Assembly: GCF_025641885.1 (NCBI RefSeq)
Contig: NZ_JAOTQN010000001.1
Coordinates: 558,001-622,000 of the forward strand
Direction of reading: 5' to 3'
Length of the DNA: 64,000 nt
Source: Pyrobaculum sp. 3827-6
GTDB lineage: Archaea; Thermoproteota; Thermoprotei; Thermoproteales; Thermoproteaceae
The notes under the pieces are model-generated. The model ran no database searches. It was given only the letters and a program-made list of their open reading frames with translations, and was not told where the DNA came from. Position 1 is the stretch's first letter. Each line of letters begins with the position of its first letter. A program made the translations under genes and the position numbers. Below are positions 1 to 64,000 of this stretch, one piece after another.

Positions 1-877
1 CTGGCTCCACGGCGAGGAACTTCACGTCTTTCTCCGCCTTGCCGGCTTTCTTTTCGTAGTAGAAGGGCCAGAAGAGGCCGGAGAAGGAGCTACCGCCTCC
101 GCAGGCCCCCACGACGTAGTCGGGGTAGTCGCCGAAGTACCTAATCTGCTCCAGCGCCTCCAGCCCGATGACTGTCTGGTGGATGAGGACGTGGTTGAGG
201 ACTGAGCCGAGGACGTACTTGGCGCCGCTCCTCACTGCGTCCTCCACGGCCTCTGATATGGCGATGCCGAGGGAGCCGGGGTGGCTCGGATCCTCGGCTA
301 GATACTTCCTTCCGGCCTCTGTGCGGTCGCTGGGGCTGGGCGCCACCTCGGCGCCCCAGAGCTCCATGAGGACGCGGCGGTAGGGCTTCTGCGTGTACGA
401 GGCCCTCACCATGTACACCGTGGCCTTGACGCCGAAGAGAGAGGCGGCGAAGGCGACGGAGGAGCCCCACTGCCCGGCGCCGGTCTCCGTAGTCACCCTC
501 TGCACACCCTCCCTAGACACGTAGTAGAGCTGGGCTACCGCTGTGTTGGGCTTGTGGCTACCGGGGGGCGACACCCCCTCGAATTTGTAGTAGATGCGCG
601 CCGGCGTCTTGAGGAGGGCCTCCAGCCTCTTCGCCCGGATGAGGGGGGTGGGCCTCCATATTAGGTAGACGTCCCGCACCTCCGTGGGTATGGGAATCCA
701 GCGCTCTTTGGAGAACTCCTGCCTCACCAGCTCCTTGGCGAATAGGATCTCGAACTCGTGCGGCGCCACCGGCTCGCCGTTTGGCTTAAGGTACGGGGGC
801 AGGGGCTTAGGCAGGTCGGGGACGATGTTGTACCAGCTCCGGGGCACCATCCACTCGTACTGGAGGGCCCTGGCCAT
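1..877 (-). CDS. trpB2: Tryptophan synthase beta chain, TrpB2 type (3' end cut by window)
   Basis: PLP enzyme that condenses indole with serine to form tryptophan in the cytoplasm. About 292 residues are visible; the C-terminus lies outside the window. The sequence shows RPTPLIRA, then SHKPNTA with the PLP lysine, then [10 protein letters not shown], where TrpB1 has GAGQHG; the longer N-terminus ([10 protein letters not shown]) and GAGQW are marks of the TrpB2 branch. The ATG at 877 is chosen because a TATA box lies about 25 nt upstream on this strand. It is divergent from the methyltransferase gene. trpF near 61.6 kb is not linked to it. In crenarchaea TrpB2 may act with the divergent TrpA or act alone on serine; this is known of the family, not shown here. 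Confidence 0.93.
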
Positions 878-893
878 GCGACTAGGAAAAAAC

Positions 894-905
894 TTGTATA
901 TATAA
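894..905. promoter_or_regulatory. Bidirectional TATA box
   Basis: The run TGTATATATAAG lies about 22-25 nt from both the trpB2 ATG (877, minus) and the methyltransferase GTG (920, plus). One near-symmetric TATA element probably drives both divergent leaderless transcripts. Confidence 0.55.
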
Positions 906-919
906 GTAGAGGCGGCGTC

Positions 920-1534
920 GTGTTTAGGAGCAAGAAGGAGCTCGAGCGCTTTGTGGAGGGGGTGGCGGTGTTTCGCCGGCCGAAGCAGAGGCTTGAGCAG
1001 TACCCCACGGATGCCCACGTCGTGGCGGCGGCTGTCTGGGATGCCTACATGAGAAGCCTCCTCGACACGGCCGTTGACCTCGGATGCGGCACGGGGAGGT
1101 TCGCCATCGCCGCCGCGGCGATGGGGGCGCGTCTGGTGCTGTGTCTAGACGTGGATCCGGAGGCGCTGGAGGTGGCTAAGCGGGAGGCTGAGTCCCGCAG
1201 CCTCCTGGACAAGATCGACATAGTGGCGGGGGACGCGGCGAGGCCTCCCCTGAGGGGGAGGTTTAGGGTGGCGTTTCAGAACCCGCCCTTCGGCATCTGG
1301 TCCGGCCGGGGGGTCGACATCGCCTTTCTCGCCGCCGCAGTCTCGCTGGCCGAGGTGGTCTACACGATTCACAAGCTACCCACCTTGGACTACGTGAGGA
1401 GGGTTGTGGAGGGTTGGGGCCTCCGCCTGGACGTGCTAGACGTGGCTACTCTAAACATAAAGCCCGTTTTTCCCCACCACCGGAAGAGGCTTCACAAAGT
1501 CGAGGTGTTTCTGGGGGTGGTGTGGAAAGATTAA
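920..1534 (+). CDS. METTL5-like SAM-dependent N6-adenine methyltransferase
   Basis: Predicted Rossmann-fold methyltransferase of 204 residues. SAM motif I is DLGCGTGRF at about residues 53-61, the acidic end of strand 2 is LDVDP, and the catalytic NPPFG is at 121-125. NPPF marks N6-adenine methyltransferases. Together with the N-terminal LEQYPTD and the small size this matches the archaeal METTL5 relatives that modify rRNA. The reading frame extends upstream, but GTG at 920 is preferred: it is 23 nt after a TATA box and removes an N-terminus that only mirrors trpB2. An rRNA target is inferred from the family; another structured RNA is possible. Confidence 0.85.
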
Positions 1535-1556
1535 AAAGTGTTGGCTAGGTAGAGGC

Positions 1557-2561
1557 ATGGCTCACATACCTGTGGAAGTCAGGAGGGTGAGGCCTCCCAG
1601 AAAGGCGACCGCGGCGCTGGCTTTGGCTGTGTTGGCTTTTTTAGTTGTTGCAGTGGTGGTGGCTCTCTCTGTGTTTAGCCTCCCGGCGGGCGTGGTGGCT
1701 GTGGTGGTGGATCCGGTTTCGGGTACTGTGAGTAAGCCTGTGATTGGGCCGACGGTGGGGTTCAAGGCGCCGTGGGCCTACCTCATCGAGGATACCTACG
1801 CCATTGAGGTTATTGAGTTTGTGCAGAAGGAGAGGGCTTCTGGGAGGTGGACTTTCTCGGCGCCTGAGGTCTTGACAAAGGATGGGGTGGTGGTGACGGT
1901 GGAGATGGTGGTTAGGTACCGCATCGTGCCGGAGCGCTTTGACGAACTTGTGAAGAAGTTTCCCCATGTGGACTACGACGACAAGGTGCTTGTGCCGAAG
2001 GCCCGCCAGCTTATTAGAGATGTTATTTCTAAAGTTTCGCTTGACGAGCTTATTGCAAACAGGGACGTAATTGCTAAACAAATTGAGCAACTGTACAGAG
2101 AGGCTGTGATTAACGACCCCGCCGTGGCGGGGCTGGTCGAGGTGCTGGACGTCAATGTGCAGAACTTCGTACTGCCGCAAGATATTGTGAACGCCATCAA
2201 TAGAAAAATCGCCGCCCAGCAGGATGCCATCAGGGCGCAGTTCGAGAGGCAGAGGGTGGAGGAGCTGGCGCGGGCTAACTACACTCGCACAGTCTTGGCC
2301 GCAATGGCCGAGGCAAACGCAACTCTTACCCGCGCAGTCGCCCAGGCGAGGCAGATTATGCTCGTGGCCAACGCCACGAGGACTGCCATCGAGCTGTTGA
2401 TTAAGGCGTCGGGCGCCAACGCCACCGAGGCAGTCCGCCTCGCCGAGCTGTATATCTACTTATCGGGGCTGAGGGAGGTGGCGCAAACAGGAAACGTCCA
2501 GATAGTGGCTGTGTCGGGTGGGGCGGGCCAGGTGGTGCCTGTGATACCCATCGCCAGATGA
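1557..2561 (+). CDS. SPFH/band 7 (stomatin-prohibitin-like) membrane protein
   Basis: A protein of 334 residues: a short basic N-terminus, one strong transmembrane helix at about residues 20-43, an SPFH domain (about 45-220) with the typical VLTKDGVVVTV strand and VRYRI, then an Ala/Arg-rich coiled coil (about 205-280) and a Gly/Val-rich tail. SPFH proteins form rings or scaffolds on membranes and often control membrane proteases. Its stop overlaps the start of a small two-TM winged-helix protein, and a signal peptidase gene follows. No NfeD partner is visible here. The individual role is unknown. Confidence 0.85.
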   Translation: MAHIPVEVRRVRPPRKATAALALAVLAFLVVAVVVALSVFSLPAGVVAVVVDPVSGTVSKPVIGPTVGFKAPWAYLIEDTYAIEVIEFVQKERASGRWTFSAPEVLTKDGVVVTVEMVVRYRIVPERFDELVKKFPHVDYDDKVLVPKARQLIRDVISKVSLDELIANRDVIAKQIEQLYREAVINDPAVAGLVEVLDVNVQNFVLPQDIVNAINRKIAAQQDAIRAQFERQRVEELARANYTRTVLAAMAEANATLTRAVAQARQIMLVANATRTAIELLIKASGANATEAVRLAELYIYLSGLREVAQTGNVQIVAVSGGAGQVVPVIPIAR

Positions 2562-2896
2562 ATAGGTACCTCCTGGCCGCTATCGTCGTGGCGGCCTTCA
2601 CGGCCGCTCTGTCTGTGGTATTCCCGAGGCTGGCCCCCATCGCTGTGAGGATAGGTGTCGTGGCTCTCATAATAATAGCAGGTTTTTGGGTGTATGAGTA
2701 CCTAACTACGAGGCCTCCCCGGCTCGCGGGCAGGATCTTGGCTATGTTGAGGAGTAGGGGCCCCATGACTCTGAGGGAGATTGTCCTCGAGGCGGGGGCC
2801 GACTACCAGGAGGTCGAGGAGGCTTTGAGATACCTCCTGGAGCGGGGCGTCGTGCGTAGGTATCTTAGAGACAATGTGGAGTACTACGACATATAG
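2558..2896 (+). CDS. Small membrane protein with C-terminal winged helix
   Basis: 112 residues. Two hydrophobic helices (about 3-25 and 30-50) are followed by a basic linker and a winged-helix-like domain (about 58-112: LRSRGPMTLREIV, then a YLLERGVVRRY recognition helix and wing). The ATG overlaps the stop of the SPFH gene (ATGA), so translation is probably coupled. A membrane-tethered HTH next to an SPFH scaffold suggests signalling from the membrane to transcription, but that is inference; the HTH may only mediate protein contacts. Confidence 0.75.
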   Translation: MNRYLLAAIVVAAFTAALSVVFPRLAPIAVRIGVVALIIIAGFWVYEYLTTRPPRLAGRILAMLRSRGPMTLREIVLEAGADYQEVEEALRYLLERGVVRRYLRDNVEYYDI

Positions 2897-2960
2897 CGGG
2901 CGCCTTTTACTGAGGGGTAGGGGCGTTGTATATTTATATCTCCGGGGCTCTCCCCCCTCT

Positions 2961-3515
2961 GTGAAGGGGTGGGTTAAGGACCTGCTGTGGTTTGTGGGGA
3001 TTGTGGTTGCCCTCCTTGTGTACTCAGTCGCCACAGGAGTCACCTGGCCCATCGCGGTGGTGTCGTCATACTCCATGGAGCCCACGCTGAGGGTGGGCGA
3101 CTTCGTCTTTCTCGCGGGGGCCACCTGCACGTCGGTGGAGCCTGGGGACATTGTGGTGTACGTGGCTAGGAACCCCATGTGGCACGGTAGCTGGATTATA
3201 CACAGAGTTTATCAAAAAGTCGACGTCGGCGGCTGCGGCCTCGTGACGTGGGGGGACAACAACAACTTCCCCGATCAAGCCGCCGCCGGGGAGCCCCCGG
3301 TCTCTACAAACATCATTGGCAGAGTGGCGGTGGTTGTGCCGTACGTGGGGCTGTTCCCCCTGGTGGTTAGGCCCCAGGGGGTTGGGGGAGCGGCGATGGC
3401 GACATGGATTGGTAGGTTGCTCGTCTTCGGGGCGGCTACCTACGCCTTTTACTACTACTTCAAGTCTGCGGAGACGGCGCCTAGAAGGAGGAAGAAGAGG
3501 CGTAAATCTTTATAA
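2961..3515 (+). CDS. Archaeal signal peptidase I (S26B)
   Basis: Membrane serine protease of 184 residues that removes signal peptides from secreted proteins. An N-terminal TM helix (about 7-25) precedes the catalytic Ser in SYSMEPTL (Ser38). The His in IIHRV (His81) and the Asp in WGDNN (Asp99) give the Ser-His-Asp set of ER/archaeal S26B enzymes, instead of the bacterial Ser-Lys pair. A second TM near the C-terminus ends in a very basic tail. GTG 2961 is preferred over an upstream start because a TATA box at 2928-2939 sits about 28 nt before it. This is probably the housekeeping enzyme; a larger paralogue is in the pilus locus at 57-58 kb. Confidence 0.88.
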   Translation: MKGWVKDLLWFVGIVVALLVYSVATGVTWPIAVVSSYSMEPTLRVGDFVFLAGATCTSVEPGDIVVYVARNPMWHGSWIIHRVYQKVDVGGCGLVTWGDNNNFPDQAAAGEPPVSTNIIGRVAVVVPYVGLFPLVVRPQGVGGAAMATWIGRLLVFGAATYAFYYYFKSAETAPRRRKKRRKSL

Positions 3516-3530
3516 GGGTCGATATATCGG

Positions 3531-4490
3531 GTGTCTGTGAGCGCCATAGTGGCGGAGGGGCTGGTGAAGAGGTACGGCGACGTCACGGCGCTTGACGGGG
3601 TGTCTTTCGAGGTGGTTAGGGGGGAGGTGTTCGGCCTCCTTGGGCCGAACGGCGCTGGTAAGACCACGACGATTAAGATCTTGACGGGGCTCACGAAGCC
3701 GACCGCGGGGAGGGCGTATGTGGCTGGCTTCGACGTGGTGAAGGAGGCGGCTGAGGTTAAGAAGAGGGTTGGGTGGGTCGCCTCCGAGGTGATTGTAGAC
3801 GACGAGCTAACAGCGTGGGAGAACTTGGAGATTCAGGCTAGGCTGGTGGGGGTCGGGGGGTGGAGGGAGAGGGCCGCCGAGCTTTTGAAGTACTTCGGAC
3901 TCCTTGAGGCGGCGGGGAGGCCTGTGGGGAAGTTCTCCACCGGCATGAGGAAGAGGCTGGAGGTGGCCATGGCCCTTCTCCACGGCCCCGAGGTTCTCTT
4001 TATGGACGAGCCGACGGTGGGGCTTGACGTGGGGGCGAGGGTTGGGCTTTGGGAGGTGGTTAGGCAGATTAATAAGGACTTCGGCGTGACGGTGCTCCTC
4101 ACTACGCACTACATGGAGGAGGCGGAGGAGCTGTGCCGCAGAGTAGCCATTATCAACAGAGGGAGGGTCGTGGCGGTTGGGTCACCGGACGAGCTCAAGG
4201 CGAGGTACGGGGTCGACGTCGTGGAGCTGGAGGTGGAGGGTCCCGTGGACGCGGCGGCGCTTTGGGCCTTTGGAGAGGTGGCGATTAGAGACGGCGTTGT
4301 CGTCGTGAAGACTCACGGAGCCGAGGAGAAGCTGGCGGAGATCGTCAAGGCGGTGAGCGGCGTGAAGAGCGTGAGGGTGAAGAAGGCTAGCCTCGACACC
4401 GTGTTTATAAACCTGACGGGGGCCTCTATAGAGGGGGAGCAGGTGGACGTCCGTAAGCTGTATATGAGGGTTAGGTGGGCGAGGCGATGA
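3531..4490 (+). CDS. ABC-2 type exporter ATP-binding protein (DrrA-like)
   Basis: ATPase subunit of 319 residues. Walker A is GPNGAGKTT (about residues 36-44), the signature is FSTGMRKRL, Walker B is VLFMDEPTVGLD and the switch His is in TTHYMEEA. A C-terminal domain of about 90 residues is typical of DrrA/CcmA-type exporters. A TATA box (about 3509-3516) stands 15-26 nt upstream; GTG 3531 and GTG 3537 are both possible starts. The stop overlaps the permease ATG (ATGA), so the two subunits are one operon. The substrate cannot be told; relatives export drugs, lipids or polysaccharides. Confidence 0.9.
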   Translation: MSVSAIVAEGLVKRYGDVTALDGVSFEVVRGEVFGLLGPNGAGKTTTIKILTGLTKPTAGRAYVAGFDVVKEAAEVKKRVGWVASEVIVDDELTAWENLEIQARLVGVGGWRERAAELLKYFGLLEAAGRPVGKFSTGMRKRLEVAMALLHGPEVLFMDEPTVGLDVGARVGLWEVVRQINKDFGVTVLLTTHYMEEAEELCRRVAIINRGRVVAVGSPDELKARYGVDVVELEVEGPVDAAALWAFGEVAIRDGVVVVKTHGAEEKLAEIVKAVSGVKSVRVKKASLDTVFINLTGASIEGEQVDVRKLYMRVRWARR

Positions 4491-5257
4491 TTGCCCAGAC
4501 GTACGCCCTGTACAAGAGGGAGGTGCTTAAGCTCTTCAGGAGTAGGTACATGTGGCTGATGCTGGTGGCCCAGCCCCTTATGTGGATTGTCTTCTTCGGC
4601 AACAGCCTGGCCGGCCTGCCCCGGGGCTTCTTGGCGCAGTACTTCGGCGTTGAGAACTACCTAGCCTACATCCTCCCCGGCATGATCTCCATCTCCATGA
4701 TGTCCACGGGGATGTTCGCCTCCATGAGCCTAGTCTTCGACAAGAGGGTGGGGTACCTGAAGCGGGTGTTGACCACGCCTACCCCCAAATCCGCCGTTTT
4801 GCTCGCCAAGGCCGCCGGCGCCATGACGAGGGGTCTGCTCATGGTCCCCATAATCCTAGCCGCCGGCGCCGCCCTAGGCGTTGGCTACAGGGTAAACCCG
4901 GCCTCACTGGCGGCGTGGCTCCTCGCCCTTGTGCTGGCCGGCGTGGGGTTCGCCTCTCTATTCACCCTCTTCACAGTAAACACCGCAGACGTCCACGCCC
5001 CCGGCGTCATCAGCAACTTCATAACCATGCCCCTCATGTTCACCTCCACAGCCCTATTCCCCCGCGACTTCTTCCCACAGTGGCTCAAGGCGATAAGCGA
5101 GGTTAATCCCCTCACATACATCACCGAGCTGGGGAGAGACGCCCTTGTATACGGCGCACCCCCGGACCCATCAGCTCTGCTCTACACAGCGATTTTCGCC
5201 GCGGCGACCCTGTCGGTAGGGGTGGCCGCGGTTGAGGCAAAGCTCACGGCGGACTAG
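4487..5257 (+). CDS. ABC-2 type exporter permease
   Basis: Integral membrane subunit of 256 residues, with an N-terminal amphipathic helix (ALYKREVLKLFRSR) and about six TM helices. An ABC-2 motif region lies near the end (FFPQWLKAISEVNPLTY). ATG 4487 overlaps the ATPase stop, so it is chosen over an in-frame GTG 12 nt upstream. It pairs with the preceding ATPase to form one exporter. Substrate unknown. Confidence 0.88.
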   Translation: MIAQTYALYKREVLKLFRSRYMWLMLVAQPLMWIVFFGNSLAGLPRGFLAQYFGVENYLAYILPGMISISMMSTGMFASMSLVFDKRVGYLKRVLTTPTPKSAVLLAKAAGAMTRGLLMVPIILAAGAALGVGYRVNPASLAAWLLALVLAGVGFASLFTLFTVNTADVHAPGVISNFITMPLMFTSTALFPRDFFPQWLKAISEVNPLTYITELGRDALVYGAPPDPSALLYTAIFAAATLSVGVAAVEAKLTAD

Positions 5258-5287
5258 GTGTTTAAAACTCCACATCGCCGACCCCAC

Positions 5288-5581
5288 ATGCCTCTCAAGA
5301 TTCGGGAGTTGCCGGAGGGCGTGATAGTCCCCGTGCCGGGGACGGAGGCCTTCGCCGTGAGGAGGAGGGGCGAGGTATATGTCTACAGGACGAATGCCCC
5401 CATGCGTACTGCAACTTCACCACCTCGGGCCTGGTGGAGGGGGGACTACCTCATATGCACCTGCCACCGGTGTAGGTTCGACTTGAGGACGGGGGCCTCG
5501 CTGACGCCGGAGCTCACAGCCGAGCCGCTGAAGAAGTTGCGCTACAGAATCGAGGGCGACGAGCTGGTCGTCGAGTTCTAG
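5288..5581 (+). CDS. Rieske-type [2Fe-2S] protein with two compensating frameshifts
   Basis: Small soluble Rieske domain, about 97 residues. The open frame keeps the second cluster motif (ICTCHRC, then FDLRTG) but lacks the first. The missing CPH, followed by AYCNFTTSGLVEG, is present in the other frame from 5395 to 5443. One T missing after AAT (5393-5395) and one extra G in a run of six G (5439-5444) would restore C-x-H-x17-C-x2-H, a normal Rieske spacing. ATG 5288 is about 25 nt after a TTTAAA box. If real, the double shift would destroy cluster binding; sequencing error is at least as likely. Probable role if intact: electron transfer to an oxygenase or reductase, partner unknown. Confidence 0.72.
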   Translation: MPLKIRELPEGVIVPVPGTEAFAVRRRGEVYVYRTNAPMRTATSPPRAWWRGDYLICTCHRCRFDLRTGASLTPELTAEPLKKLRYRIEGDELVVEF

Positions 5582-5595
5582 CGCCGCTCCCGGGC

Positions 5596-5928
5596 CTACC
5601 TAATTTTCACCCAGTAGCTCTCGGCGTCTCTAACAACGACGCTACGCCTCCGGGCTTCTTGAAACTCCTCTGGGGTGTAGGGGAAAACCTCTACCCACTT
5701 CTCCAAGCCCAGCCTCAGCCATATCTTCGCCACGGCATCCAGCCTGTCTAGCCACCTCAAACCTGCGAAGTCCGGCGAGACGACTATTAAATCCACGTCA
5801 CTCTCCTCTAGCCAGTCCCCCCTGGCGTAGGAGCCGAAGAGGTAGGCCTCAGACACCCTGAAGCCGGCCTCCTCCAGCGCCTCGATAAGCCTATTTACAA
5901 TTTCTAATATCTCCGGGGGTGCCTTCAT
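5596..5928 (-). CDS. MNT-type minimal nucleotidyltransferase (antitoxin of HEPN-MNT pair)
   Basis: 110 residues of the minimal nucleotidyltransferase fold, with FGSYARGD followed by ESDVDLIVV: the GSx10DxD metal-binding triad. It overlaps the upstream HEPN gene by 38 nt. In characterised HEPN-MNT systems the MNT protein adds AMP to the HEPN toxin near its RNase site and blocks it. The same HEPN-then-MNT order recurs at 47.9-48.6 kb. Toxin-antitoxin function is inferred from the family. Confidence 0.87.
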   Translation of the reverse strand: MKAPPEILEIVNRLIEALEEAGFRVSEAYLFGSYARGDWLEESDVDLIVVSPDFAGLRWLDRLDAVAKIWLRLGLEKWVEVFPYTPEEFQEARRRSVVVRDAESYWVKIR

Positions 5929-6331
5929 ACCCCAGACTCCTGAGAACCCTCTCGACCAGGGTCAATACCTCGCCGGCGGTTTCGAGAGAGCGCTCGGCGT
6001 CTCGCCTAGTTACAACCTCGTAGGGTTGCCCCGCGGCGGCGTCTGGGTGCCTAGACACTGTGTAGAACTTGTTCAACTCGGCGACGTCCTCCTCAAGAGA
6101 GGGGCTCAGCTCCACGCCTCCCCGCCTCAGCTCCCGGTAGAGCTCTGTGAGGACTTGGGTCTTGGGGGGCTCCCTCCTGAGGACTGCCAGGTAGAGGCTC
6201 TTCAGCGCCTTCTCCACGGCTTGGTGGCAGTGGAAGGCGGCGGCGCTCCACCTCCTGGCTTCGAATAGGAGCCTCGCGGTGCAGTAGTCGTACCACGCCT
6301 CCCGAATCCAGTAGGCCGCCTCGCGCCTCAC
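5891..6331 (-). CDS. HEPN domain protein (toxin of HEPN-MNT pair)
   Basis: About 146 helical residues of the PF05168-type HEPN family: YWIREAWYDY, then FHCHQAVEKALKSLY, then YTVSRHPDAA near the C-terminus. The R/H residues of the last segment lie where HEPN RNases carry their catalytic motif. GTG 6331 is preferred to the longer frame because a TATA-like element shared with the SOD gene lies about 25 nt upstream. The downstream MNT gene overlaps by 38 nt. Probable RNase toxin or regulatory partner; substrate unknown. Confidence 0.82.
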   Translation of the reverse strand: MRREAAYWIREAWYDYCTARLLFEARRWSAAAFHCHQAVEKALKSLYLAVLRREPPKTQVLTELYRELRRGGVELSPSLEEDVAELNKFYTVSRHPDAAAGQPYEVVTRRDAERSLETAGEVLTLVERVLRSLGYEGTPGDIRNCK

Positions 6332-6354
6332 GCCTCTACCGCGCCTCTTCTTTT

Positions 6355-6371
6355 TAACGTTTATATTGTAC
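6355..6371. promoter_or_regulatory. Divergent promoter of SOD and HEPN-MNT
   Basis: The 56-nt gap between the HEPN start (6331) and SOD start (6387) holds GTTTATATTGTAC. It lies about 24 nt before the SOD ATG and 25-30 nt before the HEPN GTG, so both transcripts are probably leaderless and share this AT-rich element. Confidence 0.5.
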
Positions 6372-6386
6372 AAACGGAGAGGCGCC

Positions 6387-7022
6387 ATGGTCACGGTGAA
6401 GAAATACACCCTGCCACCGCTACCCTACGCCTACAACGCCCTAGAGCCCTACATATCCGAGGAGATAATGAAGCTCCACCACCAGAAGCACCACCAGGGC
6501 TACGTCAACGGGGCAAACGCCGCGCTTGAGAAGCTTGAGAGGTTTAGAAAAGGCGAGGCGCAGATAGACATAAGAGCCGTGTTGAGAGACCTCTCCTTCC
6601 ACCTCAACGGCCACATACTACACTCCATATTCTGGCCCAACATGGCGCCGCCCGGCAAGGGAGGCGGCAAGCCGGGGGGCAAGACGGCGGACTTAATCAA
6701 CCAGTTCTTCGGAAGCTTCGAGAAGTTCAAGGAGGAGTTCAGCCAAGCCGCCAAGAACGTAGAGGGCGTCGGCTGGGCCATCCTGGTATACGAGCCTCTA
6801 GCAGAGCAACTGGTGATCTTACAGGTGGAGAAGCACAACCTCATGCACGCCGCGGACGCCCAGGTCCTCCTAGCCCTCGACGTGTGGGAGCACGCCTACT
6901 ACCTCCAGTACAAAAACGACCGAGGTAGCTACGTAGACAACTGGTGGAACGTAGTCAACTGGGACGACGTGGAGAAGAGACTGCAGAAGGCCCTCAACGG
7001 CCACATAGCGCTTAAAATCTAA
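6387..7022 (+). CDS. sodA: Superoxide dismutase (Fe/Mn, possibly cambialistic)
   Basis: Converts superoxide to oxygen and hydrogen peroxide in the cytoplasm; 211 residues. N-terminal helices carry MKLHHQKHHQGY (first metal His), then NGHILHS (second His), and the C-terminal half has LDVWEHAYY with the last Asp and His ligands. Length and motifs match Pyrobaculum SODs. ATG 6387 rather than the in-frame ATG 6366 is chosen by TATA spacing. Metal choice cannot be read with certainty; P. aerophilum and P. calidifontis enzymes are described as using Mn or Fe. It suggests an oxygen-tolerant or facultatively aerobic host. Confidence 0.96.
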   Translation: MVTVKKYTLPPLPYAYNALEPYISEEIMKLHHQKHHQGYVNGANAALEKLERFRKGEAQIDIRAVLRDLSFHLNGHILHSIFWPNMAPPGKGGGKPGGKTADLINQFFGSFEKFKEEFSQAAKNVEGVGWAILVYEPLAEQLVILQVEKHNLMHAADAQVLLALDVWEHAYYLQYKNDRGSYVDNWWNVVNWDDVEKRLQKALNGHIALKI

Positions 7023-7462
7023 CACCTAGCTTTTTCCGCGTAGAAACCCGCCGCCAAGTCGGCGATTTGAATCCCCGGCGTTTTGTGAGACGGCTTATTC
7101 ACAGCCCTCGGGAACTTAGACGCATCCGCCAGCCCCACGTCGAGGACATACAAGTCGGCAGACACCTCGACAAGAAACCTCCACAACGCCTTCTCAAACT
7201 CCACCTGAGACGTGTAGTGAACCGCGAAGTGCCTTACCTCCAGCCCCCTAAGCAACTCCTCCACCAGCCTCCTACCCCCACGCCTCTTCACCACACGCCA
7301 CTTAAGCTCCCCAGAGACGCCGAGAGCCTCCCTAATCCTCCTAACCACCCCCTCCCCCCAGTACATGTAGCTACCCGACACCGCCGCCAAAACCCCCGCC
7401 ACAACGACACAGTTACAAAAAGACTTCAGCCCAGACTCGTCCACATACAAAACCAGCTTCAC
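7019..7462 (-). CDS. DUF3800-like protein (predicted RNase H-like fold)
   Basis: 147 residues from GTG 7462. LYVDESG at the N-terminus and IQIADLAAG near the C-terminus are the two conserved acidic motifs of DUF3800; GELKW is in between. The family is thought to have an RNase H-like fold and is often near mobile or defence genes; activity is not established. The open frame continues upstream through the hairpin repeats, but a TTTAAA box about 21 nt before GTG 7462 and the usual N-terminal place of the DES motif support the short start. It is compact for the family. Its stop overlaps the SOD stop by 4 nt. Confidence 0.68.
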   Translation of the reverse strand: MKLVLYVDESGLKSFCNCVVVAGVLAAVSGSYMYWGEGVVRRIREALGVSGELKWRVVKRRGGRRLVEELLRGLEVRHFAVHYTSQVEFEKALWRFLVEVSADLYVLDVGLADASKFPRAVNKPSHKTPGIQIADLAAGFYAEKARC

Positions 7463-7517
7463 ATCTGAAGAAAACCTTTTAAACAAATCCACAACACTCA
7501 ACGGGATGTGGGGAGAG

Positions 7518-7595
7518 ATGCGGCCCCGAAAGGGGCACAAGCACTCCCCAAACCGCGTGAAGGGGGGCATGCGGCCCCGAAAGGGGCACAAGCAC
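7518..7595. repeat. Two direct repeats of 27 nt, each with a GAAA-loop hairpin
   Basis: Identical 27-nt units occupy 7518-7544 and 7569-7595, with a 24-nt unique spacer (period 51). Each contains GCCCC-GAAA-GGGGC, a perfect 5-bp stem with a GNRA tetraloop (7523-7536 and 7574-7587). They lie between the divergent DUF3800 and SWIM genes. Possibilities: CRISPR-like remnant, structured RNA, protein-binding repeat or mobile-element end. Two units and a short spacer are too little to call CRISPR. Confidence 0.8.
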
Positions 7596-7630
7596 CTCCG
7601 ACAACCCCACAGCCAGACAAAACCTATAAA

Positions 7631-8239
7631 ATGCAAAAACCTACACCACACATTACGCCCAGCAACGCCGTCAAAAAAGCAGTAGAGGATCTAAAAACAG
7701 ACTTCCCCGGCAAGTCCAACAGCTGGATACGCCGGGCCCTCTTGAGGCTGGGAGACGTCAAGGAGGTGAGGGAGGACCTCTACGTGGTGGAGGGTAGGCG
7801 TGAGCTGGGGGACTGGAAGCCGCTGTACCAGGTCTGGTGGTCTTCTGCTGAGGGCAGGTGGCTCTGTACCTGCTACTACACGCAGTTCGGCCTCAAGCGC
7901 AGAAGAGACATATGCACACACGTGGCGGCTGTCATGTTGTACCGCAGATACAAGAGGGCTCTGGAGAAGGCCGAGAGGACGACGGTCTACGTGGCTGAGG
8001 CTGTGGTGGAGTGCCGGGGGCGCATATCGGCGAATGGAGAGGTGTACGTCAAGCCGGCCGCCGATAAGATAGACTTGACCTTCTTCGCCTCGCCGCGCTT
8101 TAGGGTGCTGGTGGTGTCGAGGAGTAGGCGTATTGCGGTCAAATGCGGCGGCTACGTCGTCTACGAGGCGGAGGGGGAGGAGGTGCCCCTAGCCGTGGCT
8201 AAGTTCCTTATCGCAAAATTCCATGAGGGTAAGGACTAG
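7631..8239 (+). CDS. SWIM zinc-finger protein
   Basis: 202 residues. The centre holds CTCYYTQFG, then RRRDICTHVAAV: the CxCxnCxH pattern of a SWIM zinc finger, a module that binds DNA or protein (also in recombination factors). The N-terminus may bind nucleic acid (SWIRRALLRLGDVKEV); the C-terminus (about 130-202) is unassigned. ATG 7631 follows a poorly placed TATAAA; upstream in-frame codons run through the hairpin repeats and are not used here. It overlaps the next gene by 17 nt. Function unknown; a DNA repair or defence role with its partner is plausible. Confidence 0.75.
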   Translation: MQKPTPHITPSNAVKKAVEDLKTDFPGKSNSWIRRALLRLGDVKEVREDLYVVEGRRELGDWKPLYQVWWSSAEGRWLCTCYYTQFGLKRRRDICTHVAAVMLYRRYKRALEKAERTTVYVAEAVVECRGRISANGEVYVKPAADKIDLTFFASPRFRVLVVSRSRRIAVKCGGYVVYEAEGEEVPLAVAKFLIAKFHEGKD

Positions 8240-8630
8240 GAAGGGCGTATTCGAGCTTAAGCCAGACTCTTTGTCAAACTACCGGAGGCTGTACGTAGAC
8301 GTCTTCTCCATAGCGGCCGCCCTCAGCGAGCCGGAGGAGCTCTTCAGATCTGCAACGGAGGCCGGTGTGGAGGCGGTGTTTGTAGTGGATGCGTGGCATG
8401 AATCCCACATCCCCCTCGCTAGGCGCTATTTAGAGCTGTGCCGTAGGTACGGTCTCGACTGCCGCCTCTCTGAGCAGAAGCCCGCCGAGATATACGCCGC
8501 GGAGCTGTGCGAAAGAGAGTGCGGGGCGGGGTGCGCCGTCGTTACAAGAGACTACGACGCCGTTGCGGTAGTTAAGAAATGCGCCGTCCTTTTGTTTAGA
8601 GGCGGGAGGTTTTGGCGTGTTCAGCAGTAA
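8223..8630 (+). CDS. Possible PIN/FEN-like nuclease fold protein
   Basis: 135 residues, starting inside the end of the SWIM gene. Acidic residues fall at the ends of predicted strands: LYVDVFS, VFVVDAWHES, PAEIYAAEL and VVTRDYDAVAVV. The last resembles the 'SeDyDal' strand of FEN1-type and related PIN-like nucleases. The order and the Lys/Glu in the middle fit a small 5'-nuclease-like fold, but this is pattern reading, not a firm family match. Overlap with the SWIM gene suggests the two proteins act together. Confidence 0.6.
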   Translation: MRVRTRKGVFELKPDSLSNYRRLYVDVFSIAAALSEPEELFRSATEAGVEAVFVVDAWHESHIPLARRYLELCRRYGLDCRLSEQKPAEIYAAELCERECGAGCAVVTRDYDAVAVVKKCAVLLFRGGRFWRVQQ

Positions 8631-8656
8631 AACTTAAAAAATGGGCTCTTGCGGAT

Positions 8657-9134
8657 ATGCGGTGGGCTAGGTTAGTGCTGATGGTTGCTACTGTGTTGTT
8701 GGTGTTTGCCGCTGTGATGCTGCTGGTGGCTGTTGAGGCCAGGTCTGAGCCTCCAAGCGGCGTGGATGTGCCGAGGGAGGCTGTTAACTATGCTGGTTAT
8801 CACACGACGCTTTGGGGCAAAATCGCGGCTCTTTCCCACTACGACGTGTTGAAGACTACTGACCGGCTATATTAAGAGCTATAGTGTTTCAGTAACTTAC
8901 TTGAATCAGCCATAGGGAACTCTGAGAGTTAACGTAACCGTTCTTGACCTCGTTTCTACAAGCGTGTATGTAGCACTTGGCGATAGCGGCAGTCCAGCAT
9001 ATACGCTTGAAGCGCCAGATAAAGCCGATGCGTATGGTATTGTAAGCGGAAGAGCTGTGGTAAACGATATATTTGTAGAATCCTATATACAGCCGATATG
9101 CAGTCCCGAGATCGACGTAGATCCCACTCAGTGA
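8657..9134 (+). pseudogene. Broken membrane-anchored secreted protein gene
   Basis: ATG 8657, about 23 nt after an ACTTAAAAA box, opens a frame with an N-terminal TM anchor (WARLVLMVATVLLVF) that ends in TAA at 8873-8875. Beyond it another frame reads coherently: TGYIKSYSVSVTYLNQP, a TAG at 8913-8915, then RVNVTVLDLVSTSVYVALGD and so on to TGA 9132-9134. That TGA overlaps the next start codon (GTGA), as intact operon genes do. One frameshift near 8850-8870 and one nonsense codon therefore break a protein of about 155 residues. Function unknown; it was an exported protein. Confidence 0.65.
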
Positions 9135-9847
9135 GGTTCTTCCTCTTACTCAGCGTCCTCGCCGCTATACTTGCCGTCTTGCTTTTCTCAACTTCGCGGG
9201 GCGGCGGCGCCGTGGCTAAGGCCAACGTGACTGTGGGCGGCGAGGTGGATCACTGCAAGCTTCAACTAGAGGTGGTATGCCTCGGCGTTTTTACAGAGGT
9301 AAGTGGGGTGGTGTGGGGGCCTTGTGAATATAATGGAGATGTGGTCTTGTCTCCCTCTCCGCCGATTAACTGGCATCCGGCTTGGGGCTATATATGCCAC
9401 GCGGCGGGGAAAGTGGGAAACGAAACCTACGTCGTGTTTATAAGAGAGGCGTCGGCCCAGCCGCCGAGTAGGACAGACCCCTTCCCCGAGAACCTGGTGT
9501 TAAAATGCTATGCTAGATATGTCAAAAACAAGACAATTGTCATGAACCCCGTCTTGTATCCTGTATATGTTTTGTTAGTTGTCAATGTAAATAAAAGTGT
9601 GGGGTATCTTACATTTGTCTACCGAGCTCCAGACCCCTTCCGGAATGTCACCGTAATTTTTAGCGACTCGGGTGTCTACATAAATGTGCCGGAGTGGGCT
9701 GAGGTGGGGGTTAAGAAAGAGGTGTTAGGCCCTGTGCTCAGCCGTTGCTCATACGTAGTCAATGCCACAATTGACGTCTCAAAGCTGAGGCTTGGGAAGC
9801 CGCTGTACAACGCCACGGGGAGCTTCCTAAGGATATCCACCAGGTGA
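9131..9847 (+). CDS. Membrane-anchored extracytoplasmic protein, unknown
   Basis: 238 residues from GTG 9131, which overlaps the TGA of the broken upstream gene. One N-terminal TM anchor or signal (FFLLLSVLAAILAVLLF) is followed by a beta-rich ectodomain with six cysteines and several N-x-S/T sites (NVT, NETY, NKT, NVT, NATI, NATG), typical of archaeal glycosylated surface proteins. No family recognised. An upstream ATG at 9098 is possible but would ignore the coupled GTGA start. Confidence 0.68.
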   Translation: MRFFLLLSVLAAILAVLLFSTSRGGGAVAKANVTVGGEVDHCKLQLEVVCLGVFTEVSGVVWGPCEYNGDVVLSPSPPINWHPAWGYICHAAGKVGNETYVVFIREASAQPPSRTDPFPENLVLKCYARYVKNKTIVMNPVLYPVYVLLVVNVNKSVGYLTFVYRAPDPFRNVTVIFSDSGVYINVPEWAEVGVKKEVLGPVLSRCSYVVNATIDVSKLRLGKPLYNATGSFLRISTR

Positions 9848-10198
9848 GGCGTAGCAACGGCGGGAAACGCGTAGCGAAGGCGCCTAGAGGATTCTCCCAC
9901 TAACGACGGCAACACCACAGGCTAGGAAATTTTTGAAGCCGAAGCTCCCAGCCGCTTCTTAAAGAAAAATTAGCAGGTTTTGCAAAGACGCCTTGCGTGG
10001 TTTGCGATGCGGCTACATTTACGGCCTCGCCAGGGGATCAGACACAGGCGGCCGTGTGCGCTGTGCGCGTCTCTCCGCCGGCTACGGGCAAACCGCGAAT
10101 GTGGACGCCTAGGGGGGATACATCACTATTTGAGAGAGCGGCTTGGAGTTCGGCTTCGGCGGGTTGTCAATTTTTGAGTCCTCACCGTGTCCACGTTT
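9848..10198. other. 351-nt stretch without a confident gene
   Basis: A plus-strand open frame from GTG 9997 begins VVCDAATFTASPGDQTQ and stays open to 10347, but its last 150 nt are antisense to the next gene and I do not recognise it. It might be the remains of another secreted-protein gene. A CTTCTTAAAG box lies at about 9955-9964. Nothing else is recognisable. Confidence 0.4.
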
Positions 10199-11062
10199 CT
10201 ACAGCTGGGCGTCTACGTGGTAGTCTGGTCTTAGGGGTATGTCGATCACAAGCCTCGCAGTGTATTCGCCGCCCCCGCCGTAGCCCAACAGCCCCTCTCC
10301 CTCTATCCCGAGCGTACCGGCGCGTGTCGGGGGGACGGCGCCTTTGATGACGTAGAGCCCAGGCCTCCCGCCAATGTCCAGCTCGACGCGTCTAGACCCG
10401 CTCTCGGCGGCGAGCAACACCTTCTTGAATCTGTGGTGCTCCGTGTCTACGTGGAGCTCAAGCCGCGCCGACCTGGCCTTGACCGGCCAGAAGGTCAGCT
10501 CGGCCTCCAGCACGGCGCCTCTGAGGGCTAGACCTGCCGACGCGGAGTCCCCCTCCGGCGTGGAGAGGGTAAGCTGCACCGGGCCTCTCTGGGGGAGAAA
10601 CGCCGGGTCAACTGCGGCGATGTAGACGCCGCGGCAACAGTCGTCCAGTATCTCGTAGGCGGGTAGCCAGAGGTACAGCCTGGGCCCCGACGCCGCCGCT
10701 ATGTACCCCCTGGCGTGGGGCCACTCGAGCCGGGACAGCACCGTGGGCTCCCCCGCCGGCTCGAACTTGAAGTAGGTGGTACTGTGCCTCCCCGCCTCGT
10801 GGTAGTACGACACCACGTAGCCGGGCCGGGCCGCCACGGGCCTCTTAAGCGCCCCGCCGCAGTCCACCAGCTCCGCGGCCCTCGACGCCTTGTTAAACCT
10901 CCTGGCCGCGAGTATTATAGTCGCGGCGGAGGCGAGGAGCAGTATAGGGACGGCCCACAGAGCTCGCGGGGCCAGCATCGCTATGAACACTACGGCGAGT
11001 ATCGCAATACCGGCGCGGTCCCAGGCCGAGTCGACGAGGATCTCGGGGCGGCACGCCTCCAC
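10199..11062 (-). CDS. Two-TM membrane protein with large ectodomain, unknown
   Basis: 287 residues from GTG 11062. Two TM helices near the N-terminus (about 15-30 and 33-52) are followed by a beta-rich domain of about 230 residues with LYLWLPAYE, ARLELHVDTEHH and many alternating strands, perhaps immunoglobulin-like. The build resembles DUF58-neighbour membrane proteins, but I find no decisive motif. A TATA box at 11082-11090 serves this gene and the divergent 11110 gene. Confidence 0.65.
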   Translation of the reverse strand: MEACRPEILVDSAWDRAGIAILAVVFIAMLAPRALWAVPILLLASAATIILAARRFNKASRAAELVDCGGALKRPVAARPGYVVSYYHEAGRHSTTYFKFEPAGEPTVLSRLEWPHARGYIAAASGPRLYLWLPAYEILDDCCRGVYIAAVDPAFLPQRGPVQLTLSTPEGDSASAGLALRGAVLEAELTFWPVKARSARLELHVDTEHHRFKKVLLAAESGSRRVELDIGGRPGLYVIKGAVPPTRAGTLGIEGEGLLGYGGGGEYTARLVIDIPLRPDYHVDAQL

Positions 11063-11081
11063 GTCTCGGGCTCTGCGGAAA

Positions 11082-11090
11082 GTTTTAAAG
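11082..11090. promoter_or_regulatory. Bidirectional TATA box
   Basis: GTTTTAAAG lies about 25 nt from both the GTG at 11062 (minus) and the GTG at 11110 (plus). It probably drives two divergent leaderless transcripts. Confidence 0.5.
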
Positions 11091-11109
11091 ATTGGTAGGA
11101 GGTTGTTGT

Positions 11110-11532
11110 GTGGAGATCCCCGAGCTCTCCGAGGTGGATTTTGAAAATGTGTCCCTCTCGGCGTCGGGGCCGGCGGAGTACACGGTGAAGTTCGGCACGC
11201 CGTGTAAAGCCGCCGCGGACGTGAGGGTGGACAGCCTCATGTTCACCTGGCCGAGGATCTTCGCCAAGGCCCTAGTGGTGGTCTACAGATGCGGCGACTT
11301 CTGGCCGCACTACGACGTGAAGACGAAGGCCCTCTCCGTGGGGCGGAGCCTCTACGTCCTTGTGAACTCGGTGGCGCGCCACAGGTCGCAAGACGCCGAG
11401 CTGGTCCCCCTGGAGAGGGGGCTCCAGTGGAACTACATCGCAAAGATCGCCTCGGCGGCCCTCTGCAAGACGCTTAGCGACGTCCTCCACCTCGAAATGA
11501 GGTGCAGGTCCTATGTCTCGGCGGAGTTTTGA
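11110..11532 (+). CDS. Hypothetical soluble protein
   Basis: 140 residues from GTG 11110, placed about 25 nt after the shared TATA box. Mixed alpha/beta composition, no TM helix, four cysteines (TPCKAA, YRCGDF, ALCKTL, MRCRSY). It overlaps the start of the following multi-pass membrane protein by 20 nt, so the two probably work together. Not recognised. Confidence 0.6.
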   Translation: MEIPELSEVDFENVSLSASGPAEYTVKFGTPCKAAADVRVDSLMFTWPRIFAKALVVVYRCGDFWPHYDVKTKALSVGRSLYVLVNSVARHRSQDAELVPLERGLQWNYIAKIASAALCKTLSDVLHLEMRCRSYVSAEF

Positions 11533-12454
11533 CCCCCGCATATTCGCCACCGGCCTCTGGGGCCTCGCCATAGTCCTCACTGGATTGACAGCGGCGGCCG
11601 CCCTCAGCTACGCGGCCCCGGCGGCCTCTCGGCCCCTCCTCTACGCCGTGTCGTTTATCCCTTGGGCGCTTGCCATCCTGCGGCGCGATCCAGCCACTCT
11701 GGCCGCCCTCGCCGCGGCGGCCCTCTTCCTTCTGCCGCACATGAGGAATCTGGAGGCCGACCACTTCATCGCGGCGGCCATAGGCATCGCGGCGCTGGAG
11801 GCGAGAAAGCCCCTGGGCCTCCTCGCCTACGCCGCCGCCGTCTCCTCAGCCCTCGTGCCGCACGGCTACACGGGGGCAGTCTTCGCCGCGGCCTTCGCCG
11901 CGGTGTCGACCCTCGTGAAGACTAGGTGGGGCTGGGGGGCGCTCTTCGCCGCCGTCACCGCGCTGGGGATCCTCTGGCCTAAGTTGCACTGGGGCCTCCA
12001 GTGGCAGTACATAGCGGCTGGAGTCGCCGGCGCCGCCGTGTTGAGAAACAGGAGGCTGGCGCCCCTCCCCCTCTCAGTCGCCGCGCTCGGGGCCGCCTCC
12101 TACTTCCTCAACACGGGTGGGGTTGTGTACCTCTCCTACCCCCCTATATACTCCGAGAACTATGCAGTGCCGCTGTGGCTTGCGTGGCTAGCCAAGGCGG
12201 CCTTCGCCGCGGCTCTCCTCTGGGACGGGCGCCGCCGCGGGCCGGCCTTCCTAGGCGCAGTATTTGCCGCGGCTGGGGTGGCCTCGCTCCCCACCCCCGC
12301 CGGCGATGCATATTACGCCGCGAGGCCTGACCTTGCACACATGTTCTTCATGGCCGCCGCCGCGGCGTATCTCTACAAGGGCCCCCTCTATATGACCCGC
12401 GGGTCAGCACATCCACAGCCTCCGAGGTCTACCGAGGCGCGTGCCGCCTTTTGA
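11513..12454 (+). CDS. Multi-pass membrane protein, unknown
   Basis: 313 residues, very rich in Ala, Leu and Val, with about nine to ten predicted TM helices and short Arg-containing loops. A hydrophilic C-terminal tail follows YLYKGPLYM. No transporter or enzyme motif is visible. Its start overlaps the upstream hypothetical gene by 20 nt and its end overlaps the convergent surface-protein gene by 26 nt. Confidence 0.65.
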   Translation: MSRRSFDPRIFATGLWGLAIVLTGLTAAAALSYAAPAASRPLLYAVSFIPWALAILRRDPATLAALAAAALFLLPHMRNLEADHFIAAAIGIAALEARKPLGLLAYAAAVSSALVPHGYTGAVFAAAFAAVSTLVKTRWGWGALFAAVTALGILWPKLHWGLQWQYIAAGVAGAAVLRNRRLAPLPLSVAALGAASYFLNTGGVVYLSYPPIYSENYAVPLWLAWLAKAAFAAALLWDGRRRGPAFLGAVFAAAGVASLPTPAGDAYYAARPDLAHMFFMAAAAAYLYKGPLYMTRGSAHPQPPRSTEARAAF

Positions 12455-12983
12455 CCCGCCCCCACGCCTTCTCTCCAAGATACATCGCGAGGAGCGCAGC
12501 CGCGATGTATATGAAGTCTGTGTAGACAGCACCGTCGTAGTAAATGTAGATCACGGGCTCCCCGAAGCTGAAGTAGCTAAACCAGTCCCCCATTACACCT
12601 TCGCCGTTTTTGCCGTCGGCAGTTATCCAATACACACCGCATGTGGCGCGCTCCCACTCCCCCCAGCTGTGCCGCTCCACCCTCCACACGCAGATCTCCA
12701 CGGGGTGCCACATCCCCCTGGGCACCTTGAATTGAAATGTGGAGCCGGTGTAGACGGTTTTTACAAAACCCCTGGCGTATATATACATCGTGGCGTTGAC
12801 CGGCCTGCCGAAAAAGTCCACGACGCGGATAGTCACGTCAACCCAGCCGTCCCCGTCGAAGCGGAGCTGCGGCGGGGTTCCCGCCGGCGCCGTCTGCCCC
12901 TTCACCACGTCGCACAGCTTCGGCACGCCTACCGCCGCAACTGCGGCTAAGAGTAGTAACGCGGCGAGCGCAACCTTTCCCAT
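12429..12983 (-). CDS. Signal-peptide surface protein with C-terminal TM (paralogue of the 14.2-kb protein)
   Basis: 184 residues from ATG 12983. A signal peptide (VALAALLLLAAVAAVGV) is followed by a beta-rich domain beginning VDVTIRVVDFFGRPVNA and ending VIYIYYDGAVY, then a C-terminal TM (FIYIAAALLAMYLG) and a basic tail. The protein at 14191-14940 has the same order: VRIVLVDFFRRPLDG, LYIYRDGVTY, LPAAALLGVFYAL. The two are therefore paralogues on either side of a propeller-like gene. It starts inside the end of the upstream gene (37-nt overlap). Probably outward-facing; function unknown. Confidence 0.72.
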   Translation of the reverse strand: MGKVALAALLLLAAVAAVGVPKLCDVVKGQTAPAGTPPQLRFDGDGWVDVTIRVVDFFGRPVNATMYIYARGFVKTVYTGSTFQFKVPRGMWHPVEICVWRVERHSWGEWERATCGVYWITADGKNGEGVMGDWFSYFSFGEPVIYIYYDGAVYTDFIYIAAALLAMYLGEKAWGRVKRRHAPR

Positions 12984-14194
12984 ACGTACACCGCTAGGAC
13001 TAGGAATAAGAAGACTACTACAGACTCCAACAAGCCGTCTGTCACTATGAGAACCGCGTGTCTGCCCGCCTCCACGCTCACCACATCTCTCCACGGAGAC
13101 GGCACAGACGGAAAATCGACGCGATATACCTCAAAGAAGTACCTCGCGGGAGTAGCCGCCGGAATTGAAACACATCCAAATCGCCCTGGAAAGCTCTCAA
13201 AATTTACATAAACAGTAATACGGCCGGCGGGGTTAATCCCGAAGTAGCAAAATGTCAGTGAGCCGGGTGGGCCTCCTCCGATATCAAGCTCGTCGATAAA
13301 GACGCTACTCCCACTCACGTCTCTGGCCACTACAAGAGTCTTATTCCCGCCTGGCTTCTGGAGAAACTCCACCACCTTGCCGAAGTAAGCCGCCACCCAC
13401 AATATCCTCAAATCGCTGTCCAGGACGTATAGGTAGCTCAACGCAGGTGTGTTGGCTTGCGGATCTGGCTCCGCCACGATCTTGACGTAGATATACCTCC
13501 CGTCGGTGTATACCGATGGAAAGTTGCCCTGGAGCTCAAGACTCGCCGACTCCTCTCTAGACATCTTGATAATTCTACCATTCCAATACATGTAGATAGA
13601 ATCGCCTAGACAGACAAAACTATAGAAGCGTAGAAGGCGGTTGGTGCTGACAATTTCGCTACCGTCAATCGTAATGATAGTTACGGCGTCGTCCCGCATA
13701 AGGGCGAACCCGCCCCCGCAGTTTACATATTCGTAAAACCTCCCAACCTCTCGCTGAGACACAAGCGAGAAGTCGTCGAGACGCCTAATCTCGACATAGT
13801 TCCGCTCCCCCCTACCCACCAGCAACGCCACTACGCCGTCCCCGACGACGACGCTTTTGCCATACCACAGAGAGCCGTTGAGAGACACGAAACCCAAATA
13901 CCTCAGCGACTTGTCAAATAAATAGGCCCCGCCACCCGTCAGCAACAGGAGCCCGCTTTCAGACGCGGCGCATGCGGCGATCCCACCCTCCACCTCAATT
14001 ACGCCGCTCACATCGCCTTTTACGTGCACCAGCGACTTCGGACTGGGCAGATCGTAGAACACCTCGACGGCGTATACACGCCCACCGCCGCTACACACGT
14101 CGACAAAAACCCCACCCACGACGCCCTCGATAAGATAAATCTGGCCGAGAGCCAAAGCGGCCAATACCGCCAAGGCTAACACCAGCCGCATCAT
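12947..14194 (-). CDS. Secreted propeller-like protein with C-terminal TM
   Basis: 415 residues: signal peptide (LVLALAVLAALALGQ), then about 370 residues of repeated short beta strands with aromatic and Asp-rich turns (VYAVEVFYDLPS, AYLFDKSLRYLG, IYMYWNGRIIKM, SYLYVLDSDLRILWVA). These recur every 40-50 residues like blades of a beta-propeller. A C-terminal TM (VVVFLFLVLAVYVWE) anchors it. Start ATG 14194 overlaps the stop of the upstream gene. It sits between two paralogous anchored proteins, which suggests one surface assembly. No enzyme motif seen. Confidence 0.7.
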   Translation of the reverse strand: MMRLVLALAVLAALALGQIYLIEGVVGGVFVDVCSGGGRVYAVEVFYDLPSPKSLVHVKGDVSGVIEVEGGIAACAASESGLLLLTGGGAYLFDKSLRYLGFVSLNGSLWYGKSVVVGDGVVALLVGRGERNYVEIRRLDDFSLVSQREVGRFYEYVNCGGGFALMRDDAVTIITIDGSEIVSTNRLLRFYSFVCLGDSIYMYWNGRIIKMSREESASLELQGNFPSVYTDGRYIYVKIVAEPDPQANTPALSYLYVLDSDLRILWVAAYFGKVVEFLQKPGGNKTLVVARDVSGSSVFIDELDIGGGPPGSLTFCYFGINPAGRITVYVNFESFPGRFGCVSIPAATPARYFFEVYRVDFPSVPSPWRDVVSVEAGRHAVLIVTDGLLESVVVFLFLVLAVYVWERLRSPRYYS

Positions 14195-14940
14195 CGCCTA
14201 CCTAGACGTCTGGACGCCGCGCTGGAGAACTTGTCCAGCGCGTAGAAGACGCCAAGCAACGCGGCCGCTGGCAAAAGTTCGAGGTAGGTAACCCCGTCGC
14301 GGTAAATGTAGAGCGTGCTACCCTCCACTGCGAACAACTTGTCCAGTGACGTATCTAGCAGGACAATGCGGCCGCCGGGCTCTACACGAAATGAATACCA
14401 CGTGGTGATATATTCCTCTGTTCGGTAGCCGCCCCTCTCCACGTCTCTGAAGAATGATACCCCAGCCTTGTACTCGCCCTCTGGCAACACCACGTCTAGA
14501 GGGGATTTTGCAATATCTCGAAAACACGTGGCGACGCTACCGTAGATCCCGACATAGAGGTGGCCGTCTAGAGGACGCCTGAAGAAGTCCACAAGTACAA
14601 TTCTCACATGATGGCCCTTAACCTCTATTACAACTTCCTTAGCCTCCCCGTCGCCTACCTCAAACGCGAGGCTCTTAACACCCCCGCAGTGGGCCACGTA
14701 TCCCACATACCTCCCGGCCAGCACCTTGAAAGGCCCGTAGACCGGCCCCCCGACCTCACCCACGCCTATGATACCGGTTTTTACATTTCCGAGTTTAATG
14801 TCGGAGGCCACCCTCACGACGGCTGTGCCGTTCGGCAGGTAGGGGCGCCTCTCCAGACGGCTCCCTCCGTAGTAGATGTAGATGTAGCCGCCGTCTGCGG
14901 CTAGTTCCACGCGGCGGGAGCCCAGGTATATCCTCTTCAC
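14191..14940 (-). CDS. Membrane-anchored surface protein, possibly 3' part of a split gene
   Basis: 249 residues from GTG 14940 with no signal peptide of its own: beta-rich domain, then the VRIVLVDFFRRPLDG region shared with the 12.4-kb protein, LYIYRDGVTY and a C-terminal TM (LELLPAAALLGVFYAL). The upstream 65-residue frame carries a signal peptide and ends in GGGGGAGGTGA. One extra G there would join the frames as ...ARSWGEVKRIYLG..., giving a normal exported protein of about 315 residues. Either the gene is split by an indel or two coupled genes exist; I favour one gene. Confidence 0.68.
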   Translation of the reverse strand: MKRIYLGSRRVELAADGGYIYIYYGGSRLERRPYLPNGTAVVRVASDIKLGNVKTGIIGVGEVGGPVYGPFKVLAGRYVGYVAHCGGVKSLAFEVGDGEAKEVVIEVKGHHVRIVLVDFFRRPLDGHLYVGIYGSVATCFRDIAKSPLDVVLPEGEYKAGVSFFRDVERGGYRTEEYITTWYSFRVEPGGRIVLLDTSLDKLFAVEGSTLYIYRDGVTYLELLPAAALLGVFYALDKFSSAASRRLGRR

Positions 14941-15134
14941 CTCCCCCAGGATCTGGCCACTGTCACGTAGTTAGTGCCGTAGGGATAATGCAAAGCCACC
15001 GAGTATATGGCGTCGCCTTTGATAAACGCCTCGTATGACTGGGGGATGTAGAGCTCTATCTCTTTACAGTTGGCCCCCGCCGCCACTGTGAATAGGGGCG
15101 CTAGGCAGAGGGCGAGGCGGCCGGCTTCTCCCAT
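14937..15134 (-). CDS. Signal-peptide N-terminal part of the preceding surface protein
   Basis: 65 residues from ATG 15134: a signal peptide (LALCLAPLFTVAAGA), then a short extracytoplasmic segment (IELYIPQSYEAF, YVTVARSWGR). Its TGA overlaps GTG 14940. It is too short to be a complete surface protein, and its end connects to the next frame by one base in a G run. Best read as the 5' part of the gene at 14191-14940. Confidence 0.55.
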   Translation of the reverse strand: MGEAGRLALCLAPLFTVAAGANCKEIELYIPQSYEAFIKGDAIYSVALHYPYGTNYVTVARSWGR

Positions 15135-15557
15135 CTATTTTTTGGATAGGTTGAAGGGTTTGCCTTGGCTTATTATCTTGTCGGCGATGTCGGGGGCGAG
15201 GCGCTTCAGGTCTTGGGCTACTGACTCTAGGAATTGTAGCTCCTCTTTCTCGTTTCTCAACTCGTCGGGGAGCATGCGGGGTATCTCCTCGATTATGGGG
15301 TACCACCGGCCGCATGTGGGGCAGTATATGACTCCAGTCTCTATCTCCCACCTGTGGCACTCCTCGCATGGGAGGGTGTCCGGCTTGGGGTGCTCCTTGA
15401 TCTTCAAATCACGGTAGGAGCAGTACTCCTCGCAGAAGGGCTTCCGGGGCCACGTGTACTGCCTCTCGGGGTGCTCCGTACGCTTAATAACAACAAGTCT
15501 GAGGGGGAAGGTCTTGTCGTAGGGGCACGCCAAGACGTCCATTAGTCTGTACTTCAT
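15135..15557 (-). CDS. Trm112-like zinc-ribbon protein
   Basis: 140 residues from ATG 15557. It begins MKYRLMDVLACPYDK and carries a C-terminal zinc-ribbon half, ETGVIYCPTCGRWYPI, followed by IPRMLPDELR, the Trm112 pattern. An inserted middle part has CEEYC and LPCEEC, more cysteines than small bacterial Trm112. Trm112 is an activating partner of SAM methyltransferases for tRNA, rRNA and release factor. A TTATTAA box stands about 25 nt upstream of ATG 15557, so the longer frame is not used. Which methyltransferase it serves here is unknown. Confidence 0.8.
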   Translation of the reverse strand: MKYRLMDVLACPYDKTFPLRLVVIKRTEHPERQYTWPRKPFCEEYCSYRDLKIKEHPKPDTLPCEECHRWEIETGVIYCPTCGRWYPIIEEIPRMLPDELRNEKEELQFLESVAQDLKRLAPDIADKIISQGKPFNLSKK

Positions 15558-15613
15558 AACACCCAGATTGTCGGTGTTAATAAAAATTGTTTTAGGGACC
15601 GGCCCGCCTATAG

Positions 15614-16051
15614 TTAGATTTCTCTGCACGTAACTCCTTCAGACTGAGCCGCGTTGCAGAGCTTCTCGTCTCCTGTTATCAACTCTGAGTTTGTCTGGAT
15701 GGCGGAGATTATTTGTAAGGCGTCTACAATGTATAGGCTGTGTTTTTCTACGTATTTGCTCGCCTCTAGGATTTGGCTTATTGTCAGCGGTGTCAGCCTC
15801 ATGGCGCCTAGTTTTGTCAACCTCCTCACGTCTCCCAGCAACCTCTTCTTAAGGAGGGGGTAGATCTCGGGCCGGCCGGCTCTCCTCGTGGCTTTGTGTA
15901 TCGCGGACAGTGCCTCGCCCAGGTTGAACATATGCATGTGTAAAACCGCGTCGCCGTTGTAGGCAGAGATAAATATTTTTCTCACCTCTTCAGAGCCCTC
16001 CTCCTTTATGTACCTCTTCACCAATGCGCTAGTGTCTAGATAAAGCCTCAT
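15614..16051 (-). CDS. vapC: VapC-type PIN-domain toxin
   Basis: 145 residues of a PIN RNase: LYLDTSALVKRY (first Asp), NLGEALSA (Glu) and SLYIVDALQIISA with ELITGDEKL (C-terminal Asp residues). It overlaps the upstream VapB gene by 23 nt. VapC proteins cleave tRNA or rRNA and are blocked by VapB; the target cannot be predicted here. Confidence 0.88.
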   Translation of the reverse strand: MRLYLDTSALVKRYIKEEGSEEVRKIFISAYNGDAVLHMHMFNLGEALSAIHKATRRAGRPEIYPLLKKRLLGDVRRLTKLGAMRLTPLTISQILEASKYVEKHSLYIVDALQIISAIQTNSELITGDEKLCNAAQSEGVTCREI

Positions 16052-16262
16052 CTCTCATCTCTCTAACTAGGCGAGAAGCCCGCAGTCCCAGATCGACAGG
16101 TTCGAAGTCTAGCTCCTCTGTGGAGACGGGTATCTCTCCAAAGTACTCCCTCAGAATTTTCTCCAGTAGCTCCGATGCGTCCATCCCCTCCCGGGCCGCC
16201 TCTTCTCTAAGCCTCTTCCAAATCGCGGCGTCTATGTATACGCTGGTGCGAATTTTCCCCAC
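16029..16262 (-). CDS. vapB: VapB-type ribbon-helix-helix antitoxin
   Basis: 77 residues from GTG 16262. The N-terminus GKIRTSVYIDAAIWKRLREEA is a ribbon-helix-helix DNA-binding fold; the acidic C-terminus (STEELDFEPVDLG) probably wraps the VapC active site. A perfect 8+8 inverted repeat lies over its promoter (16268-16287), consistent with autoregulation by the VapBC complex. Confidence 0.85.
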   Translation of the reverse strand: MGKIRTSVYIDAAIWKRLREEAAREGMDASELLEKILREYFGEIPVSTEELDFEPVDLGLRASRLVREMRDEALSRH

Positions 16263-16267
16263 AGTAC

Positions 16268-16287
16268 ATATACTCTCTTGAGTATAT
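16268..16287. promoter_or_regulatory. Probable VapB operator over the promoter
   Basis: ATATACTC-TCTT-GAGTATAT is a perfect 8-bp inverted repeat with a 4-nt spacer. It lies 6-25 nt upstream of the vapB GTG and includes the TATA region, where a bound ribbon-helix-helix repressor would block TBP. Confidence 0.65.
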
Positions 16288-16469
16288 ATGTTTTAGCGAG
16301 CCGCCTCCGCCATCCCTAGATGTAGTTTTCTAAACGCCAGAGATCTCGGCGTCTACGACGCAACCCGCCACGTCGCCGTCCCCCCCCCCCGTAGACCGAC
16401 AGCCAACCTGCGGCCCCGGCCACCCACCTGCACTCTCTTCTCTCGAGAATATTCCCCTGGGTATAGAAA

Positions 16470-17381
16470 CTAGGCCGTGGCCACGGCTTGGTACAGTCTT
16501 CTAAAGACGGGGGTCCGCGGGGGCTGGGCCCACGACCTCGTCACTACCCAGGCGTTGACCAGGGCCCTGTATTCGAAGCTTGTCTTTATCCTCTCGAAGA
16601 AGCCGTCTAGCGCCGGGAACCCGGTCTCTCTTAGGAAGTGGTAGAGCTCCTCCAGCTCGCCGTCGCGGGGCTTGGCCCTGCCGAAGTTGACTGCTCTGTC
16701 CGTGACGTGCCTCTCGCCGCCGCCTGGGAGTATGACTTTGCCGTAGGCGGCTTTGAGGCGCCAGGTGGCGCTGTCCGTGCTGTCCACACCCATGGCGTGG
16801 AGAATAGGCGTAACCGAGGGGCTACCCATCCCCAGGACGTGGAGGGGCCCTCTGAACTCCCGCCTCGCCCTGGCTATAAGGCGGAGGGCGAGCATCCGCG
16901 ACCCCGGCGGGGCGCCTCTGGTGATCAAGACGTAGGGCACCGCCGCGCCGATGGCGAGGGCGGGGGCGTCCAGGTAGAGGCGGAGGTATCTGAAGAAGAG
17001 GGCCTCGTCTCTATACACGTGGAGGACTGGGACGACGCTGTCACCCACGGCCCGCCTCAGCCTCACCCAGTTCCGGTATGTTTTTTCAAACTTCTTCTCG
17101 GCGACGTCGGGGGGATCGCTTGGAGAAGGGGGCACGTCTAGGGAGAGGTAGAGCTGGGCGTCAACCCGCCTATATATCTCGGCTATCCTATCCACGTCTA
17201 CGGAGAGGCCTTTTCTCAGTATCTGGTAGCCTCCGGAGTCTACCCAAAGCTCCCCCTCGTAGCCCAGCACGGCACGGGGGTCCCTCCTAACCTCGAGCGC
17301 GTTGATCATCAGCGCCGGGACGTCGAAGTAGAGCCACGGCCTCGGCACGGCGTTTATAGGCGTCCCCAGCACTATTCTCAC
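16470..17381 (-). CDS. TGT-family protein lacking the zinc site (arcTGT-like catalytic domain)
   Basis: 303 residues with the (beta/alpha)8 tRNA-guanine transglycosylase pattern: LWVDSGGYQIL (Asp48 region, base recognition), LYLSLDVPP, LHVLGMGSP and VDSTDSATWRL, whose Asp aligns with the nucleophile segment of archaeosine TGT. arcTGT is normally about 500-600 residues with PUA domains and a CxCxxC...H zinc site. This protein ends after the barrel and contains no cysteine at all. It may be a paralogue with another substrate (DpdA-like enzymes of this superfamily modify DNA) or a partner of a full TgtA elsewhere. QueF-L is encoded at 23.6 kb. GTG 17381 has a TTTTATAAG box 25 nt upstream. Confidence 0.72.
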   Translation of the reverse strand: MRIVLGTPINAVPRPWLYFDVPALMINALEVRRDPRAVLGYEGELWVDSGGYQILRKGLSVDVDRIAEIYRRVDAQLYLSLDVPPSPSDPPDVAEKKFEKTYRNWVRLRRAVGDSVVPVLHVYRDEALFFRYLRLYLDAPALAIGAAVPYVLITRGAPPGSRMLALRLIARARREFRGPLHVLGMGSPSVTPILHAMGVDSTDSATWRLKAAYGKVILPGGGERHVTDRAVNFGRAKPRDGELEELYHFLRETGFPALDGFFERIKTSFEYRALVNAWVVTRSWAQPPRTPVFRRLYQAVATA

Positions 17382-17608
17382 TTTATTTTAGCTATTGGAC
17401 TTATAAAACAGGTCCGTGGGGTAGATCAAAACTTTCAGCAAACTCCAGGAAATAATATTTGTGTAATATTCACACGCAGTGGTCAGCTAGGGCTAAGCCC
17501 CATCACCACTCAACCTCTGCCGAACACATCACCGAAAAAAGCCAGCGGCTTCTAATAAAAATTTTTCCACGGCCGCGAAGTTTTAATACACGCCCCGAGG
17601 GGGACTGC

Positions 17609-18094
17609 GTGTTGCTCGTCGTAGTCAAGTCAGACAGTGAAGAGGTGGTGAAGAAGGCTAGGAGGGCCGTGGGGGGTTTAGAGCTACTCCCAGGCCTCTA
17701 CCTCACCTGGAGCCCCCGGGAGAGGCTGGCGAAGGCGGTGGAGGCCTTGAAGAGGGAGATCATCAAGCGGTGGGACGCCGAGGGAAGGGGGCCCACTCTA
17801 GAGGTCGCCGTGTTGCCGCTGACAGAGGAGCAGTACAGAGAGCTGAGGCCCATGGCGAGGGCAGTAGTCGAGGAGGCGGCGGAGTCCCTCCTCGCCGAGA
17901 TGGACAGGTTGCTGGAGGCCATGCGTTCGGGAAAGAGGCGCGGCGAGGGTCTGCTGGGGTGGTACCGCGACGTGGCCAGCCGCTACCAGAAGCTGGTAGA
18001 CGCCTCCGTGGCCCTGGACATAGAGCCAACGGTGATGGGAAGGCTGAGGGAAAAATGGAAGGAGGTTTCCCTTGAGGCTGGACGCCTACGCTAG
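17609..18094 (+). CDS. Hypothetical protein with helical C-terminus
   Basis: 161 residues from GTG 17609, about 26 nt after a TTTTAATA box. The N-terminus is alpha/beta (LLVVVKSDSEE, LLPGLYLTW); the second half is charged and helical (ARAVVEEAAESLLAEMDRLLEAM), probably a coiled coil. No known family recognised; the opening resembles the N-terminal part of ChrB-like proteins only faintly. It ends inside the stop region of the convergent HTH gene. Confidence 0.6.
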   Translation: MLLVVVKSDSEEVVKKARRAVGGLELLPGLYLTWSPRERLAKAVEALKREIIKRWDAEGRGPTLEVAVLPLTEEQYRELRPMARAVVEEAAESLLAEMDRLLEAMRSGKRRGEGLLGWYRDVASRYQKLVDASVALDIEPTVMGRLREKWKEVSLEAGRLR

Positions 18095-19264
18095 ACGCGC
18101 CTCCACGACGCCCCCAGCCACCTCCGCGTTTAGAGTCACGGTGCCCCGCTTCCCCGCCCTCGGCGGCGGCAACCTCGCCACGCCCCCCGCCACGTTGGAA
18201 ACAGCGTTGAAGCCCACCTCCTCGGGCAGTCCCAGCTCAAGCTCAACCACCCCCCCAGCCGCCTCCACGTTGATTATGGACTCGCCGTCGAAGGGCTGGT
18301 AGCGTATCCTCCCGCCGAAGGCGCCCCCCGCGGCCTCCACATCTATCCTCCCCGGCGCCGCGGCGACGTCCATCTCCACCGCCCCGCCCGTCACCTCCGC
18401 CTTCAACACCTTGAGGTCCGCCTCCACGGAGACGTACCCACCGGCCACCTCGAGGACAAGAGTCTCCAGCCCCTCGGCCTTCGCTTCCACTTCGCAGTTC
18501 TCAACGGCTATGCGGCCCTCCGCAATCTCGAAGTCTTCCTCAGACCGGCACCTGGCAACAACGAAGTTAGGCCCTCTGGATAGCTTTACACGGCCCCCCG
18601 CTACCTCCAGCTGGAGCGCGCCGTTGTGTTTAAACTCGCCCCGGTAAACCTCTCTGAGGGGGCCGCGTACGGCTCTGAAAGCCTTTAGCGGGGATAGGTA
18701 GGTGAGGGCCTCCAGCCCCAGCTTCAGCGCCGACGTCAGCACGCCGCCAGTGGTGACTAGGGCGACGTCCCTAACCTTAACCTCGACGTACGGCCTCAGC
18801 TCCCTCGGCGTCTTCACAACCCCCACGTCTCTAATCTCCTCCACCACCTCGTAGAAGAGCTTTGGATCCACGTCTTTTTCAACCTCGACAATCGCCACGT
18901 CTTGGATCCTAATCCTCCGCCCCTCCCTCTTGGCCAACTCCAGAAGCGCGTTGTCAATCTTGAGGAGGACCCTGTCGTGGAGGAAGATGTCCTCGGCCCT
19001 GGGGGCCGCCGGCTCGGCCGGCCGCACCCCCTCCACCTCTTTTATTATCTTCACCGCCCTCTCGCCCGCCTCTGTGAGCTGGTAGAAGCCCTTCTCGTTC
19101 TTCTCCACAAGCCCCGCAAGCTTCTTCAAGTGGAAGGCGAGGGTTGGGCTGTCCACCCCGACCCCCTCCATGAGCTCGCTGTAGAGCCTCGGCCTCTCCG
19201 CCAGCAACTGCAGTATCTTCCGCCTGACCGGGTGTGACAAGGCCTCGAATACGCGTTCAGACAT
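18086..19264 (-). CDS. ArsR-type winged-helix protein fused to DUF4097-like beta-solenoid
   Basis: 392 residues. Residues 1-75 are a winged helix (LSHPVRRKILQLL, SPTLAFHLKKL recognition helix, wing GFYQLTEAG). A middle part (about 95-200) is unassigned. From about 210 to the end the motif V-x-VEAAGGxV-x recurs (LEVAGGRVKL, LEVAGGYVSV, AEVTGGAVEM, VEAAGGAFGG, VEAAGGVVEL, AEVAGGVVEA), as in DUF4097/DUF2807 right-handed beta-solenoids. Such repeats are usually extracytoplasmic or cytoskeletal; here they follow a DNA-binding domain with no TM. It may be a repressor with a polymerising sensor domain. ATG 19264 has a TATA box upstream. Confidence 0.78.
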   Translation of the reverse strand: MSERVFEALSHPVRRKILQLLAERPRLYSELMEGVGVDSPTLAFHLKKLAGLVEKNEKGFYQLTEAGERAVKIIKEVEGVRPAEPAAPRAEDIFLHDRVLLKIDNALLELAKREGRRIRIQDVAIVEVEKDVDPKLFYEVVEEIRDVGVVKTPRELRPYVEVKVRDVALVTTGGVLTSALKLGLEALTYLSPLKAFRAVRGPLREVYRGEFKHNGALQLEVAGGRVKLSRGPNFVVARCRSEEDFEIAEGRIAVENCEVEAKAEGLETLVLEVAGGYVSVEADLKVLKAEVTGGAVEMDVAAAPGRIDVEAAGGAFGGRIRYQPFDGESIINVEAAGGVVELELGLPEEVGFNAVSNVAGGVARLPPPRAGKRGTVTLNAEVAGGVVEARLA

Positions 19265-19340
19265 GGCTCTCTAAACACCTGTGGATATAAGCCGATTTGT
19301 CGAGGCCGCTCCACAAAGGCGGCGCGGCGCGGCGGGGTCT

Positions 19341-19360
19341 GTGTAAGTTGGAATTTACAC
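19341..19360. promoter_or_regulatory. Inverted repeat upstream of the amidohydrolase promoter
   Basis: GTGTAA-N8-TTACAC is followed directly by a CTTTAATATG TATA box (about 19362-19371), which is 26 nt before GTG 19392. The position touches the BRE, so a bound dimer could control the promoter. No regulator identified. Confidence 0.4.
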
Positions 19361-19391
19361 TTCTTTAATATGGTGGTTTTTTCGCTGTGGT

Positions 19392-20441
19392 GTGAGGTAC
19401 AGGGCTAGGTATGTCTTGGCGGGCGGGCTGGAGGTCGTAGAGGACGGGGTGGTCGAGGTGGACGACGCGGGGAGGGTAGTGGGGGTGGGGCGCTACACCG
19501 GGGGCGTCGCCGCCGACCTTGGCGCCGTCGTCTTGATGCCGATGCTTACCAACGCCCACGTCCACGTCCTCGACGTGGTTTTGATGGACCGCGACGACCT
19601 CTACATAGACGACCTCGTGGGGTGGCCCCACGGCGTGAAGTACCACGTGGTGAGGCAGTTAGTTAGGCGGGGGCGTCACATCTCCGTGCTGAAGCGGGTT
19701 GCGGAGAGGATGAAGATGTACGGCGTCGGTTGCGCCGTCGTGTACGCGGAGTACGCCGCCCGCGACGTGGAGGAGGTTTTTAGGCAGTACGGGATAGAGG
19801 CGGTGGTTTTCCAAGAGGCGCACGGAGACTTCCCCAACTACCCCAACGTACAGGTGGCGTCTCCCCTGGACCACCCGCCGGAGTACCTCAGAGAGCTGAG
19901 GCGGAGGTACAGGCTTCTGTCGACCCACGTCTCGGAAACCGCCGACTGCCACGAAGGCGGCGACCTCGACCTCGCGCTGAGGGTCATGGACGCCGACGTG
20001 TTGATCCACCTCGTCCACCTAACGCCGGAGGAGGCCGCCCAGATCCCGCCCGGCAAAACCGTCGTGGTCAATCCAAGGGCCAACGCCTACTTCGTAGGCC
20101 GCGTCGCGCCCGTGCCCCACCTCCTCCACCTAAAGCCGCTATTGGGGACCGACAACGTCTTTATGAACGAGCCAGACCCGTGGGCCGAGATGAAGTTTCT
20201 CCACGCCTACGCCGCGGCGGCCGGCTGGCAACTCGCGGAACGCGACATACTGGCGATGGCGGCGCTGTGGCCGTGGGAAAAGCTGAGATGCAACCCCCCG
20301 ATAGAGAGTGGACAGCCCCTGAGGGCCCTCGCCGTGGCCGCCCCATACGCCGGAGACAAGATCTACAAATACCTCGTGAAGAGGGTATCCCACCGCGACC
20401 TCATCGCGGTGATAAAGGGGGACAGAGTAGAAGCGCTTTAA
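19392..20441 (+). CDS. Amidohydrolase-superfamily enzyme (cytosine deaminase/chlorohydrolase-like)
   Basis: 349 residues. TIM-barrel metal motifs in order: NAHVHVLD (first HxH), STHVSET (His), HLVHL and GTDN (catalytic Asp). The small N-terminal beta domain (VEDGVVEVDDAGRVVGVG) is typical of composite-domain amidohydrolases such as cytosine, guanine or methylthioadenosine deaminases. The HVH rather than HxHxxxR pattern and no carboxylated Lys fit a mononuclear deaminase. Substrate not predictable. GTG start fixed by TATA spacing of 26 nt. Confidence 0.78.
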   Translation: MRYRARYVLAGGLEVVEDGVVEVDDAGRVVGVGRYTGGVAADLGAVVLMPMLTNAHVHVLDVVLMDRDDLYIDDLVGWPHGVKYHVVRQLVRRGRHISVLKRVAERMKMYGVGCAVVYAEYAARDVEEVFRQYGIEAVVFQEAHGDFPNYPNVQVASPLDHPPEYLRELRRRYRLLSTHVSETADCHEGGDLDLALRVMDADVLIHLVHLTPEEAAQIPPGKTVVVNPRANAYFVGRVAPVPHLLHLKPLLGTDNVFMNEPDPWAEMKFLHAYAAAAGWQLAERDILAMAALWPWEKLRCNPPIESGQPLRALAVAAPYAGDKIYKYLVKRVSHRDLIAVIKGDRVEAL

Positions 20442-20453
20442 GAATAAACAGGT

Positions 20454-20648
20454 CTACTCCCCTCTGTTGAATTTTCTAAGCAGAAGCGGCGCGGCGGCCC
20501 CCACCGCCAACGCCACCAAAGAGATGGAGACATCCCGGGCGAATATCAGGGGATCCGTGGAGGGGGCAGACACGGCGCTTATCAACGAAAGCGCGCCTAG
20601 CGCCAGAGCCACGGCGCTTAAGACGTAGATCAAAACACCCCTACTCAT
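20454..20648 (-). CDS. Small two-TM membrane protein
   Basis: 64 residues: TM1 (LIYVLSAVALALGALSLI), a short polar loop (APSTDPLIFARD) and TM2 (ISLVALAVGAAAPLLL), then a basic end. A CAAATAAATAGG box lies about 25 nt before ATG 20648. Hypothetical; no partner obvious. Confidence 0.6.
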   Translation of the reverse strand: MSRGVLIYVLSAVALALGALSLISAVSAPSTDPLIFARDVSISLVALAVGAAAPLLLRKFNRGE

Positions 20649-20757
20649 GTCAGCGCCTCCCCACCCCTATTTATTTGTTACACGCCGTATAGACAGCACA
20701 AGCCGTCTAGAGACCAGAAGCCGCCGGAGGGCGCTTGGGTCTCGCAAACGGCGGCGC

Positions 20758-21393
20758 CTATTTATGTAGATCATGCTGATTACCTTCCTTCCTATATTGC
20801 GAGAGTAGCGCATCTTCAAAGACGTCCTTGGCTTTGCCCGCGGCGAAGTACAGCACGATGAGGAAGGCCAAGTCTAGTAGGTCAGAGATAAGACTTACGG
20901 GGGATAACACCGCCGATAGTATTGTTAACAACGCCACAATGCCAAAGGTATCGACGTTGGTGTCGATCTCCACCTGCTTCCACACCCTATACCAAAACGC
21001 GCCAAATAAAACGCCAACTAGCCATAAAACCAACCTGACGCCAAGATCAGACCCGGGCACAGGCGGCCTCTGCAAACCCCACGCAACGGAGATCAGATAA
21101 GCCGCCAACACGACGCCGATCACCGGCATTGCGACGATGACAATTAGGAGCACGTAGGCCGCGTATCTATACAACACACTGTCGAAATTTCTATGCAGAA
21201 GGGAAAAAGCCCTCCACATTAAGTAGACTGGGTATGCCGAAGCTATGAACATTAGAGCTAGCCACACTGCAAAAGTGTACACGGAGAATATCGACGCAAT
21301 GCCGAACAAAACGCCAAAGATCAGTATTACGATGCCAGCCCCCACCGCCTTCTGCATCAACTCAAAGGCGTTGATTACCTCTCCATACTCCAC
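20758..21393 (-). CDS. DUF996-family membrane protein
   Basis: 211 residues, five or six TM helices, in the style of the crenarchaeal DUF996 family: a soluble start EYGEVINAFELMQKAVGAG, then paired hydrophobic helices with a VEIDTNVDTFG loop. GTG 21393 is used because TTTATAAAGTTT stands 25 nt upstream; the longer frame would begin before this TATA box. Function of the family is unknown. Confidence 0.7.
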   Translation of the reverse strand: MEYGEVINAFELMQKAVGAGIVILIFGVLFGIASIFSVYTFAVWLALMFIASAYPVYLMWRAFSLLHRNFDSVLYRYAAYVLLIVIVAMPVIGVVLAAYLISVAWGLQRPPVPGSDLGVRLVLWLVGVLFGAFWYRVWKQVEIDTNVDTFGIVALLTILSAVLSPVSLISDLLDLAFLIVLYFAAGKAKDVFEDALLSQYRKEGNQHDLHK

Positions 21394-21499
21394 TTGTGAA
21401 CTCAGTCTAAACTTTATAAAGTTGCGTCTGTAGGGGGTTATCTCACAGTAGTGCAGTGATGCGCCATACGGCACGCATATATCTTCCCGCCAACTGCAT

Positions 21500-21898
21500 C
21501 TACTCAGCCGCCGCGGCTTCGCTTAGGAGGTGGAGCACCGTGTTTCTAAACCTCCTCGCGGCGTCCCAAAACCATATAAACAAAACCACTGCTGGGATTT
21601 GGAGATTCGGCACTAGGAAGAGCACAAGGGCAAGCGGCCAGGGCCACTCCGTGTTGATCTCTCCACTCCTGCAGTTCACCACCACCGCCAGCGGTATGTA
21701 CCCGCTTCTGGCGCGAAACGCCACGTAGTCTCCGAATTTAACCGTCCTCACGTCGTCGAACATGGCAGAGAGGGCCCTCTCGACGTCGCCGACTTCTCGG
21801 GGGCACTTCACCGGTTTACGCACCGCCCTTGTGAGAACAGCGATGAGAATTATCGCAATGACGCCGGCGACGACCAGCCACTCTACGCCAGGTAGCAC
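21500..21898 (-). CDS. Two-TM hypothetical protein
   Basis: 132 residues from GTG 21898, about 25 nt after a GGATAAATACC box. An N-terminal TM (WLVVAGVIAIILIAVL) is followed by a small alpha/beta domain (VERALSAMFDDVRTVKFGDYV) and a C-terminal hydrophobic hairpin (PLALVLFLVPNLQIPAVVLFIW). Not recognised. It is divergent from an ABC exporter operon. Confidence 0.6.
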   Translation of the reverse strand: MLPGVEWLVVAGVIAIILIAVLTRAVRKPVKCPREVGDVERALSAMFDDVRTVKFGDYVAFRARSGYIPLAVVVNCRSGEINTEWPWPLALVLFLVPNLQIPAVVLFIWFWDAARRFRNTVLHLLSEAAAAE

Positions 21899-21969
21899 GT
21901 TGAACCTGGGGTGGTGGTATTTATCCTTTACCTCAAAGCTTATTACCCCCAGTCGTGTTTTGTATAAGC

Positions 21970-22854
21970 GTGATTGCGTGTGAAAACCTCGGGAGGCGGT
22001 ACGGCGAGTTCTGGGCTCTGAGGGGGGTCACCTTCGAGGTTGGGAGGGGGGTGGTGCTGGGGGTGCTGGGGCCAAACGGAGCTGGCAAGACGACGTTGGT
22101 GCGCATCCTAACTACGGAGCTCATGCCCTCCGAGGGCCGGGCCTCCGTGGCGGGCTTCGACGTGGTGAGGGAGGCGGAGAAGGTCAGGCGGGTGGTGGCC
22201 GCCGTGCCTCAGGAGAGCAGGCCAATCGACTTCTTGACGCCGTACGAGTTTGTGCTTAGTTACCTCCTGCTTAGGGGTCTCTCCCTTAGGGAGGCTAGGC
22301 GGAGGGCCCGGGAGGCGCTGGAGGAGTTCGGCCTCTGGGAAGTGAGGAGTCGAGAGGTGGATACCCTGTCGGGGGGTATGAAGAGGCGTGTCCTGATAGC
22401 CGCGGTCTTCGCGGCGGATGCAGACGTGGTGTTTCTCGACGAGCCCACCACGGGGCTTGACGTCTACTCCCGGAGGCTTGTGTGGAACTCCGTGGCGGAG
22501 ATGAAGAAGAGGGGCTCCACGGTTGTGCTCACCACGCACTACGTGGAGGAGGCCGCCGCGCTGAGCGACGTTGTCCTCGTCCCGAGCGGGGGGCGCGTCG
22601 TGGATATGGCCCCTCCGGAGAGGCTGGTGGAGAAGGTTCCTGGGAGGTACGTGGTGGAGATCTACGGCGCAGACGGCGGGATTGGGGAGGCTAAATCCGT
22701 CGTGGATATCGGGGGCAGGAGGCTGTACTACGTCGACTCAGCCCCCGCCTCCGCCGAACTAACAAGATTGGGGACGAGGGTGGTGGTTAGGCAGAAGTCG
22801 CTGGAGGACTACGTATTGCTGACCGTGGGGGAGCTGGGCCATGAAGATAATTAG
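21970..22854 (+). CDS. ABC-2 type exporter ATP-binding protein
   Basis: About 294 residues. Walker A GPNGAGKTT, Q-loop PQESRP, signature LSGGMKRR, Walker B VVFLDEPTTGLD and TTHYVEEA. GTG 21970 gives IACENLGRRYG as the start; GTG 21955 is an alternative, but an AGCTTATTA box (about 21936-21944) fits 21970 better. The stop overlaps the permease start by 14 nt. Second exporter of this kind in the window; substrate unknown. Confidence 0.88.
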   Translation: MIACENLGRRYGEFWALRGVTFEVGRGVVLGVLGPNGAGKTTLVRILTTELMPSEGRASVAGFDVVREAEKVRRVVAAVPQESRPIDFLTPYEFVLSYLLLRGLSLREARRRAREALEEFGLWEVRSREVDTLSGGMKRRVLIAAVFAADADVVFLDEPTTGLDVYSRRLVWNSVAEMKKRGSTVVLTTHYVEEAAALSDVVLVPSGGRVVDMAPPERLVEKVPGRYVVEIYGADGGIGEAKSVVDIGGRRLYYVDSAPASAELTRLGTRVVVRQKSLEDYVLLTVGELGHEDN

Positions 22855-23566
22855 AGACGCCCTGGTGATCGCCTGGGTGAACGGCTGGATAGCCGCCGTT
22901 AGGGGATGGATATGGGTAGTGGCCAGCTCCGTTAGCCCCGTCTCCTTCCTCGTCATACTCTCCATATACGGAGGGGTGGAGGGGCTTAAGTGGGGCCTCG
23001 TGGGGGGCTTTATCTGGACCTTGGCCTCCAACGGCATCTCTCTCATAGGCGACGCCACCTACTACCGCGTGGGAATTAAGTACCAGAGCATGCTGACCGC
23101 GGCGCCTGTATCGCCCGTGGGCTACGCCTTGGGGCTGGCCCTAAGCTCTTTTATCTTCGCCCTCCCCACCTTGGCCGTGTACCTAGCCGTGATGCTGTGG
23201 CTGGGTCTGTGGATTCTGACGCCCACCGCCATGTACGCCTTGGCGGCTCTCTGGCTGGCTTCGGCTGGCGTGGGGTTTACACTAGCCAGCTTTATACGGC
23301 ATATGAGATACGCCTGGTCTCTGCCGCAGATACTCACCGCGGTGTTTACGGTGGGCTCCCCAGTCTACTACCCGGCGACTCTCCTGCCGAGTCCCTACCT
23401 GGGCGTGGTTCTCCCGACCGGCGCGGCAGGCATAATTATACAACACGCCCTGGGCCTCGTTGAGTACGGCGGCGACTTGCTGGCGGCGGCCGCGGCGGCT
23501 CTGGCGGCTCAGAGCATGGCCGGGCTCTACTCGCTGGTGAAGCTAGCCCGCTGGAGACAGCCCTAG
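22841..23566 (+). CDS. ABC-2 type exporter permease
   Basis: 241 residues with about six TM helices and an ABC-2 style loop (YYPATLLPSPYLGVVLPTGAAG). It overlaps the ATPase gene and completes one exporter. Its end overlaps the convergent queF-like stop by 4 nt. Confidence 0.85.
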   Translation: MKIIRDALVIAWVNGWIAAVRGWIWVVASSVSPVSFLVILSIYGGVEGLKWGLVGGFIWTLASNGISLIGDATYYRVGIKYQSMLTAAPVSPVGYALGLALSSFIFALPTLAVYLAVMLWLGLWILTPTAMYALAALWLASAGVGFTLASFIRHMRYAWSLPQILTAVFTVGSPVYYPATLLPSPYLGVVLPTGAAGIIIQHALGLVEYGGDLLAAAAAALAAQSMAGLYSLVKLARWRQP

Positions 23567-23892
23567 ATATACATGGTCTGAGCCCCGCCCGACTCGGCCA
23601 CCACCTCTATCTCCACGCCTATGTAGTACGACTTCAAAATCACCTTGACGTAAGGCGGGTTGACAGCCGCCTTGATCTTTTCAAGGATGTCTACGGCGAG
23701 CTCTTCGTGAAGTATCTCGCGGCTCCGGTAGCTGTCTACAATTTTCTTAAACTCCTCAATGGCGAGGGCGGCTCCCCGGGGGATGTACTCCACGGTTATT
23801 TCAAAAGAGTCGATGGTTTTGCTAATGGGGCATATAGACTCCCCCCTTGTCTTTAGCCTAACGAGGTGAGGGTTTTTGGAGAGCTTAATCAC
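23563..23892 (-). CDS. queF-L: QueF-like archaeosine synthase (QueF-L)
   Basis: 109 residues of a T-fold protein. RGESICPISKTIDSFE holds the reactive Cys, and EEFKKIVDSYRSREILHEELA the T-fold helix with the binding Glu. Crenarchaeal QueF-L converts preQ0 at position 15 of tRNA to archaeosine with ammonia, replacing ArcS; the P. calidifontis protein is the characterised one. It lacks the NADPH-binding part of bacterial QueF, as expected. GTG 23892 lies 25 nt from a palindromic AATTTAATAAAT element shared with the divergent GH13 gene. It works after TgtA; a TGT-like gene lies at 16.5 kb. Confidence 0.88.
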   Translation of the reverse strand: MIKLSKNPHLVRLKTRGESICPISKTIDSFEITVEYIPRGAALAIEEFKKIVDSYRSREILHEELAVDILEKIKAAVNPPYVKVILKSYYIGVEIEVVAESGGAQTMYI

Positions 23893-23906
23893 GGCCTCCA
23901 GTTTCT

Positions 23907-23920
23907 ACATTTATTAAATT
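23907..23920. promoter_or_regulatory. Bidirectional TATA element
   Basis: ATTTATTAAATT lies 25 nt from the queF-L GTG (23892) and 10-23 nt from the GH13 start candidates (ATG 23927, GTG 23933). GTG 23933 fits leaderless spacing better than the ATG. Confidence 0.45.
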
Positions 23921-23926
23921 GTTGAG

Positions 23927-25540
23927 ATGGCCGTGGCTTGCCGCGTTGAGAAGTGGAGGTCTGACCCCTACTACGGGAAGGTGGCTGTTGTCCAAGCCGG
24001 CCCGGGCTACGTGGTGGGGGACTTCACTGGGTGGATCCACGGCGCGTTTAGAGACCGCGTGGAGTTGCCCCCAGGCGTCTACCGCCTGATGTCCGGGGGA
24101 GGCGAGGTTGAGTGCGTTGTGGAGCCGCCCAGCTACCCGTGGCACTTCGCCGTTCCCTATATGTCGGGGGATTGGGGAGGCGCCGTGGAGCTTAGGATCT
24201 ACGCCCCGGAGCCGCCCGAGGTGCCCGGCGGCGAGGTGGTGGAGCTGTTGCAGGGGGAACGGTTCTCCATATATATGGCCGTGGTGAGGCGTCGGCGGTA
24301 CGAGGTGAGGTGCTGCGGCAAGAAGGCGGGGTTTAGATCGCCTCCGTACGTGGGCGATCCGGGGATCCGGGCTATGTACGAGGTCCTGCCGGATAGGTCA
24401 GCTAATAGGCGCGGCTGTAGAGATCTTAGGCGGGAGTTCTGCGGCGGCACTTTAAAAGACGTGGCGCGTTTAGCGGTAAGCGCCTCCCGCTTCGCCGACG
24501 CGCTGTATCTCCACCCAATATACCCAGCTATGAGCTACCATAGATACGACGTGGTCGACCACTTCCAGGTGGACGAGAGGCTGGGGGGCTGGGCCGCCTT
24601 CGAGGCCATGCGGGGGGAGCTGAGCCGCGCCGGGCTGAAGCTGGTGCTGGACATAGTGCTCTACCACGTAGGCCTCCGCAACCCCCTCTTCCCCGGCGGG
24701 CCGTTTATAATACGCGACGGCTCCTACACGCGGCTTGTGAAGGAGCTCGCGGCGAGGTTGCCCAGAAGCGCCCTGGCCGTCCTGCTGGGGGGCGACCCTC
24801 CCTACGAGACCTTTCTAAAAGTGTGGTTTATGCCTAGGCTGGACTACTCCAGGCCGGAGGCTGTGGAGTATGCGCGTAAAGTGGTGGAGTTCTGGACGCC
24901 CCACGTCGACGGTTTTAGGCTTGACGTGGCACACGGAGTGCCACCTGGCGTCTGGGAGGAGGTGCTGTCCCCCGCGGAGGGCCGCTACGTGCTGGGGGAG
25001 CACGTGGGCAACCCCGCCCCTTTCTACAAGGCGGTTAGGGGCTTCACGGCGTACGTCCTCTACAACGGGCTTATCAACAGCCTTACAAAAGGCGCCGAGG
25101 AGGTGGCCGACGCGGTGAATAGATACTTGGCCTTGACGCCGCCCTCAGCCCTGCCCTACATGAATACGTTTCTTGAAAACCACGACATGGATAGGGCGGC
25201 CACGCGCCTCGGCGGTCATGCACAGCTCTCCATGGGGTACGCCCTGCTCTTCTCCCTCCCGGGGGTGCCTTCGATCTACTCCGGCGGCGAATGCGGCGAA
25301 GGCGGCCTAGCGGCTGACCACACCAATAGGCGGCCCCACACGCCATGTCCAGACTCGCAACTGGCGAAGCTGTTGGAAACGCTGTACAGATTAAGATCCC
25401 GGGGGCTGGGGAGGGGGCCTCTCTGGGCCTCGGCGAAGAGGGGGAGGATAGAGCTTAGGAGCCTCCAGACACGCGTAGAGGTTGGGAGTGGCGGGCTTGT
25501 GTTTGGTGATACCTGGGGGGTGCGGGAGGTTAGGTTTTAA
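23927..25540 (+). CDS. Glycoside hydrolase family 13 enzyme (alpha-amylase/neopullulanase-like)
   Basis: 537 residues, no signal peptide, so probably cytoplasmic. The four GH13 regions are present: DIVLYH (242-247), FRLDVAH with nucleophile Asp333, GEHVG with acid/base Glu358, and ENHDMD with Asp420. An N-terminal domain of about 130 residues precedes the barrel, as in maltogenic amylases, neopullulanases or trehalohydrolases; a C-terminal beta domain (RIELRSLQTRVEV) follows. A CCGKK patch and RGCRDLRREFCGG add cysteines. Likely acts on internal maltodextrin or glycogen. GTG 23933 is an alternative start. Confidence 0.85.
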   Translation: MAVACRVEKWRSDPYYGKVAVVQAGPGYVVGDFTGWIHGAFRDRVELPPGVYRLMSGGGEVECVVEPPSYPWHFAVPYMSGDWGGAVELRIYAPEPPEVPGGEVVELLQGERFSIYMAVVRRRRYEVRCCGKKAGFRSPPYVGDPGIRAMYEVLPDRSANRRGCRDLRREFCGGTLKDVARLAVSASRFADALYLHPIYPAMSYHRYDVVDHFQVDERLGGWAAFEAMRGELSRAGLKLVLDIVLYHVGLRNPLFPGGPFIIRDGSYTRLVKELAARLPRSALAVLLGGDPPYETFLKVWFMPRLDYSRPEAVEYARKVVEFWTPHVDGFRLDVAHGVPPGVWEEVLSPAEGRYVLGEHVGNPAPFYKAVRGFTAYVLYNGLINSLTKGAEEVADAVNRYLALTPPSALPYMNTFLENHDMDRAATRLGGHAQLSMGYALLFSLPGVPSIYSGGECGEGGLAADHTNRRPHTPCPDSQLAKLLETLYRLRSRGLGRGPLWASAKRGRIELRSLQTRVEVGSGGLVFGDTWGVREVRF

Positions 25541-25561
25541 AAAGGTGGCGTTTATCTTACA

Positions 25562-26710
25562 ATGTTGCTAGATTTTAGGGGGGTCACCGCCATATATGGA
25601 AGGCCGGGCGTGGGGAAGACAAGCCTCGCCATGAGGATGGCCCACGAGAGGGTGGCAAGAGGCGAAAAGGTGCTCTGGGTCTCGCTATACGAGGATAGGG
25701 ACGTCTTTATGAAAAACGCCGCCTCTCTCGGCTACAACCTGTCAAGAGTTGATTTCTGGGATATGATTTTCGTGAAGACCGACGTCATACTCAACCAGAT
25801 AGTCTCTACCGTCTCGCAGAGCGACTACAGCCTCGTGGTGGTGGACTCCATCTCGTCTCTCGTGGAGGGGCCCCAGTCCCGGGAGTACTTAATAAACGCG
25901 GTGTACAGGGTCTTTAGACCTGCCAAGATCGACTTCGTGGGAATCGCCGAGGAGGAGTCCGTAACGCCTCTGGACTACATCGCCGACAACTTGCTGAGGC
26001 TCGAGCTACGGATTGGCAGAAACGTCACGGAAAGACTTATGTACGTTGTCAAGTCCAGGGGGAAGAGGGCGGGCTACACAGTGGAGTTCGACATCTTGGA
26101 AGGTCAGGGCGTTGTATTCCTCGACGATCTCCCCCGCCCCGCCCCCCGGGCCGCGTGGGAGGCGGCAACCGAGGCCCTGCCACAGCCCATGGGGCCTGTG
26201 AGGGGGGGCCGCATATACCTATTCGTGGGATGTGACTTCACTCCACTTCTGGCCAGGGTTGCGGCCGACCTATCCCGCGAGGGGCGCAAGGTATTGTACC
26301 GCGTCTTTGGCCGAGGCGCCTTTTCGGTGGAGAGGCTGATCGAGAAGTACGGCGGGAAGGCGGTGGTGCAGAGGGTGGAACCGAGGCCCCAGAGCCACTT
26401 CACCCATATGAAAAACCTATACGACTCTCTTACCGAGACAGACGCCGATGTTGTAGTGTCCGACGGCGTAGATATGGAGTTCTTTATCTACGGCCGAAAG
26501 GCCTTCGAGCTAAACAAGACCGAGTTCGACGAGCTGAGGCGGCTTGGGATAGCGACATTGGTAAATGCTTGTAGAGACAGGGGCCTTAGAGTAATGGCCG
26601 ACGTCACTGCGCAACTTCACGACGGAGAGGTTCTCCTCACATCGCCGGAGGGTGGCACTAGGTGCCGCTACGAGGTCCAGCCGCTCCCAAGGCTGGCTTG
26701 TAATGTCTGA
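25562..26710 (+). CDS. KaiC/RadA-like RecA-superfamily ATPase
   Basis: 382 residues. Walker A GRPGVGKTS (13-21), Walker B SLVVVDSISSLV (about 97-108) and a RecA-like core up to about 200; the second half repeats a degenerate version (IYLFVGCDFTPLLARV, DADVVVSDGVD) without Walker residues. Crenarchaeal KaiC-like proteins are regulatory ATPases; several are linked to signalling or motility. A TATA-like TTTTAAAAAGG is about 25 nt upstream. Its end overlaps the pyrC start by 8 nt, an unexplained linkage. Confidence 0.78.
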   Translation: MLLDFRGVTAIYGRPGVGKTSLAMRMAHERVARGEKVLWVSLYEDRDVFMKNAASLGYNLSRVDFWDMIFVKTDVILNQIVSTVSQSDYSLVVVDSISSLVEGPQSREYLINAVYRVFRPAKIDFVGIAEEESVTPLDYIADNLLRLELRIGRNVTERLMYVVKSRGKRAGYTVEFDILEGQGVVFLDDLPRPAPRAAWEAATEALPQPMGPVRGGRIYLFVGCDFTPLLARVAADLSREGRKVLYRVFGRGAFSVERLIEKYGGKAVVQRVEPRPQSHFTHMKNLYDSLTETDADVVVSDGVDMEFFIYGRKAFELNKTEFDELRRLGIATLVNACRDRGLRVMADVTAQLHDGEVLLTSPEGGTRCRYEVQPLPRLACNV

Positions 26711-27860
26711 ATGCATATGGATTGAGGGTCGGGCATACATCGCCGGGGGCTTCCGCCGGGTGAGACTCGGGAGGCGGGGATGCAGGCCTCTCCAGCTCTC
26801 AAACAGCTACCTAATCCTGCCAGGCTTCGTCGACATCCATGTGCACTTCAGAGACTGGGGGCTTGCGTACAAAGAGACGCTGATGGGCGGCGCCAGGTCG
26901 GCGCTGGCGGGCGGCGTAGTGGCGGTGGGTGACATGCCCAACACCAAGCCCCACATTAGAACAGCCGAGCTGTACAGAAGGCGAATGGAGGAGGGGTCGA
27001 GGCTACCCATTATCTACCGGCTACACATGGGCGTCCCCGAGGACGTGGGGGAGCTCCACGCCGCGAAGCCGCGCTCAGTCAAGATCTACCCAGAAGACGT
27101 TGAGAGATACGGATGGGGCCACGTAGAGGTGGTGGGCAGGGCCTGCGCGGAGCTGGGGTGCCTCCTCGTCTTCCACTGCGAAGACCCGGCTTATTTCAGA
27201 GGCGGCGACAGGCCGCCGGAGGCGGAGCTGGCTTGTGTAGAGAGGGCCTGGGCCGTCGCGCGGAGGACTGGGGCGGGGATACACCTCACCCACGTGACCC
27301 TCCCCCAGACGGCCGAGCTCTCGCGAGGGTGGGCCACAGTAGACGTCACTCCTCACCACCTGTTGCTCGACAGAGAAAACTGCAGACACCGCGGCCTCTG
27401 CCACGTAAACCCCAGGCTGAGAACGCCGGAGCTCCGCAGAGGCCTTTTGGCCGCCCTCGCCGCTGGGATGGTCGACGTATACGCCACGGACCACGCCCCC
27501 CATACACTGGAGGAGAAGAACTCCGGCGACCCCCCGCCTGGGATATGTAGCCTAGACGTGGCTCTCAGCCTGTTGCTGAGCTTGTGGAGGGCGGGGGTCG
27601 TCGACTTGGGCGACGTGGTTAGGCTCTACTCCTATAGACCCTCGCGCCTATTGGGCGTAGACTTGGGCATAGAGCGGGGCCTCTTCACCGTGGTTAAGCT
27701 GGAGGAGTTCGTAGTGAGAGGCGGCGAATTTGCAGGGAGCTGTCGACACACGCCTTTTGAGGGGTTCAGAGCCTTTGGACGTGTCGTGGCCACCGCCGTG
27801 GGGGGAAGGGTCTACTTCCGCAACGGCGAGGTATATGACGTGTCTCGGGAGGGCTCTTAG
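26703..27860 (+). CDS. pyrC: Dihydroorotase
   Basis: 385 residues. Third step of pyrimidine synthesis: cyclisation of carbamoyl aspartate to dihydroorotate. DIHVHFRD carries the first metal histidines (His46, His48) and the substrate-binding Arg; SVKIYPEDV contains the probable carboxylated Lys; HLTHVTLP and DVTPHHLLLD give the other His; ATDHAPHT has the catalytic Asp263. ATG 26703 is chosen because it overlaps the upstream stop and matches the family N-terminus. No other pyr gene is adjacent. Confidence 0.92.
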   Translation: MSECIWIEGRAYIAGGFRRVRLGRRGCRPLQLSNSYLILPGFVDIHVHFRDWGLAYKETLMGGARSALAGGVVAVGDMPNTKPHIRTAELYRRRMEEGSRLPIIYRLHMGVPEDVGELHAAKPRSVKIYPEDVERYGWGHVEVVGRACAELGCLLVFHCEDPAYFRGGDRPPEAELACVERAWAVARRTGAGIHLTHVTLPQTAELSRGWATVDVTPHHLLLDRENCRHRGLCHVNPRLRTPELRRGLLAALAAGMVDVYATDHAPHTLEEKNSGDPPPGICSLDVALSLLLSLWRAGVVDLGDVVRLYSYRPSRLLGVDLGIERGLFTVVKLEEFVVRGGEFAGSCRHTPFEGFRAFGRVVATAVGGRVYFRNGEVYDVSREGS

Positions 27861-29002
27861 GTCTCGTGCTTCTCGAAAAGTCTGAATATGGTGTTTAGGA
27901 TTATCTCATTGGCGCCTTCGTATATTTCCGTCGCCTTGGCGTCTCTGTAAAGCATCTCCACTTTGGAATCGGTGGAGTAGCCGTAACCCCCCATTACCTG
28001 CATCGCGGTTCTCGCGGCGTCGACGGCAAGTCTTGAGCCGAGGTACTTAGCCACCTGGGCGTAGAGGGGGAAAAGTTCGCTTCCCTTGTCTCTGAAGTAT
28101 GCGGCCGTGTAAACCACTCCCCTAACAGCCTCTATCCGAGCCGCTATGGAGGCGAGGTGATGCTGTACCGCTTGAAAGTTTATAATAGTGGTGCCGAAGG
28201 CGCGCCTTTTCTTTGTATATGATAGGGCTTCCCGTATGGCGCCTTGAGCTATCCCCAAGCCAATTGCGCCGACGCACATCCTTCCGTTGTTCAAATCGTC
28301 GAGAACCACCTTGAAGGCGCCGTTTACGCCGCCTACCACGGCGTCGTCTCCAACTTCGCAGTCTCTGAACTTCACCTCCGCGGTTCCGGTGCCCCTCATC
28401 CCCATCACAGCGACTGGGGTCACCTCGACGCACTTACCCCTCTCCACTAAGAATAGGGTGACGGTCTTGTGCTTCTCTTCAGGCGAACCCGTGCGCGCCG
28501 CAACTAGAAACGCGTCTGCGTACATCCCCGAGGTAATCCAGAGCTTCGTGCCGTTGATAACCCACGTGCCACCTATCTTCTCCGCCTTAGTTTCTAGAGA
28601 GAAGGCGTCTGACCCGCAACAAGGCTCCGAGAGAGCGAAGGCAATTATCTTCTCCCCCCTCACCGCTGGCTGTAGCCATCTCTCCCTCGCCTCTGGCGCC
28701 GCGTAGTGCATCAAGTTGTGGACAATCATGACGCCTTGAACCTCCGTCACCGTGGCCAGCGCCGGGCTAGACTTCGCCACCTCCTCCACCACTAATACCA
28801 TACTCCGAAAATCCAGCCCCGGCCCGCCGTACTCCGGCGGCGCGTGAGGAGCCAGCAGGCCCAGCGCCCCCATTTCACGCAGAAGCTCACGGGGGTACCA
28901 GCCCTGGTCTATGCGCCTGGCATTAGGCTCTACACGCCTCTCCACAAATTCACGAACCGTCTTCTTCACCAACATGTGCACCTCTTCAAAATGCGGAAAC
29001 AT
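27857..29002 (-). CDS. Acyl-CoA dehydrogenase
   Basis: FAD enzyme that oxidises acyl-CoA to enoyl-CoA; 381 residues, full length. FALSEPCCGSDAFS and WITSGMYADAFLV are FAD-binding signatures, MGMRGTGTAEVKF follows, GGYGYSTDSKVEMLYRDAK is near the C-terminus, and EIYEGANEI holds the likely catalytic Glu362. A decayed relative lies at 62.2-62.9 kb. Its promoter (AATTTAAATGA, about 25 nt upstream of 29002) faces the dsrC promoter across a shared inverted repeat. The chain-length preference is unknown. Confidence 0.92.
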   Translation of the reverse strand: MFPHFEEVHMLVKKTVREFVERRVEPNARRIDQGWYPRELLREMGALGLLAPHAPPEYGGPGLDFRSMVLVVEEVAKSSPALATVTEVQGVMIVHNLMHYAAPEARERWLQPAVRGEKIIAFALSEPCCGSDAFSLETKAEKIGGTWVINGTKLWITSGMYADAFLVAARTGSPEEKHKTVTLFLVERGKCVEVTPVAVMGMRGTGTAEVKFRDCEVGDDAVVGGVNGAFKVVLDDLNNGRMCVGAIGLGIAQGAIREALSYTKKRRAFGTTIINFQAVQHHLASIAARIEAVRGVVYTAAYFRDKGSELFPLYAQVAKYLGSRLAVDAARTAMQVMGGYGYSTDSKVEMLYRDAKATEIYEGANEIILNTIFRLFEKHET

Positions 29003-29042
29003 GGATCAAATCTATATCTCTAAATTTAAATGATGCCTCTAC

Positions 29043-29063
29043 TTGGTGCGAAATTTGCACCAA
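29043..29063. promoter_or_regulatory. Inverted repeat TTGGTGC-N7-GCACCAA, putative dsr operator
   Basis: Perfect 7-bp arms around GAAATTT, between the divergent acyl-CoA dehydrogenase and dsrC promoters; the dsrC TATA (CCTTTTTA) starts a few nt downstream. The core GTGC-R-AAATTT-R-CA recurs at 30647-30660 between dsrK and dsrM. A common regulator is inferred. Confidence 0.55.
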
Positions 29064-29094
29064 TACCTTTTTACCACACAAAAAACGAAAAGAT

Positions 29095-29433
29095 GTGAAG
29101 TGTCCAGAAGCAGTGGTTCTTGGAGGTAAGCGCATTGAACTGGCAAGGTGCCTCCCGAAAAACCAAAGCGACTGGAGTATAGAACTAGCTAAGGTTTTAG
29201 CTGAAATTAATGGAATTAAGATAACCGAGGCCGCTGTCAGCGTTCTCAAATACGTGAGACAATTCTGGGAGCAACACGGAATATGCCCGCCAGTGTCGGT
29301 CATAGAGTCTGAACTCGGGATGGGTAAGACGGAGCTCTTGGCTATGTTTGGCGGCAGGTATGATGCAATATGCATACTAGCGGGTGTGGAACCCCCAGCC
29401 GGTTGCTTGTCGCAAGTCCTCAGCTCTATTTAG
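29095..29433 (+). CDS. dsrC: DsrC/TusE-family sulfur carrier, with extended C-terminus
   Basis: 112 residues. VLKYVRQFWEQHGICPP and the end AICILAGVEPPAGC are DsrC signatures. Both redox cysteines are present (Cys93 and Cys104, 11 apart), so it is DsrC-like rather than a TusE-like form with one Cys. DsrC carries sulfite-derived sulfur from DsrAB and delivers a trisulfide to DsrMK. Odd: canonical DsrC ends one residue after the last Cys, but here eight more residues (LSQVLSSI) follow. GTG 29095 is 25 nt after the TATA box. It is convergent with dsrK (8-nt overlap). dsrAB is not in the window. Confidence 0.87.
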   Translation: MKCPEAVVLGGKRIELARCLPKNQSDWSIELAKVLAEINGIKITEAAVSVLKYVRQFWEQHGICPPVSVIESELGMGKTELLAMFGGRYDAICILAGVEPPAGCLSQVLSSI

Positions 29434-30607
29434 CCGCCCTGTATACTAACTCCACCACTCCGGTGACGTCAACGTCTAGGCCCAGCGCGTTGAATACCCT
29501 CTTTAACTGAGCTTTACATGTCGCGCAGGGCCTCACCACGGTACCCACGCCTTTGATGTCAAATCTCTTCCAGTACTCCACCGCGGTATTCAACGTCTCC
29601 GGTGCAATTAGCCCCCCGCCCCCCAGGCAACACAGAGATTTTCTAGGACTATCCCACAGCTCTATATATTCACCAACCACCGCCCTTAGCAATGTTCGGG
29701 GCTCTTCAATAAGCGGCGCAACTCCCCTCGAATAGTTACATGGATCCATATAAAGGACAGGTTTCCTCACCTCCACACGTTCCAGCCTCAGAACTCCCTT
29801 GGTATACGCCCTGTGGAGGAGCTGGTGTATGTGGAGGGCGGGCGCCGGGGATCTGGGCAATACCAAACTGGCGAAGACGTGCCACCCGTGGCCGCATTCC
29901 CCAAAGACAACCACGTGGGGAGACACCCGGGAGATCTCAGCTAAGTACATGTCGGCGATCTTGTACATCGAGGCGTTGTCGAGAAAATAGCCGTAGTTGG
30001 CTGTATCTGGCACCTTTAGGCTTATCACCACGTTGAAGCCCAGCCTATCCAGCAGATAGAGATAGCCCCTAAGCGCCAAGTCGAACTCGAAGATATCAGA
30101 AGAGGAGGGGAACAACAAGGCGACGCGGCCGCCAGGCCTCTGCTCTGCGCCTGTCACACCCTCGATGTACCTCACCCCGTCGTGTAGATAAACTCTGGGG
30201 GCGGCCCCCTTCTCCTTTTCTATCTTTTTAAGAGAGGCGCGGACAGACATCTCCACGACTTTCGGCGGCATTCCTATGTTGTTGCCCCGATTGACGAAGT
30301 TATTCACAACCTTCTCTACATAGGGGTGCCTCAGCCCCGACTTGGCTAGGAAATCTCTCACCTGGCGCGTCACCTCGGCGACGTCTAGTCCCAGCGGGCA
30401 GAAGTAGGCACATCTCTTGCACATCGTACAGCTGTAGAAGCTCCTGTATAACTCAGCCAAGCTGGCCCCCCTCCTCAACATACCAATCCTACCCATCGGA
30501 GAGTTATCTAAATCGCCGGTGGCGATGTAAGAGGGGCAAATATCTACACAGTTGCCACATCCCACACACATCCGCGCCGCGTACTTGGCATAACGCCCCA
30601 CATCCAC
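29426..30607 (-). CDS. dsrK: DsrK/HdrD-like iron-sulfur protein
   Basis: 393 residues. Two [4Fe-4S] ferredoxin motifs at the N-terminus (CVGCGNCVDICP and CTMCKRCAYFCP), then two CCG-type domains near the C-terminus (DPCNYSRG, SLCCLGGGG, RPCATCKAQ) that hold the catalytic noncubane cluster in heterodisulfide reductases. With a divergent NarI/DsrM-like gene and dsrC beside it, the best reading is DsrK, which passes quinol electrons to the DsrC disulfide or trisulfide on the cytoplasmic side. HdrD is the alternative name, but this lineage is not a methanogen. Confidence 0.82.
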   Translation of the reverse strand: MDVGRYAKYAARMCVGCGNCVDICPSYIATGDLDNSPMGRIGMLRRGASLAELYRSFYSCTMCKRCAYFCPLGLDVAEVTRQVRDFLAKSGLRHPYVEKVVNNFVNRGNNIGMPPKVVEMSVRASLKKIEKEKGAAPRVYLHDGVRYIEGVTGAEQRPGGRVALLFPSSSDIFEFDLALRGYLYLLDRLGFNVVISLKVPDTANYGYFLDNASMYKIADMYLAEISRVSPHVVVFGECGHGWHVFASLVLPRSPAPALHIHQLLHRAYTKGVLRLERVEVRKPVLYMDPCNYSRGVAPLIEEPRTLLRAVVGEYIELWDSPRKSLCCLGGGGLIAPETLNTAVEYWKRFDIKGVGTVVRPCATCKAQLKRVFNALGLDVDVTGVVELVYRAAK

Positions 30608-30646
30608 AGAAAGTAGTTGCTCCTTCCTTTTTTAGGAGTTTTGATA

Positions 30647-30661
30647 GTGCAAAATTTACAT
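30647..30661. promoter_or_regulatory. Second copy of the putative dsr operator core
   Basis: GTGCAAAATTTACAT matches the centre of the repeat at 29046-29059 in 13 of 15 positions (GTGC-R-AAATTT-R-CA). It lies between the dsrK promoter (CTAAAAAAGG on the minus strand) and the dsrM TATA (TTTTAAACTA), where one factor could control both directions. Confidence 0.5.
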
Positions 30662-30697
30662 AAGGAAATATTTTAAACTATATGTAGAAAGTACGTA

Positions 30698-31303
30698 ATG
30701 CTGTTAGTCTTCGCCTCAGTCCTCGCCGCCTCAGCCGCCGCGGCGCTCTACACAACGTACAAAGCAGTGAGCACCGCGCCGACCGCCGTATCGCCTCAAG
30801 AAGTTGCGAAGTTCTTCACATTTGGGAGCATTAGGGATAGAAGACTCAGAGTGCTCGCGGCGGTTTTCCACACAGCCATAGTGACATCGCTTCTGGGGCA
30901 TCTCTTTATATTTATCAAGGAGGTGCCTCCATACCTCCCAAAGGTTGGGACAGCACTCGGCTTTCTATGTACAGTAGCTCTACTTCCTGGTCTGCTGAGT
31001 AGATTACAGAGGGGGAGCTTCGCTACGATTTTAACACTCGCCACAGCCATAACCGGCACCCTTATGGGGTTGATCGCCCCACGTGACTACCTGATCTCAG
31101 CCGCCGTGGTGTTTCCAAGTAGTTTAGATCTCCCCACCGCCCTGCTGGTGTTCCACGTAGTCTGCGCCACGGCGCTTGCGGCTTCCCTAGCTTGGACCTC
31201 GGCGAGCCACATAACGGCGCCAGTTGCCTACCTCTACATCAAGGCAAGAGGGAGAAAACTGCGTAAGTTGCTAGAGATGCGATGTAGGCAAGTACTAGAT
31301 TAA
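30698..31303 (+). CDS. dsrM: DsrM/NarI-like membrane cytochrome b candidate
   Basis: 201 residues, five TM helices. His residues lie at helix positions fit for heme: VFHTAIVTSLLGH, then LLVFHVVCATALAASLAWTSASH. This matches the NarI/DsrM domain that takes electrons from menaquinol. It is divergent from dsrK with a 90-nt shared promoter. It is shorter than typical DsrM (about 300 residues). ATG 30698 stands about 26 nt after TATTTTAAACTA. The last 65 nt overlap the 3' end of feoB on the other strand, a large overlap for this genome. Confidence 0.68.
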   Translation: MLLVFASVLAASAAAALYTTYKAVSTAPTAVSPQEVAKFFTFGSIRDRRLRVLAAVFHTAIVTSLLGHLFIFIKEVPPYLPKVGTALGFLCTVALLPGLLSRLQRGSFATILTLATAITGTLMGLIAPRDYLISAAVVFPSSLDLPTALLVFHVVCATALAASLAWTSASHITAPVAYLYIKARGRKLRKLLEMRCRQVLD

Positions 31304-32942
31304 TCACGACACTTAGCGCGGTAAGCCTCCAGCCCACGATTTTATACAAGGCGGAGAGCGTGGCTACACATGCCGAGTAAAAAGCCGTGAAGACTAGAAA
31401 CGCCATTATACTAGGCACCGGAAGACCCGCCACGATGTCCAGCCCCCCGGTGGCCTCTAAGAGCCCCAGCACGACCTCCTTAAATATCCACCCCCCAATC
31501 AACGGCACCACCACCTGCCACGGCAACCCAATAGGTTCGAAAATAGGCTGAAGCGCCATGCCCATGATGCCTAGATACGACTGGGACACGTCGTCTACCA
31601 ACCCCCCAGGCCCGAAGGCTTGAAGCGGCCACAGCGCGATAACTACGAGCGCTATGAGAACCCCCGCTTTGCTTATGAATTCCTTGAAGCTGATAGCAAC
31701 CTTCCGCATGTATATGCCTAAATTCGGCCACATGAGGGGGGCAGGCGGTACGAAGCCCATAGCCTCGCCTTTGATATTCAAGACCTTTCTGTAGATGAAA
31801 GAGGCCGTCACAGCAAATATGAACGCCGCGGCGTACGGGAGGAACACGGCTAGGGGTATCAGGTAGGGAATCTTCGCCAGAGCCGCCGTGGCCACTGCAG
31901 TGAATATTGCGAGTCTGGCGACGCATGGGATAAACGGCGTGAGCAACGCGGTGACTACCCTGCTACCACTCCCCCACATCACCTTCGCCGTGGTGACACC
32001 AGGGACGTTGCACGAGGCGCTGATGAATAGACACACCACGCCGCGAGGCGGCACGCCTATCCTAGCCAGTTGCCTCTCCACAGCTTTAGACAGTTGGGCT
32101 ATCAGCCCGCTGTCCTCGTAGAATATTACTAACATGAAGGCAATCAACACGTACACCGATATAGATAACAGTGTTAATACCGAATCCCACAGAGCCTCTA
32201 CGATAAATCTTCCAAGTAGCCCGCCGACCGAGTTCGTCACTATATCAGAGACATAGGTGTCAAGGGAATCCAACAGAGATGACAGCGAGACTGGTAGCTG
32301 ACCTCCCCATGGCGTGACCCCCTCGATGAGCGCCATGAGCAACAAAGTAGTGGCAACGCCTATCCCGAAGAGGAACAGCGCCGCAAGCGCAGGACGCGAG
32401 AAAATCGCCGATCTAGCAAAGACGTGAGGCGGTACATCAAGCTTAGTTGGACGTAGTTCCGATTTTGGCAATCCCCTTATTAGTAGTTCTTTCACCTCGC
32501 GAATGCCTTCTCTCTTTGTCGCAACGGCATACACCACAGGTACTGATAGCTTTTTCGACAACTCCTCAGCAGTGTATGGAGGCCTCCAGATGTCAGACAT
32601 GTTAAAAACAACCACAACAGGCTTATGCCTACTCACGATCTCGGCGATTCTAAGACCTTGATTAAGTGCGTGGGGGGCAACCACTACGACGACCCCGTCG
32701 TAGTCGCCCTCGACAGCTTCTTTCAAGGCGAGTTTTTCGTCCTCATCCACTGGATTGTCAGGGTTAAACACACCCGGGAGATCTACTATCTCCACAATCT
32801 CCGACCCACTTCTTATCACTCCCTTGTGTATCTCAAGAGTTGTGCCTGGGTAATTCGCCGTCTTCACATAATACCCAGTAAGAGCATAAAACAGCGCGGA
32901 CTTCCCAACATTAGGAGGGCCCACTATGGCGTATCTCTTCAT
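31239..32942 (-). CDS. feoB: Ferrous iron transporter FeoB
   Basis: 567 residues. N-terminal G domain: G1 GPPNVGKS (8-15), G2 region NYPGTTL, G3 DLPG, G4 NMSD. A membrane domain of about eight TM helices has two Gate (nucleoside-recognition) segments, with conserved cysteines in ISASCNVPG and TPFIPCVARL, which are Fe(II) pathway hallmarks. ATG 32942 is preferred over 32957 because ATTTAAATAG is 25 nt upstream. No feoA is adjacent. Imports Fe(II), consistent with the many iron-sulfur proteins here. Confidence 0.93.
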   Translation of the reverse strand: MKRYAIVGPPNVGKSALFYALTGYYVKTANYPGTTLEIHKGVIRSGSEIVEIVDLPGVFNPDNPVDEDEKLALKEAVEGDYDGVVVVVAPHALNQGLRIAEIVSRHKPVVVVFNMSDIWRPPYTAEELSKKLSVPVVYAVATKREGIREVKELLIRGLPKSELRPTKLDVPPHVFARSAIFSRPALAALFLFGIGVATTLLLMALIEGVTPWGGQLPVSLSSLLDSLDTYVSDIVTNSVGGLLGRFIVEALWDSVLTLLSISVYVLIAFMLVIFYEDSGLIAQLSKAVERQLARIGVPPRGVVCLFISASCNVPGVTTAKVMWGSGSRVVTALLTPFIPCVARLAIFTAVATAALAKIPYLIPLAVFLPYAAAFIFAVTASFIYRKVLNIKGEAMGFVPPAPLMWPNLGIYMRKVAISFKEFISKAGVLIALVVIALWPLQAFGPGGLVDDVSQSYLGIMGMALQPIFEPIGLPWQVVVPLIGGWIFKEVVLGLLEATGGLDIVAGLPVPSIMAFLVFTAFYSACVATLSALYKIVGWRLTALSVVINLVLAYIASLATYAVFSLLP

Positions 32943-33253
32943 CAACGCTATTAACAATGTTACTATTTAAATTTTTCTGAGAAAATCTACTACTTATTAA
33001 AAGAAGTTTTCGAAACAACTTCAAAGACAGAGGTCAGCTGTAACTGGAGAATAAAGCTTGACAGGACTGGCCGATCTAGACATGCCACGACAATACACCA
33101 CCCCCGCTCTTTAACGCATTATGTAGCTAACAATAGATATTAAGAAAATTGCTTTCAAATTGGCTGTGAATTTCACCTCCCTCATTTCAGGAAGGACAAA
33201 ATCCCTCACCACTTGGATAAACGGCTTTAGATACCGTAGGCTTGCGGTTGGGG
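32943..33253. other. 311-nt intergenic region
   Basis: AT-rich for this genome. It holds the feoB promoter (ATTTAAATAG near 32967), a small perfect inverted repeat GTGAA-T-TTCAC at 33166-33176, and a weak CTTTAGATAC box about 25-35 nt before the ABC ATPase start. No gene or RNA recognised. Confidence 0.4.
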
Positions 33254-34179
33254 ATGTCTATGTCTATTGAACTTAGAGGAATTTTAAAAAATTTTGGCGA
33301 ATTTGTCTTGGGACCAGTGGACCTCGCCGTGGATCGTGGTGAGCGGGTCGCGGTGGTGGGGCCCTCCGGCTCTGGTAAGTCGACATTGCTTAGAATAATC
33401 GCCGGCTTGTCCCGTCCCGATAAGGGCAGAGTGTATATAGACGGTGTAGATGTGACGGATGTAGAGCCGTGGAGGCGCGGGGTGGGGTTGTGTTTCAAAG
33501 CCCCGCCCTCTTCCCCTCCATGACTGTGCTTGAAAACGTGGCCGAGCCCCTCTTGTCGCGTGGGGTGGGTAGGGGGGAGGCCTTCTCTAGGGCTAGGGAG
33601 GTTCTGGAGAGGTTGGGACTTTCGAAACTCGCCCATAGGTACCCCGCCCAGCTCAGCAGAGGTCAGCAACAGAGGGTGTCTATTGCGAGGGCGCTCGCGG
33701 CTGAGCCGCGGGTTCTGCTGTTCGATGAGCCTCTCACGGCTCTGGACATACCGCTGAGGGGGGAGGTTCTGCCCTACATCTACGAGGCGTCGAGGGGGCG
33801 CACTGTTCTGTACGTAACGCACGACTTCGAAGAGGCTACGTACATCGCGGAGAGAGTGGTCGTGCTTATGGAGGGGAGGGTGGCGGCCGACGGCGGCGCG
33901 GTGGAGCTTTTCGAAAATCCGCCGAATCCCAGAGTCGCCGAGTTCCTCGGCTACAGCAACAAACTGCCTAGTGGTTGCGGGGTCTTGTACTTCAGGCCGT
34001 GGGATGTGAAGCCCGGCGCCACTCACAGAGGCGTCGTCTTGGCCGTCTGGTACAGGGCTGGGCGGCATGAGGTGTTGGTAGACGTCGGGGGGAGCCGTGT
34101 GAGATTGATATGGCCCGAGAAGCCGCCCCTCGACGTTGTGGAGTTCGACGTGGTGAAGGGCCGCTGTTTCCCTGGCTAA
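33254..34179 (+). pseudogene. Frameshifted ThiQ/PotA-like ABC importer ATPase
   Basis: Two overlapping frames make one ATPase of about 308 residues. Frame 1 (33254-33523) has Walker [10 protein letters not shown] and ends after WRRGVG. Frame 2 (open from before 33469 to 34179) continues with [11 protein letters not shown] (Q-loop), signature LSRGQQQRV, Walker B VLLFDEPLTALD, THDFEEA and a C-terminal TOBE-like part. One extra G in GTGGGGTTGTG (about 33480-33492) would restore WRRGVGVVFQ. It is convergent with the thiP/thiB-like genes. A sequencing error or real inactivation; the permease gene is also shifted. Confidence 0.75.
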
Positions 34180-35589
34180 ATGGTAAAGGGCCTCGTCTTC
34201 ACCAGTCTAGAAGCCGCTAGGGTGGCCAGAACTATGGCGGCTAGCAACGCCGAGTAGAAATGCCCTGTCTCTATGAGGTCGGGTGCCCTAGATGTGAGGA
34301 GCCGCACGGCGGCGGCGGACAGGGTCTCGGACCCCCCGGTTGTGAGAATCAGGGCAAGAGTTGTCTCGGATAGAGAAGAGGCGAGTGACATGAGCCACGT
34401 CTGCAGTACGGTAGGCCCCAGCATCTCCGTAGCGATTCTAGTCACGCATTTAAACGGCCCGAGGTAGAGGACACAAGCCTCTCTTACGTCCTGCCGTATC
34501 TTCTCCCAAGCGGGTTTAATGAGAGAGTATGCTAGGGGCGTGATAACTAGCGTGTGCGCCGCGGCTAGTATAAGCGCCGTGCCGTACAGCGGCTGTGCTA
34601 GGTGGAAGAACCCCAGAGCAAAGAGACTCTTCGAGAGAGATAGCAACTATATATATAGCCACGGGGTGCCTCTCCCCCGCCGACTCCGCGACCAGGAAGG
34701 AGATCGCCGCCATAAGCGACGCGGTTGCAGAAAGGACCGCCACCAATACGCTTGTGGTCAAAGGCTGGACGAGCTCCCCCAGCCCCCTCGGCTGTACAAG
34801 GGGCTGGAAGAGGTAGAAGCTCAAGATGGTGTAGTACGCCAACACGGCGGCCGACGCCGCAAGCGCCACTGCGCCCACCCTCGGGGGCCTGGGAGCCTGT
34901 TCTGCAGAGGACGGGGCAGGTAGCTTAATGAATGGAATTGCCAAAGCCAGCGAAACGGCTAGGGTGAGAAGTACTGTTGTGGAGACTAGGTTCGACGACG
35001 CGAAAGAGGTAGCGTAGATGTAGATCAAGAGCTCCAGGGTGGGGTAGCGGCCTCCGAGGAGGAGCGGCGTGGTAAAACTCAGAAAGCTAAATACAAAGAC
35101 GGTGTAGAAGGAGTAGAGAACTGCGGGCCTTAGCTCATACATGAAAATCCTCAGCCTGGCGACGGCCCTCCTTGCGTATAGATCTACGGCGTCGAGCAGA
35201 TCCGCCGGTATAGACCGCGCGTTTGCCTCCAGCAACAAGGCGGCGTAGGGGGCGTAGTAAACCCCATGCGCCAGCACCACGCCCCAGGGGCTGTACATAA
35301 CATCTCCGTGAAGCCTAATCAAGGCGTCTACGGTGGAGAGGGCCGGGGCGAAGAAAGGCACCAGCGCCACGGCCCTCGCCCAGGGCAGACGTAGGTAGGC
35401 GGGTAGCAGGGCAAAGCCTCCCGCCAGCGACAGCGCCGCCGAGAGAAGCGCCTGCGCCACCGTAAATCCGAATACCCACAGCGTGTATCTGTCCACGGCG
35501 AGAGCCACGCCGTAGTTGGCGAGGAGAAGGGCGTAGGGCGTCGTGTAGGCAATTAGGAAAAAAAGAGGCGGGAGTAGATACGGCCTCAC
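34176..35589 (-). pseudogene. Frameshifted ThiP-like ABC importer permease
   Basis: GTG 35589 overlaps the stop of the binding-protein gene (GTGA). The first frame runs to 34516 with about nine TM helices and then turns into nonsense after HPVAIYIVAISL. The second frame (34646 to 34176) continues the membrane protein: LSLSKSLFALGFFHLAQPLYG, then LAYSLIKPAWEKI and a full second BPD domain end. The switch falls at about 34631-34660, at a TATATATATA repeat followed by GTTGC. Total about 470 residues, the two-domain size of ThiP/FbpB permeases. Inferred substrate: thiamine or ferric iron. Confidence 0.72.
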
Positions 35590-36602
35590 CCAGTGGCGAT
35601 TTCTCTCTGCCACCTCAGCCTCCACTCGTCGGCTTTTGAGCCGAGGGCCGGGTTGTAAACCACCACCGACTTGGGCTGCGGCAGGCCGAGGTTGTTCTTA
35701 ACTACGGCGTCGGGCCTGACGGGCAACATGTAGTTATAGGGATCAACCAAGTCCTGCCCCTCTTTACTCAAGGCAAATTTCACAAACTCCACGGCGAGCT
35801 CTCTGTTCCTCGCGTTTTTAAGCACAGCAACCCCCTCTCTGTACAAAAAGGCGCTGTACGTCGAGGCCTTCATATGGGGCGTCCCGGGGTCAATGGCGTG
35901 GCTGAACCACGACAGAGCCACCAAGACCTCGCCCCTCTTCAACGCGTTTCTAAGCGGTGTAAAGCCGCTTGGGTACCCCACCTTAGATATCTGGCCCGCC
36001 AGCTTTTTCAAGTAGGCCCAGCCCTCATCCTCACCCTTTACAGACATCACCCAAGACAAGACCGCTAGACCAGTGCCGGACTGCACCGGGTTTGGGTACG
36101 TCACGAGGCCTCTGTACTCGGGCTTCAGCAAGTCGTCAAGGGTCTCCGGCGGCTTTATCCCCAGCCTCTCCAGCGCCGTGGCGTTGTACACAATCCCTAT
36201 GTAAGACTTGTCAAGCGGGTAGACGCAGTGGTGGGGGTCCCAAAACTCCTCCCGGGGCACCCCCTCCACCTTGAGATCTGGGCAGTACAACACCCCCTTG
36301 TCCACCAGCACGGTGTAGTAGAACTCGGGAACGCCGATTGCCACGTCCCAAGGCGGGTTGTCCCTATTCCTCACCAACTCGTTCACCATCTCCACGGCCC
36401 CGCCCAGCGGCACAAACGTGGCGTTTACCCCGTACTTCTCGCTAAACTTCTTCGCCAGCGCAACCCCCAGATCTCGGATGCCAGCCGGCCCCACGATGAC
36501 CAGCTTCTTCGCCGTGGTCTGCTGAAAGGCGGTAAAGGCCAGGTACACCGCCACGACGGCGGCGACGACGGCCAAAACCGCCAATATGGTTTTTATAGAC
36601 AT
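35586..36602 (-). CDS. Thiamine/iron-type ABC substrate-binding protein (ThiB-like)
   Basis: 338 residues. An N-terminal TM anchor or signal (TILAVLAVVAAVVAVYLAF) is followed by a class II periplasmic-binding fold: KKLVIVGPAGIRD, then IGIVYNATALERLGIKPPETLDDLL, YRGLVTYPNPVQSGTGLAVLSW and EGQDLVDPYNYMLPVR. The pattern fits the ThiB/FbpA group. ATG 36602 has TTTTAAAAT about 25 nt upstream. It is intact while its permease and ATPase are frameshifted. Substrate (thiamine, phosphonate or Fe3+) uncertain. Confidence 0.8.
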   Translation of the reverse strand: MSIKTILAVLAVVAAVVAVYLAFTAFQQTTAKKLVIVGPAGIRDLGVALAKKFSEKYGVNATFVPLGGAVEMVNELVRNRDNPPWDVAIGVPEFYYTVLVDKGVLYCPDLKVEGVPREEFWDPHHCVYPLDKSYIGIVYNATALERLGIKPPETLDDLLKPEYRGLVTYPNPVQSGTGLAVLSWVMSVKGEDEGWAYLKKLAGQISKVGYPSGFTPLRNALKRGEVLVALSWFSHAIDPGTPHMKASTYSAFLYREGVAVLKNARNRELAVEFVKFALSKEGQDLVDPYNYMLPVRPDAVVKNNLGLPQPKSVVVYNPALGSKADEWRLRWQREIATG

Positions 36603-36654
36603 GCCACTGTAGACTTATAGATTTTAAAAAATTAATCTCTTTAAACAGATCGAC

Positions 36655-36710
36655 GCCGGTGATGAAACGGCCGTGACTCGAAAAGTGAAGAGGTGTTTCT
36701 AAACTGACTA
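36655..36710 (+). ncRNA. Candidate C/D box sRNA
   Basis: GTGATGA (C box, 36659-36665) and CTGA (D box, 36704-36707) frame about 50 nt. A degenerate internal pair, CTCGA (D'-like) and GTGAAG (C'-like, 36685-36690), leaves two guides of about 11-13 nt. Size and layout fit Pyrobaculum 2'-O-methylation guides, which often overlap gene 3' ends; here the D box abuts the antisense fusA stop. AT-rich boxes about 20-30 nt upstream could be the promoter. Confidence 0.42.
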
Positions 36711-38930
36711 GAAGACTTCTACGAAGTCTGTGGGCTTTGGTATCTCCTCCTTGAGCCCCTTCTTCTTTCTAATCTGCTTGACGAAGTCGGCGAGCATCGA
36801 CTCTGGGTAGGGGGCCCAGCGGGCGAACTGCATTGACCAGAAGATCTTACCGGCGGCGGCGGCGCGGAGCTCGTCGCTGATGGTAAAGGACTCGAGCACC
36901 GGCAACTCGGCCCTCAGAAACGCCATGTACTCCTGCTGGGTCATGTCTAGGATTTTGCCTCTGTGTTTGTTGAGCACAGACGTCACGGCTCCTATGTAGT
37001 CAGGCGCCACCTTGATGTCGAGCCTCATCAAAGGCTCTAGCAACGTCGGCCTCGCCGAGAGCACCGCCGCGAATATGGCGTTTTTAGTGGCTGGCATTAT
37101 CTGGGCGGGTCCGCGGTGGGCGGGGTCCTCGTGGACCACGGCGTCTACTAGCACCACCTTGACGCCCCTCATGGGCTCCTGGGCCAGGGGGCCGGCCTCC
37201 ACCGCCCACCTAAAGCCCTGGACGATGTAGTCCCTAATCTCGCGGAGGTACTGGATGCCCGATGTCTTGTCCACGATGACGTTGAAGTACCTGTCGTCGA
37301 TTGCCCATATGCCCCTCGCCTCGTCGGTGTCCCAGCCGGCCTTCTCCCTCAAGATCTTGGCCCTCTCCCTGGGATCCTGCTCCTCCGTAATCTCCCTGGT
37401 GGCTATCAGCTCGACAGTGGTCTCGTCGAGGGGCTCCACGTAGAAGTAGAGGCGGTTGTGCTTATTTGGCGACTTGCCCTCCCACACCTGGGACCTCTCC
37501 CTTACGGTCTCTCTGAAGCGTATGAGCGGCGGCGACACAGTGAACTCGGTCTTCGTCCTCTCCTTGAGTAGCCATGTGGCGATTTCGAGGTGGAGCGTGC
37601 CGACGCCGGAGAGCAGTATCTGGCCAGTCTCCTGATCGATCTTGAGGTCGAGGGTTGGGTCCTCTATGACTAGGTCTTTCAACGCCTCAACCAGCCTCGC
37701 CAGCTCCGCCGGGTTCTTCGGCTCGATTGCGACGGTCACCACAGGCTCAGAGATGTACCTCATCTTTTCAAACGGCGGGATTTCGCTCAGCTTCGGATCC
37801 ACCAGGGTGTCGCCGGCTCTGGCCTCGTCGACTCCCATCAACGCCACGATGTTGCCCGCCGGCATGTAGGGCACTATAATCCTCGAGGGGCCCATGTAGA
37901 TGTAGGTCTGCAGAACCTTCTTCTTCATCTTCCTGCCGATGATGTATATCTCGTCTCCCTCCCTGATTGTGCCCGAGAAGACGCGGCCGGTTGCAATAAG
38001 CCCGGCGTGCGGATCCTTATTAACCTTCGAAACGGCGATGACGGTGGGGCCGTTGGGGTCTGCCTCGAGTAGGGCCTTGCCAACGTCGCTGTTCAGCTCC
38101 CCGCGCCACAGCCTCGGGATTCTGTACTTCTGCGCCACGTTGGGCGGCGGGACGTGTTCAATAATCATCGAGAGGATTGTCTTGTACAGTGGGAACTCCT
38201 CCGCCAGCTTATCCACGTACCCCTTCTCATAGGCGTCTACAATATTGCTGAACTTCATCCCGGCTTTCTGCGCCATTGGTATCGTAATGCCCCACTTGTG
38301 GAGGGCGGAGCCCAGCGCCATCTGGCCCTTGCCCGGGTCAATCTTCCATTTGTCTTTAAACTCCGGCGGGGCGAACATGTCTATCAACGCGTTGAAGTCC
38401 TTCACAATGGTGAGAATCCTCTGCTGGATCTCCTGCGGCGACAGCCTCAGCTCCTTTATCAAGCGGTCGATTTTATTTATGAAGAGGACCGGCCTGACGT
38501 ACTCCTCCAGCGCCTGCCTCACCACAGTCTCCGTCTGCGTCATGACGCCCTCCACGGCGTCCACCACCACGAGGCCCCCGTCCATAACCCTCAGCGATCT
38601 CGTCACGTGCCCTGTGAAGTCCACGTGGCCCGGGGTGTCGACGAAGTTAATTAGATAGGGCTTCCCCCCGTACTCGAAGTACAGCGAAATATTCGCAGCC
38701 TTCACAGTCATCTGCCGCAACTGCTCAATCGGGACATAGTCCATAGCCAGGGCCTTACCCGCCACCTTAGGCGACAGGAGACCCGCGCCCATTAGAAGCG
38801 AATCCGACGTAGTGGTCTTGCCGTGGTCCACATGAGCCAGAGTACCCGCGTTTCGTATCTGCGCCGGGTTCTTGGCAATTGCCAGAATTTCGTCAAGTTG
38901 CTTCTCCACTACCCTTACCGCCGACGACAT
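36708..38930 (-). CDS. fusA: Elongation factor 2 (aEF-2)
   Basis: Translocase GTPase of translation; 740 residues, normal archaeal length. G1 AHVDHGKTT, G3 DTPGHVDFTGHV, G4 NKIDR; domain IV carries HRGPAQIMPAT, the segment with the diphthamide His. ATG 38930 follows an AATATAAATATG promoter. No tuf or ribosomal protein genes adjoin it. A candidate sRNA overlaps its 3' end on the other strand. Confidence 0.97.
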   Translation of the reverse strand: MSSAVRVVEKQLDEILAIAKNPAQIRNAGTLAHVDHGKTTTSDSLLMGAGLLSPKVAGKALAMDYVPIEQLRQMTVKAANISLYFEYGGKPYLINFVDTPGHVDFTGHVTRSLRVMDGGLVVVDAVEGVMTQTETVVRQALEEYVRPVLFINKIDRLIKELRLSPQEIQQRILTIVKDFNALIDMFAPPEFKDKWKIDPGKGQMALGSALHKWGITIPMAQKAGMKFSNIVDAYEKGYVDKLAEEFPLYKTILSMIIEHVPPPNVAQKYRIPRLWRGELNSDVGKALLEADPNGPTVIAVSKVNKDPHAGLIATGRVFSGTIREGDEIYIIGRKMKKKVLQTYIYMGPSRIIVPYMPAGNIVALMGVDEARAGDTLVDPKLSEIPPFEKMRYISEPVVTVAIEPKNPAELARLVEALKDLVIEDPTLDLKIDQETGQILLSGVGTLHLEIATWLLKERTKTEFTVSPPLIRFRETVRERSQVWEGKSPNKHNRLYFYVEPLDETTVELIATREITEEQDPRERAKILREKAGWDTDEARGIWAIDDRYFNVIVDKTSGIQYLREIRDYIVQGFRWAVEAGPLAQEPMRGVKVVLVDAVVHEDPAHRGPAQIMPATKNAIFAAVLSARPTLLEPLMRLDIKVAPDYIGAVTSVLNKHRGKILDMTQQEYMAFLRAELPVLESFTISDELRAAAAGKIFWSMQFARWAPYPESMLADFVKQIRKKKGLKEEIPKPTDFVEVF

Positions 38931-38995
38931 CGCCCAGCCTCACTCACATATTTATATTCTTTTCCCCTACGAAACCCCGGAGGGGGCTTGCGACT

Positions 38996-39643
38996 TCAAC
39001 CGCATTTAGCCTCCCCCAGCCGCGGCTGGTAATCCGCGGAAGGTCCGAGCCACGCAACCACGCCGTTTTCCATCTGAAGGACGTAGTGGCAACACTTAAG
39101 AACGTCGCCGTGGTGTGTGGACACCACTACGAGCCTCCCCCTAGACAAGCCGCGGAGGACCTCCATGACCCTCCCCCGCCAGTCCCCGTGGAGGTTGGAG
39201 AGGGGCTCGTCTAGCAGGAGCAGATCAGCCTCGGAGGCCAGCGCCGCCGCTATCACAAGCCTCTGCCTCTGCCCCCCGCTGAGGGTGGAGATCCTCCTCT
39301 TCAGTAGATCTGCCGCCTCCAGCAACTCCGCGTACTCAGCCGCCTTCTCCACGTCTTCCCGGCCCACCGGCCGCCTGCCGAACCTCGTCCTCCCCGCCAG
39401 CACCACGTCTAGGCCTGTGGCCTCCGGCGGCGTGTAGAAATCCCCCACGTACACCCTGGAGGACACGCCCACGTACTCCACACGGCCCGAGTCGGGCTTC
39501 AAGAGGCCCGCCAGTATTTTCATGAGGGTGGTCTTGCCCGAGCCGTTCGGCCCGACGACGCAGGTCACCCCCTCCTCTACACGGCCCTTGGCGGCTAGCT
39601 GGAAGTCCCCCAGCCTCTTCACTACGTTAAACTCCACGTACAT
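38996..39643 (-). CDS. FecE/BtuD-like ABC importer ATPase
   Basis: 215 residues. Walker A GPNGSGKTT, signature LSGGQRQRL, Walker B LLLLDEPLSNLH and STHHGDVL. It is the last gene of a binding protein-permease-ATPase operon, overlapping the permease by 17 nt. Short for FecE (about 255) because the C-terminal part is trimmed. Probably energises uptake of an iron chelate or cobalamin. Confidence 0.88.
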   Translation of the reverse strand: MYVEFNVVKRLGDFQLAAKGRVEEGVTCVVGPNGSGKTTLMKILAGLLKPDSGRVEYVGVSSRVYVGDFYTPPEATGLDVVLAGRTRFGRRPVGREDVEKAAEYAELLEAADLLKRRISTLSGGQRQRLVIAAALASEADLLLLDEPLSNLHGDWRGRVMEVLRGLSRGRLVVVSTHHGDVLKCCHYVLQMENGVVAWLGPSADYQPRLGEAKCG

Positions 39644-40550
39644 AACGCCAGAAGAGGGCCACTGCGAAGGGCACGCCCACCAGCGACATGACGACGCTGG
39701 ACGGTACGTCTCTAGGGAGCAGGGCCCTGGTCACGGCGTCGGCTAGAAGCGCCAGCGCGATGCCCGAGGCCACCGCGGGCGTGACGAGCTTATCAAACCT
39801 GTGGCTACCAGCAGACCACCTAGCTATGTGCGGAGCCATTAAGCCGATGAAACCCACGGGTCCGACAGAGGCCACGGCTAGGCCGGTGGCCGCGGCCGCA
39901 AGCGCCGTGATCAGAACATTCACCCTCCTCACGGGGACTCCGAGACCGGCCGCCGCCTCCTCGCCGTGGGCGTAGGCGGCGATCCACCTGGAGTACCTCC
40001 AGGCAACGGCCACGACAGGCACGAGCGCCAGCGCCAGCGCGTACCCCACAGCGCCCGGGGGGTAGGCGGCGAAGGAGCCCTGCATAGCCAAGTAGACGTA
40101 GCCCAGCTCCTCCGGCGGCAGAAGCATCAAGAGGAGCTGAAGCACCGCACTCGTGAGAAAAGCCGTCATAACCCCCGCAATCAGCACGGCGTATAGAGAC
40201 GCCCGTGTGGAGAGAGTAAGCAACAACAGGGAGGCGGCGGCCGCGCCGGCCAGCGCGCCTCCGAGGTAGCCCACGTACTGCATGTGGAAAAGCCTCCACG
40301 CTAGATACGACAAGAGGGCGGTCAGCGCCGAGGCTCCGCTCACGCCGAGGACGTAGGGATCGGCCAGGGGGTTCCTCAAGGCGGTCTGGAGCAACAAACC
40401 AGCCAGCGAAAGCGCGGCGCCGGCGAGCACCGCGCCGAGGACCCTCGGCACCCTAACCGCCTCGATAACCCCCCAGTCGAGGCCCGCGGGCCCCCAGAGT
40501 AGGTTAAAAAAGAGGAGCAACGCCGCCGATATGTACAGTACAGACCTCAC
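39627..40550 (-). CDS. FecCD/BtuC-family ABC importer permease
   Basis: 307 residues with about nine to ten TM helices. RVPRVLGAVLAGAALSLAGLLLQ and the end segment VGPVGFIGLMAPHIAR are FecCD signatures. GTG 40550 overlaps the TGA of the binding-protein gene (GTGA), so it is chosen over a start 60 nt upstream. Transports iron complexes or cobalamin with the neighbouring subunits. Confidence 0.92.
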   Translation of the reverse strand: MRSVLYISAALLLFFNLLWGPAGLDWGVIEAVRVPRVLGAVLAGAALSLAGLLLQTALRNPLADPYVLGVSGASALTALLSYLAWRLFHMQYVGYLGGALAGAAAASLLLLTLSTRASLYAVLIAGVMTAFLTSAVLQLLLMLLPPEELGYVYLAMQGSFAAYPPGAVGYALALALVPVVAVAWRYSRWIAAYAHGEEAAAGLGVPVRRVNVLITALAAAATGLAVASVGPVGFIGLMAPHIARWSAGSHRFDKLVTPAVASGIALALLADAVTRALLPRDVPSSVVMSLVGVPFAVALFWRYVRGV

Positions 40551-41890
40551 CTCAGCTGGCGAAAGAGAGTGAAGTTGCCCGGCGGCGCCACCTCCGGGTG
40601 TATAATCCAAATGAGCTCCTCCAGCACCTTCTCCGGGTAGGCGTTTGCCAGCTGGTAGTACGCCGGGCTGTAGGCGTAGACTCTGCCTGTGATAACCGGC
40701 CTCAGCTCCTTCAGCCTAGGCTCGATCTTCAGGAGGTCCTCCACCCTGTCGACGCCGTAGCCGCTCCACACCAACACATCTACGTCGTTCTTATGCTTAA
40801 GGACCACCTCCATGTCCACCCTGCTGTAGTTGGCGTAGGCGTACCTCCCCCCAGCGAGCCTAATCAAATCCCTCACCCCGGGGCCCGCCGGGTAGAGCAC
40901 GCCGCCGTATATGATAAACCAGGCCACCCTCGGCCTGTCGAGATCCGCGACAAGCGACACGAGGCTCCTCCACTTAGACTCAACGCCGTTGAAAACCCTC
41001 ACCCCTACCCAGGTTAGGTTGTAGAAAGGCGCGATGAACTTAATCCACTCAGCCCTACCCAGCGCCTCAGCCTCCTGGAACTCGTTCACAACGACGTAGG
41101 GAATGCCCAGCTGATCCAGCTTCTTAACCACGCTCTCCGTGCCGTAGGGACCGGGATAGAAGTATACAAACACCACGTCTGGCCTGAGCTTCGCAATAGC
41201 CTCGTAGTTGGGGGAGTAGGCCGGCCCCACGTCGGCGATGGAGCCGTTGTTCAGCATGTCAGCCACCTCCTTCAGATGCCACGTGTACTCCCTCCCCCAC
41301 ATAATACCGGCGATGCTCCTCAAAACCCCCACCTCGCCGCTCTCCTTATACAGCCTGTAGGCCAAGGCAACCTGTGTCGAGGACATGTAGACGGCCCTCT
41401 CCACCGGGTACCTCACCACCTCAGCCGGCTTGTACTTAGCCACGTAGTACGCGACGAGGTCCTGCTGCATCCCCCTCGGCACCAGCAGGATCCTCCGCCC
41501 CATGGCGTCTGTGAGGATGTAGACGTCGCCGTCGTAGGCCACGCTGAACAGCCTCGCGTAGCGCACCTCCACCGCGCCCACTGGCGCCGACGCCACGCGT
41601 TGATACATCTTCACCTCCCTCAGCAAGTCGTCGACTGTCTTGTTCAAAGCCGCTAACTGCCTGTCCCTAGCCGCAAGTGACGACCTTAAGAGCTCCACCT
41701 CGGCCCTCAATGCCTTGAGGCCGCTCCCTATGTCGTCAAGCCTATTCTGGAGATTTGACAATCCAGAATTTACACCCCCCAGAGAGCTGTTTAAACTGCC
41801 TAGAGCTGTGAGGGACGCCGCCAGCGCGGCCGCCGCAAGCGCTATGGCCACCGCCAGCGTTATGTAAAGTATTTTTTGAGACGCGCTCAT
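40547..41890 (-). CDS. FecB/BtuF-like binding protein with coiled-coil spacer
   Basis: 447 residues. N-terminal TM anchor (8-30), then an unusual heptad-rich segment (about 30-95: LSNLQNRLDDIGSGLKALRAEVELL) before the helical-backbone metal-receptor domain: LRPDVVFVYFYPGPYGTESVVKKLDQLGIPYVVVNE and VDVLVWSGYGVDRVEDLL. Class III binding proteins normally lack such a stalk; it may lift the domain above the membrane through the S-layer gap. First gene of the importer operon. Confidence 0.85.
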   Translation of the reverse strand: MSASQKILYITLAVAIALAAAALAASLTALGSLNSSLGGVNSGLSNLQNRLDDIGSGLKALRAEVELLRSSLAARDRQLAALNKTVDDLLREVKMYQRVASAPVGAVEVRYARLFSVAYDGDVYILTDAMGRRILLVPRGMQQDLVAYYVAKYKPAEVVRYPVERAVYMSSTQVALAYRLYKESGEVGVLRSIAGIMWGREYTWHLKEVADMLNNGSIADVGPAYSPNYEAIAKLRPDVVFVYFYPGPYGTESVVKKLDQLGIPYVVVNEFQEAEALGRAEWIKFIAPFYNLTWVGVRVFNGVESKWRSLVSLVADLDRPRVAWFIIYGGVLYPAGPGVRDLIRLAGGRYAYANYSRVDMEVVLKHKNDVDVLVWSGYGVDRVEDLLKIEPRLKELRPVITGRVYAYSPAYYQLANAYPEKVLEELIWIIHPEVAPPGNFTLFRQLR

Positions 41891-41908
41891 AAGTTGGAGA
41901 AAACACCA

Positions 41909-43078
41909 TTATAAATACTTTTCGGGGACTACGGCCGCCTCGGCCTCCCCCAGCACCGCCCCCTCAAGCCACGCAGTCCCCCGCTCAGCCGCCTCTCTAA
42001 ACACCTCCTCAAGCCGCCTAACGTCGCCCCCCTTGATGTGGTACTCCGCCAGCGTCATCGCCCTGTTGAGAGGACTCCTCCAGCTCACCCTCCAGAGGTA
42101 GTCGAAATACCTCAGCCTGTACGGCGGGGGCTCCCTAGGCTTAAGAGCAGACGCCACGGCTTTCCGTGCCTCCTCCAGCCCCCGCGCCGACTCCACCGCC
42201 ACCAAGAGAAAAGCCACGTCGCCAGCCACGTCGAAATCTACGTAGTAGGAGTAGGCCACGCCGGGATTCCTCACCACGTTGAACAGAATGGACTTAGTCC
42301 CCGCCTCTAGGTGGAAGGCGGCTCCGTGGAGCAGGGCGTAGGCCTCGGCCTGGCTCCCCACCGCTATACGCAACGCCGAGGCGTAGTACACGCCGTCCAC
42401 CTCCCTCTCCTCCACAACCCTCCCGGGGCCTGCCCCCGCAGTGGGCACGCCGCGCGCAGGCGCCTCTCCCTCAAGCCTTGAAAACAGCCTCCTCGCCGCC
42501 TCCACCGCCTCGCCCCCCACGCCGCCTGACAGCACCACCACCGTGTTGCCCGCCGTCAGCCACCTACGCTTGTGTTCAAGCAAGTCGGGCAGGGTAAGCG
42601 CCTCCACAGTCTCCGGGTAGCCGCCGACGGGGGCGCCCCAGTCGCTGTCGCCGAAAAGCGCCCTAAGCGCCAGCTCCCCCACCCTCTCAGAGGGATCCTC
42701 CCTCGTCTGCCTCAGCTCCGACAGCACGGCGGCCCTCTCCCTCTCCAAATCCTCCTCGGCATACCGCTCATTTGTGTACAGCCTATAGGCCAGCTCCACC
42801 AGGCCCGCCGCCGACTCCGAAATCCCCTCGAATGTAACCATAAGCGAGTCCCGCTGGGTATATGCGTTGTTGCCGCCCCCCAGCCGCTCAACAGCCTCAT
42901 CCACGTCGAAACCCGGCACTCTAAACAGCATATGCTCTAGGAGGTGCGTCACCCCCCTCTTCCCCCTCTCCTCATACAGCGACCCCACCCCCGCCGCCAC
43001 CACCACAGCGGCGAGAGGCGACTCGAACCTATCCACAACCAGCACAACGCCGTTCCCCAGCCTCTCCACACTCCGCAT
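41909..43078 (-). CDS. M16-family zinc peptidase (pitrilysin/processing peptidase-like)
   Basis: 389 residues. The inverted zinc motif HLLEH (45-49) is followed by the distal Glu in AVLSELRQT about 70 residues on, as in M16. A second inactive half (from about 190) ends with a substrate-binding pattern including GVAYSYYVDF. ATG 43078 has TTTTTATAG 25 nt upstream. A homodimeric single-repeat peptidase is likely; bacterial relatives degrade peptides. No tandem partner is seen. Confidence 0.87.
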   Translation of the reverse strand: MRSVERLGNGVVLVVDRFESPLAAVVVAAGVGSLYEERGKRGVTHLLEHMLFRVPGFDVDEAVERLGGGNNAYTQRDSLMVTFEGISESAAGLVELAYRLYTNERYAEEDLERERAAVLSELRQTREDPSERVGELALRALFGDSDWGAPVGGYPETVEALTLPDLLEHKRRWLTAGNTVVVLSGGVGGEAVEAARRLFSRLEGEAPARGVPTAGAGPGRVVEEREVDGVYYASALRIAVGSQAEAYALLHGAAFHLEAGTKSILFNVVRNPGVAYSYYVDFDVAGDVAFLLVAVESARGLEEARKAVASALKPREPPPYRLRYFDYLWRVSWRSPLNRAMTLAEYHIKGGDVRRLEEVFREAAERGTAWLEGAVLGEAEAAVVPEKYL

Positions 43079-43535
43079 GCCCCAACTCAACAAGCCCTAT
43101 AAAAAGACCCCCCTAGGAAGGCAGAACTCTCCCAACACCCAGCCCCGCCGCCCTCACCCACACCACCTCCGCGACCCATACGTGGTAGGGAATATGCGCT
43201 TAACAGCGGCCCCGCCATTTTCAAATATCTGAAACCAGGTCCTTAAGCCCTCGGGCGCCGCGGGTGGGTTTCTGCAGACGGCGCACCCGGCGTTCAAGAT
43301 ACACATCGCACACTCCGTTTTTTACGTTGTATCTCAGCCGCTATGTGCGAATCAGGAGTATGCAAACCATATATGTCCCGGCACAGCGGCGGGCATGGCG
43401 CCAAAATCTAAAACCCGGATCAACGGCGCGTGCGGCAGTGACGGCGGTGTTTACCGAATACAAAAGAGATCAGGATTATCAAACCTTACGAAACCCCATA
43501 TATTAATAGGATTAGCGATAATTAATTACACGGCC
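43079..43535. other. 457-nt stretch without a recognised gene
   Basis: Holds the M16 peptidase promoter at its left end and an increasingly AT-rich right end (TATATTAATAGG at about 43499-43510, ATAATTAATTA at 43518-43528) that probably includes the promoter of the 43536 gene. Short open frames on both strands are not convincing. I see no RNA gene or inverted repeat of note. Confidence 0.4.
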
Positions 43536-43991
43536 ATGAACCGGATAAAAATAGTATTATTGGTGGCAATACTGGCGGCGACTACCTTATTGAAATCGCA
43601 GAGTCTATCTATAACGGGATGTGATACTACAATGAAATATTACACATCCGAAAAATTTTATGGCCTTAGATATGGCACTCAATATGATAACTGGACAGAA
43701 ACTGTTAAGTCTACTCAATTCCGCTTATTAGATGCTGATATTTGTAAGATAAACTGGGTGGGCGCAGTGAATAATCCAGGTTGGAACGAGGATGCTAAGT
43801 CTACGTGGATATGGGGATATGGCTTCCTAGGGTTAGTTAAGCCAAGTGACTTGCAGTTCGCAAACCCCGGCGGCATCGCAGACGGTCATGCGTACTTCTG
43901 GAAACCTATCTATTGTGGGTTCTTTATATGTGGCTACGACTGGGACTACGCTTATTACGAGTTAAGATATAATTATTATAGTCTAGTATGA
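43536..43991 (+). CDS. Small secreted protein in an AT-rich patch
   Basis: 151 residues from ATG 43536. A signal peptide (IVLLVAILAATTLLKSQSL) is followed by an aromatic-rich extracytoplasmic domain (MKYYTSEKFYGLRYG, DAKSTWIWGYGF, YCGFFICGYDWDYAYYELRY). Codon use and base content are clearly more AT-rich than neighbours, which suggests recent acquisition. Its stop overlaps the next ATG (ATGA). Not recognised. Confidence 0.6.
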   Translation: MNRIKIVLLVAILAATTLLKSQSLSITGCDTTMKYYTSEKFYGLRYGTQYDNWTETVKSTQFRLLDADICKINWVGAVNNPGWNEDAKSTWIWGYGFLGLVKPSDLQFANPGGIADGHAYFWKPIYCGFFICGYDWDYAYYELRYNYYSLV

Positions 43992-44641
43992 TGCGGAAAT
44001 CTTGGCTGATATTAATCGCTGTAGCCGTTGTGATATTGCTTAGTGTTGGACTAACAATGTTTGCCACGTTTGCCAGTGAGAGGATCGATGTAAAGTTGCC
44101 GCCAAATTCAACCCACATAGCTATATGTCCGCTACAGTTTGTAAATGGTGGGCTAATGTTAGCGGGGGGGTGTGTCTCTGGCAATTTGACTGTGGTTGAG
44201 TTCCGTGCGGTGGGCGACGAGCTGGCGCTGAACTTCACTCTCTACGGCAGGGTAGGGGGGATTTACAAGAGGGGGAGCGAGTGGCCGAGGTTTATGACTC
44301 CGCTAGGAAGGGTGCCGGAGTACCGCGAGTTAGCCAAGAGGCTCCGTGTTAACGCATCGATATACCTAGTGGACAATGGCGTCCAGGGGGCGGGCGGGGG
44401 CTTTTCGCTAGGCGGATCTCCATACATAACCTCTTCCCTCATGATGGAACACACAGCTCTAGTCGTGGATAACAAGACGCTGATCGTGGTGGTTACGTTC
44501 AGAGCTTGGAGAGTTAACCAGCAGATACGGGGAAGCGTAGCTGAGTACGTCGAGCAACGCGATCGCCAGATGAGAGAGTCGCTTCACAAGGAGCATTTAA
44601 GAGACGTGGAGGAGGCTCTGAAGGCGCTTTTCAGGAGGTGA
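43988..44641 (+). CDS. Membrane-anchored surface protein, unknown
   Basis: 217 residues. An N-terminal TM (WLILIAVAVVILLSVGLTMF), then a beta-rich ectodomain with N-glycosylation-like sites (NSTH, NLTV, NFTL, NASI), and a helical charged C-terminus (EQRDRQMRESLHKEHLRDVEEALKAL). The start overlaps the preceding stop and its own stop overlaps the next start (GTGA). The three genes are one operon. Confidence 0.65.
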   Translation: MMRKSWLILIAVAVVILLSVGLTMFATFASERIDVKLPPNSTHIAICPLQFVNGGLMLAGGCVSGNLTVVEFRAVGDELALNFTLYGRVGGIYKRGSEWPRFMTPLGRVPEYRELAKRLRVNASIYLVDNGVQGAGGGFSLGGSPYITSSLMMEHTALVVDNKTLIVVVTFRAWRVNQQIRGSVAEYVEQRDRQMRESLHKEHLRDVEEALKALFRR

Positions 44642-45267
44642 GCTGTATCGACAACGTTTTTTACCTATGCTTTTTTCTTCAAGTGGGATTTGACTATCTC
44701 CGGGATGGCTTTCTCGCGCTTGTGATTAGCACACCTGTGCTCTTCTTCGTGGCTCTCGGCGTGCTCTACGCCGCGAGTCTTTCAGGTAAATACGTGGAGC
44801 TACCCAACGGCGTGAGATATAACCCGAGCGCAACGGCGGGGCTCGCCGCCGTCGCGTCTATAGGCGGCGTCGTCTTGACGTACGTCGTGTGGAATCTGTG
44901 GCGGGGGTATAGATCTGTGCTGAGAGACAAGTTGCCTGCCTACGGCCTAGTCTTCTTCCTCATCGGCTACGCCGCCTTCTTCAGCTTCATACCAGCGGCG
45001 ACGTCTGGCGATCTTGAACTTACAGTAGGCGTGTTGATAACCGGTGTAGCCCTCATATTCCTAGGCTACGTGTTGGCCTTCATCCTCGCGGCGTACCAGC
45101 TATACAAACAGACGGGCGAGAGCCTATTCCTCGCGGCGACTATCCTCTACGCCCTCTTCTTCATAGGCCTCGTCACTGCTTACATTGGCCACATACTCAT
45201 GTACCTCGGAGCCAGCCGGGCGGCAGAGCGCCGAAGCACACCCGCCGCGCCGCCCCCGCCGAGTTAG
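44638..45267 (+). CDS. Multi-pass membrane protein (DUF973-like)
   Basis: 209 residues with five TM helices, the third gene of the overlapping triplet. Layout and length resemble the crenarchaeal DUF973 family (repeated small/aromatic TMs, YGLVFFLIGYAAFFSF, LYALFFIGLVTAYIGHIL), but the match is tentative. The C-terminus is Pro/Ala-rich. It may hold the two anchored ectodomain proteins at the membrane. Confidence 0.6.
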   Translation: MSCIDNVFYLCFFLQVGFDYLRDGFLALVISTPVLFFVALGVLYAASLSGKYVELPNGVRYNPSATAGLAAVASIGGVVLTYVVWNLWRGYRSVLRDKLPAYGLVFFLIGYAAFFSFIPAATSGDLELTVGVLITGVALIFLGYVLAFILAAYQLYKQTGESLFLAATILYALFFIGLVTAYIGHILMYLGASRAAERRSTPAAPPPPS

Positions 45268-45304
45268 CCGACTCCAGAGCCCCAGCGTAGAGTGGCCTTG
45301 GCGT

Positions 45305-46810
45305 CTAGCGGATTTCCTCCCGGGCGTGGCGCCGTATGACGCGGGGGATTTTCTCCAGGAGGTCGGAGGCTGTTATGTGGAAGCCCAGCTCCGACGCCGC
45401 CTCCTCCCCAGCCAGCCCGTTGACAAAAGCCGCCACAGCCGCCGCCTCCAGGGGGTCGCCGGTCTTTGTGAGGAAGGCGGCGACGAGCCCGGTCAAGACG
45501 TCTCCGGTGCCGCCCACTGTCATGGCGGGGGTGCCCGTGGTGTTTATCTTCACGCGGGCTCCGTCGGACACCACGTCGTACCTCCCCTTCAGCAGAATCA
45601 CGCCCCCGATGGCCGCGGCCTGCTCTTTCACCACAGCTACCCGCTCTCTCAGCGTCTGGGGCGCCTCGGCTCCCGTAAGGGCCTTGAACTCGCCGGCGTG
45701 CGGCGTGTAGACCACCACGCTGGCGGCCCTCTCCCCCCTCAGCGCCTTCAACGCATCTGCGTCGACCACCAGCGGCTTCCTCCCGGCAAGCCGCCTAAAG
45801 ATCTCCCTCACCGCCTCCTGCGTTTCCTCCTCCACGCCCAGGCCGGGCCCCATGGCCACCACGTCGAACCTCTCCGCCAAAGCAACTACCTTATCCACGT
45901 GCCTCGGCGCCAGCCGGGGGCCCTCCAGCGGCACGGCGATGACGTCTGGGCTCATGGCCTTAGCCGCGTGGGCTACGGGCTCCGGCGCCGCCAGCACGGC
46001 GAGGTCCACGCCGGCCCTCAAGGCGGCCAGCGCCACGTAGACCGGGGCGCCGGAGTACTCCAGAGAGCCGCCTATAACCAAGACGCGGCCGTGATCGCCC
46101 TTCTTCGACTCGGCTCTACGGGAGAAGTTGAGGTATGCGAAGTCCCCCGGCCCCACCACCAGCTCCGCCTCGGGGGGTATCCCAATTGGCTCAACCACGA
46201 GCTCCCCCACGTAGCGCCCAGCCCCGGGGGCCAGGAGGCCCCTCTTGGCCTTGTGGAAAGTCACCGTGAGGGTCGCCCTCACGGCCTTGTCCCTTACCTC
46301 CCCCGTGTCGGGGTCGAGGCCGCTGGGGATGTCGACGGCCACCTTGGGGGCGCCGGCGGCGTTCATGAGCTCGATGGCGGTGGCGTGGAGCTCCCTCAAG
46401 GCGCCTCTAATCCCGGTGCCCAGCACCGCGTCTATAATCACGTCGGCCCAGAGAAACCAGTCCTGCACCGCCAGGAGCTCCAGGGGGGACTGCGCCACGG
46501 CCACCTCCACCCCCCACAGCCTCCTAACCGCGTGGTAGTTGATGCGGGCAAGCTCCTCCCTCGGCTCCCCCAGCGCCACCACCCTCACGGCCCTCCCCGC
46601 GGCGTGGAGATGCCTAGCCGCCACGTAGCCATCCCCCCCGTTGTCCCCCGTGCCGCAGACCGCCAAGATCCTCGACGCCTGGGGGAACCTCTTCAACACG
46701 TTACGCGCCACCGCGGCGCCTGCGTTCTCCATTAAGACGAGCCTCGGAACCCCTAGCCACTCCGCGTTTCTGTCAGCCACATACATCTCAAGAGAGGAAA
46801 TAGCCTCCAT
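45305..46810 (-). CDS. nnrD: Bifunctional NAD(P)HX epimerase/ADP-dependent dehydratase
   Basis: 501 residues repairing hydrated NAD(P)H. The N-terminal half is the epimerase (YjeF_N: CGTGDNGGDGYVAARHL, VDIPSGLDPDTG); the C-terminal half is the ribokinase-like dehydratase (GHGRVLVIGGS after an extended linker, YTPHAGEF, GTGDVLTG). The fusion is the common prokaryotic arrangement (Nnr). ATG 46810 gives EAISSLEMYVADRN, the expected epimerase start; the longer frame would add a hydrophobic stretch. A very long antisense open frame (45185-46735) is a GC artefact. Confidence 0.93.
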   Translation of the reverse strand: MEAISSLEMYVADRNAEWLGVPRLVLMENAGAAVARNVLKRFPQASRILAVCGTGDNGGDGYVAARHLHAAGRAVRVVALGEPREELARINYHAVRRLWGVEVAVAQSPLELLAVQDWFLWADVIIDAVLGTGIRGALRELHATAIELMNAAGAPKVAVDIPSGLDPDTGEVRDKAVRATLTVTFHKAKRGLLAPGAGRYVGELVVEPIGIPPEAELVVGPGDFAYLNFSRRAESKKGDHGRVLVIGGSLEYSGAPVYVALAALRAGVDLAVLAAPEPVAHAAKAMSPDVIAVPLEGPRLAPRHVDKVVALAERFDVVAMGPGLGVEEETQEAVREIFRRLAGRKPLVVDADALKALRGERAASVVVYTPHAGEFKALTGAEAPQTLRERVAVVKEQAAAIGGVILLKGRYDVVSDGARVKINTTGTPAMTVGGTGDVLTGLVAAFLTKTGDPLEAAAVAAFVNGLAGEEAASELGFHITASDLLEKIPRVIRRHAREEIR

Positions 46811-46902
46811 AGAGGCGAAAAACCACCCCAATATGAACATTATCAGCAACACCCAGCCGACTCTCCTCCTACATTAACTTAAATACAGCCGTAGATATAT
46901 AC

Positions 46903-47355
46903 GTGGCGTCTATCGACATAACAACTGTGTTAAGCGTTGTGACTAGCGTGGCGAGCTCCTCCGCGGCGTTAGCCTACTGGCTGGGAAGGAAATTTACAGA
47001 ACTCAACGCAAAAATGAGAGAGCTTGACGCAAGGCTTGAAAACCTTAGCAACGCCTTTATACAGTTTTCAGAAGTTCCCACGTTGACTCTGGAGGCGAAG
47101 GGCATTTTTACGGCAACCGAGGCCCTCCACTTGAAAAACGTCGTGAGGTCGCTCCTGCCAGCCCCCCGGAGCAGGTACTACACATGGGAGATCTACGAGA
47201 AGCCTAAAAACATCCTCGATAAAGATCTAGAGGAGTACACCATAGCCGATACAGAGGAGATAAATAGAATAGCCGATCTCATGGAAACGGAGGGGCGGGA
47301 GGAGGGGGCTTGTGGAGTACTCCTGGAAGTTGAGGTTCTTCGCTATGGTGGTTAA
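46903..47355 (+). CDS. Hypothetical protein with N-terminal TM and coiled coil
   Basis: 150 residues from GTG 46903, 24 nt after an ACTTAAATA box. One TM (about 8-26), a heptad segment (FTELNAKMRELDARLENLSNA), then a mixed C-terminal domain with TYTWEIYEK-like and VLLEVEVL strands, ending RYGG. Not recognised. Confidence 0.6.
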   Translation: MASIDITTVLSVVTSVASSSAALAYWLGRKFTELNAKMRELDARLENLSNAFIQFSEVPTLTLEAKGIFTATEALHLKNVVRSLLPAPRSRYYTWEIYEKPKNILDKDLEEYTIADTEEINRIADLMETEGREEGACGVLLEVEVLRYGG

Positions 47356-47417
47356 AGTGGTCTATATATACCCCAAGCTGGTGCGGAAGCCGCGGGGTCC
47401 ACAGCCGCGTGGCATGT

Positions 47418-47651
47418 CTAGCGCCTCCTTCGGTTGAGAAGCACCTCGCCAGTCTCCAGCCTTATCTCCACAATTCTGTGGAAGGGGATGTACTTCTCGC
47501 CGCCCTCCGTCCTCACCACCACGCCGTTGGCCCCCACCTCCACCACCTCGTCTGTAGAGCACACCTCCTCGCCCCCGGCGCCGCCCCGGCTGACGTACCA
47601 GAAGTAGCCCCTGGCCCCCGTCCACTTTAACCTGTTGAATATCTGCTTCAT
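47418..47651 (-). CDS. DUF504/UPF0248 family protein
   Basis: 77 residues from ATG 47651. KQIFNRLKWT at the start, then YFWYVSRGG, and KYIPFHRIVEIRLETGEVL match the archaeal DUF504 pattern: a small beta-barrel-like RNA- or nucleotide-associated protein of unknown function. An ATTAATATA box is 25 nt upstream, so the short start is used. Confidence 0.8.
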   Translation of the reverse strand: MKQIFNRLKWTGARGYFWYVSRGGAGGEEVCSTDEVVEVGANGVVVRTEGGEKYIPFHRIVEIRLETGEVLLNRRRR

Positions 47652-47929
47652 TGGGTTCCCCACGTATACGTTGAGGAGTATATTAATTTACACACAGCTA
47701 TTTTAAAAAGAGACGAGGGCTGATATATGGATCTAACGAAAAACATCTGGGTCAAAATCTTGAGAAAAAAGGAGAAGCCCTACGAGATAGAATACTTCTA
47801 GACCTAAGAAGGACATGCTCAAATGCGCCGGGGTAATAAGGAGGGCGGAATAGCTGAGGAAATTGCACTCTGTTTTACAACATAGCTGGCGTGCTTAAAG
47901 ATATTTTACTCAATTCCTCAGGTTGATAT

Positions 47930-48319
47930 GTGGATAGGGAGGCGGAAATGTGGTTTAGACAGGCAGAGCGTGATCTGAAAAAGGCCGAGAACGACCTCGT
48001 CACTGGAGACTGGGACTCGGCGGCGTTCTGGTCGCAACAAGCCGCTGAGAAGGCGCTGAAGGCCCTCCTCATTAAAGCTGGCGTCGCCTACAGAGGGCAC
48101 GAGTTGCTTGAGCTTGGGAGGGCGGTGAGGAGCGAGCTGGAGCTAGACATGTCGGAGATTGAGGAGGACCTTAGAGAGCTCACAATCCATTATGTAATTT
48201 CTAGATACCCAAACGCCGCAAACGCCGTGCCCTACGAGCTCTACGACGAGAGGAAGGCGAGGGAACTAGTGGAGAGGGCGAGGAGGGTGGTGGAATGGGT
48301 AAGGCGAAATCTGCGCTGA
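47930..48319 (+). CDS. HEPN domain protein (toxin of second HEPN-MNT pair)
   Basis: 129 residues: MWFRQAERDLKKAENDL, AAFWSQQAAEKALKALL, YVISRYPNAANAVPYE. Same family as the protein at 5.9 kb. GTG start. It overlaps the MNT gene by 25 nt in the same order. Putative RNase silenced by its nucleotidyltransferase partner. Confidence 0.87.
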   Translation: MDREAEMWFRQAERDLKKAENDLVTGDWDSAAFWSQQAAEKALKALLIKAGVAYRGHELLELGRAVRSELELDMSEIEEDLRELTIHYVISRYPNAANAVPYELYDERKARELVERARRVVEWVRRNLR

Positions 48320-48648
48320 AGTCGCAAGAGGAGGCGCTGGCAAGGGCTAGGGCAGTTGTGGAGAAGGCCGCTTCTATCTGCGCGGAGAGGGGGTGGAGGC
48401 TAGCCGGGGCTTATCTCGTGGGGAGCAGAGCCAGGGGGGACTACACCGCCGACAGCGACGTAGATCTTGTCTTGGTGGTAGAGGGCGTGAAGGGTCTAAA
48501 CGCTCTGGAGAGGCTTGAGGCCTTTAAAGAAGCCCTCGCCCCCGGCGTTGAGATTAGGGTATACACGCCAGAGGAGTGGATGGGGAATGGCGTCTGGATG
48601 CGGAGCTTGCGGAAAGAGGCCAAGCCGCTTTGGGACAGCTTTAAATAG
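48295..48648 (+). CDS. MNT-type nucleotidyltransferase (antitoxin of second pair)
   Basis: 117 residues with VGSRARGDYTADSDVDLVLVV: the GS and DxD motifs are intact. The N-terminus is a charged helix (SQEEALARARAVVEKAA). The start is within the end of the HEPN gene. Expected to adenylylate the HEPN toxin. Confidence 0.87.
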   Translation: MGKAKSALKSQEEALARARAVVEKAASICAERGWRLAGAYLVGSRARGDYTADSDVDLVLVVEGVKGLNALERLEAFKEALAPGVEIRVYTPEEWMGNGVWMRSLRKEAKPLWDSFK

Positions 48649-48666
48649 TACCTGCATCTATTCGCC

Positions 48667-49824
48667 ATGGCGAGGATTGCCCGCTACTACCGCGAGTATG
48701 GGGTGAGGCTTGTGAGGGGTTTTATGCAGTACGTCTGGGACGACGGGGGGAGGCGCTATGTAGACTGCAACACTAACCACGGCGTGGTTTTCCTCGGCCA
48801 CGCCAACCCCAAAATCGTCGAGGCCGTGAAGAGGCAAGCAGAGGAGGTGTGGGCAGTCTCTCTCAACTTCCAGACCCCGGCCCGGGAGCGCTTCATCGAG
48901 GAGTTCTCCAAACTGCTCCCGGCCAAATTCGGCACGGTCTTCCTCCAAAACACCGGCACGGAGGCGGTGGAGGTCGCCATTAAAATAGCCAAGAAGATAA
49001 CCAGGAGGCCCACTATTGTGGCCTTCACCAACAGCTTCCACGGCAGAACCATGGCCTCCCTATCCATCACCTGGAACGAGAAGTATAGAAAGGCCTTCGA
49101 GCCCCTATACCCCCACGTGAGGTTCGGCAAATTCAACGTCACCACCGAGGTGGAGAAGGTGGTGGGCGAAGACACTTGCTGCGTCGTGGTGGAGCCCATA
49201 CAGGGAGAGGGCGGCGTCAACCCAGCCACCCCCGACTTCCTCAAGGCGCTGAGAGAGGAGGCGTCGAGAAAAGGCGCCCTCCTCATAATAGACGAGGTGC
49301 AGACGGGCTTCGGCAGGACGGGCGCCGTCTGGGCCTTCCAGAAATACGGAGTAGAGCCCGACATATTCACCGCGGGCAAGCCGGTCGCCGGCGGCCTCCC
49401 CATAGGCCTGGCGGTGGCCAGGGAGGAGTACGGAGACGTCTTCGACCCCGGGGAGCACGGCTCCACCTTCGCCGGAAACGCCGTGGTGATGGCCGCGGCG
49501 GCCGCCGCCTCCAAGCTACTCCGCGAAGAGGACGTCCCCGCCAGGGCCGAGAGGGCGGGGGCGGAGCTGGCGAAGGCTCTGTCAGAGACGGGGTCCCGGC
49601 TGGCGGTGAGGGTCAAGGGCATGGGCCTCATGCTTGGCCTCGAGCTGAGGGTAAAGGCGGACCAGTTCCTACAGCCCCTCCTCCAGCGCGGCGTCCTAGC
49701 CCTCACCGCAGGGGTAAACACCCTCCGGTTCCTGCCCCCCTATATGATCACCAGGGAGGACGTGGAGGTGGTGCAGGCCGCGGTGGCGGAGGCGCTGAAG
49801 GGGGCTGAGGCGGCGCAACAGTAG
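48667..49824 (+). CDS. lysJ: Class III aminotransferase (LysJ/ArgD-like)
   Basis: 385 residues of a PLP aminotransferase. QNTGTEAVEVAIK binds the PLP phosphate, SFHGRTMASLS, IIDEVQTGFGRTG with the PLP-ring Asp, and FTAGKPVAGGLPIG with the Schiff-base Lys. In Pyrobaculum the LysW-dependent pathway uses one such enzyme for lysine and probably arginine; ornithine or 4-aminobutyrate aminotransferase is the alternative. No lys/arg neighbours are present, so the name is tentative. ATG 48667 has CTTTAAATAG 25 nt upstream. Confidence 0.82.
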   Translation: MARIARYYREYGVRLVRGFMQYVWDDGGRRYVDCNTNHGVVFLGHANPKIVEAVKRQAEEVWAVSLNFQTPARERFIEEFSKLLPAKFGTVFLQNTGTEAVEVAIKIAKKITRRPTIVAFTNSFHGRTMASLSITWNEKYRKAFEPLYPHVRFGKFNVTTEVEKVVGEDTCCVVVEPIQGEGGVNPATPDFLKALREEASRKGALLIIDEVQTGFGRTGAVWAFQKYGVEPDIFTAGKPVAGGLPIGLAVAREEYGDVFDPGEHGSTFAGNAVVMAAAAAASKLLREEDVPARAERAGAELAKALSETGSRLAVRVKGMGLMLGLELRVKADQFLQPLLQRGVLALTAGVNTLRFLPPYMITREDVEVVQAAVAEALKGAEAAQQ

Positions 49825-50919
49825 CTACCGCCGCCCCGCCAGCTTGTCTAGGGCGGTGAAGAAGAGGTCAAGCGCCTCCCTCAGCTTCTTTTCGTCGGCC
49901 CAGCCGAGGCCGACCCTCAGGTAGCCCGGCATCTCGAAACACTCGCCAGGGTTCACCAAGACCTCGGTCTCGTCGAAGATCTCCTCCGCCAGCTTCATAG
50001 TGTCGCCGCCGACGTATATATACGCGAAGGCGGCCGACTTTGTATTCCACCACTTGACGTAGCTCCTCCCAGCCACGTAGCTCTGGAAAATGGCAAAGTT
50101 CCTACGGACAATCTCCCTCGCCCTCCTCACAAAGAAATCCCTCTTCTCCAACACTCCCACCGCCAGGCGCTGGTCCAGCACAGGCGGCGAGATAGTGGTG
50201 TAGTCCTTCACAGACCACGCCTTGTCAACCACCTCCCTCGGCCCCACAACCCAGCCAATCCTAAGCCCCGCCAAGCCGTAGACCTTCGACAGAGACCCCG
50301 TGACGACCGCCCTCTCGTACCGCCCAGCGAAGGTGGGGGACTCGGCGCCCTCGTGCTCAAGCCCCCTATACACCTCATCCACCACGAGGTAGGCCCCGGC
50401 GTCGCGTGCAAGGTCAAGCAACGCCCTCCTCTCCTCCTCGGAGAGGTAGTACCCAGTGGGGTTGTTTGGGTTGGTTACGAAAACCGCCCTCACCCCCCGC
50501 CTCACCTTCTCCTTGAGCGCCTCCACGTCGAGGCCGGAGCCGTACTTTATCCACACCTTCTCCACCCGGGCGCCGAGAGCCCGCAGTACGCCGGGGATCT
50601 GCATATACGTCGGCATAACCACCACCGCCACGTCCCCGGGCCCCATAAGCGCGGCGGTGGAGACAAAATTCGCCTCGGCCCCACCTGCCGTCACCATAAC
50701 CTCCTCGGCGTCGACGCCGTGGATCCCAGCGATGGCCGACCTAAGCTCCGGCAGGCCCTTCGTCATGCCGTACCCCAGCTCAACCCTCTCCGGGAAGCCT
50801 ACCACCTCTATCAACTCCCTGAGGGTCAGGGGCTCAACCCCGCTCTCCGAGAGGTTGTACCGCGCCCTCCAGTCCCTAAGAGACTGCCACCTCTCGAGAC
50901 AGAACTCTGGGAAAATCAC
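49825..50919 (-). CDS. Class I/II aminotransferase
   Basis: 364 residues. TAGGAEANF (PLP phosphate cup), NPNNPTGY, VVDEVYRG with the PLP Asp-Tyr, and VTGSLSKVYGLAGLRIGW with the Schiff-base Lys. GTG 50919 overlaps the TGA of the VKOR gene (GTGA), so translation is coupled and the longer frame is not used. Fits the aspartate/valine-pyruvate aminotransferase group; substrate unclear. Linkage to a disulfide enzyme gives no hint of function. Confidence 0.87.
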   Translation of the reverse strand: MIFPEFCLERWQSLRDWRARYNLSESGVEPLTLRELIEVVGFPERVELGYGMTKGLPELRSAIAGIHGVDAEEVMVTAGGAEANFVSTAALMGPGDVAVVVMPTYMQIPGVLRALGARVEKVWIKYGSGLDVEALKEKVRRGVRAVFVTNPNNPTGYYLSEEERRALLDLARDAGAYLVVDEVYRGLEHEGAESPTFAGRYERAVVTGSLSKVYGLAGLRIGWVVGPREVVDKAWSVKDYTTISPPVLDQRLAVGVLEKRDFFVRRAREIVRRNFAIFQSYVAGRSYVKWWNTKSAAFAYIYVGGDTMKLAEEIFDETEVLVNPGECFEMPGYLRVGLGWADEKKLREALDLFFTALDKLAGRR

Positions 50920-51368
50920 CTTATTAGCGGAGACACCCTCCTTAAAAATATGGTAATAACCACGAAGTCGGCGACGATGAAAATGTGCATGATGGTGCAG
51001 TAGATGCAGATGGCCTTCAGCACGGCGAACTCCAGATAGAGTAGGTAGGGCAGAAGCGCAAGGCCCAGGAGGCGCCACCAGAAGATAAAGCGCGCCGCCC
51101 TCCTCTCCAAGGTGCGGTACAGCCAAAGCGCCGCGGCGATATTAACCACAAACCACACAGCCGCCGCCACGTCCAGAGGCACCGGGCCGATGTAGGCGTA
51201 CTCGCTCTTCAACACCCTCACACAGTCGGCGGTGACCCCCGGCAGAACCTCGCCCACGTAGCAACCTGGCGGCAACTGCCCAAGGAGGTAGAAGAGGTAG
51301 ACCACCAGAAGAGACGCCGCCAGCCCCCCGGCCGAAAACACCACCAGCAGAGGCAACCAGACGTTCAC
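50916..51368 (-). CDS. Vitamin K epoxide reductase (VKOR) family thiol oxidase
   Basis: 150 residues, four TM helices. The redox CIYC (Cys121/Cys124) is at the start of the last TM, and the loop cysteines GCYVGE and ADCVRV form the second pair. VKOR reoxidises a thioredoxin-like partner with quinone. Hyperthermophilic crenarchaea use it for protein disulfides, including cytoplasmic ones. GTG 51368 has GTTTTATAAACC 25 nt upstream. The pilus subunits nearby carry cysteines that could be clients; this is inference. Confidence 0.88.
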   Translation of the reverse strand: MNVWLPLLVVFSAGGLAASLLVVYLFYLLGQLPPGCYVGEVLPGVTADCVRVLKSEYAYIGPVPLDVAAAVWFVVNIAAALWLYRTLERRAARFIFWWRLLGLALLPYLLYLEFAVLKAICIYCTIMHIFIVADFVVITIFLRRVSPLIR

Positions 51369-51410
51369 ACAGAATCAGAAACCCAGGTTTATAAAACGTG
51401 GGGTACGGTG

Positions 51411-51821
51411 CTAAAAAGGTCCTAAAGCCGCGAGAAACTCCGTGGATGTGAACACTCGAATCTTTTTTCTGGCCGCCATGCTTAACCTTTTGTCGTCTGT
51501 AACCAGCGTGAGCCCCCTTGACGCCGCGGTGTAGACATACGACCCGTCGTAGAAGGTGACGCCGAGCTCCCCAGCCAATTTTAATACTTCACTCTCTACT
51601 CCTCTCACCGTGAAGGTGGGAAGTACATCAAAAACCCTAGATAACGCCTTTACGTAGGTATGTGCGGTATCAATGTCGATCCTCCTCAGCAGGTACAGTT
51701 CTTTCCACACCGCATTAAATGCCTCATATACCGTTAGATCCAGCACGGCGCCTTGGTACAGCGCGCTGGCCCTTCCTCTTTTAAGTATATTTACAACTGC
51801 GCTGGCGTCAAATAGGTACAT
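51411..51821 (-). CDS. vapC: VapC-type PIN-domain toxin
   Basis: 136 residues: YLFDASAVVNIL (first Asp), LTVYEAFNAVW (Glu), GVTFYDGSYVYTAA and TLVTDDKRL (C-terminal acids). The ATG overlaps the VapB stop (TAATG). Second VapBC in the window, of a different sequence group from the 15.6-kb one. Confidence 0.88.
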   Translation of the reverse strand: MYLFDASAVVNILKRGRASALYQGAVLDLTVYEAFNAVWKELYLLRRIDIDTAHTYVKALSRVFDVLPTFTVRGVESEVLKLAGELGVTFYDGSYVYTAASRGLTLVTDDKRLSMAARKKIRVFTSTEFLAALGPF

Positions 51822-52051
51822 TACCGTCTGTCTCTATCCTCCCGTATCAATTCAGCCACCTCCTCGTCTGAGACGACTGAGAGCTTATCCACCAACCCCT
51901 TCAACTCCCTCTCCACCTCTTCTAAAACACGCCTCCTCACCTCAGCCTCCAGCGCCCTCCTAATGACCGGCCCCGGCTTCACCCCGTACCTATCCAAAAG
52001 TTCCTTAAGCCTCTTAGGAATTTTAGCGGAAACAGTAACGTAGTCGCCCAC
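51821..52051 (-). CDS. vapB: VapB-type antitoxin (AbrB- or RHH-like)
   Basis: 76 residues from GTG 52051. The N-terminus GDYVTVSAKIPKRLKELLDRYG reads as a ribbon plus helix; the C-terminus is a long charged helix (RRRVLEEVERELKGLVDKL) with an acidic end. AAATATAAGA is 25 nt upstream. The stop overlaps the VapC ATG. Confidence 0.8.
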   Translation of the reverse strand: MGDYVTVSAKIPKRLKELLDRYGVKPGPVIRRALEAEVRRRVLEEVERELKGLVDKLSVVSDEEVAELIREDRDRR

Positions 52052-52127
52052 GGATATGTAACAGGTTGACAAATATAAGATTTACCTTCCGGAGATAGAC
52101 ATATTAGCACCTGGCCAAATTGGGACG

Positions 52128-52577
52128 GTGCCGAATAGGCGGCGCGCCGAGGCGCTGGTGGGCGTCCTGAGGATTTCAACGGCGCAGTGCCACGTAATTG
52201 AGGTGAGGCCACGGCGGGTCGAAGTGGACCTCGCCGCAGTGTGCAGTACCGGTAGGCCTATTAAAGTTGCGGAGCTCACAGCGCGGCGCCGGGGAGAGGT
52301 TAGGTTTGTCCCCACCTCGGCGAGGGCCGAGGGCGGCGTCAAGGCGGCTGGCACCGTCGCCGTAGTGCTTAGGGGGCCGCGCGTCTACGAGATCCCCATG
52401 TACTGCCTCGTCGACGTGCCCCCGGGCAACTGCGCCAGGCCCATGGTGCTCGTGCCGGGCTTCGACGCCCCGCTGGAGATAGAGCCAGGTACATACGACC
52501 TCTACCTAGCCGGCGGATGCGCGGCAGAGGGGGAGGGCACCGTGGAGATAGCAGTGGAGCTCACAGCCGTGTGCTAG
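52128..52577 (+). CDS. Hypothetical beta-rich protein
   Basis: 149 residues from GTG 52128, 25-29 nt after ACATATTAG. All-beta in appearance (VIEVRPRRVEVDLAAV, VAVVLRGPRVYEIPMY, LEIEPGTYDLYLAGG), with six cysteines and no signal peptide. Divergent from VapBC and convergent with the PD-(D/E)XK gene. Not recognised. Confidence 0.55.
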   Translation: MPNRRRAEALVGVLRISTAQCHVIEVRPRRVEVDLAAVCSTGRPIKVAELTARRRGEVRFVPTSARAEGGVKAAGTVAVVLRGPRVYEIPMYCLVDVPPGNCARPMVLVPGFDAPLEIEPGTYDLYLAGGCAAEGEGTVEIAVELTAVC

Positions 52578-53005
52578 TACACGTAGACTAGGACTCCCTT
52601 ACCTCTGGCGTAGGCCTCTGCCTCCCGGCCGATGTAGCTCCCAGCCAAGACGGGCACGGCCGGCTTGCCAAGTCTGCGCCCCGCCAACTCGGCCTTAGCC
52701 AGCAAAGCCCCCACGTCGTCGACCCGGGGCCCAGCCTTGACCTCCACCACGTAGGCCCTCTCCTCGGTCTCCACCAAGAGGTCCACCTCCACCCCGTCGA
52801 AGTCGGCATTCCTTACGCGCCTCACCACCCGCTCCCCAGACACCCCGATCACCTCGCCCAGATCCTCCCACACATGCCGTGTATACACCGCCTCGGTCAA
52901 GGCGCCGAGCCCCTCCTCAAGCCGCGAAAACCTCCCATTGGCCTCCTCCCAACCAACCTGCCGCTCCTTGACAAATTTATTAAAATCCTCCCTCAGCCTC
53001 CTCAA
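52574..53005 (-). CDS. DUF3782-like PD-(D/E)XK nuclease-fold protein (main part)
   Basis: 143 residues from TTG 53005. A helical N-terminal part (DFNKFVKERQVGW) is followed by FDGVEVDLLVETEERAYVVEVKAGP: the D...ExK core of a PD-(D/E)XK nuclease fold; VPVLAGSYI and GVLVYVY are later strands. The upstream 33-codon frame (LREEFLRLLEEDEEFR, VDGYLGLREVLEG) is the usual N-terminus of this archaeal family; one missing T at the TTGA junction splits them. Cleavage activity of the family is unproven. Confidence 0.72.
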   Translation of the reverse strand: MRRLREDFNKFVKERQVGWEEANGRFSRLEEGLGALTEAVYTRHVWEDLGEVIGVSGERVVRRVRNADFDGVEVDLLVETEERAYVVEVKAGPRVDDVGALLAKAELAGRRLGKPAVPVLAGSYIGREAEAYARGKGVLVYVY

Positions 53006-53103
53006 CCCTCCAACACCTCCCGCAGACCCAGGTAGCCATCCACCGCCATTCGGAACTCCTCATCCTCCTCGAGAAGGCGGAGAAACTCCTCCCTCAGCCC
53101 CAC
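53002..53103 (-). CDS. N-terminal fragment of the DUF3782-like protein
   Basis: 33 codons from GTG 53103: VGLREEFLRLLEEDEEFRMA and so on, ending LREVLEG then TGA, which overlaps TTG 53005 of the main part. Inserting one T (GGT-TTG) would fuse them in frame. A TTTATATTC box lies upstream, in the gap shared with the radical SAM gene. Either a true split gene or a sequencing indel. Confidence 0.5.
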   Translation of the reverse strand: MGLREEFLRLLEEDEEFRMAVDGYLGLREVLEG

Positions 53104-53163
53104 GTCTACTATAGAACACCCTTCTAAAACTGAAGAATATAAACTAGAGGAGGGTGGAGGGCC

Positions 53164-53967
53164 GTGAAGATATACGAGGTGAGGGTGAGGCGGGCCCTGG
53201 CGCCCTCCGCACTGCCCGAGTACGACTACTCCCTCAACCCGTACCTCGGCTGTCTCCACGGCTGTCTCTACTGCTACGCCATGGACATGACCAGGGGCCC
53301 GCCGGGAGCCCTCTGGGGCAGAGTGGTCTACGTCAAGGTCAACCTTCTCGAGGTGCTGAGGCGGGAGGCGGCGAGGCTTAGGCCCGGCGTCGTGGGGATG
53401 TCCACCATTACGGATCCCTACCAGCCCCCCGAGGCGAGGTACAGACTGGCGAGGGGGGCCCTGGAGATACTGGCCGAGGCCGGCTTCCACATCTCCATCC
53501 AGACAAAGTCCGGCCTGGTGGTCCGCGACCTGGACCTACTCACGAGGTACAGACACCGCGTCGACGTGGGTGTGACCATAACCACCATGAGGGACAAGGC
53601 TAGGATTCTCGAGCCGCTGGCCGCCCACCCCCTCGCCCGGATCCGCGCCGTCGAGAAGATAGCCGCCGCGGGGGTGAGGACGTGGGTTTTCCTAGGCCCC
53701 GTCATACCAGGCTTCAACGACGACCCGAGCGACCTGCGGGAGGTGGTGGAGGCCGCCCACGCCGCCAGCGCCGAGGTGGTATACGACAGATACCGCCCCA
53801 AGCCCCGCGCAGACGCAACCCTCGCCTCCACGTGGAGAAAAGTTGTGGCGACGCCGCAGTGGTGGGCGCGGACGAAAAAGACTATAGAGCAGATATGCGC
53901 CGAGGTAGGCGCCAAGTGCATAGACGTAGAAAAGGAGTGGCGAGCCGCTAGGCAGAGGCGCCGATAG
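53164..53967 (+). CDS. Radical SAM protein, SplB-like ('DNA repair photolyase' type)
   Basis: 267 residues. The [4Fe-4S]-binding CLHGCLYC (Cys30, 34, 37) follows YDYSLNPYLG, the SplB-like lead-in; GMSTITDPYQPPEARY and SIQTKSGLVVRDLDLL follow. Relatives include spore photoproduct lyase, but most archaeal members have unknown substrates. GTG 53164 is 25 nt after a GAATATAAAC box. Confidence 0.82.
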   Translation: MKIYEVRVRRALAPSALPEYDYSLNPYLGCLHGCLYCYAMDMTRGPPGALWGRVVYVKVNLLEVLRREAARLRPGVVGMSTITDPYQPPEARYRLARGALEILAEAGFHISIQTKSGLVVRDLDLLTRYRHRVDVGVTITTMRDKARILEPLAAHPLARIRAVEKIAAAGVRTWVFLGPVIPGFNDDPSDLREVVEAAHAASAEVVYDRYRPKPRADATLASTWRKVVATPQWWARTKKTIEQICAEVGAKCIDVEKEWRAARQRRR

Positions 53968-54039
53968 CCAGAGGCGCGGCGGGCGGTCTTCTGCATACAG
54001 CCCCAAGTGGGTTACTGTGAGGGTCGGTGTAAAAAATCT

Positions 54040-54276
54040 TTAAGACCCGACGCGAGAACCTCCCTTGAGAAACTGACTAAGCCAGAGGTATCTGGGCGAG
54101 AGTTTTATCAGCATGATCCTGGGGCTGGGCCTGTGTATCTCTAGAACTCCCGTCTTCTGCAACTTGTCGAGGTGACGGTAGAGGGTCTTGGGAGCCACCC
54201 CCACGCGTCTGGCCAGCTCTCTCAGCGTCAAGCCGTGGTGGTTGTGAGCCAGCGTCTTCACAATTCTCCACGGCAC
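54040..54276 (-). CDS. Winged-helix regulator (ArsR/MarR-like)
   Basis: 78 residues from GTG 54276: HGLTLRELARRVGVAPKTLYRHLDKL is a clear helix-turn-helix, followed by a wing (GVLEIHRPSPRIMLIKL). It is divergent from the second winged-helix gene and borders the pilus locus. It may bind the palindromes found there; this is inference from position. Confidence 0.72.
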   Translation of the reverse strand: MPWRIVKTLAHNHHGLTLRELARRVGVAPKTLYRHLDKLQKTGVLEIHRPSPRIMLIKLSPRYLWLSQFLKGGSRVGS

Positions 54277-54446
54277 GCTGTCGTCAAATATCTAGTTAAT
54301 CAAGTGAAGCAAATCGCCATCAAGCCTCTCCATAGATGAGATAGAGTGCTTATATAAGTACTTTACTTAACAAATGTTGCCGAAAAGAAACACTAGGCGC
54401 CCATAGAACAAAATCAAGTATATAAGAAGCAACGCGAGTATATTTC

Positions 54447-54683
54447 GTGGAAGAAAGAGATATAATTAGCTATCTTTCGCAAATCTTTCAAGACGAGCTG
54501 AAGTGGTGCATCATCCGACACCTTATGAAAAACGGCAAAGTCACCGTAAAAGACTTGGCAAGGCTCTGCAACACGGCGCCGAAAAAGGTGCTACAAGCTC
54601 TGAACGAAATGGAGGAAAAGGGCGCCGTTGAGATAACCATAGAACAAGGCAGGCAATACGCACAACTGAGAATCCATGGATAG
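54447..54683 (+). CDS. Winged-helix regulator of the pilus locus (candidate)
   Basis: 78 residues from GTG 54447, 26 nt after AGTATATAAG. DELKWCIIRHLMKNGKVTVKDLARLCNTAPKKVLQALNEM is a winged helix with a short wing (GAVEITIEQGRQYAQLRI). A GAAACA-AA-TGTTTC palindrome begins at the last base of its stop codon. Its two cysteines (WCII, LCNT) could sense redox or metal. Confidence 0.72.
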   Translation: MEERDIISYLSQIFQDELKWCIIRHLMKNGKVTVKDLARLCNTAPKKVLQALNEMEEKGAVEITIEQGRQYAQLRIHG

Positions 54684-54697
54684 AAACAAATGTTTCC
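54683..54697. promoter_or_regulatory. Palindrome GAAACA-AA-TGTTTC (pilus-locus operator 1)
   Basis: Perfect 6-bp arms around AA, about 35-50 nt upstream of the TATA (TTATATATC, 54734-54742) of the zinc-ribbon gene. A near-identical 16-bp palindrome is at 58544-58559 at the other end of the locus. A weaker AACAAATGTT occurs at about 54370-54379. Confidence 0.55.
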
Positions 54698-54760
54698 AAA
54701 AAGAAATTGTAACACGCCACAACAAACAAATCACTTATATATCAATACATCAAAGCACCT

Positions 54761-54931
54761 ATGATTGCAAAATTCCAACTACAAATCAAATGCCCAAACT
54801 GCCGCCGGTACTATATAGTAGAGACTAGAGACGCCCAGTGCCCCCACTGCGGCACTCGCTACACACTCCAACTACACATCCAGCTCGTACCTAAACAAAA
54901 AACAAAAAACGTAAGTCAAAAACTTAGTTAA
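54761..54931 (+). CDS. Small zinc-ribbon protein
   Basis: 56 residues, easily missed by length filters. Two CxxC knuckles, IKCPNCRRYY and AQCPHCGTRY, separated by 15 residues make a complete zinc ribbon, followed by a basic tail (PKQKTKN). ATG 54761 is 25 nt after CTTATATATC, the normal leaderless spacing. It ends within the last codons of the convergent TasA-like gene. Probable nucleic-acid or protein-binding regulator of the pilus locus. Confidence 0.72.
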   Translation: MIAKFQLQIKCPNCRRYYIVETRDAQCPHCGTRYTLQLHIQLVPKQKTKNVSQKLS

Positions 54932-55473
54932 GTAGCTTGTTTATATGTACAGGTGAAAGCCACGGTTGCACTAACCCCCTCTCTAGCATCTGGCCTCCCT
55001 CTAAGATAAACCACGACGTACAGCCGCTCCCCGGGTTTTAGAATAATTGCACGAGACCCACGCGCCGCCGGAGTGTCGCGATGTACATCTACATCTATCT
55101 GTACATCGAAATCAAAATCTATATCTTTAAATTCAAATCCGCCTGGAATAGATGTGAAATTACAGTTTGTTATTTTAATAGGCAAAGTTCCATCGTTGTA
55201 TAAACGAGCGTTTAGAGTGGCTCGTGCATTTGGATACATGTTGCTCACAGTTATGTACCAAGTCGGCGGCCCGTCGTTTCCCGGATCCGACCCGGCTAGA
55301 TAATAACTCACCTCTACATAGGAATCCTTAAGAGAAATTTGCACGTCTTTAAAATCGGCATCTATATAGCCGGTGCTTGCAATTTCAGACACTTTAGCAC
55401 CCTCCCCCCATGTGGCAAATGCCGCGGCTAACACCAACGCAGACACAACCCCTATCACTAGTCCCCTATACAT
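54928..55473 (-). CDS. TasA/AbpA-like bundling-pilus subunit paralogue (AbpX-like)
   Basis: 181 residues. Signal peptide (LVIGVVSALVLAAAFA), then the shared motif ASTGYIDADFKDV, the strand-rich core with GSDPGNDGPPTW and LYNDGTLPIKI, and the end FTCTYKQA. The same elements in the same order occur in the neighbour at 55.6 kb. An acidic insert (KDIDFDFDVQIDVDV) is unique to it. In P. calidifontis AbpA subunits polymerise by donor-strand complementation, like bacterial TasA; an accessory paralogue is also encoded. ATG 55473 has TTTATTTAC 25 nt upstream. Confidence 0.82.
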   Translation of the reverse strand: MYRGLVIGVVSALVLAAAFATWGEGAKVSEIASTGYIDADFKDVQISLKDSYVEVSYYLAGSDPGNDGPPTWYITVSNMYPNARATLNARLYNDGTLPIKITNCNFTSIPGGFEFKDIDFDFDVQIDVDVHRDTPAARGSRAIILKPGERLYVVVYLRGRPDAREGVSATVAFTCTYKQAT

Positions 55474-55614
55474 GAGAATACTCTAATACTAGTAAATAAA
55501 AAAATGGTGATACAGATGTTGAAAAAGAGAAACGATTCCAAACTAGTACCAGACTATTTAATTGATAAAATAAGTAGGGGAAAGAGGGGAGGAAAAAGGG
55601 GGTCTGAGTTGTTA

Positions 55615-56112
55615 TTAAGCGGTTTTAGGATATGGAACTGCTTGGCTGTATGTGCAGGTGACGGTGGCGGAGTATGTTTTCTGTTCTTCGACGTTATCAC
55701 CGGCGACGATTTTTAAAGTGGCGGATTGCGAACTTCCCGGCTTTAGGTCGTTAACGGTATCTGGGGATATTGTCACTGTTAGCTCAGATGGGGCCTTTAC
55801 CTCACACCTAATGTTTACTGGTATCGTGCCGTCGTTGTACATATCAAACGTCACATCGACGCTAGCGCCGGGGTAGGCATTGTTTATCGTCACGGTGAGG
55901 GTTGGGGGGCCGTCATTTCCAGAGTCGGAGCCAGTTGTTGACGTAGTCACCGTGACGTAATCACTATATGCCACATCTACATTTTGGAAGTCTAGGTCTA
56001 TGTATCCCGTGGATGCGCTGACTTGGATTGTGGCTGTTTCGCTCCATGCGGCGAATGCCACTGCTAGTGCTATTGCCAGCGCTGTTATTACTATCGTGGT
56101 TTTGGTTTTCAT
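55615..56112 (-). CDS. abpA: Archaeal bundling-pilus major subunit (AbpA, TasA-like)
   Basis: 165 residues. Signal peptide (TTIVITALAIALAVAFAAW), then SASTGYIDLDFQNVDV (the expected N-terminal donor strand), a jelly-roll core rich in Thr, Ser and Val (GSDSGNDGPPTLTV, MYNDGTIPVNI) and TCTYSQA near the end. Two Cys (NIRCEV and TCTY) may form a disulfide. Matches the TasA/camelysin-like AbpA of Pyrobaculum, which builds bundled extracellular filaments in biofilms. Cleavage is probably done by the S26B peptidase encoded at 57 kb. An ACTTTTACC box is 25 nt before ATG 56112. Confidence 0.85.
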   Translation of the reverse strand: MKTKTTIVITALAIALAVAFAAWSETATIQVSASTGYIDLDFQNVDVAYSDYVTVTTSTTGSDSGNDGPPTLTVTINNAYPGASVDVTFDMYNDGTIPVNIRCEVKAPSELTVTISPDTVNDLKPGSSQSATLKIVAGDNVEEQKTYSATVTCTYSQAVPYPKTA

Positions 56113-56213
56113 GAGTGCTGGGGTTTTGCGGCGGTAAAAGTCTTGTCCATCAAGTGTTATAGATGGGCAACATCTGTGGTTGAGGTATTATATACGTGTG
56201 TTTGCTCACTGGC

Positions 56214-57023
56214 GTGTTATTGCTTGTGTTGTTGCTTGGGGCTTTTGCCGCCGGGTGGAGTGTGTCTATTTTTTCGTATGGGGGCGGGTTTTCTCTTTAC
56301 AACGGCTCTCTGCTTATTGGAGAGTCTAGGGATCAGGCGATTTTTACAGTTGTGGTGCCTGGGGGTTGGCCTTTGGAGATTAGGTGGGGGAACCTCTCTA
56401 TTCCGCTAAACGTGTCTAGGGACGTCTTTGTTGCCCTGGGCGGACCGGGGAGTGGTTGCGACGTCTTTCTCTTCTACAGCATTGCCATGGACTTCACGAG
56501 CGCCGTGGTGATATGTGCCGAGCGTACTGAGGCTGTGCTGTCTGCGGGTGGCCTGCGCCGCGCCGTATCTCTCGACGCCGGTGTGTGGTACTTCACATAT
56601 CCGGGGAGGGTGAGAATTGCTGTTGAGTCCTCTTCTAAGCCTGTGAGGCTTCGGGGGGATGTCATTACGGTGGCGTATCCGCCTGTCGTCTACAGCGGCC
56701 TCCTCCTTAGATCTGGCCCTCCCGACGTTTATATACAGAACTGTAGCTATTTGGGGGGAAGAATATACAACCTCTCGGCGGCTTTGGCGGCGCAGAGGGA
56801 GTTTTACGAGAGGAGGGTGGCCGATCTCTCTGCTAGGGTTAAGGCGCTTTCGCAGGAGCTTGAGGCTGTGCGCGCGGAGCGGGATAGACTGCTCGTCGTG
56901 GGGCCCCAGTCTGTGGCTCTCTACGCCTCGGTGGCGGCTGGCGTGGCTGGGGGGGTATTTGCTGTCTACCTAGCCCGGCGTAGGCAGAAGCCGTTCTGGA
57001 GGGAGGATGTGGGGCGTAGGTGA
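56214..57023 (+). CDS. Membrane-anchored coiled-coil protein of the pilus locus
   Basis: About 269 residues from GTG 56214, placed 26 nt after TTATATA (56188-56194). Signal peptide (LLLVLLLGAFAAGW), a beta-rich ectodomain (about 20-185), a heptad coiled coil (FYERRVADLSARVKALSQELEAVRAERDRLL) and a C-terminal TM (VALYASVAAGVAGGVFAVYLARRR) with a basic cytoplasmic end. The topology suits a filament anchor or assembly factor. Its stop is one base before the signal-peptidase ATG. No family recognised. Confidence 0.72.
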   Translation: MLLLVLLLGAFAAGWSVSIFSYGGGFSLYNGSLLIGESRDQAIFTVVVPGGWPLEIRWGNLSIPLNVSRDVFVALGGPGSGCDVFLFYSIAMDFTSAVVICAERTEAVLSAGGLRRAVSLDAGVWYFTYPGRVRIAVESSSKPVRLRGDVITVAYPPVVYSGLLLRSGPPDVYIQNCSYLGGRIYNLSAALAAQREFYERRVADLSARVKALSQELEAVRAERDRLLVVGPQSVALYASVAAGVAGGVFAVYLARRRQKPFWREDVGRR

Positions 57024-57024
57024 T

Positions 57025-58137
57025 ATGGATTGGAGGTGGCTGTGGTTGCTCCTCCCAGTGTTTTTGCTTCTCCAGTATTTTGTTAGGGTGGATTTCTGGC
57101 TGTGGATCCCGGTGTGGGGCCTCCTCGCCGTGCTTTACTCCAGGTGGGCGCTCGGCTGTGAGGACGGAGGCCTCTCCAGGGGGGTGGCGACGGCGGCTGT
57201 GTACGGGGCGTTGCTGGTGGCTGTGGGTTGGGTATTTGGCTGGGAGGCTAGTGTCTATGGCGGCTCTCCAGCGGCGTCTGTCTTAAACGCCGTGTTTTTT
57301 GGCGTCTTGGCTCTGGCCAGGGAGCTGGCGCGCTCCGCCGCACTTTCTGCCGTGGGTAGTGGCGACTTGCGTGTATTTCTGGTCTCGGCGACGCTTGCCT
57401 TTGAGCCGGGGTGGCTCCGCCCGTCTCCGACTTGGGTCGGGACGGTGCTGGTGCCTTCGCTGGCTGTTTCCCTAGCAGCATCTTATCTACAGCTGAGGTA
57501 CGGGACCTTCGCCTCGCTACCTCTGGCCTTTGTATGGGGGGTGGCCCCCTACGTCGCGCCGGTTTGGGTGAAGGCTCCGTGGGTTTTTTACGGCCTTCTA
57601 CACATCCTCTTCCTCATAGGGGTGTTGCTGGACGTCTCCCCTCCAGGCTCAGTCGCCTGGAGGGATGTCTTGTTGGCGGGGGTGGTGGTTCTGGTTGTGG
57701 TTTTCGCGGCGGGTGGGCTGGGGGTGAGGCCCTTCGTAGTGGCCACTGGTAGCATGTCGCCGGTGTATATGCCAGGAGACGTTGTGCTGGTGGCACCTGC
57801 GAAGTCCATAAATGTGGGGGACGTGGTGTTGTACAGGGCCGACGTCGGCTACGTTCTTCACCGTGTTATTGATGTAAGGCGGGAGGGGCGGCAGATTTAC
57901 TACGTCACCAAAGGCGACGCCAACGCGTCTCCAGACCCTAGGCCGGTGCCGCGGGAGAACGTGGTGGGGGTTGCGGTGGGGAGGATTCCCTACGTGGGGT
58001 GGCCGGCGCTGTGGATCCGGGACCCGGCGGGGGGCTGGCCCTACCTAGCCGCCTTGTTGGGAGGGGTGGCCGGAGTAGAGCTCGCCCTTGGGAGGGTTAT
58101 CCGCCGCCGCAACGGCCTATCTTCTTCTCGAAGGTGA
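57025..58137 (+). CDS. Large S26B signal peptidase of the pilus locus (SipW-like)
   Basis: 370 residues. About six TM helices (1-215) precede the catalytic domain: Ser243 in ATGSMSPVYMPGDV, His279 in YVLHRVID, Asp298 in TKGDAN, then RIPYVGW and a final TM. ER-type Ser-His-Asp enzyme. In bacteria TasA is cut by SipW, a dedicated ER-type signal peptidase, so linkage to TasA-like genes argues for the same task here. The long N-terminal membrane domain is unusual against the 184-residue paralogue at 3 kb. Confidence 0.87.
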   Translation: MDWRWLWLLLPVFLLLQYFVRVDFWLWIPVWGLLAVLYSRWALGCEDGGLSRGVATAAVYGALLVAVGWVFGWEASVYGGSPAASVLNAVFFGVLALARELARSAALSAVGSGDLRVFLVSATLAFEPGWLRPSPTWVGTVLVPSLAVSLAASYLQLRYGTFASLPLAFVWGVAPYVAPVWVKAPWVFYGLLHILFLIGVLLDVSPPGSVAWRDVLLAGVVVLVVVFAAGGLGVRPFVVATGSMSPVYMPGDVVLVAPAKSINVGDVVLYRADVGYVLHRVIDVRREGRQIYYVTKGDANASPDPRPVPRENVVGVAVGRIPYVGWPALWIRDPAGGWPYLAALLGGVAGVELALGRVIRRRNGLSSSRR

Positions 58138-58510
58138 GGGTGCCGTTGGCGTAGAAGGTGTACTCCAAGTTTATGTTCCTGTCTTTGGGTAGTAGCTCTA
58201 CTGAATTTTTTTCTATGACTTGCCCCTTTGGAGTGAGACACAGGGGGACTGTGGCTTTGTTTTCGATTTTGATTTTTACCCGCGACATGGTGCAGTTGTA
58301 CATAGTGACGTATACGTGTGTCTGGTCGTAGTTTACGTACACTTTATTGGGCTGGCAGAAGCCTTTGCCGCCTCCGACTGGATTCGCGTTCTTAATCTCG
58401 TAACTCCAGCTCCCGGTAGTTGCCACTACGGAGACGGCGGCCTTATCTGCATAGACAGATGTGGCGACTGCAAGGGCAAGTGCTAAAACCACTGCAATAA
58501 TTAGCCTCAC
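58097..58510 (-). CDS. Third TasA-like secreted protein of the pilus locus
   Basis: 137 residues from GTG 58510, 25 nt after CTTTAAAAAA. Signal peptide (LIIAVVLALALAVATSVYA), then VVATTGSWSYEIKNANPV, which resembles the ASTGYIDxDF start of AbpA, and a strand-rich domain with four cysteines (GFCQP, YNCTM, PLCLT, GRCGG). It may be a minor subunit, cap or anchor. It converges on the signal-peptidase gene with 41 nt overlap. A perfect 16-bp palindrome stands upstream of its TATA. Confidence 0.68.
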   Translation of the reverse strand: MRLIIAVVLALALAVATSVYADKAAVSVVATTGSWSYEIKNANPVGGGKGFCQPNKVYVNYDQTHVYVTMYNCTMSRVKIKIENKATVPLCLTPKGQVIEKNSVELLPKDRNINLEYTFYANGTLTFEKKIGRCGGG

Positions 58511-58543
58511 GGATCTACGCAAAAAACCGTTTTTTAAAGACTG

Positions 58544-58559
58544 GGAAACATATGTTTCC
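58544..58559. promoter_or_regulatory. Perfect palindrome GGAAACATATGTTTCC (pilus-locus operator 2)
   Basis: A 16-bp perfect palindrome directly upstream of the TATA box (about 58527-58540 on the minus strand) of the third TasA-like gene. It shares GAAACA-N2-TGTTTC with 54683-54696. Confidence 0.6.
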
Positions 58560-58635
58560 GAGCCGCGGGGCTGGTACCTAGCAACTTAGGCATGTATACA
58601 GGGGTAGCCCAGATTTTCCTAAAGTTCATAAATAC

Positions 58636-59031
58636 GTGTGTGGAAAGTTTTTGTGTTTTGAGACTGCGAGGGAAATTCTACGGTATGCTGGAGAGGAGCT
58701 GGAGCGGGCGGTGAGAACTCGGGATGTTTTTCTGTATAGGAACGCCGCTGATAAGGCTTTTCTAGCTCTGGTGGTGGCGGTCAACGAGTACTTGAAGGCT
58801 GTTGTGGGGGTTGTGCCTAGCAACCACTCCGAGAGGAGGAGGCTTCTCCGGGAGGTGGGGAGGGAGGATCTGAGGGCGTTGTACAGCGACTTGATGAAGA
58901 TGCTTCACGAGGAGGCCTTCTACGAAGGGGTGTACCAGCCAGATGAGGTTAGGTACGCTGTGGATAAGGTTAGAAGCGTTGTTGAGGAGCTAGAGGCTGA
59001 GGTGAGGAGGCGCCTACCTCCTTCTGGATAG
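58636..59031 (+). CDS. HEPN-like/PaREP1-type helical protein
   Basis: 131 residues (or 126 from TTG 58651, which better fits the TATA at about 58624-58632). All-helical: FETAREILRYAGEELERAV, LYRNAADKAFLALVVAVNEYLKAV, NHSERRRLL. The 'NAADKAF-AL' helix also occurs in the protein at 63.1 kb (QNAANKAFMALKAL). This is the Pyrobaculum-expanded PaREP1/HEPN-like class with no known function. No nucleotidyltransferase partner is adjacent. Confidence 0.65.
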   Translation: MCGKFLCFETAREILRYAGEELERAVRTRDVFLYRNAADKAFLALVVAVNEYLKAVVGVVPSNHSERRRLLREVGREDLRALYSDLMKMLHEEAFYEGVYQPDEVRYAVDKVRSVVEELEAEVRRRLPPSG

Positions 59032-59389
59032 CCCCAGCGTCGCATATGCCGAGCCACGGCGGCTACCGCAGTGGCTGTGGCAACTTGTCTCTTCCCACAT
59101 GCCAGGTCGGCGATCGCCACGGTCTGCGTCACTGTCGCTGGCGCGGGCCGTGGGTGGCCGCTGGCTCACTTTGAAAAAGGGGGATGGTTGGCTCGGCCGT
59201 GGCTGGGGACGTGGCTATAGAGATCTGGGAGTTTTGGAATGGTTTGTCCGTGAAGAATAGGTGTTGGGGCTGTGGGTTTTCTCGGCTCTTATTTTGTCTT
59301 TTAGTTTCTGCGTCAGGTTTGGCGTGCGGTGGTTGGCTCCGCACGCCGTTTCACCGCCTGCACATATGCATTAATATGGCTAGTGTTTT
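59032..59389. other. 358-nt stretch without a recognised gene
   Basis: GC-rich left half, then a TG-rich right half. A GCATTAATATGG box at about 59366-59377 is the promoter of the next gene. Short frames on both strands are unconvincing; no tRNA, C/D box pair or strong inverted repeat seen. Confidence 0.4.
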
Positions 59390-59713
59390 GTGGACGTGGC
59401 TGTGATTAACCCGGGAGATAAGGCGAGGTTTAGTGAGGACTCTACTGCGTTGGTGTATAAAAACGCCGAAGCGGTGGCTAGGCGGCTGGGGGTTGAGCTG
59501 GTGGTGGGCGGCGACGTGCTGAGGATCGGGGATTTTGAAGCTAGGTGGGCCGGGGGGAGGCTTGTGGTGGGGGATTTTTCTGCTGAGGTTGATGTGGAGC
59601 AGTGGGAGGCCTTCGTGTCTCTTGTGCTTAGCTACTTCGTGGGGGTGGGGCGGCCGCCTGACGGGGCGGCTCTGCGGGATATTCTCTTCGCCGTGGGCGT
59701 CTCGACGGGGTGA
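59390..59713 (+). CDS. Small hypothetical protein
   Basis: 107 residues from GTG 59390 (GTG 59396 also fits the TATA). Alpha/beta: AVARRLGVELVVGGDVLRIGDFEARW, then EQWEAFVSLVLSYFVGV. No TM or known motif. Possibly co-regulated with the following 60-residue gene. Confidence 0.55.
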   Translation: MDVAVINPGDKARFSEDSTALVYKNAEAVARRLGVELVVGGDVLRIGDFEARWAGGRLVVGDFSAEVDVEQWEAFVSLVLSYFVGVGRPPDGAALRDILFAVGVSTG

Positions 59714-59761
59714 GGGGGTATTTTGCCTGTTAAGTTTTAATAGCGGCGGCTCTCTTTACCT

Positions 59762-59944
59762 GTGTATTTTGTGTATGTTAATAAGAGAAAGGGGAGGGTA
59801 TTGATTACTAGGAAGAGGGTTTTGGGAGTTGGGTGGAGGCTGGCGGCGGCATACGGCAACGCCGCGGCGGCGATGAGGCTGGCGCGGTTTATCGCCGATG
59901 TGAGGGATTACGTGCTTGAGTGGGATCTCTACGTGTTTGAATGA
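59762..59944 (+). CDS. Small basic hypothetical protein
   Basis: 60 residues from GTG 59762, 25 nt after AGTTTTAATAG. Begins YFVYVNKRKGRVLITRKR, then an Ala-rich helix (AAAYGNAAAAMRLARFI) and DVRDYVLEWDLYVFE. The exact promoter spacing supports a real gene. Not recognised. Confidence 0.6.
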   Translation: MYFVYVNKRKGRVLITRKRVLGVGWRLAAAYGNAAAAMRLARFIADVRDYVLEWDLYVFE

Positions 59945-60040
59945 TTTAGACTTGGCTAAAACGTAATGATAGTTAATAGGCAACATCCCCACGATTTTTT
60001 AGCCTTGGGAAAATTTTTTAAACGGTGTTCGGGTCTCTAC

Positions 60041-61150
60041 GTGGGTGTTGTCGGCCCCGCTACTGTGGTTTCTGTGGCGTATGTCGATCCTGGGAACTTC
60101 GGCGCTAATCTAGAGGCTGGTATGAGGTTTGGCCTTGGGCTTCTGTGGGTGGTGTGGGTCAGCGGGTTGCTGGCGGTGGCTGTGCAGTACGTGGCTGGGG
60201 CTGTGGGGATCGCCAGGGGGCGCGGCGTCTTGGAGCTGGTGGGCGGCGGGTGGCGGCTCTTTCTGTCTCCGGTTCTGGCGGCGGTGTTGCTTGCGACTGA
60301 CATGGCTGAGTACGTGGGGGTCATAGCGGGGCTCCACCTGCTGCTGGGCCTGCCTATATCCGCCGCGGCTCTGCTCGGCTTTGTCGACGTGGTTCTTCTG
60401 GCGGCTCTGGCCGACAGGAGGGATCTCTTTGCCAAGGTTATAGGGGGTATGGTGGCGGCTATTGGGCTGAGCTTCGTGGCTGAGCTGTTTCTCATAAGGC
60501 CGGACTTGGCCTCGGTGCTGGCGGCCTCTTTTCTGCCTAGCATCTCTGGAGACTCGGCGCTGGTGGCGGCGGCTATTGTGGGGGCAACCATAATGCCCCA
60601 CGCCGTGGTGCTCCACAGCCACCTAGCCCCGGGGCAGAGCAGGAGGGAGCACGGATGGCAGACTGTGGTTAACCTGCTGGGGGCCTCTGCGATAAACGCC
60701 TCTATCTTGATAACCTCGGCATATGCCCTCGGCGGTAGCGAGGTCACTCTCTTCGAGGTGCCTAGGGTTCTGGAGCCCCTCTACGGCCCCCTATCGGCGT
60801 CTCTCTTCTCACTGGCGCTTCTCCTCTCGGGCGTCGCCTCGTCGGCGGTCTCTGTGGAGTTCGGAGTTGTGGCCGTGAAGTTCATCACGGGCAGGGGGGT
60901 GGAGGCGTGGAGGGTTAGGCTGGGCGCCCGCCTGGCCAACCTGGCCCCGGCTGTGCTGGCGATGGGGGTGGCGGGCCTCTCGCCTCTCTCCGTCCTTGTC
61001 TACACCCAGGCGGTGCTTGCGGCGGCTCTCCCGGTTGTCCTTGTGGTGCTGTGGCGCCTCTCGGGCGGAGTTGTTTCGAGGGGGCTTAGGCTCGTTGTGG
61101 CGGGCGCCGCGGCCTACTCGGCCGCACTGGTGGTCTACTCACTTATATAG
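60041..61150 (+). CDS. mntH: NRAMP-family Mn2+/Fe2+ transporter
   Basis: 369 residues, about eleven TM helices. The metal site is seen in TM1 (YVDPGN, 14-19) and TM6 (IMPHAVVLHS). GTG 60041 is preferred to an upstream ATG because TTTTTTAAAC is about 24 nt before it and the NRAMP N-terminus may start right at TM1. The next gene is a DtxR/MntR-like regulator, so this is probably a Mn(II) or Fe(II) importer under metal control. Confidence 0.92.
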   Translation: MGVVGPATVVSVAYVDPGNFGANLEAGMRFGLGLLWVVWVSGLLAVAVQYVAGAVGIARGRGVLELVGGGWRLFLSPVLAAVLLATDMAEYVGVIAGLHLLLGLPISAAALLGFVDVVLLAALADRRDLFAKVIGGMVAAIGLSFVAELFLIRPDLASVLAASFLPSISGDSALVAAAIVGATIMPHAVVLHSHLAPGQSRREHGWQTVVNLLGASAINASILITSAYALGGSEVTLFEVPRVLEPLYGPLSASLFSLALLLSGVASSAVSVEFGVVAVKFITGRGVEAWRVRLGARLANLAPAVLAMGVAGLSPLSVLVYTQAVLAAALPVVLVVLWRLSGGVVSRGLRLVVAGAAAYSAALVVYSLI

Positions 61151-61166
61151 GGGATTTATGTGTGCC

Positions 61167-61559
61167 ATGGGTCACGAGCTTCTGAGGTACAGACCTGAGC
61201 ACTATCTGGAGGCGCTTCACCAGCTTGGGGGCCGCGCCTCTCTCTCGGCGCTTGCGAGGGTGGTGGGGGTGAAGCCCAGCACAGCTAGGAAGATGGTGCT
61301 GTATCTCCAGGGGGAGGGGCTGGTGGAGTACCGGGGCCGCGGGGGGGTTCTGCTTACCGAGGCTGGGAGGGCTAGGGTGGAGTATCTGGACAGGATACAC
61401 AGCTCCCTCGCCGAGTTCTTCAAGGCCATCGGGGTCGAGGAGGAGCTCGCCGAGTCGGAGGCTGAGAAGCTGGAGCACGTAATCGATCCAAGGGTGGTGG
61501 AGCGCCTCGCCGCCGTGGCACAGCTGTTGAAGAGCCTCAAGGCGCTGTGTGGGCGGTAG
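61167..61559 (+). CDS. mntR: DtxR/MntR-family metal-dependent regulator
   Basis: 130 residues from ATG 61167 (ATG 61158 also possible; TATATAG at about 61144-61150). Winged helix: LGGRASLSALARVVGVKPSTARKMVLYLQGEGLVEYRGRGGVLLTEAG, then a dimerisation helix bundle with likely metal ligands (HSSLAEFF, EEELAESEAEKLEHVID). Lacks an SH3 domain, like MntR. Adjacent to mntH, its probable target. Confidence 0.87.
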   Translation: MGHELLRYRPEHYLEALHQLGGRASLSALARVVGVKPSTARKMVLYLQGEGLVEYRGRGGVLLTEAGRARVEYLDRIHSSLAEFFKAIGVEEELAESEAEKLEHVIDPRVVERLAAVAQLLKSLKALCGR

Positions 61560-61565
61560 CGCGGC

Positions 61566-62189
61566 TCACCGGCCGAGGGCTTTGAGGAGGGCTCTGACCT
61601 TTTCCATGTTCTTCACGCCGGGGGCGTCCTCCACCCCGCTCGCCACGTCCACCATGTAGGGCCTCAGCCCCGCCACAAGGTGGGCGTTTTCCGGCGTCAC
61701 GCCGCCCGCAACGGCGACTTTGCCTAGGTGGACGACCTCCGCCAGCGCCGACAGCGGTATCTTCAAGCCCCCCTCGTAGCGCTCCCGGCTCTTCTTATCG
61801 GCGTCTACCAGCACGTACTCGTGCCGGAGCTTGAGGAGCTCCTCCACCTCCCTTCTCAAACCGGCGCCTGGTCTGTACACAGCCACAGGGGCCAGCGCGA
61901 CCCCCCTCTCCTCTGCATAGTCGTAGTCCCCCGGCGCGAGGCGGCCGTGATGCTGGACTACGGGGATTTCAAGCCGCGCCGCCGTGTCGACGGCGTCTCT
62001 GGGAGGCATAGATGCCGTGACTAACACGGCTTTGCTTCTGTAGACGGAGCCGCGGAGGGCGGCTAGCTTCGCGGCGTCGACGGAGCGGGGGCTGGCGGGC
62101 TCCACGATGAAGCCTATATACTCCACAAGTCCGTCTAGAGCCTCGGCGTCTGTCTGCCTAGCTACTCCACATATCTTTACGAGAGGCAT
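61566..62189 (-). CDS. trpF: Phosphoribosylanthranilate isomerase
   Basis: 207 residues of a (beta/alpha)8 barrel. [15 protein letters not shown] has the catalytic Cys; YVLVDADKK near the centre holds the catalytic Asp; [13 protein letters not shown] is the phosphate-binding strand. Fourth step of tryptophan synthesis. ATG 62189 gives the family N-terminus. It stands apart from other trp genes here. Confidence 0.9.
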
Positions 62190-62217
62190 GTGGTTTAGAT
62201 TTGCCTGGTTTGTAAGG

Positions 62218-62940
62218 TTATTGGCTTTTTTCAATTAGCTTGTAGATGACGTATTTCATCACCTCGTTGGTGCCCTCGCCTATCTCTAGGATTTTGGCGC
62301 CTCTGTAGAGCATCTCCGCTTTGCTTTCCTTGCTGTAGCCGAACCCGCCTTCTATCTGCACTGCGCGTCTGGTGACGTCTACGGCGATGCGGGCGCTCTG
62401 TAGCTTGGCGACGTGGGTCATGAGGATGAAGTGGGGCGACTTGGTGTCGTATAGATAGGCGGAGTAGTACGTCAGCGTCCTGGCGGTTTCTATAGCGGCG
62501 AGCATCTCCGCTAGCTTGAACTGGGTGTTTTGGAACTCCACAAGCTTCCTGCCGAAGAACTCTCTATTCCTTGCCCAGCTCAGCGCCTCTTCATAAGCTC
62601 CGCGGGCGACTCCGACCGCCACGGCGGCCACCGCTGTCCTCCCAATGTTTAGGGTGGTGGTGAGTACCTCCCACCCGCCGTTCACCCTGCCCACGACATC
62701 GTCGTCGCCAGCTCTGCAGTCGCTGAGCTTAAGCTCTGCGGTTCCCGTACCCCTGACCTCATCACCTCTATAGGCGAGGCCTCGATGCATTTACTACGGG
62801 GCAGTAGAAACAGCGTAATTGCCCTGTGCCTCGCCTCCCTCGGCCCCGTCCTCGCCGCCACTAGGTAGTAGTCTGCGTAGAGCCCGTCGGTTATCCACAT
62901 CTCGATCCCGTTGATGACCCACCCCCGCCCTTTTTCTCAG
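62218..62940 (-). pseudogene. Decayed acyl-CoA dehydrogenase
   Basis: Two frames of one gene: 62940-62750 reads GGWVINGIEMWITDGLYADY, then LVAARTGPREARHRAITLF; 62790-62218 reads RGTGTAELKLSDC and continues through GGFGYSKESKAEMLYRGAK to EIGEGTNEV. A shift near 62757 separates them. The first 140 residues or so (substrate and FAD N-terminal domain) are absent upstream. Same order as the intact enzyme at 27.9 kb. The C-terminal part has few other lesions, so the loss looks recent. Confidence 0.8.
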
Positions 62941-63134
62941 CTTGGGTTTAGATAGCCGCTACTCTGGAGATAACTAATGGTTGAGGAGTAGACCAAGCGA
63001 CTCCATAGGATCGCCCTCGGAGGCTCGGTTCTTAGAACCTCGATCCCCACCCGGTGAGCAACCTACCTGCCAGATAGGCCCGGGTTTAGCGTCGCTAACT
63101 CGACAACTCTCCCGCCAGCCATACCCCCCTACGC

Positions 63135-63605
63135 CTAGTTCCCCTTTGAGGTTTCTAGTTGCCGTAGGATCTTCTCGACGTACTCCAATACTTGTTTTAC
63201 GTCAGAGGCCACTTCCTCTAGATCTGAGTAGTCCACGAAGTTTGGATCGAAGCCGTTGTAGGCAAATCTATGTAGCATCAACGCAGTTTTTACCACCGGC
63301 TCAACCCCGGCGACGCCGAGCGCCTCCAGGTCTTTAGCTATTCTAATCAAGCCGGTGGTGGGGGCCGCGTAGCCGACTTTAAGATACCACTCCCTCCTCT
63401 TGGCGTCCCGTGTCAAGAGGTCAAGCCTCAACACCACCAAAGCGCTTAGCAGGGCTTTAAGCGCCATAAAGGCTTTGTTTGCCGCATTTTGATAGAGCTC
63501 CTTTTTCAACATCTCCTCGGCCAACTTCGCCGCTGCCCTCGCCTCCTCGATCCTCGCCTCGACGTATTCTCTAGGCCTATTCCTAAAGTCTAGATACCCC
63601 TCCAC
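63135..63605 (-). CDS. PaREP1/HEPN-like helical protein
   Basis: 156 residues from GTG 63605, 25 nt after GTTTATATC. REYVEARIEEARAAAKLAEEML, LYQNAANKAFMALKALLSALVVL, DLEEVASDVKQVLEYVEKIL. Shares its second helix with the protein at 58.6 kb. Family is expanded in Pyrobaculum; function unknown. Confidence 0.68.
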   Translation of the reverse strand: MEGYLDFRNRPREYVEARIEEARAAAKLAEEMLKKELYQNAANKAFMALKALLSALVVLRLDLLTRDAKRREWYLKVGYAAPTTGLIRIAKDLEALGVAGVEPVVKTALMLHRFAYNGFDPNFVDYSDLEEVASDVKQVLEYVEKILRQLETSKGN

Positions 63606-63655
63606 GTGGAGGCCCCAGTGCTGAGATATAAACCTTATCGGCGGGCTGTGTGCAA

Positions 63656-64000
63656 TTACCCGACGCTCATCCACGCCTCTATGAGCTCCTGGGGGCACTT
63701 AGCCGATCTCAGCCTTCCCCCCTCGTTTTCTACACATACCGCCACTATGTGGCCAAAGGCCGAGAGGAGACCTGTTGTCTCGTTGAATATCTCGAACCCG
63801 TACTTGACGGCCTTCTCTTTGAGCTCCAGGGGTCTCAGCACCACGTGCGCGACGTCGCCGCGCCTAAGCGGCGACTTGAAAACGGCGTATGCCTCGACCC
63901 TGGGCATGCGCCCATGCGCCTCTAGAACCCCCTTGGATCTGTAGAGCTCCTCCTCGGCATGCTCCACCAGAGAGAAGAACTCGGAAAAATGGACGATCCC
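63656..64000 (-). CDS. 4HBT-type acyl-CoA thioesterase (5' end outside window)
   Basis: The frame stays open to the window edge: GIVHFSEFFSLVEHAEEELY is the hot-dog helix region of 4-hydroxybenzoyl-CoA thioesterases, followed by VEAYAVFKSPLRRGDVAHV and the strand GHIVAVCVE. At least 114 residues; the start is off the window. Hydrolyses acyl-CoA thioesters; with acyl-CoA dehydrogenases nearby a fatty or aromatic acid role is plausible. Confidence 0.82.
   Translation of the reverse strand, partial: GIVHFSEFFSLVEHAEEELYRSKGVLEAHGRMPRVEAYAVFKSPLRRGDVAHVVLRPLELKEKAVKYGFEIFNETTGLLSAFGHIVAVCVENEGGRLRSAKCPQELIEAWMSVG

Follow-up and report, generated by a model that had tools for sequence, protein, structure and literature searches.

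A putative AbpX-type pilus cassette in Pyrobaculum sp. 3827-6, in a chromosomal slot that holds a different pilus cassette in a sister species

Which pilus system is encoded by a compact cluster of secretion, membrane and regulatory genes in Pyrobaculum sp. 3827-6, and how did the cluster come to lie where it does? The window analyzed here, a stretch of 64,000 nucleotides (assembly GCF_025641885.1, contig NZ_JAOTQN010000001.1, positions 558,001 to 622,000), contains the cluster at its positions 54040–58560. A preliminary description had read it as a complete bundling-pilus locus of the TasA-like AbpA kind, with a dedicated peptidase, a candidate anchor and regulators. All the features and motifs it listed (signal-peptide proteins, an ER-type signal peptidase, a coiled-coil membrane protein, two winged-helix genes and a zinc ribbon) were located by ORF, motif and Pfam checks. 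We consider it likely that the locus encodes an AbpX-type (TasA-like) donor-strand pilus, as a horizontally swappable cassette controlled by a resident winged-helix protein.

Two secreted pilin-like proteins, subA (54928–55473, minus strand) and subB (55615–56112, minus strand; the probable major pilin), share the motifs ASTGYIDxDF, GNDGPPT and YNDGT. Their sequences place them in the pilin family of AbpX, which forms the bundling fibre solved for Pyrodictium abyssi (PDB 9sj2, 9rhp): phmmer matched subA to AbpX 9sj2 (E = 6e-7) and subB to AbpX (E = 5e-12), and a profile comparison of the pilins with AbpX (E = 6.5e-16, positions 22–168) covered nearly the whole protein. Because orthologues of subA, subB, the coiled-coil protein, the peptidase and a third secreted protein, subC, are clustered in two other Pyrobaculum genomes (loci L022 and L023; 39–60% identity overall, 44–48% for subA and 56–60% for subB), the locus is not a chance assembly. 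A tryptophan lies at or near P2' after the signal peptide in both pilins (AFA-AW in subB, AFA-TW in subA) and directly after the signal core in 84 of 85 pilins of the comparison set, which agrees with the aromatic P2' reported for TasA/SipW (PMC10269814). The Camelysin/TasA family (PF12389) gave weak matches in five of six pilins, the best (E = 0.014) below the cut-off.

Two other accounts of the pilins were considered. Their generic Ig-like Pfam match (NPCBM_assoc, E = 5e-7) would also suit surface-layer-associated or soluble Ig-like secreted proteins that are cut by SipW and play no role in a filament, but the near-complete match to a solved fibre subunit and the tandem pilin copies beside SipW across the phylum make this improbable. 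The other account takes the locus as truly AbpA-type, with subA and subB orthologous to AbpA of P. calidifontis (PDB 7UEG), reported as a TasA-like donor-strand bundling pilus; it would fit the shared genus, the small secreted proteins in both and the grouping of TasA, ABP and ABPx as donor-strand fibres (PMC11952670). However, sequence searches between AbpA and subA, subB or AbpX found no match in either direction, and the pilin models found none in P. calidifontis. AbpA's own locus in that species, identified by a protein 100% identical to 7UEG, comprises a GTPase, small TM proteins and a 754-aa secreted protein, and no SipW, anchor, subC or HTH1 occurs in its neighbourhood, so the neighbours of abpA that the preliminary description had predicted are, taken literally, missing there. 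The absent sequence match and the different gene neighbourhood rule out AbpA orthology and leave the AbpA-type reading highly improbable, although a common fold, if there is one, might point to a deep shared ancestry. The bundling-pilus character of the locus thus survives through AbpX homology, while its membership of the AbpA system does not; AbpA and AbpX/SipW appear to be two bundling-pilus systems, easily confused and now set apart.

The AbpX reading is strengthened by the SipW-like ER-type signal peptidase (57025–58137, plus strand, 370 aa; start refined to ATG 57025 from orthologues and promoters), since a long (∼370–450 aa) SipW-like peptidase beside the pilins is a feature of AbpX-type loci. 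The enzyme has an extra multi-TM N-terminal region and conserved Ser/His/Asp motifs. It passes the archaeal signal peptidase model TIGR02228 (E = 5e-26) and matches SEC11A (E = 9e-8) and the SipW model NF046067 (E = 8e-18), the latter at 64.6 bits, under the curated cut-off of 190. An intact housekeeping signal peptidase lies separately at 2961–3515, which excludes the idea that the source genome lacks one and supports the dedicated nature of the pilus-linked enzyme. Among Thermoproteales genomes, the long SipW is found only in a minority and the short housekeeping form in nearly all. AbpX-type pilins occurred in 41 of 398 sampled Thermoproteota genomes, with a SipW-like peptidase in 33 of 37 inspected pilin neighbourhoods, and judged by this linkage the pilin–long SipW pair is a widespread module in the phylum.

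The AbpX gene itself encodes a 220-aa precursor containing the aligned AbpX sequence (...YA-QWSETLSL) and stands immediately ahead of a long SipW in locus L130. Besides pilin homology, the window shares with this system the tryptophan as predicted second mature residue and the adjoining peptidase, but AbpX stands alone beside SipW in L130, whereas the window has two pilins, the coiled-coil membrane protein and subC. Like the TasA-TapA-SipW system of Bacillus, the locus has an ER-type signal peptidase of its own, several secreted, putatively filament-forming proteins and the aromatic P2', but no strong sequence match was found, and the candidate tether in the window is a TM coiled-coil protein. 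By linkage, archaea would have in AbpX/SipW a widespread equivalent of Bacillus TasA-SipW.

The remaining membrane and secreted components are more restricted. The coiled-coil membrane protein, the candidate anchor (56214–57023, plus strand), probably starts at GTG 56214 on a leaderless transcript, as suggested by orthologues and promoters, and its orthologues (51–53% identical) occur only in L022 and L023. In most pilin/SipW loci the membrane partner is DUF5305 (24 loci, never with the coiled-coil protein), which is absent from the window cassette. No homology between the two was detected by hhalign, ruling out the coiled-coil protein as a DUF5305 homologue; the uncharacterised DUF5305 family likely has a role at the pilus base. 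The Cys-containing subC (58097–58510, minus strand; refined start GTG 58510) carries ATTGSWSYEI and has orthologues about 40% identical in L022 and L023. Its hhalign match to the pilin profile (P = 7.8e-6, probability 84%) makes it look like a divergent subunit, or else an assembly factor. A match to TapA (NCBIfam, E = 0.059) was unrepeated in the orthologues, and identity with TapA was dropped; a Foldseek search of the PDB with the predicted subC fold (pLDDT 71) gave no confident match. A TGxW motif recurs in six secreted proteins near SipW across the phylum, but the profile comparison with subC spans 24 columns only, and a phylum-wide class of TGxW third proteins is only suggestive. With clear homologues only in three Pyrobaculum species and single weak matches elsewhere, the anchor and third subunit do not qualify as general parts of such loci.

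Comparison with a sister species (G003) bears on the origin of the cassette. The segment 53945–59395 appears to have been swapped: by blastn, identity with the sister genome is 97.6% in the left flank and 92.7% in the right, and within the segment only 54078–54886 aligns, at 68%. Between the same radical-SAM and NRAMP genes, the sister species holds a different cassette (L024), of the DUF5305 type found at most Thermoproteota loci. Both cassettes have tandem pilins, a long SipW and the palindrome described below, which in the sister species lies upstream of the pilins, but the sister cassette has DUF5305 in place of the coiled-coil anchor and no subC homologue by HMM, and the two SipW proteins fall in separate clades.

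Orthologues of the winged-helix regulator HTH1 (54040–54276, minus strand; Pfam HTH_24, E = 7e-8) adjoin pilus genes in five loci (L022, L023, L024, L025 and L027). In the window, reading HTH1 at full length from ATG 54333 runs into a TAG in frame at codon 14 (54292–54294), and the gene is open only from a restart at GTG 54276. HTH2, a second, HTH1-like winged-helix protein (54447–54683, plus strand; HTH_24, E = 1e-8), has a 45% identical orthologue in the sister species and matches HTH1 genes more weakly. The small zinc-ribbon protein (54761–54931, plus strand; sub-threshold zinc-ribbon Pfam matches) has orthologues in the sister species (67% identical) and P. oguniense (38%), both adjoining pilus genes.

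Many promoters of the window and sister cassettes carry, immediately ahead of the TATA box, the palindrome GGAAACA-NN-TGTTTCC. A perfect copy, GGAAACATATGTTTCC (58544–58559), is 34–49 bp upstream of the subC start and closely precedes that gene's TATA box, and a copy with one mismatch precedes the zinc-ribbon gene (54682–54697). Degenerate copies lie between the divergent HTH1 and HTH2 promoters (54366–54381) and upstream of subA (55508–55523), and a weak one between the divergent subB and anchor promoters (56166–56181); the subB, anchor and SipW promoters have weak sites or none. At ≤ 1 mismatch, the whole 2.3-Mb genome has two sites, both in the pilus locus, and P. oguniense has one, also in its pilus locus; beyond Thermoproteaceae there is no clear case of the palindrome. 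A PWM made from sites outside the window ranked four locus sites first in the 64 kb, a ranking not fully independent since its sites were first chosen with the window palindrome in mind.

Two functional assignments, the tether and the activator site, invite alternatives. The coiled-coil protein may instead be an assembly chaperone, adhesin or sensor, a serious possibility that its lack of homology to DUF5305 or pilins and its poor fold model (long helix 187–256, pLDDT 51) would allow; predicted topology (signal peptide, strand-rich ectodomain, membrane-proximal coiled coil, C-terminal TM and basic tail) and the direct coupling of its gene to SipW argue for an anchor. Likewise, the palindrome could be a repressor site or belong to an unrelated global regulator: winged-helix proteins often repress, and the sites persist despite the broken HTH1. 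The confinement of near-perfect sites to the pilus locus counts against a global regulator, and among archaeal regulators it is more typically activators that bind immediately ahead of the TATA box, which renders this alternative rather unlikely. A locus-specific DNA site makes archaeal biofilm-fibre regulation directly testable.

In the pilus-cassette model that we favour, subA and subB would be secreted by means of signal peptides that have a small residue at their end and tryptophan after it, and the dedicated SipW-like membrane peptidase would cut so as to leave this tryptophan second in the mature chain. The N-terminal strand released in this way would complete the sheet of the next subunit and yield a stable fibre able to bundle. 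subC would act as a minor, divergent subunit or as starter or cap, and the coiled-coil protein, in the place that DUF5305 takes in most related loci, would tether or organise assembly at the membrane. HTH1, or its relative HTH2, would most likely bind the palindrome and co-regulate the genes of the cassette, probably as an activator. The cassette would have been acquired as a block, into the slot where the sister species holds its own.

More tentatively, at close to an even chance but not quite reaching it, Pyrobaculum may possess a single pilus slot where donor-strand cassettes of separate evolutionary origin are swapped horizontally while the resident winged-helix regulator and palindrome stay in command. 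If so, a working cassette must carry or gain the palindrome, and the arrangement would resemble a surface-antigen system for archaeal biofilm fibres; such wholesale exchange would account for fibre-type variation between close relatives. Against the pilus-cassette model, the subA–subB pair is inverted relative to anchor–SipW, whereas the operons of relatives are colinear; no convincing inverted repeats able to flip the pilin pair were found at its borders.

The preliminary description read 54040-58560 as an AbpA-like bundling-pilus locus, and every element it listed was found in the window. From left to right these are the winged-helix genes HTH1 (-) and HTH2 (+), a zinc ribbon (+), the pilin-like subunits subA (-) and subB (-), a coiled-coil membrane protein proposed as anchor (+), a SipW-like peptidase (+) and the secreted protein subC (-). 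Start codons were refined by comparison of orthologues and promoters, and lie at GTG 56214 (+) for the anchor candidate, with a TATA box ~26 bp upstream, at ATG 57025 (+) for SipW and at GTG 58510 (-) for subC. The subB-subA pair (54928-56112) is inverted relative to anchor-SipW; all four genes are codirectional in P. oguniense TE7 and in G005, presumably P. neutrophilum. The preliminary reading is partly supported: a pilus cassette with a SipW-like peptidase stands, but its AbpA identity gives way to an AbpX/SipW type. This cassette has a variant membrane partner and third subunit, and its slot is read as swappable and as marked by a promoter element specific to the locus. Taken singly, the parts are of known kind; no precedent for their variant composition, the slot exchange or the shared putative operator was found in the literature searched, the key AbpA and AbpX papers lying outside it.

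In phmmer searches against PDB sequences, subB (E=4.9e-12) and subA (6e-7) matched AbpX ("Archaeal bundling protein X"), as did a pilin profile built from six sequences (6.5e-16, positions 22-168). In Pyrodictium abyssi, ABPx forms a bundling fibre that is ABP-like and donor-strand-exchanged (PMC11952670). The AbpX gene was located in comparison genome G272 (locus L130), where a 220-aa precursor containing the aligned AbpX sequence (...TYA-QWSETLSL...) is followed by a 380-aa SipW-like peptidase. A P. calidifontis protein matches PDB 7UEG at 100% identity across 204 aa, an entry which we take to be the AbpA pilin of that species (the record itself reads "Pilin"). This protein matched neither AbpX nor subA/subB. 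In its locus (L101:785-6826) it is followed by a secreted protein of 410 aa, two small TM proteins, a GTPase, a wHTH-TM protein and a second, 754-aa secreted protein, with no SipW, anchor, subC or HTH1 among them. AbpA was therefore rejected as the reference system for the window, although the two systems may share a TasA-like architecture, according to the literature. The N-terminus of the 754-aa protein resembles that of AbpA.

The pilin profile matched in 41 of 398 sampled Thermoproteota genomes (25 genera). Among the 37 neighbourhoods fetched outside three close relatives, a SipW-like peptidase accompanies one to three pilins in 33, and a few of those lacking it end at a contig edge; the membrane protein DUF5305 is present in 24 loci. 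Trp stands right behind the signal core in 84 of 85 pilins. In Bacillus, TasA carries Phe at P2' and depends on SipW (PMC10269814); the same pairing of an aromatic P2' residue with SipW would account for a dedicated peptidase here. A protein family of ~200-280 aa that contains a winged-helix-like region, distinct from HTH1, also occurs near pilus genes (21/37 loci, L131-L163).

A short signal peptidase is present in almost every Thermoproteales genome, and the window's housekeeping copy is intact (2961-3515). Among the Thermoproteales genomes compared, the long SipW-like form, with conserved Ser, His and Asp motifs, occurs in the window's genome, G003 (the sister species), G005, P. oguniense and G018, and ~520-aa SipW-like frames occur in G025-G027. 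The latter (G025:C56, G026:C203, G027:C23) belong to genome family f3, where the pilin profile has no match.

Clear homologues of the coiled-coil protein are limited to P. oguniense and G005, with one weak match (G068) spanning just the coiled-coil and TM part. It showed no profile similarity to DUF5305, its reading as a DUF5305 homologue was rejected, and the two do not co-occur in this locus set. For subC, clear homologues are confined to the same two genomes, with one weak match in G036 (E=1.9e-4), but its profile is moderately similar to that of the pilins (84 columns, 27% identity, P=7.8e-6, prob 84%), which makes the proposed label of third pilus subunit a reasonable one. L142, L144, L147, L150, L152 and L155 contain small secreted proteins in which a TGxW motif follows the signal; all lie ≤1.3 kb from SipW or a pilin, and they are possibly counterparts of subC.

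The window and G003 share 97.6% identical DNA over 4.7 kb left of 53944 and 92.7% over 2.4 kb right of 59396. Between these flanks only HTH1-HTH2-zinc ribbon can be aligned (68%), and G003 carries four pilins of another subgroup, a DUF5305 gene and a SipW 32% identical to the window's in alignment. In the SipW tree, whose deeper order is unsure owing to long branches, the window clusters with P. oguniense and G005 (100/100), and G003 with G018, G330 and G193 (100/99). A single slot thus carries two separately descended cassettes. The P. oguniense cassette is linked to the same flanking genes in rearranged form. A PaREP1-family gene (58636-59031) adjoins subC within the swapped segment.

The palindrome GGAAACANNTGTTTCC is perfect at 58544 and has one mismatch at 54682, the only copies with ≤1 mismatch in the 2.3-Mb genome. 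At that threshold P. oguniense has one site, a perfect copy before the zinc ribbon in its pilus locus; reversed-pattern controls gave zero matches in both genomes, and the genus held one additional match (G010), within an unrelated reading frame. Weaker copies lie upstream of HTH1/HTH2 and subA in the window. P. oguniense has them before subC, subA and subB; G003 before HTH1/HTH2, the zinc ribbon and all four pilins of its different cassette; and G018 before one pilin. At the window's subB, anchor and SipW promoters the palindrome is weak or absent. Many sites start 48-52 bp upstream of the start codon, with a TATA box directly after. When a matrix trained without the window's sites was run over the 64 kb, the first four ranks all went to sites in the locus (chance 0.073^4 = 2.8e-5, the locus being 7.3% of the sequence). 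The relatives' sites had been gathered with the motif already in mind, and the two sites within HTH1-zinc ribbon, which can be aligned, share descent with those of G003. Upstream of pilins and subC the DNA of the two cassettes cannot be aligned, so the sites there were kept or gained separately.

HTH1 is the best candidate for the palindrome's regulator, judged by gene neighbourhood, because an orthologue lies beside the pilus genes at each of the five other Thermoproteaceae loci compared, and its relative HTH2 is present in fewer; more distant HTH1-like genes occur near several pilus loci elsewhere. Activation would be favoured, solely because the palindrome sits just upstream of TATA. The longer HTH1 frame (ATG 54333) has an in-frame TAG at codon 14 (54292-54294), which may remove the N-terminal helix and leave HTH2 as the functional copy; alternatively, the stop may be a sequencing error. 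In P. oguniense and G003 the frame has no stop at this position. L164 (G018:C134:22000-36000) contains fragments of pilin genes on both strands, with an internal TAG in one of them; they look like recombined or decayed genes, and a strong palindrome site adjoins them at 6895.
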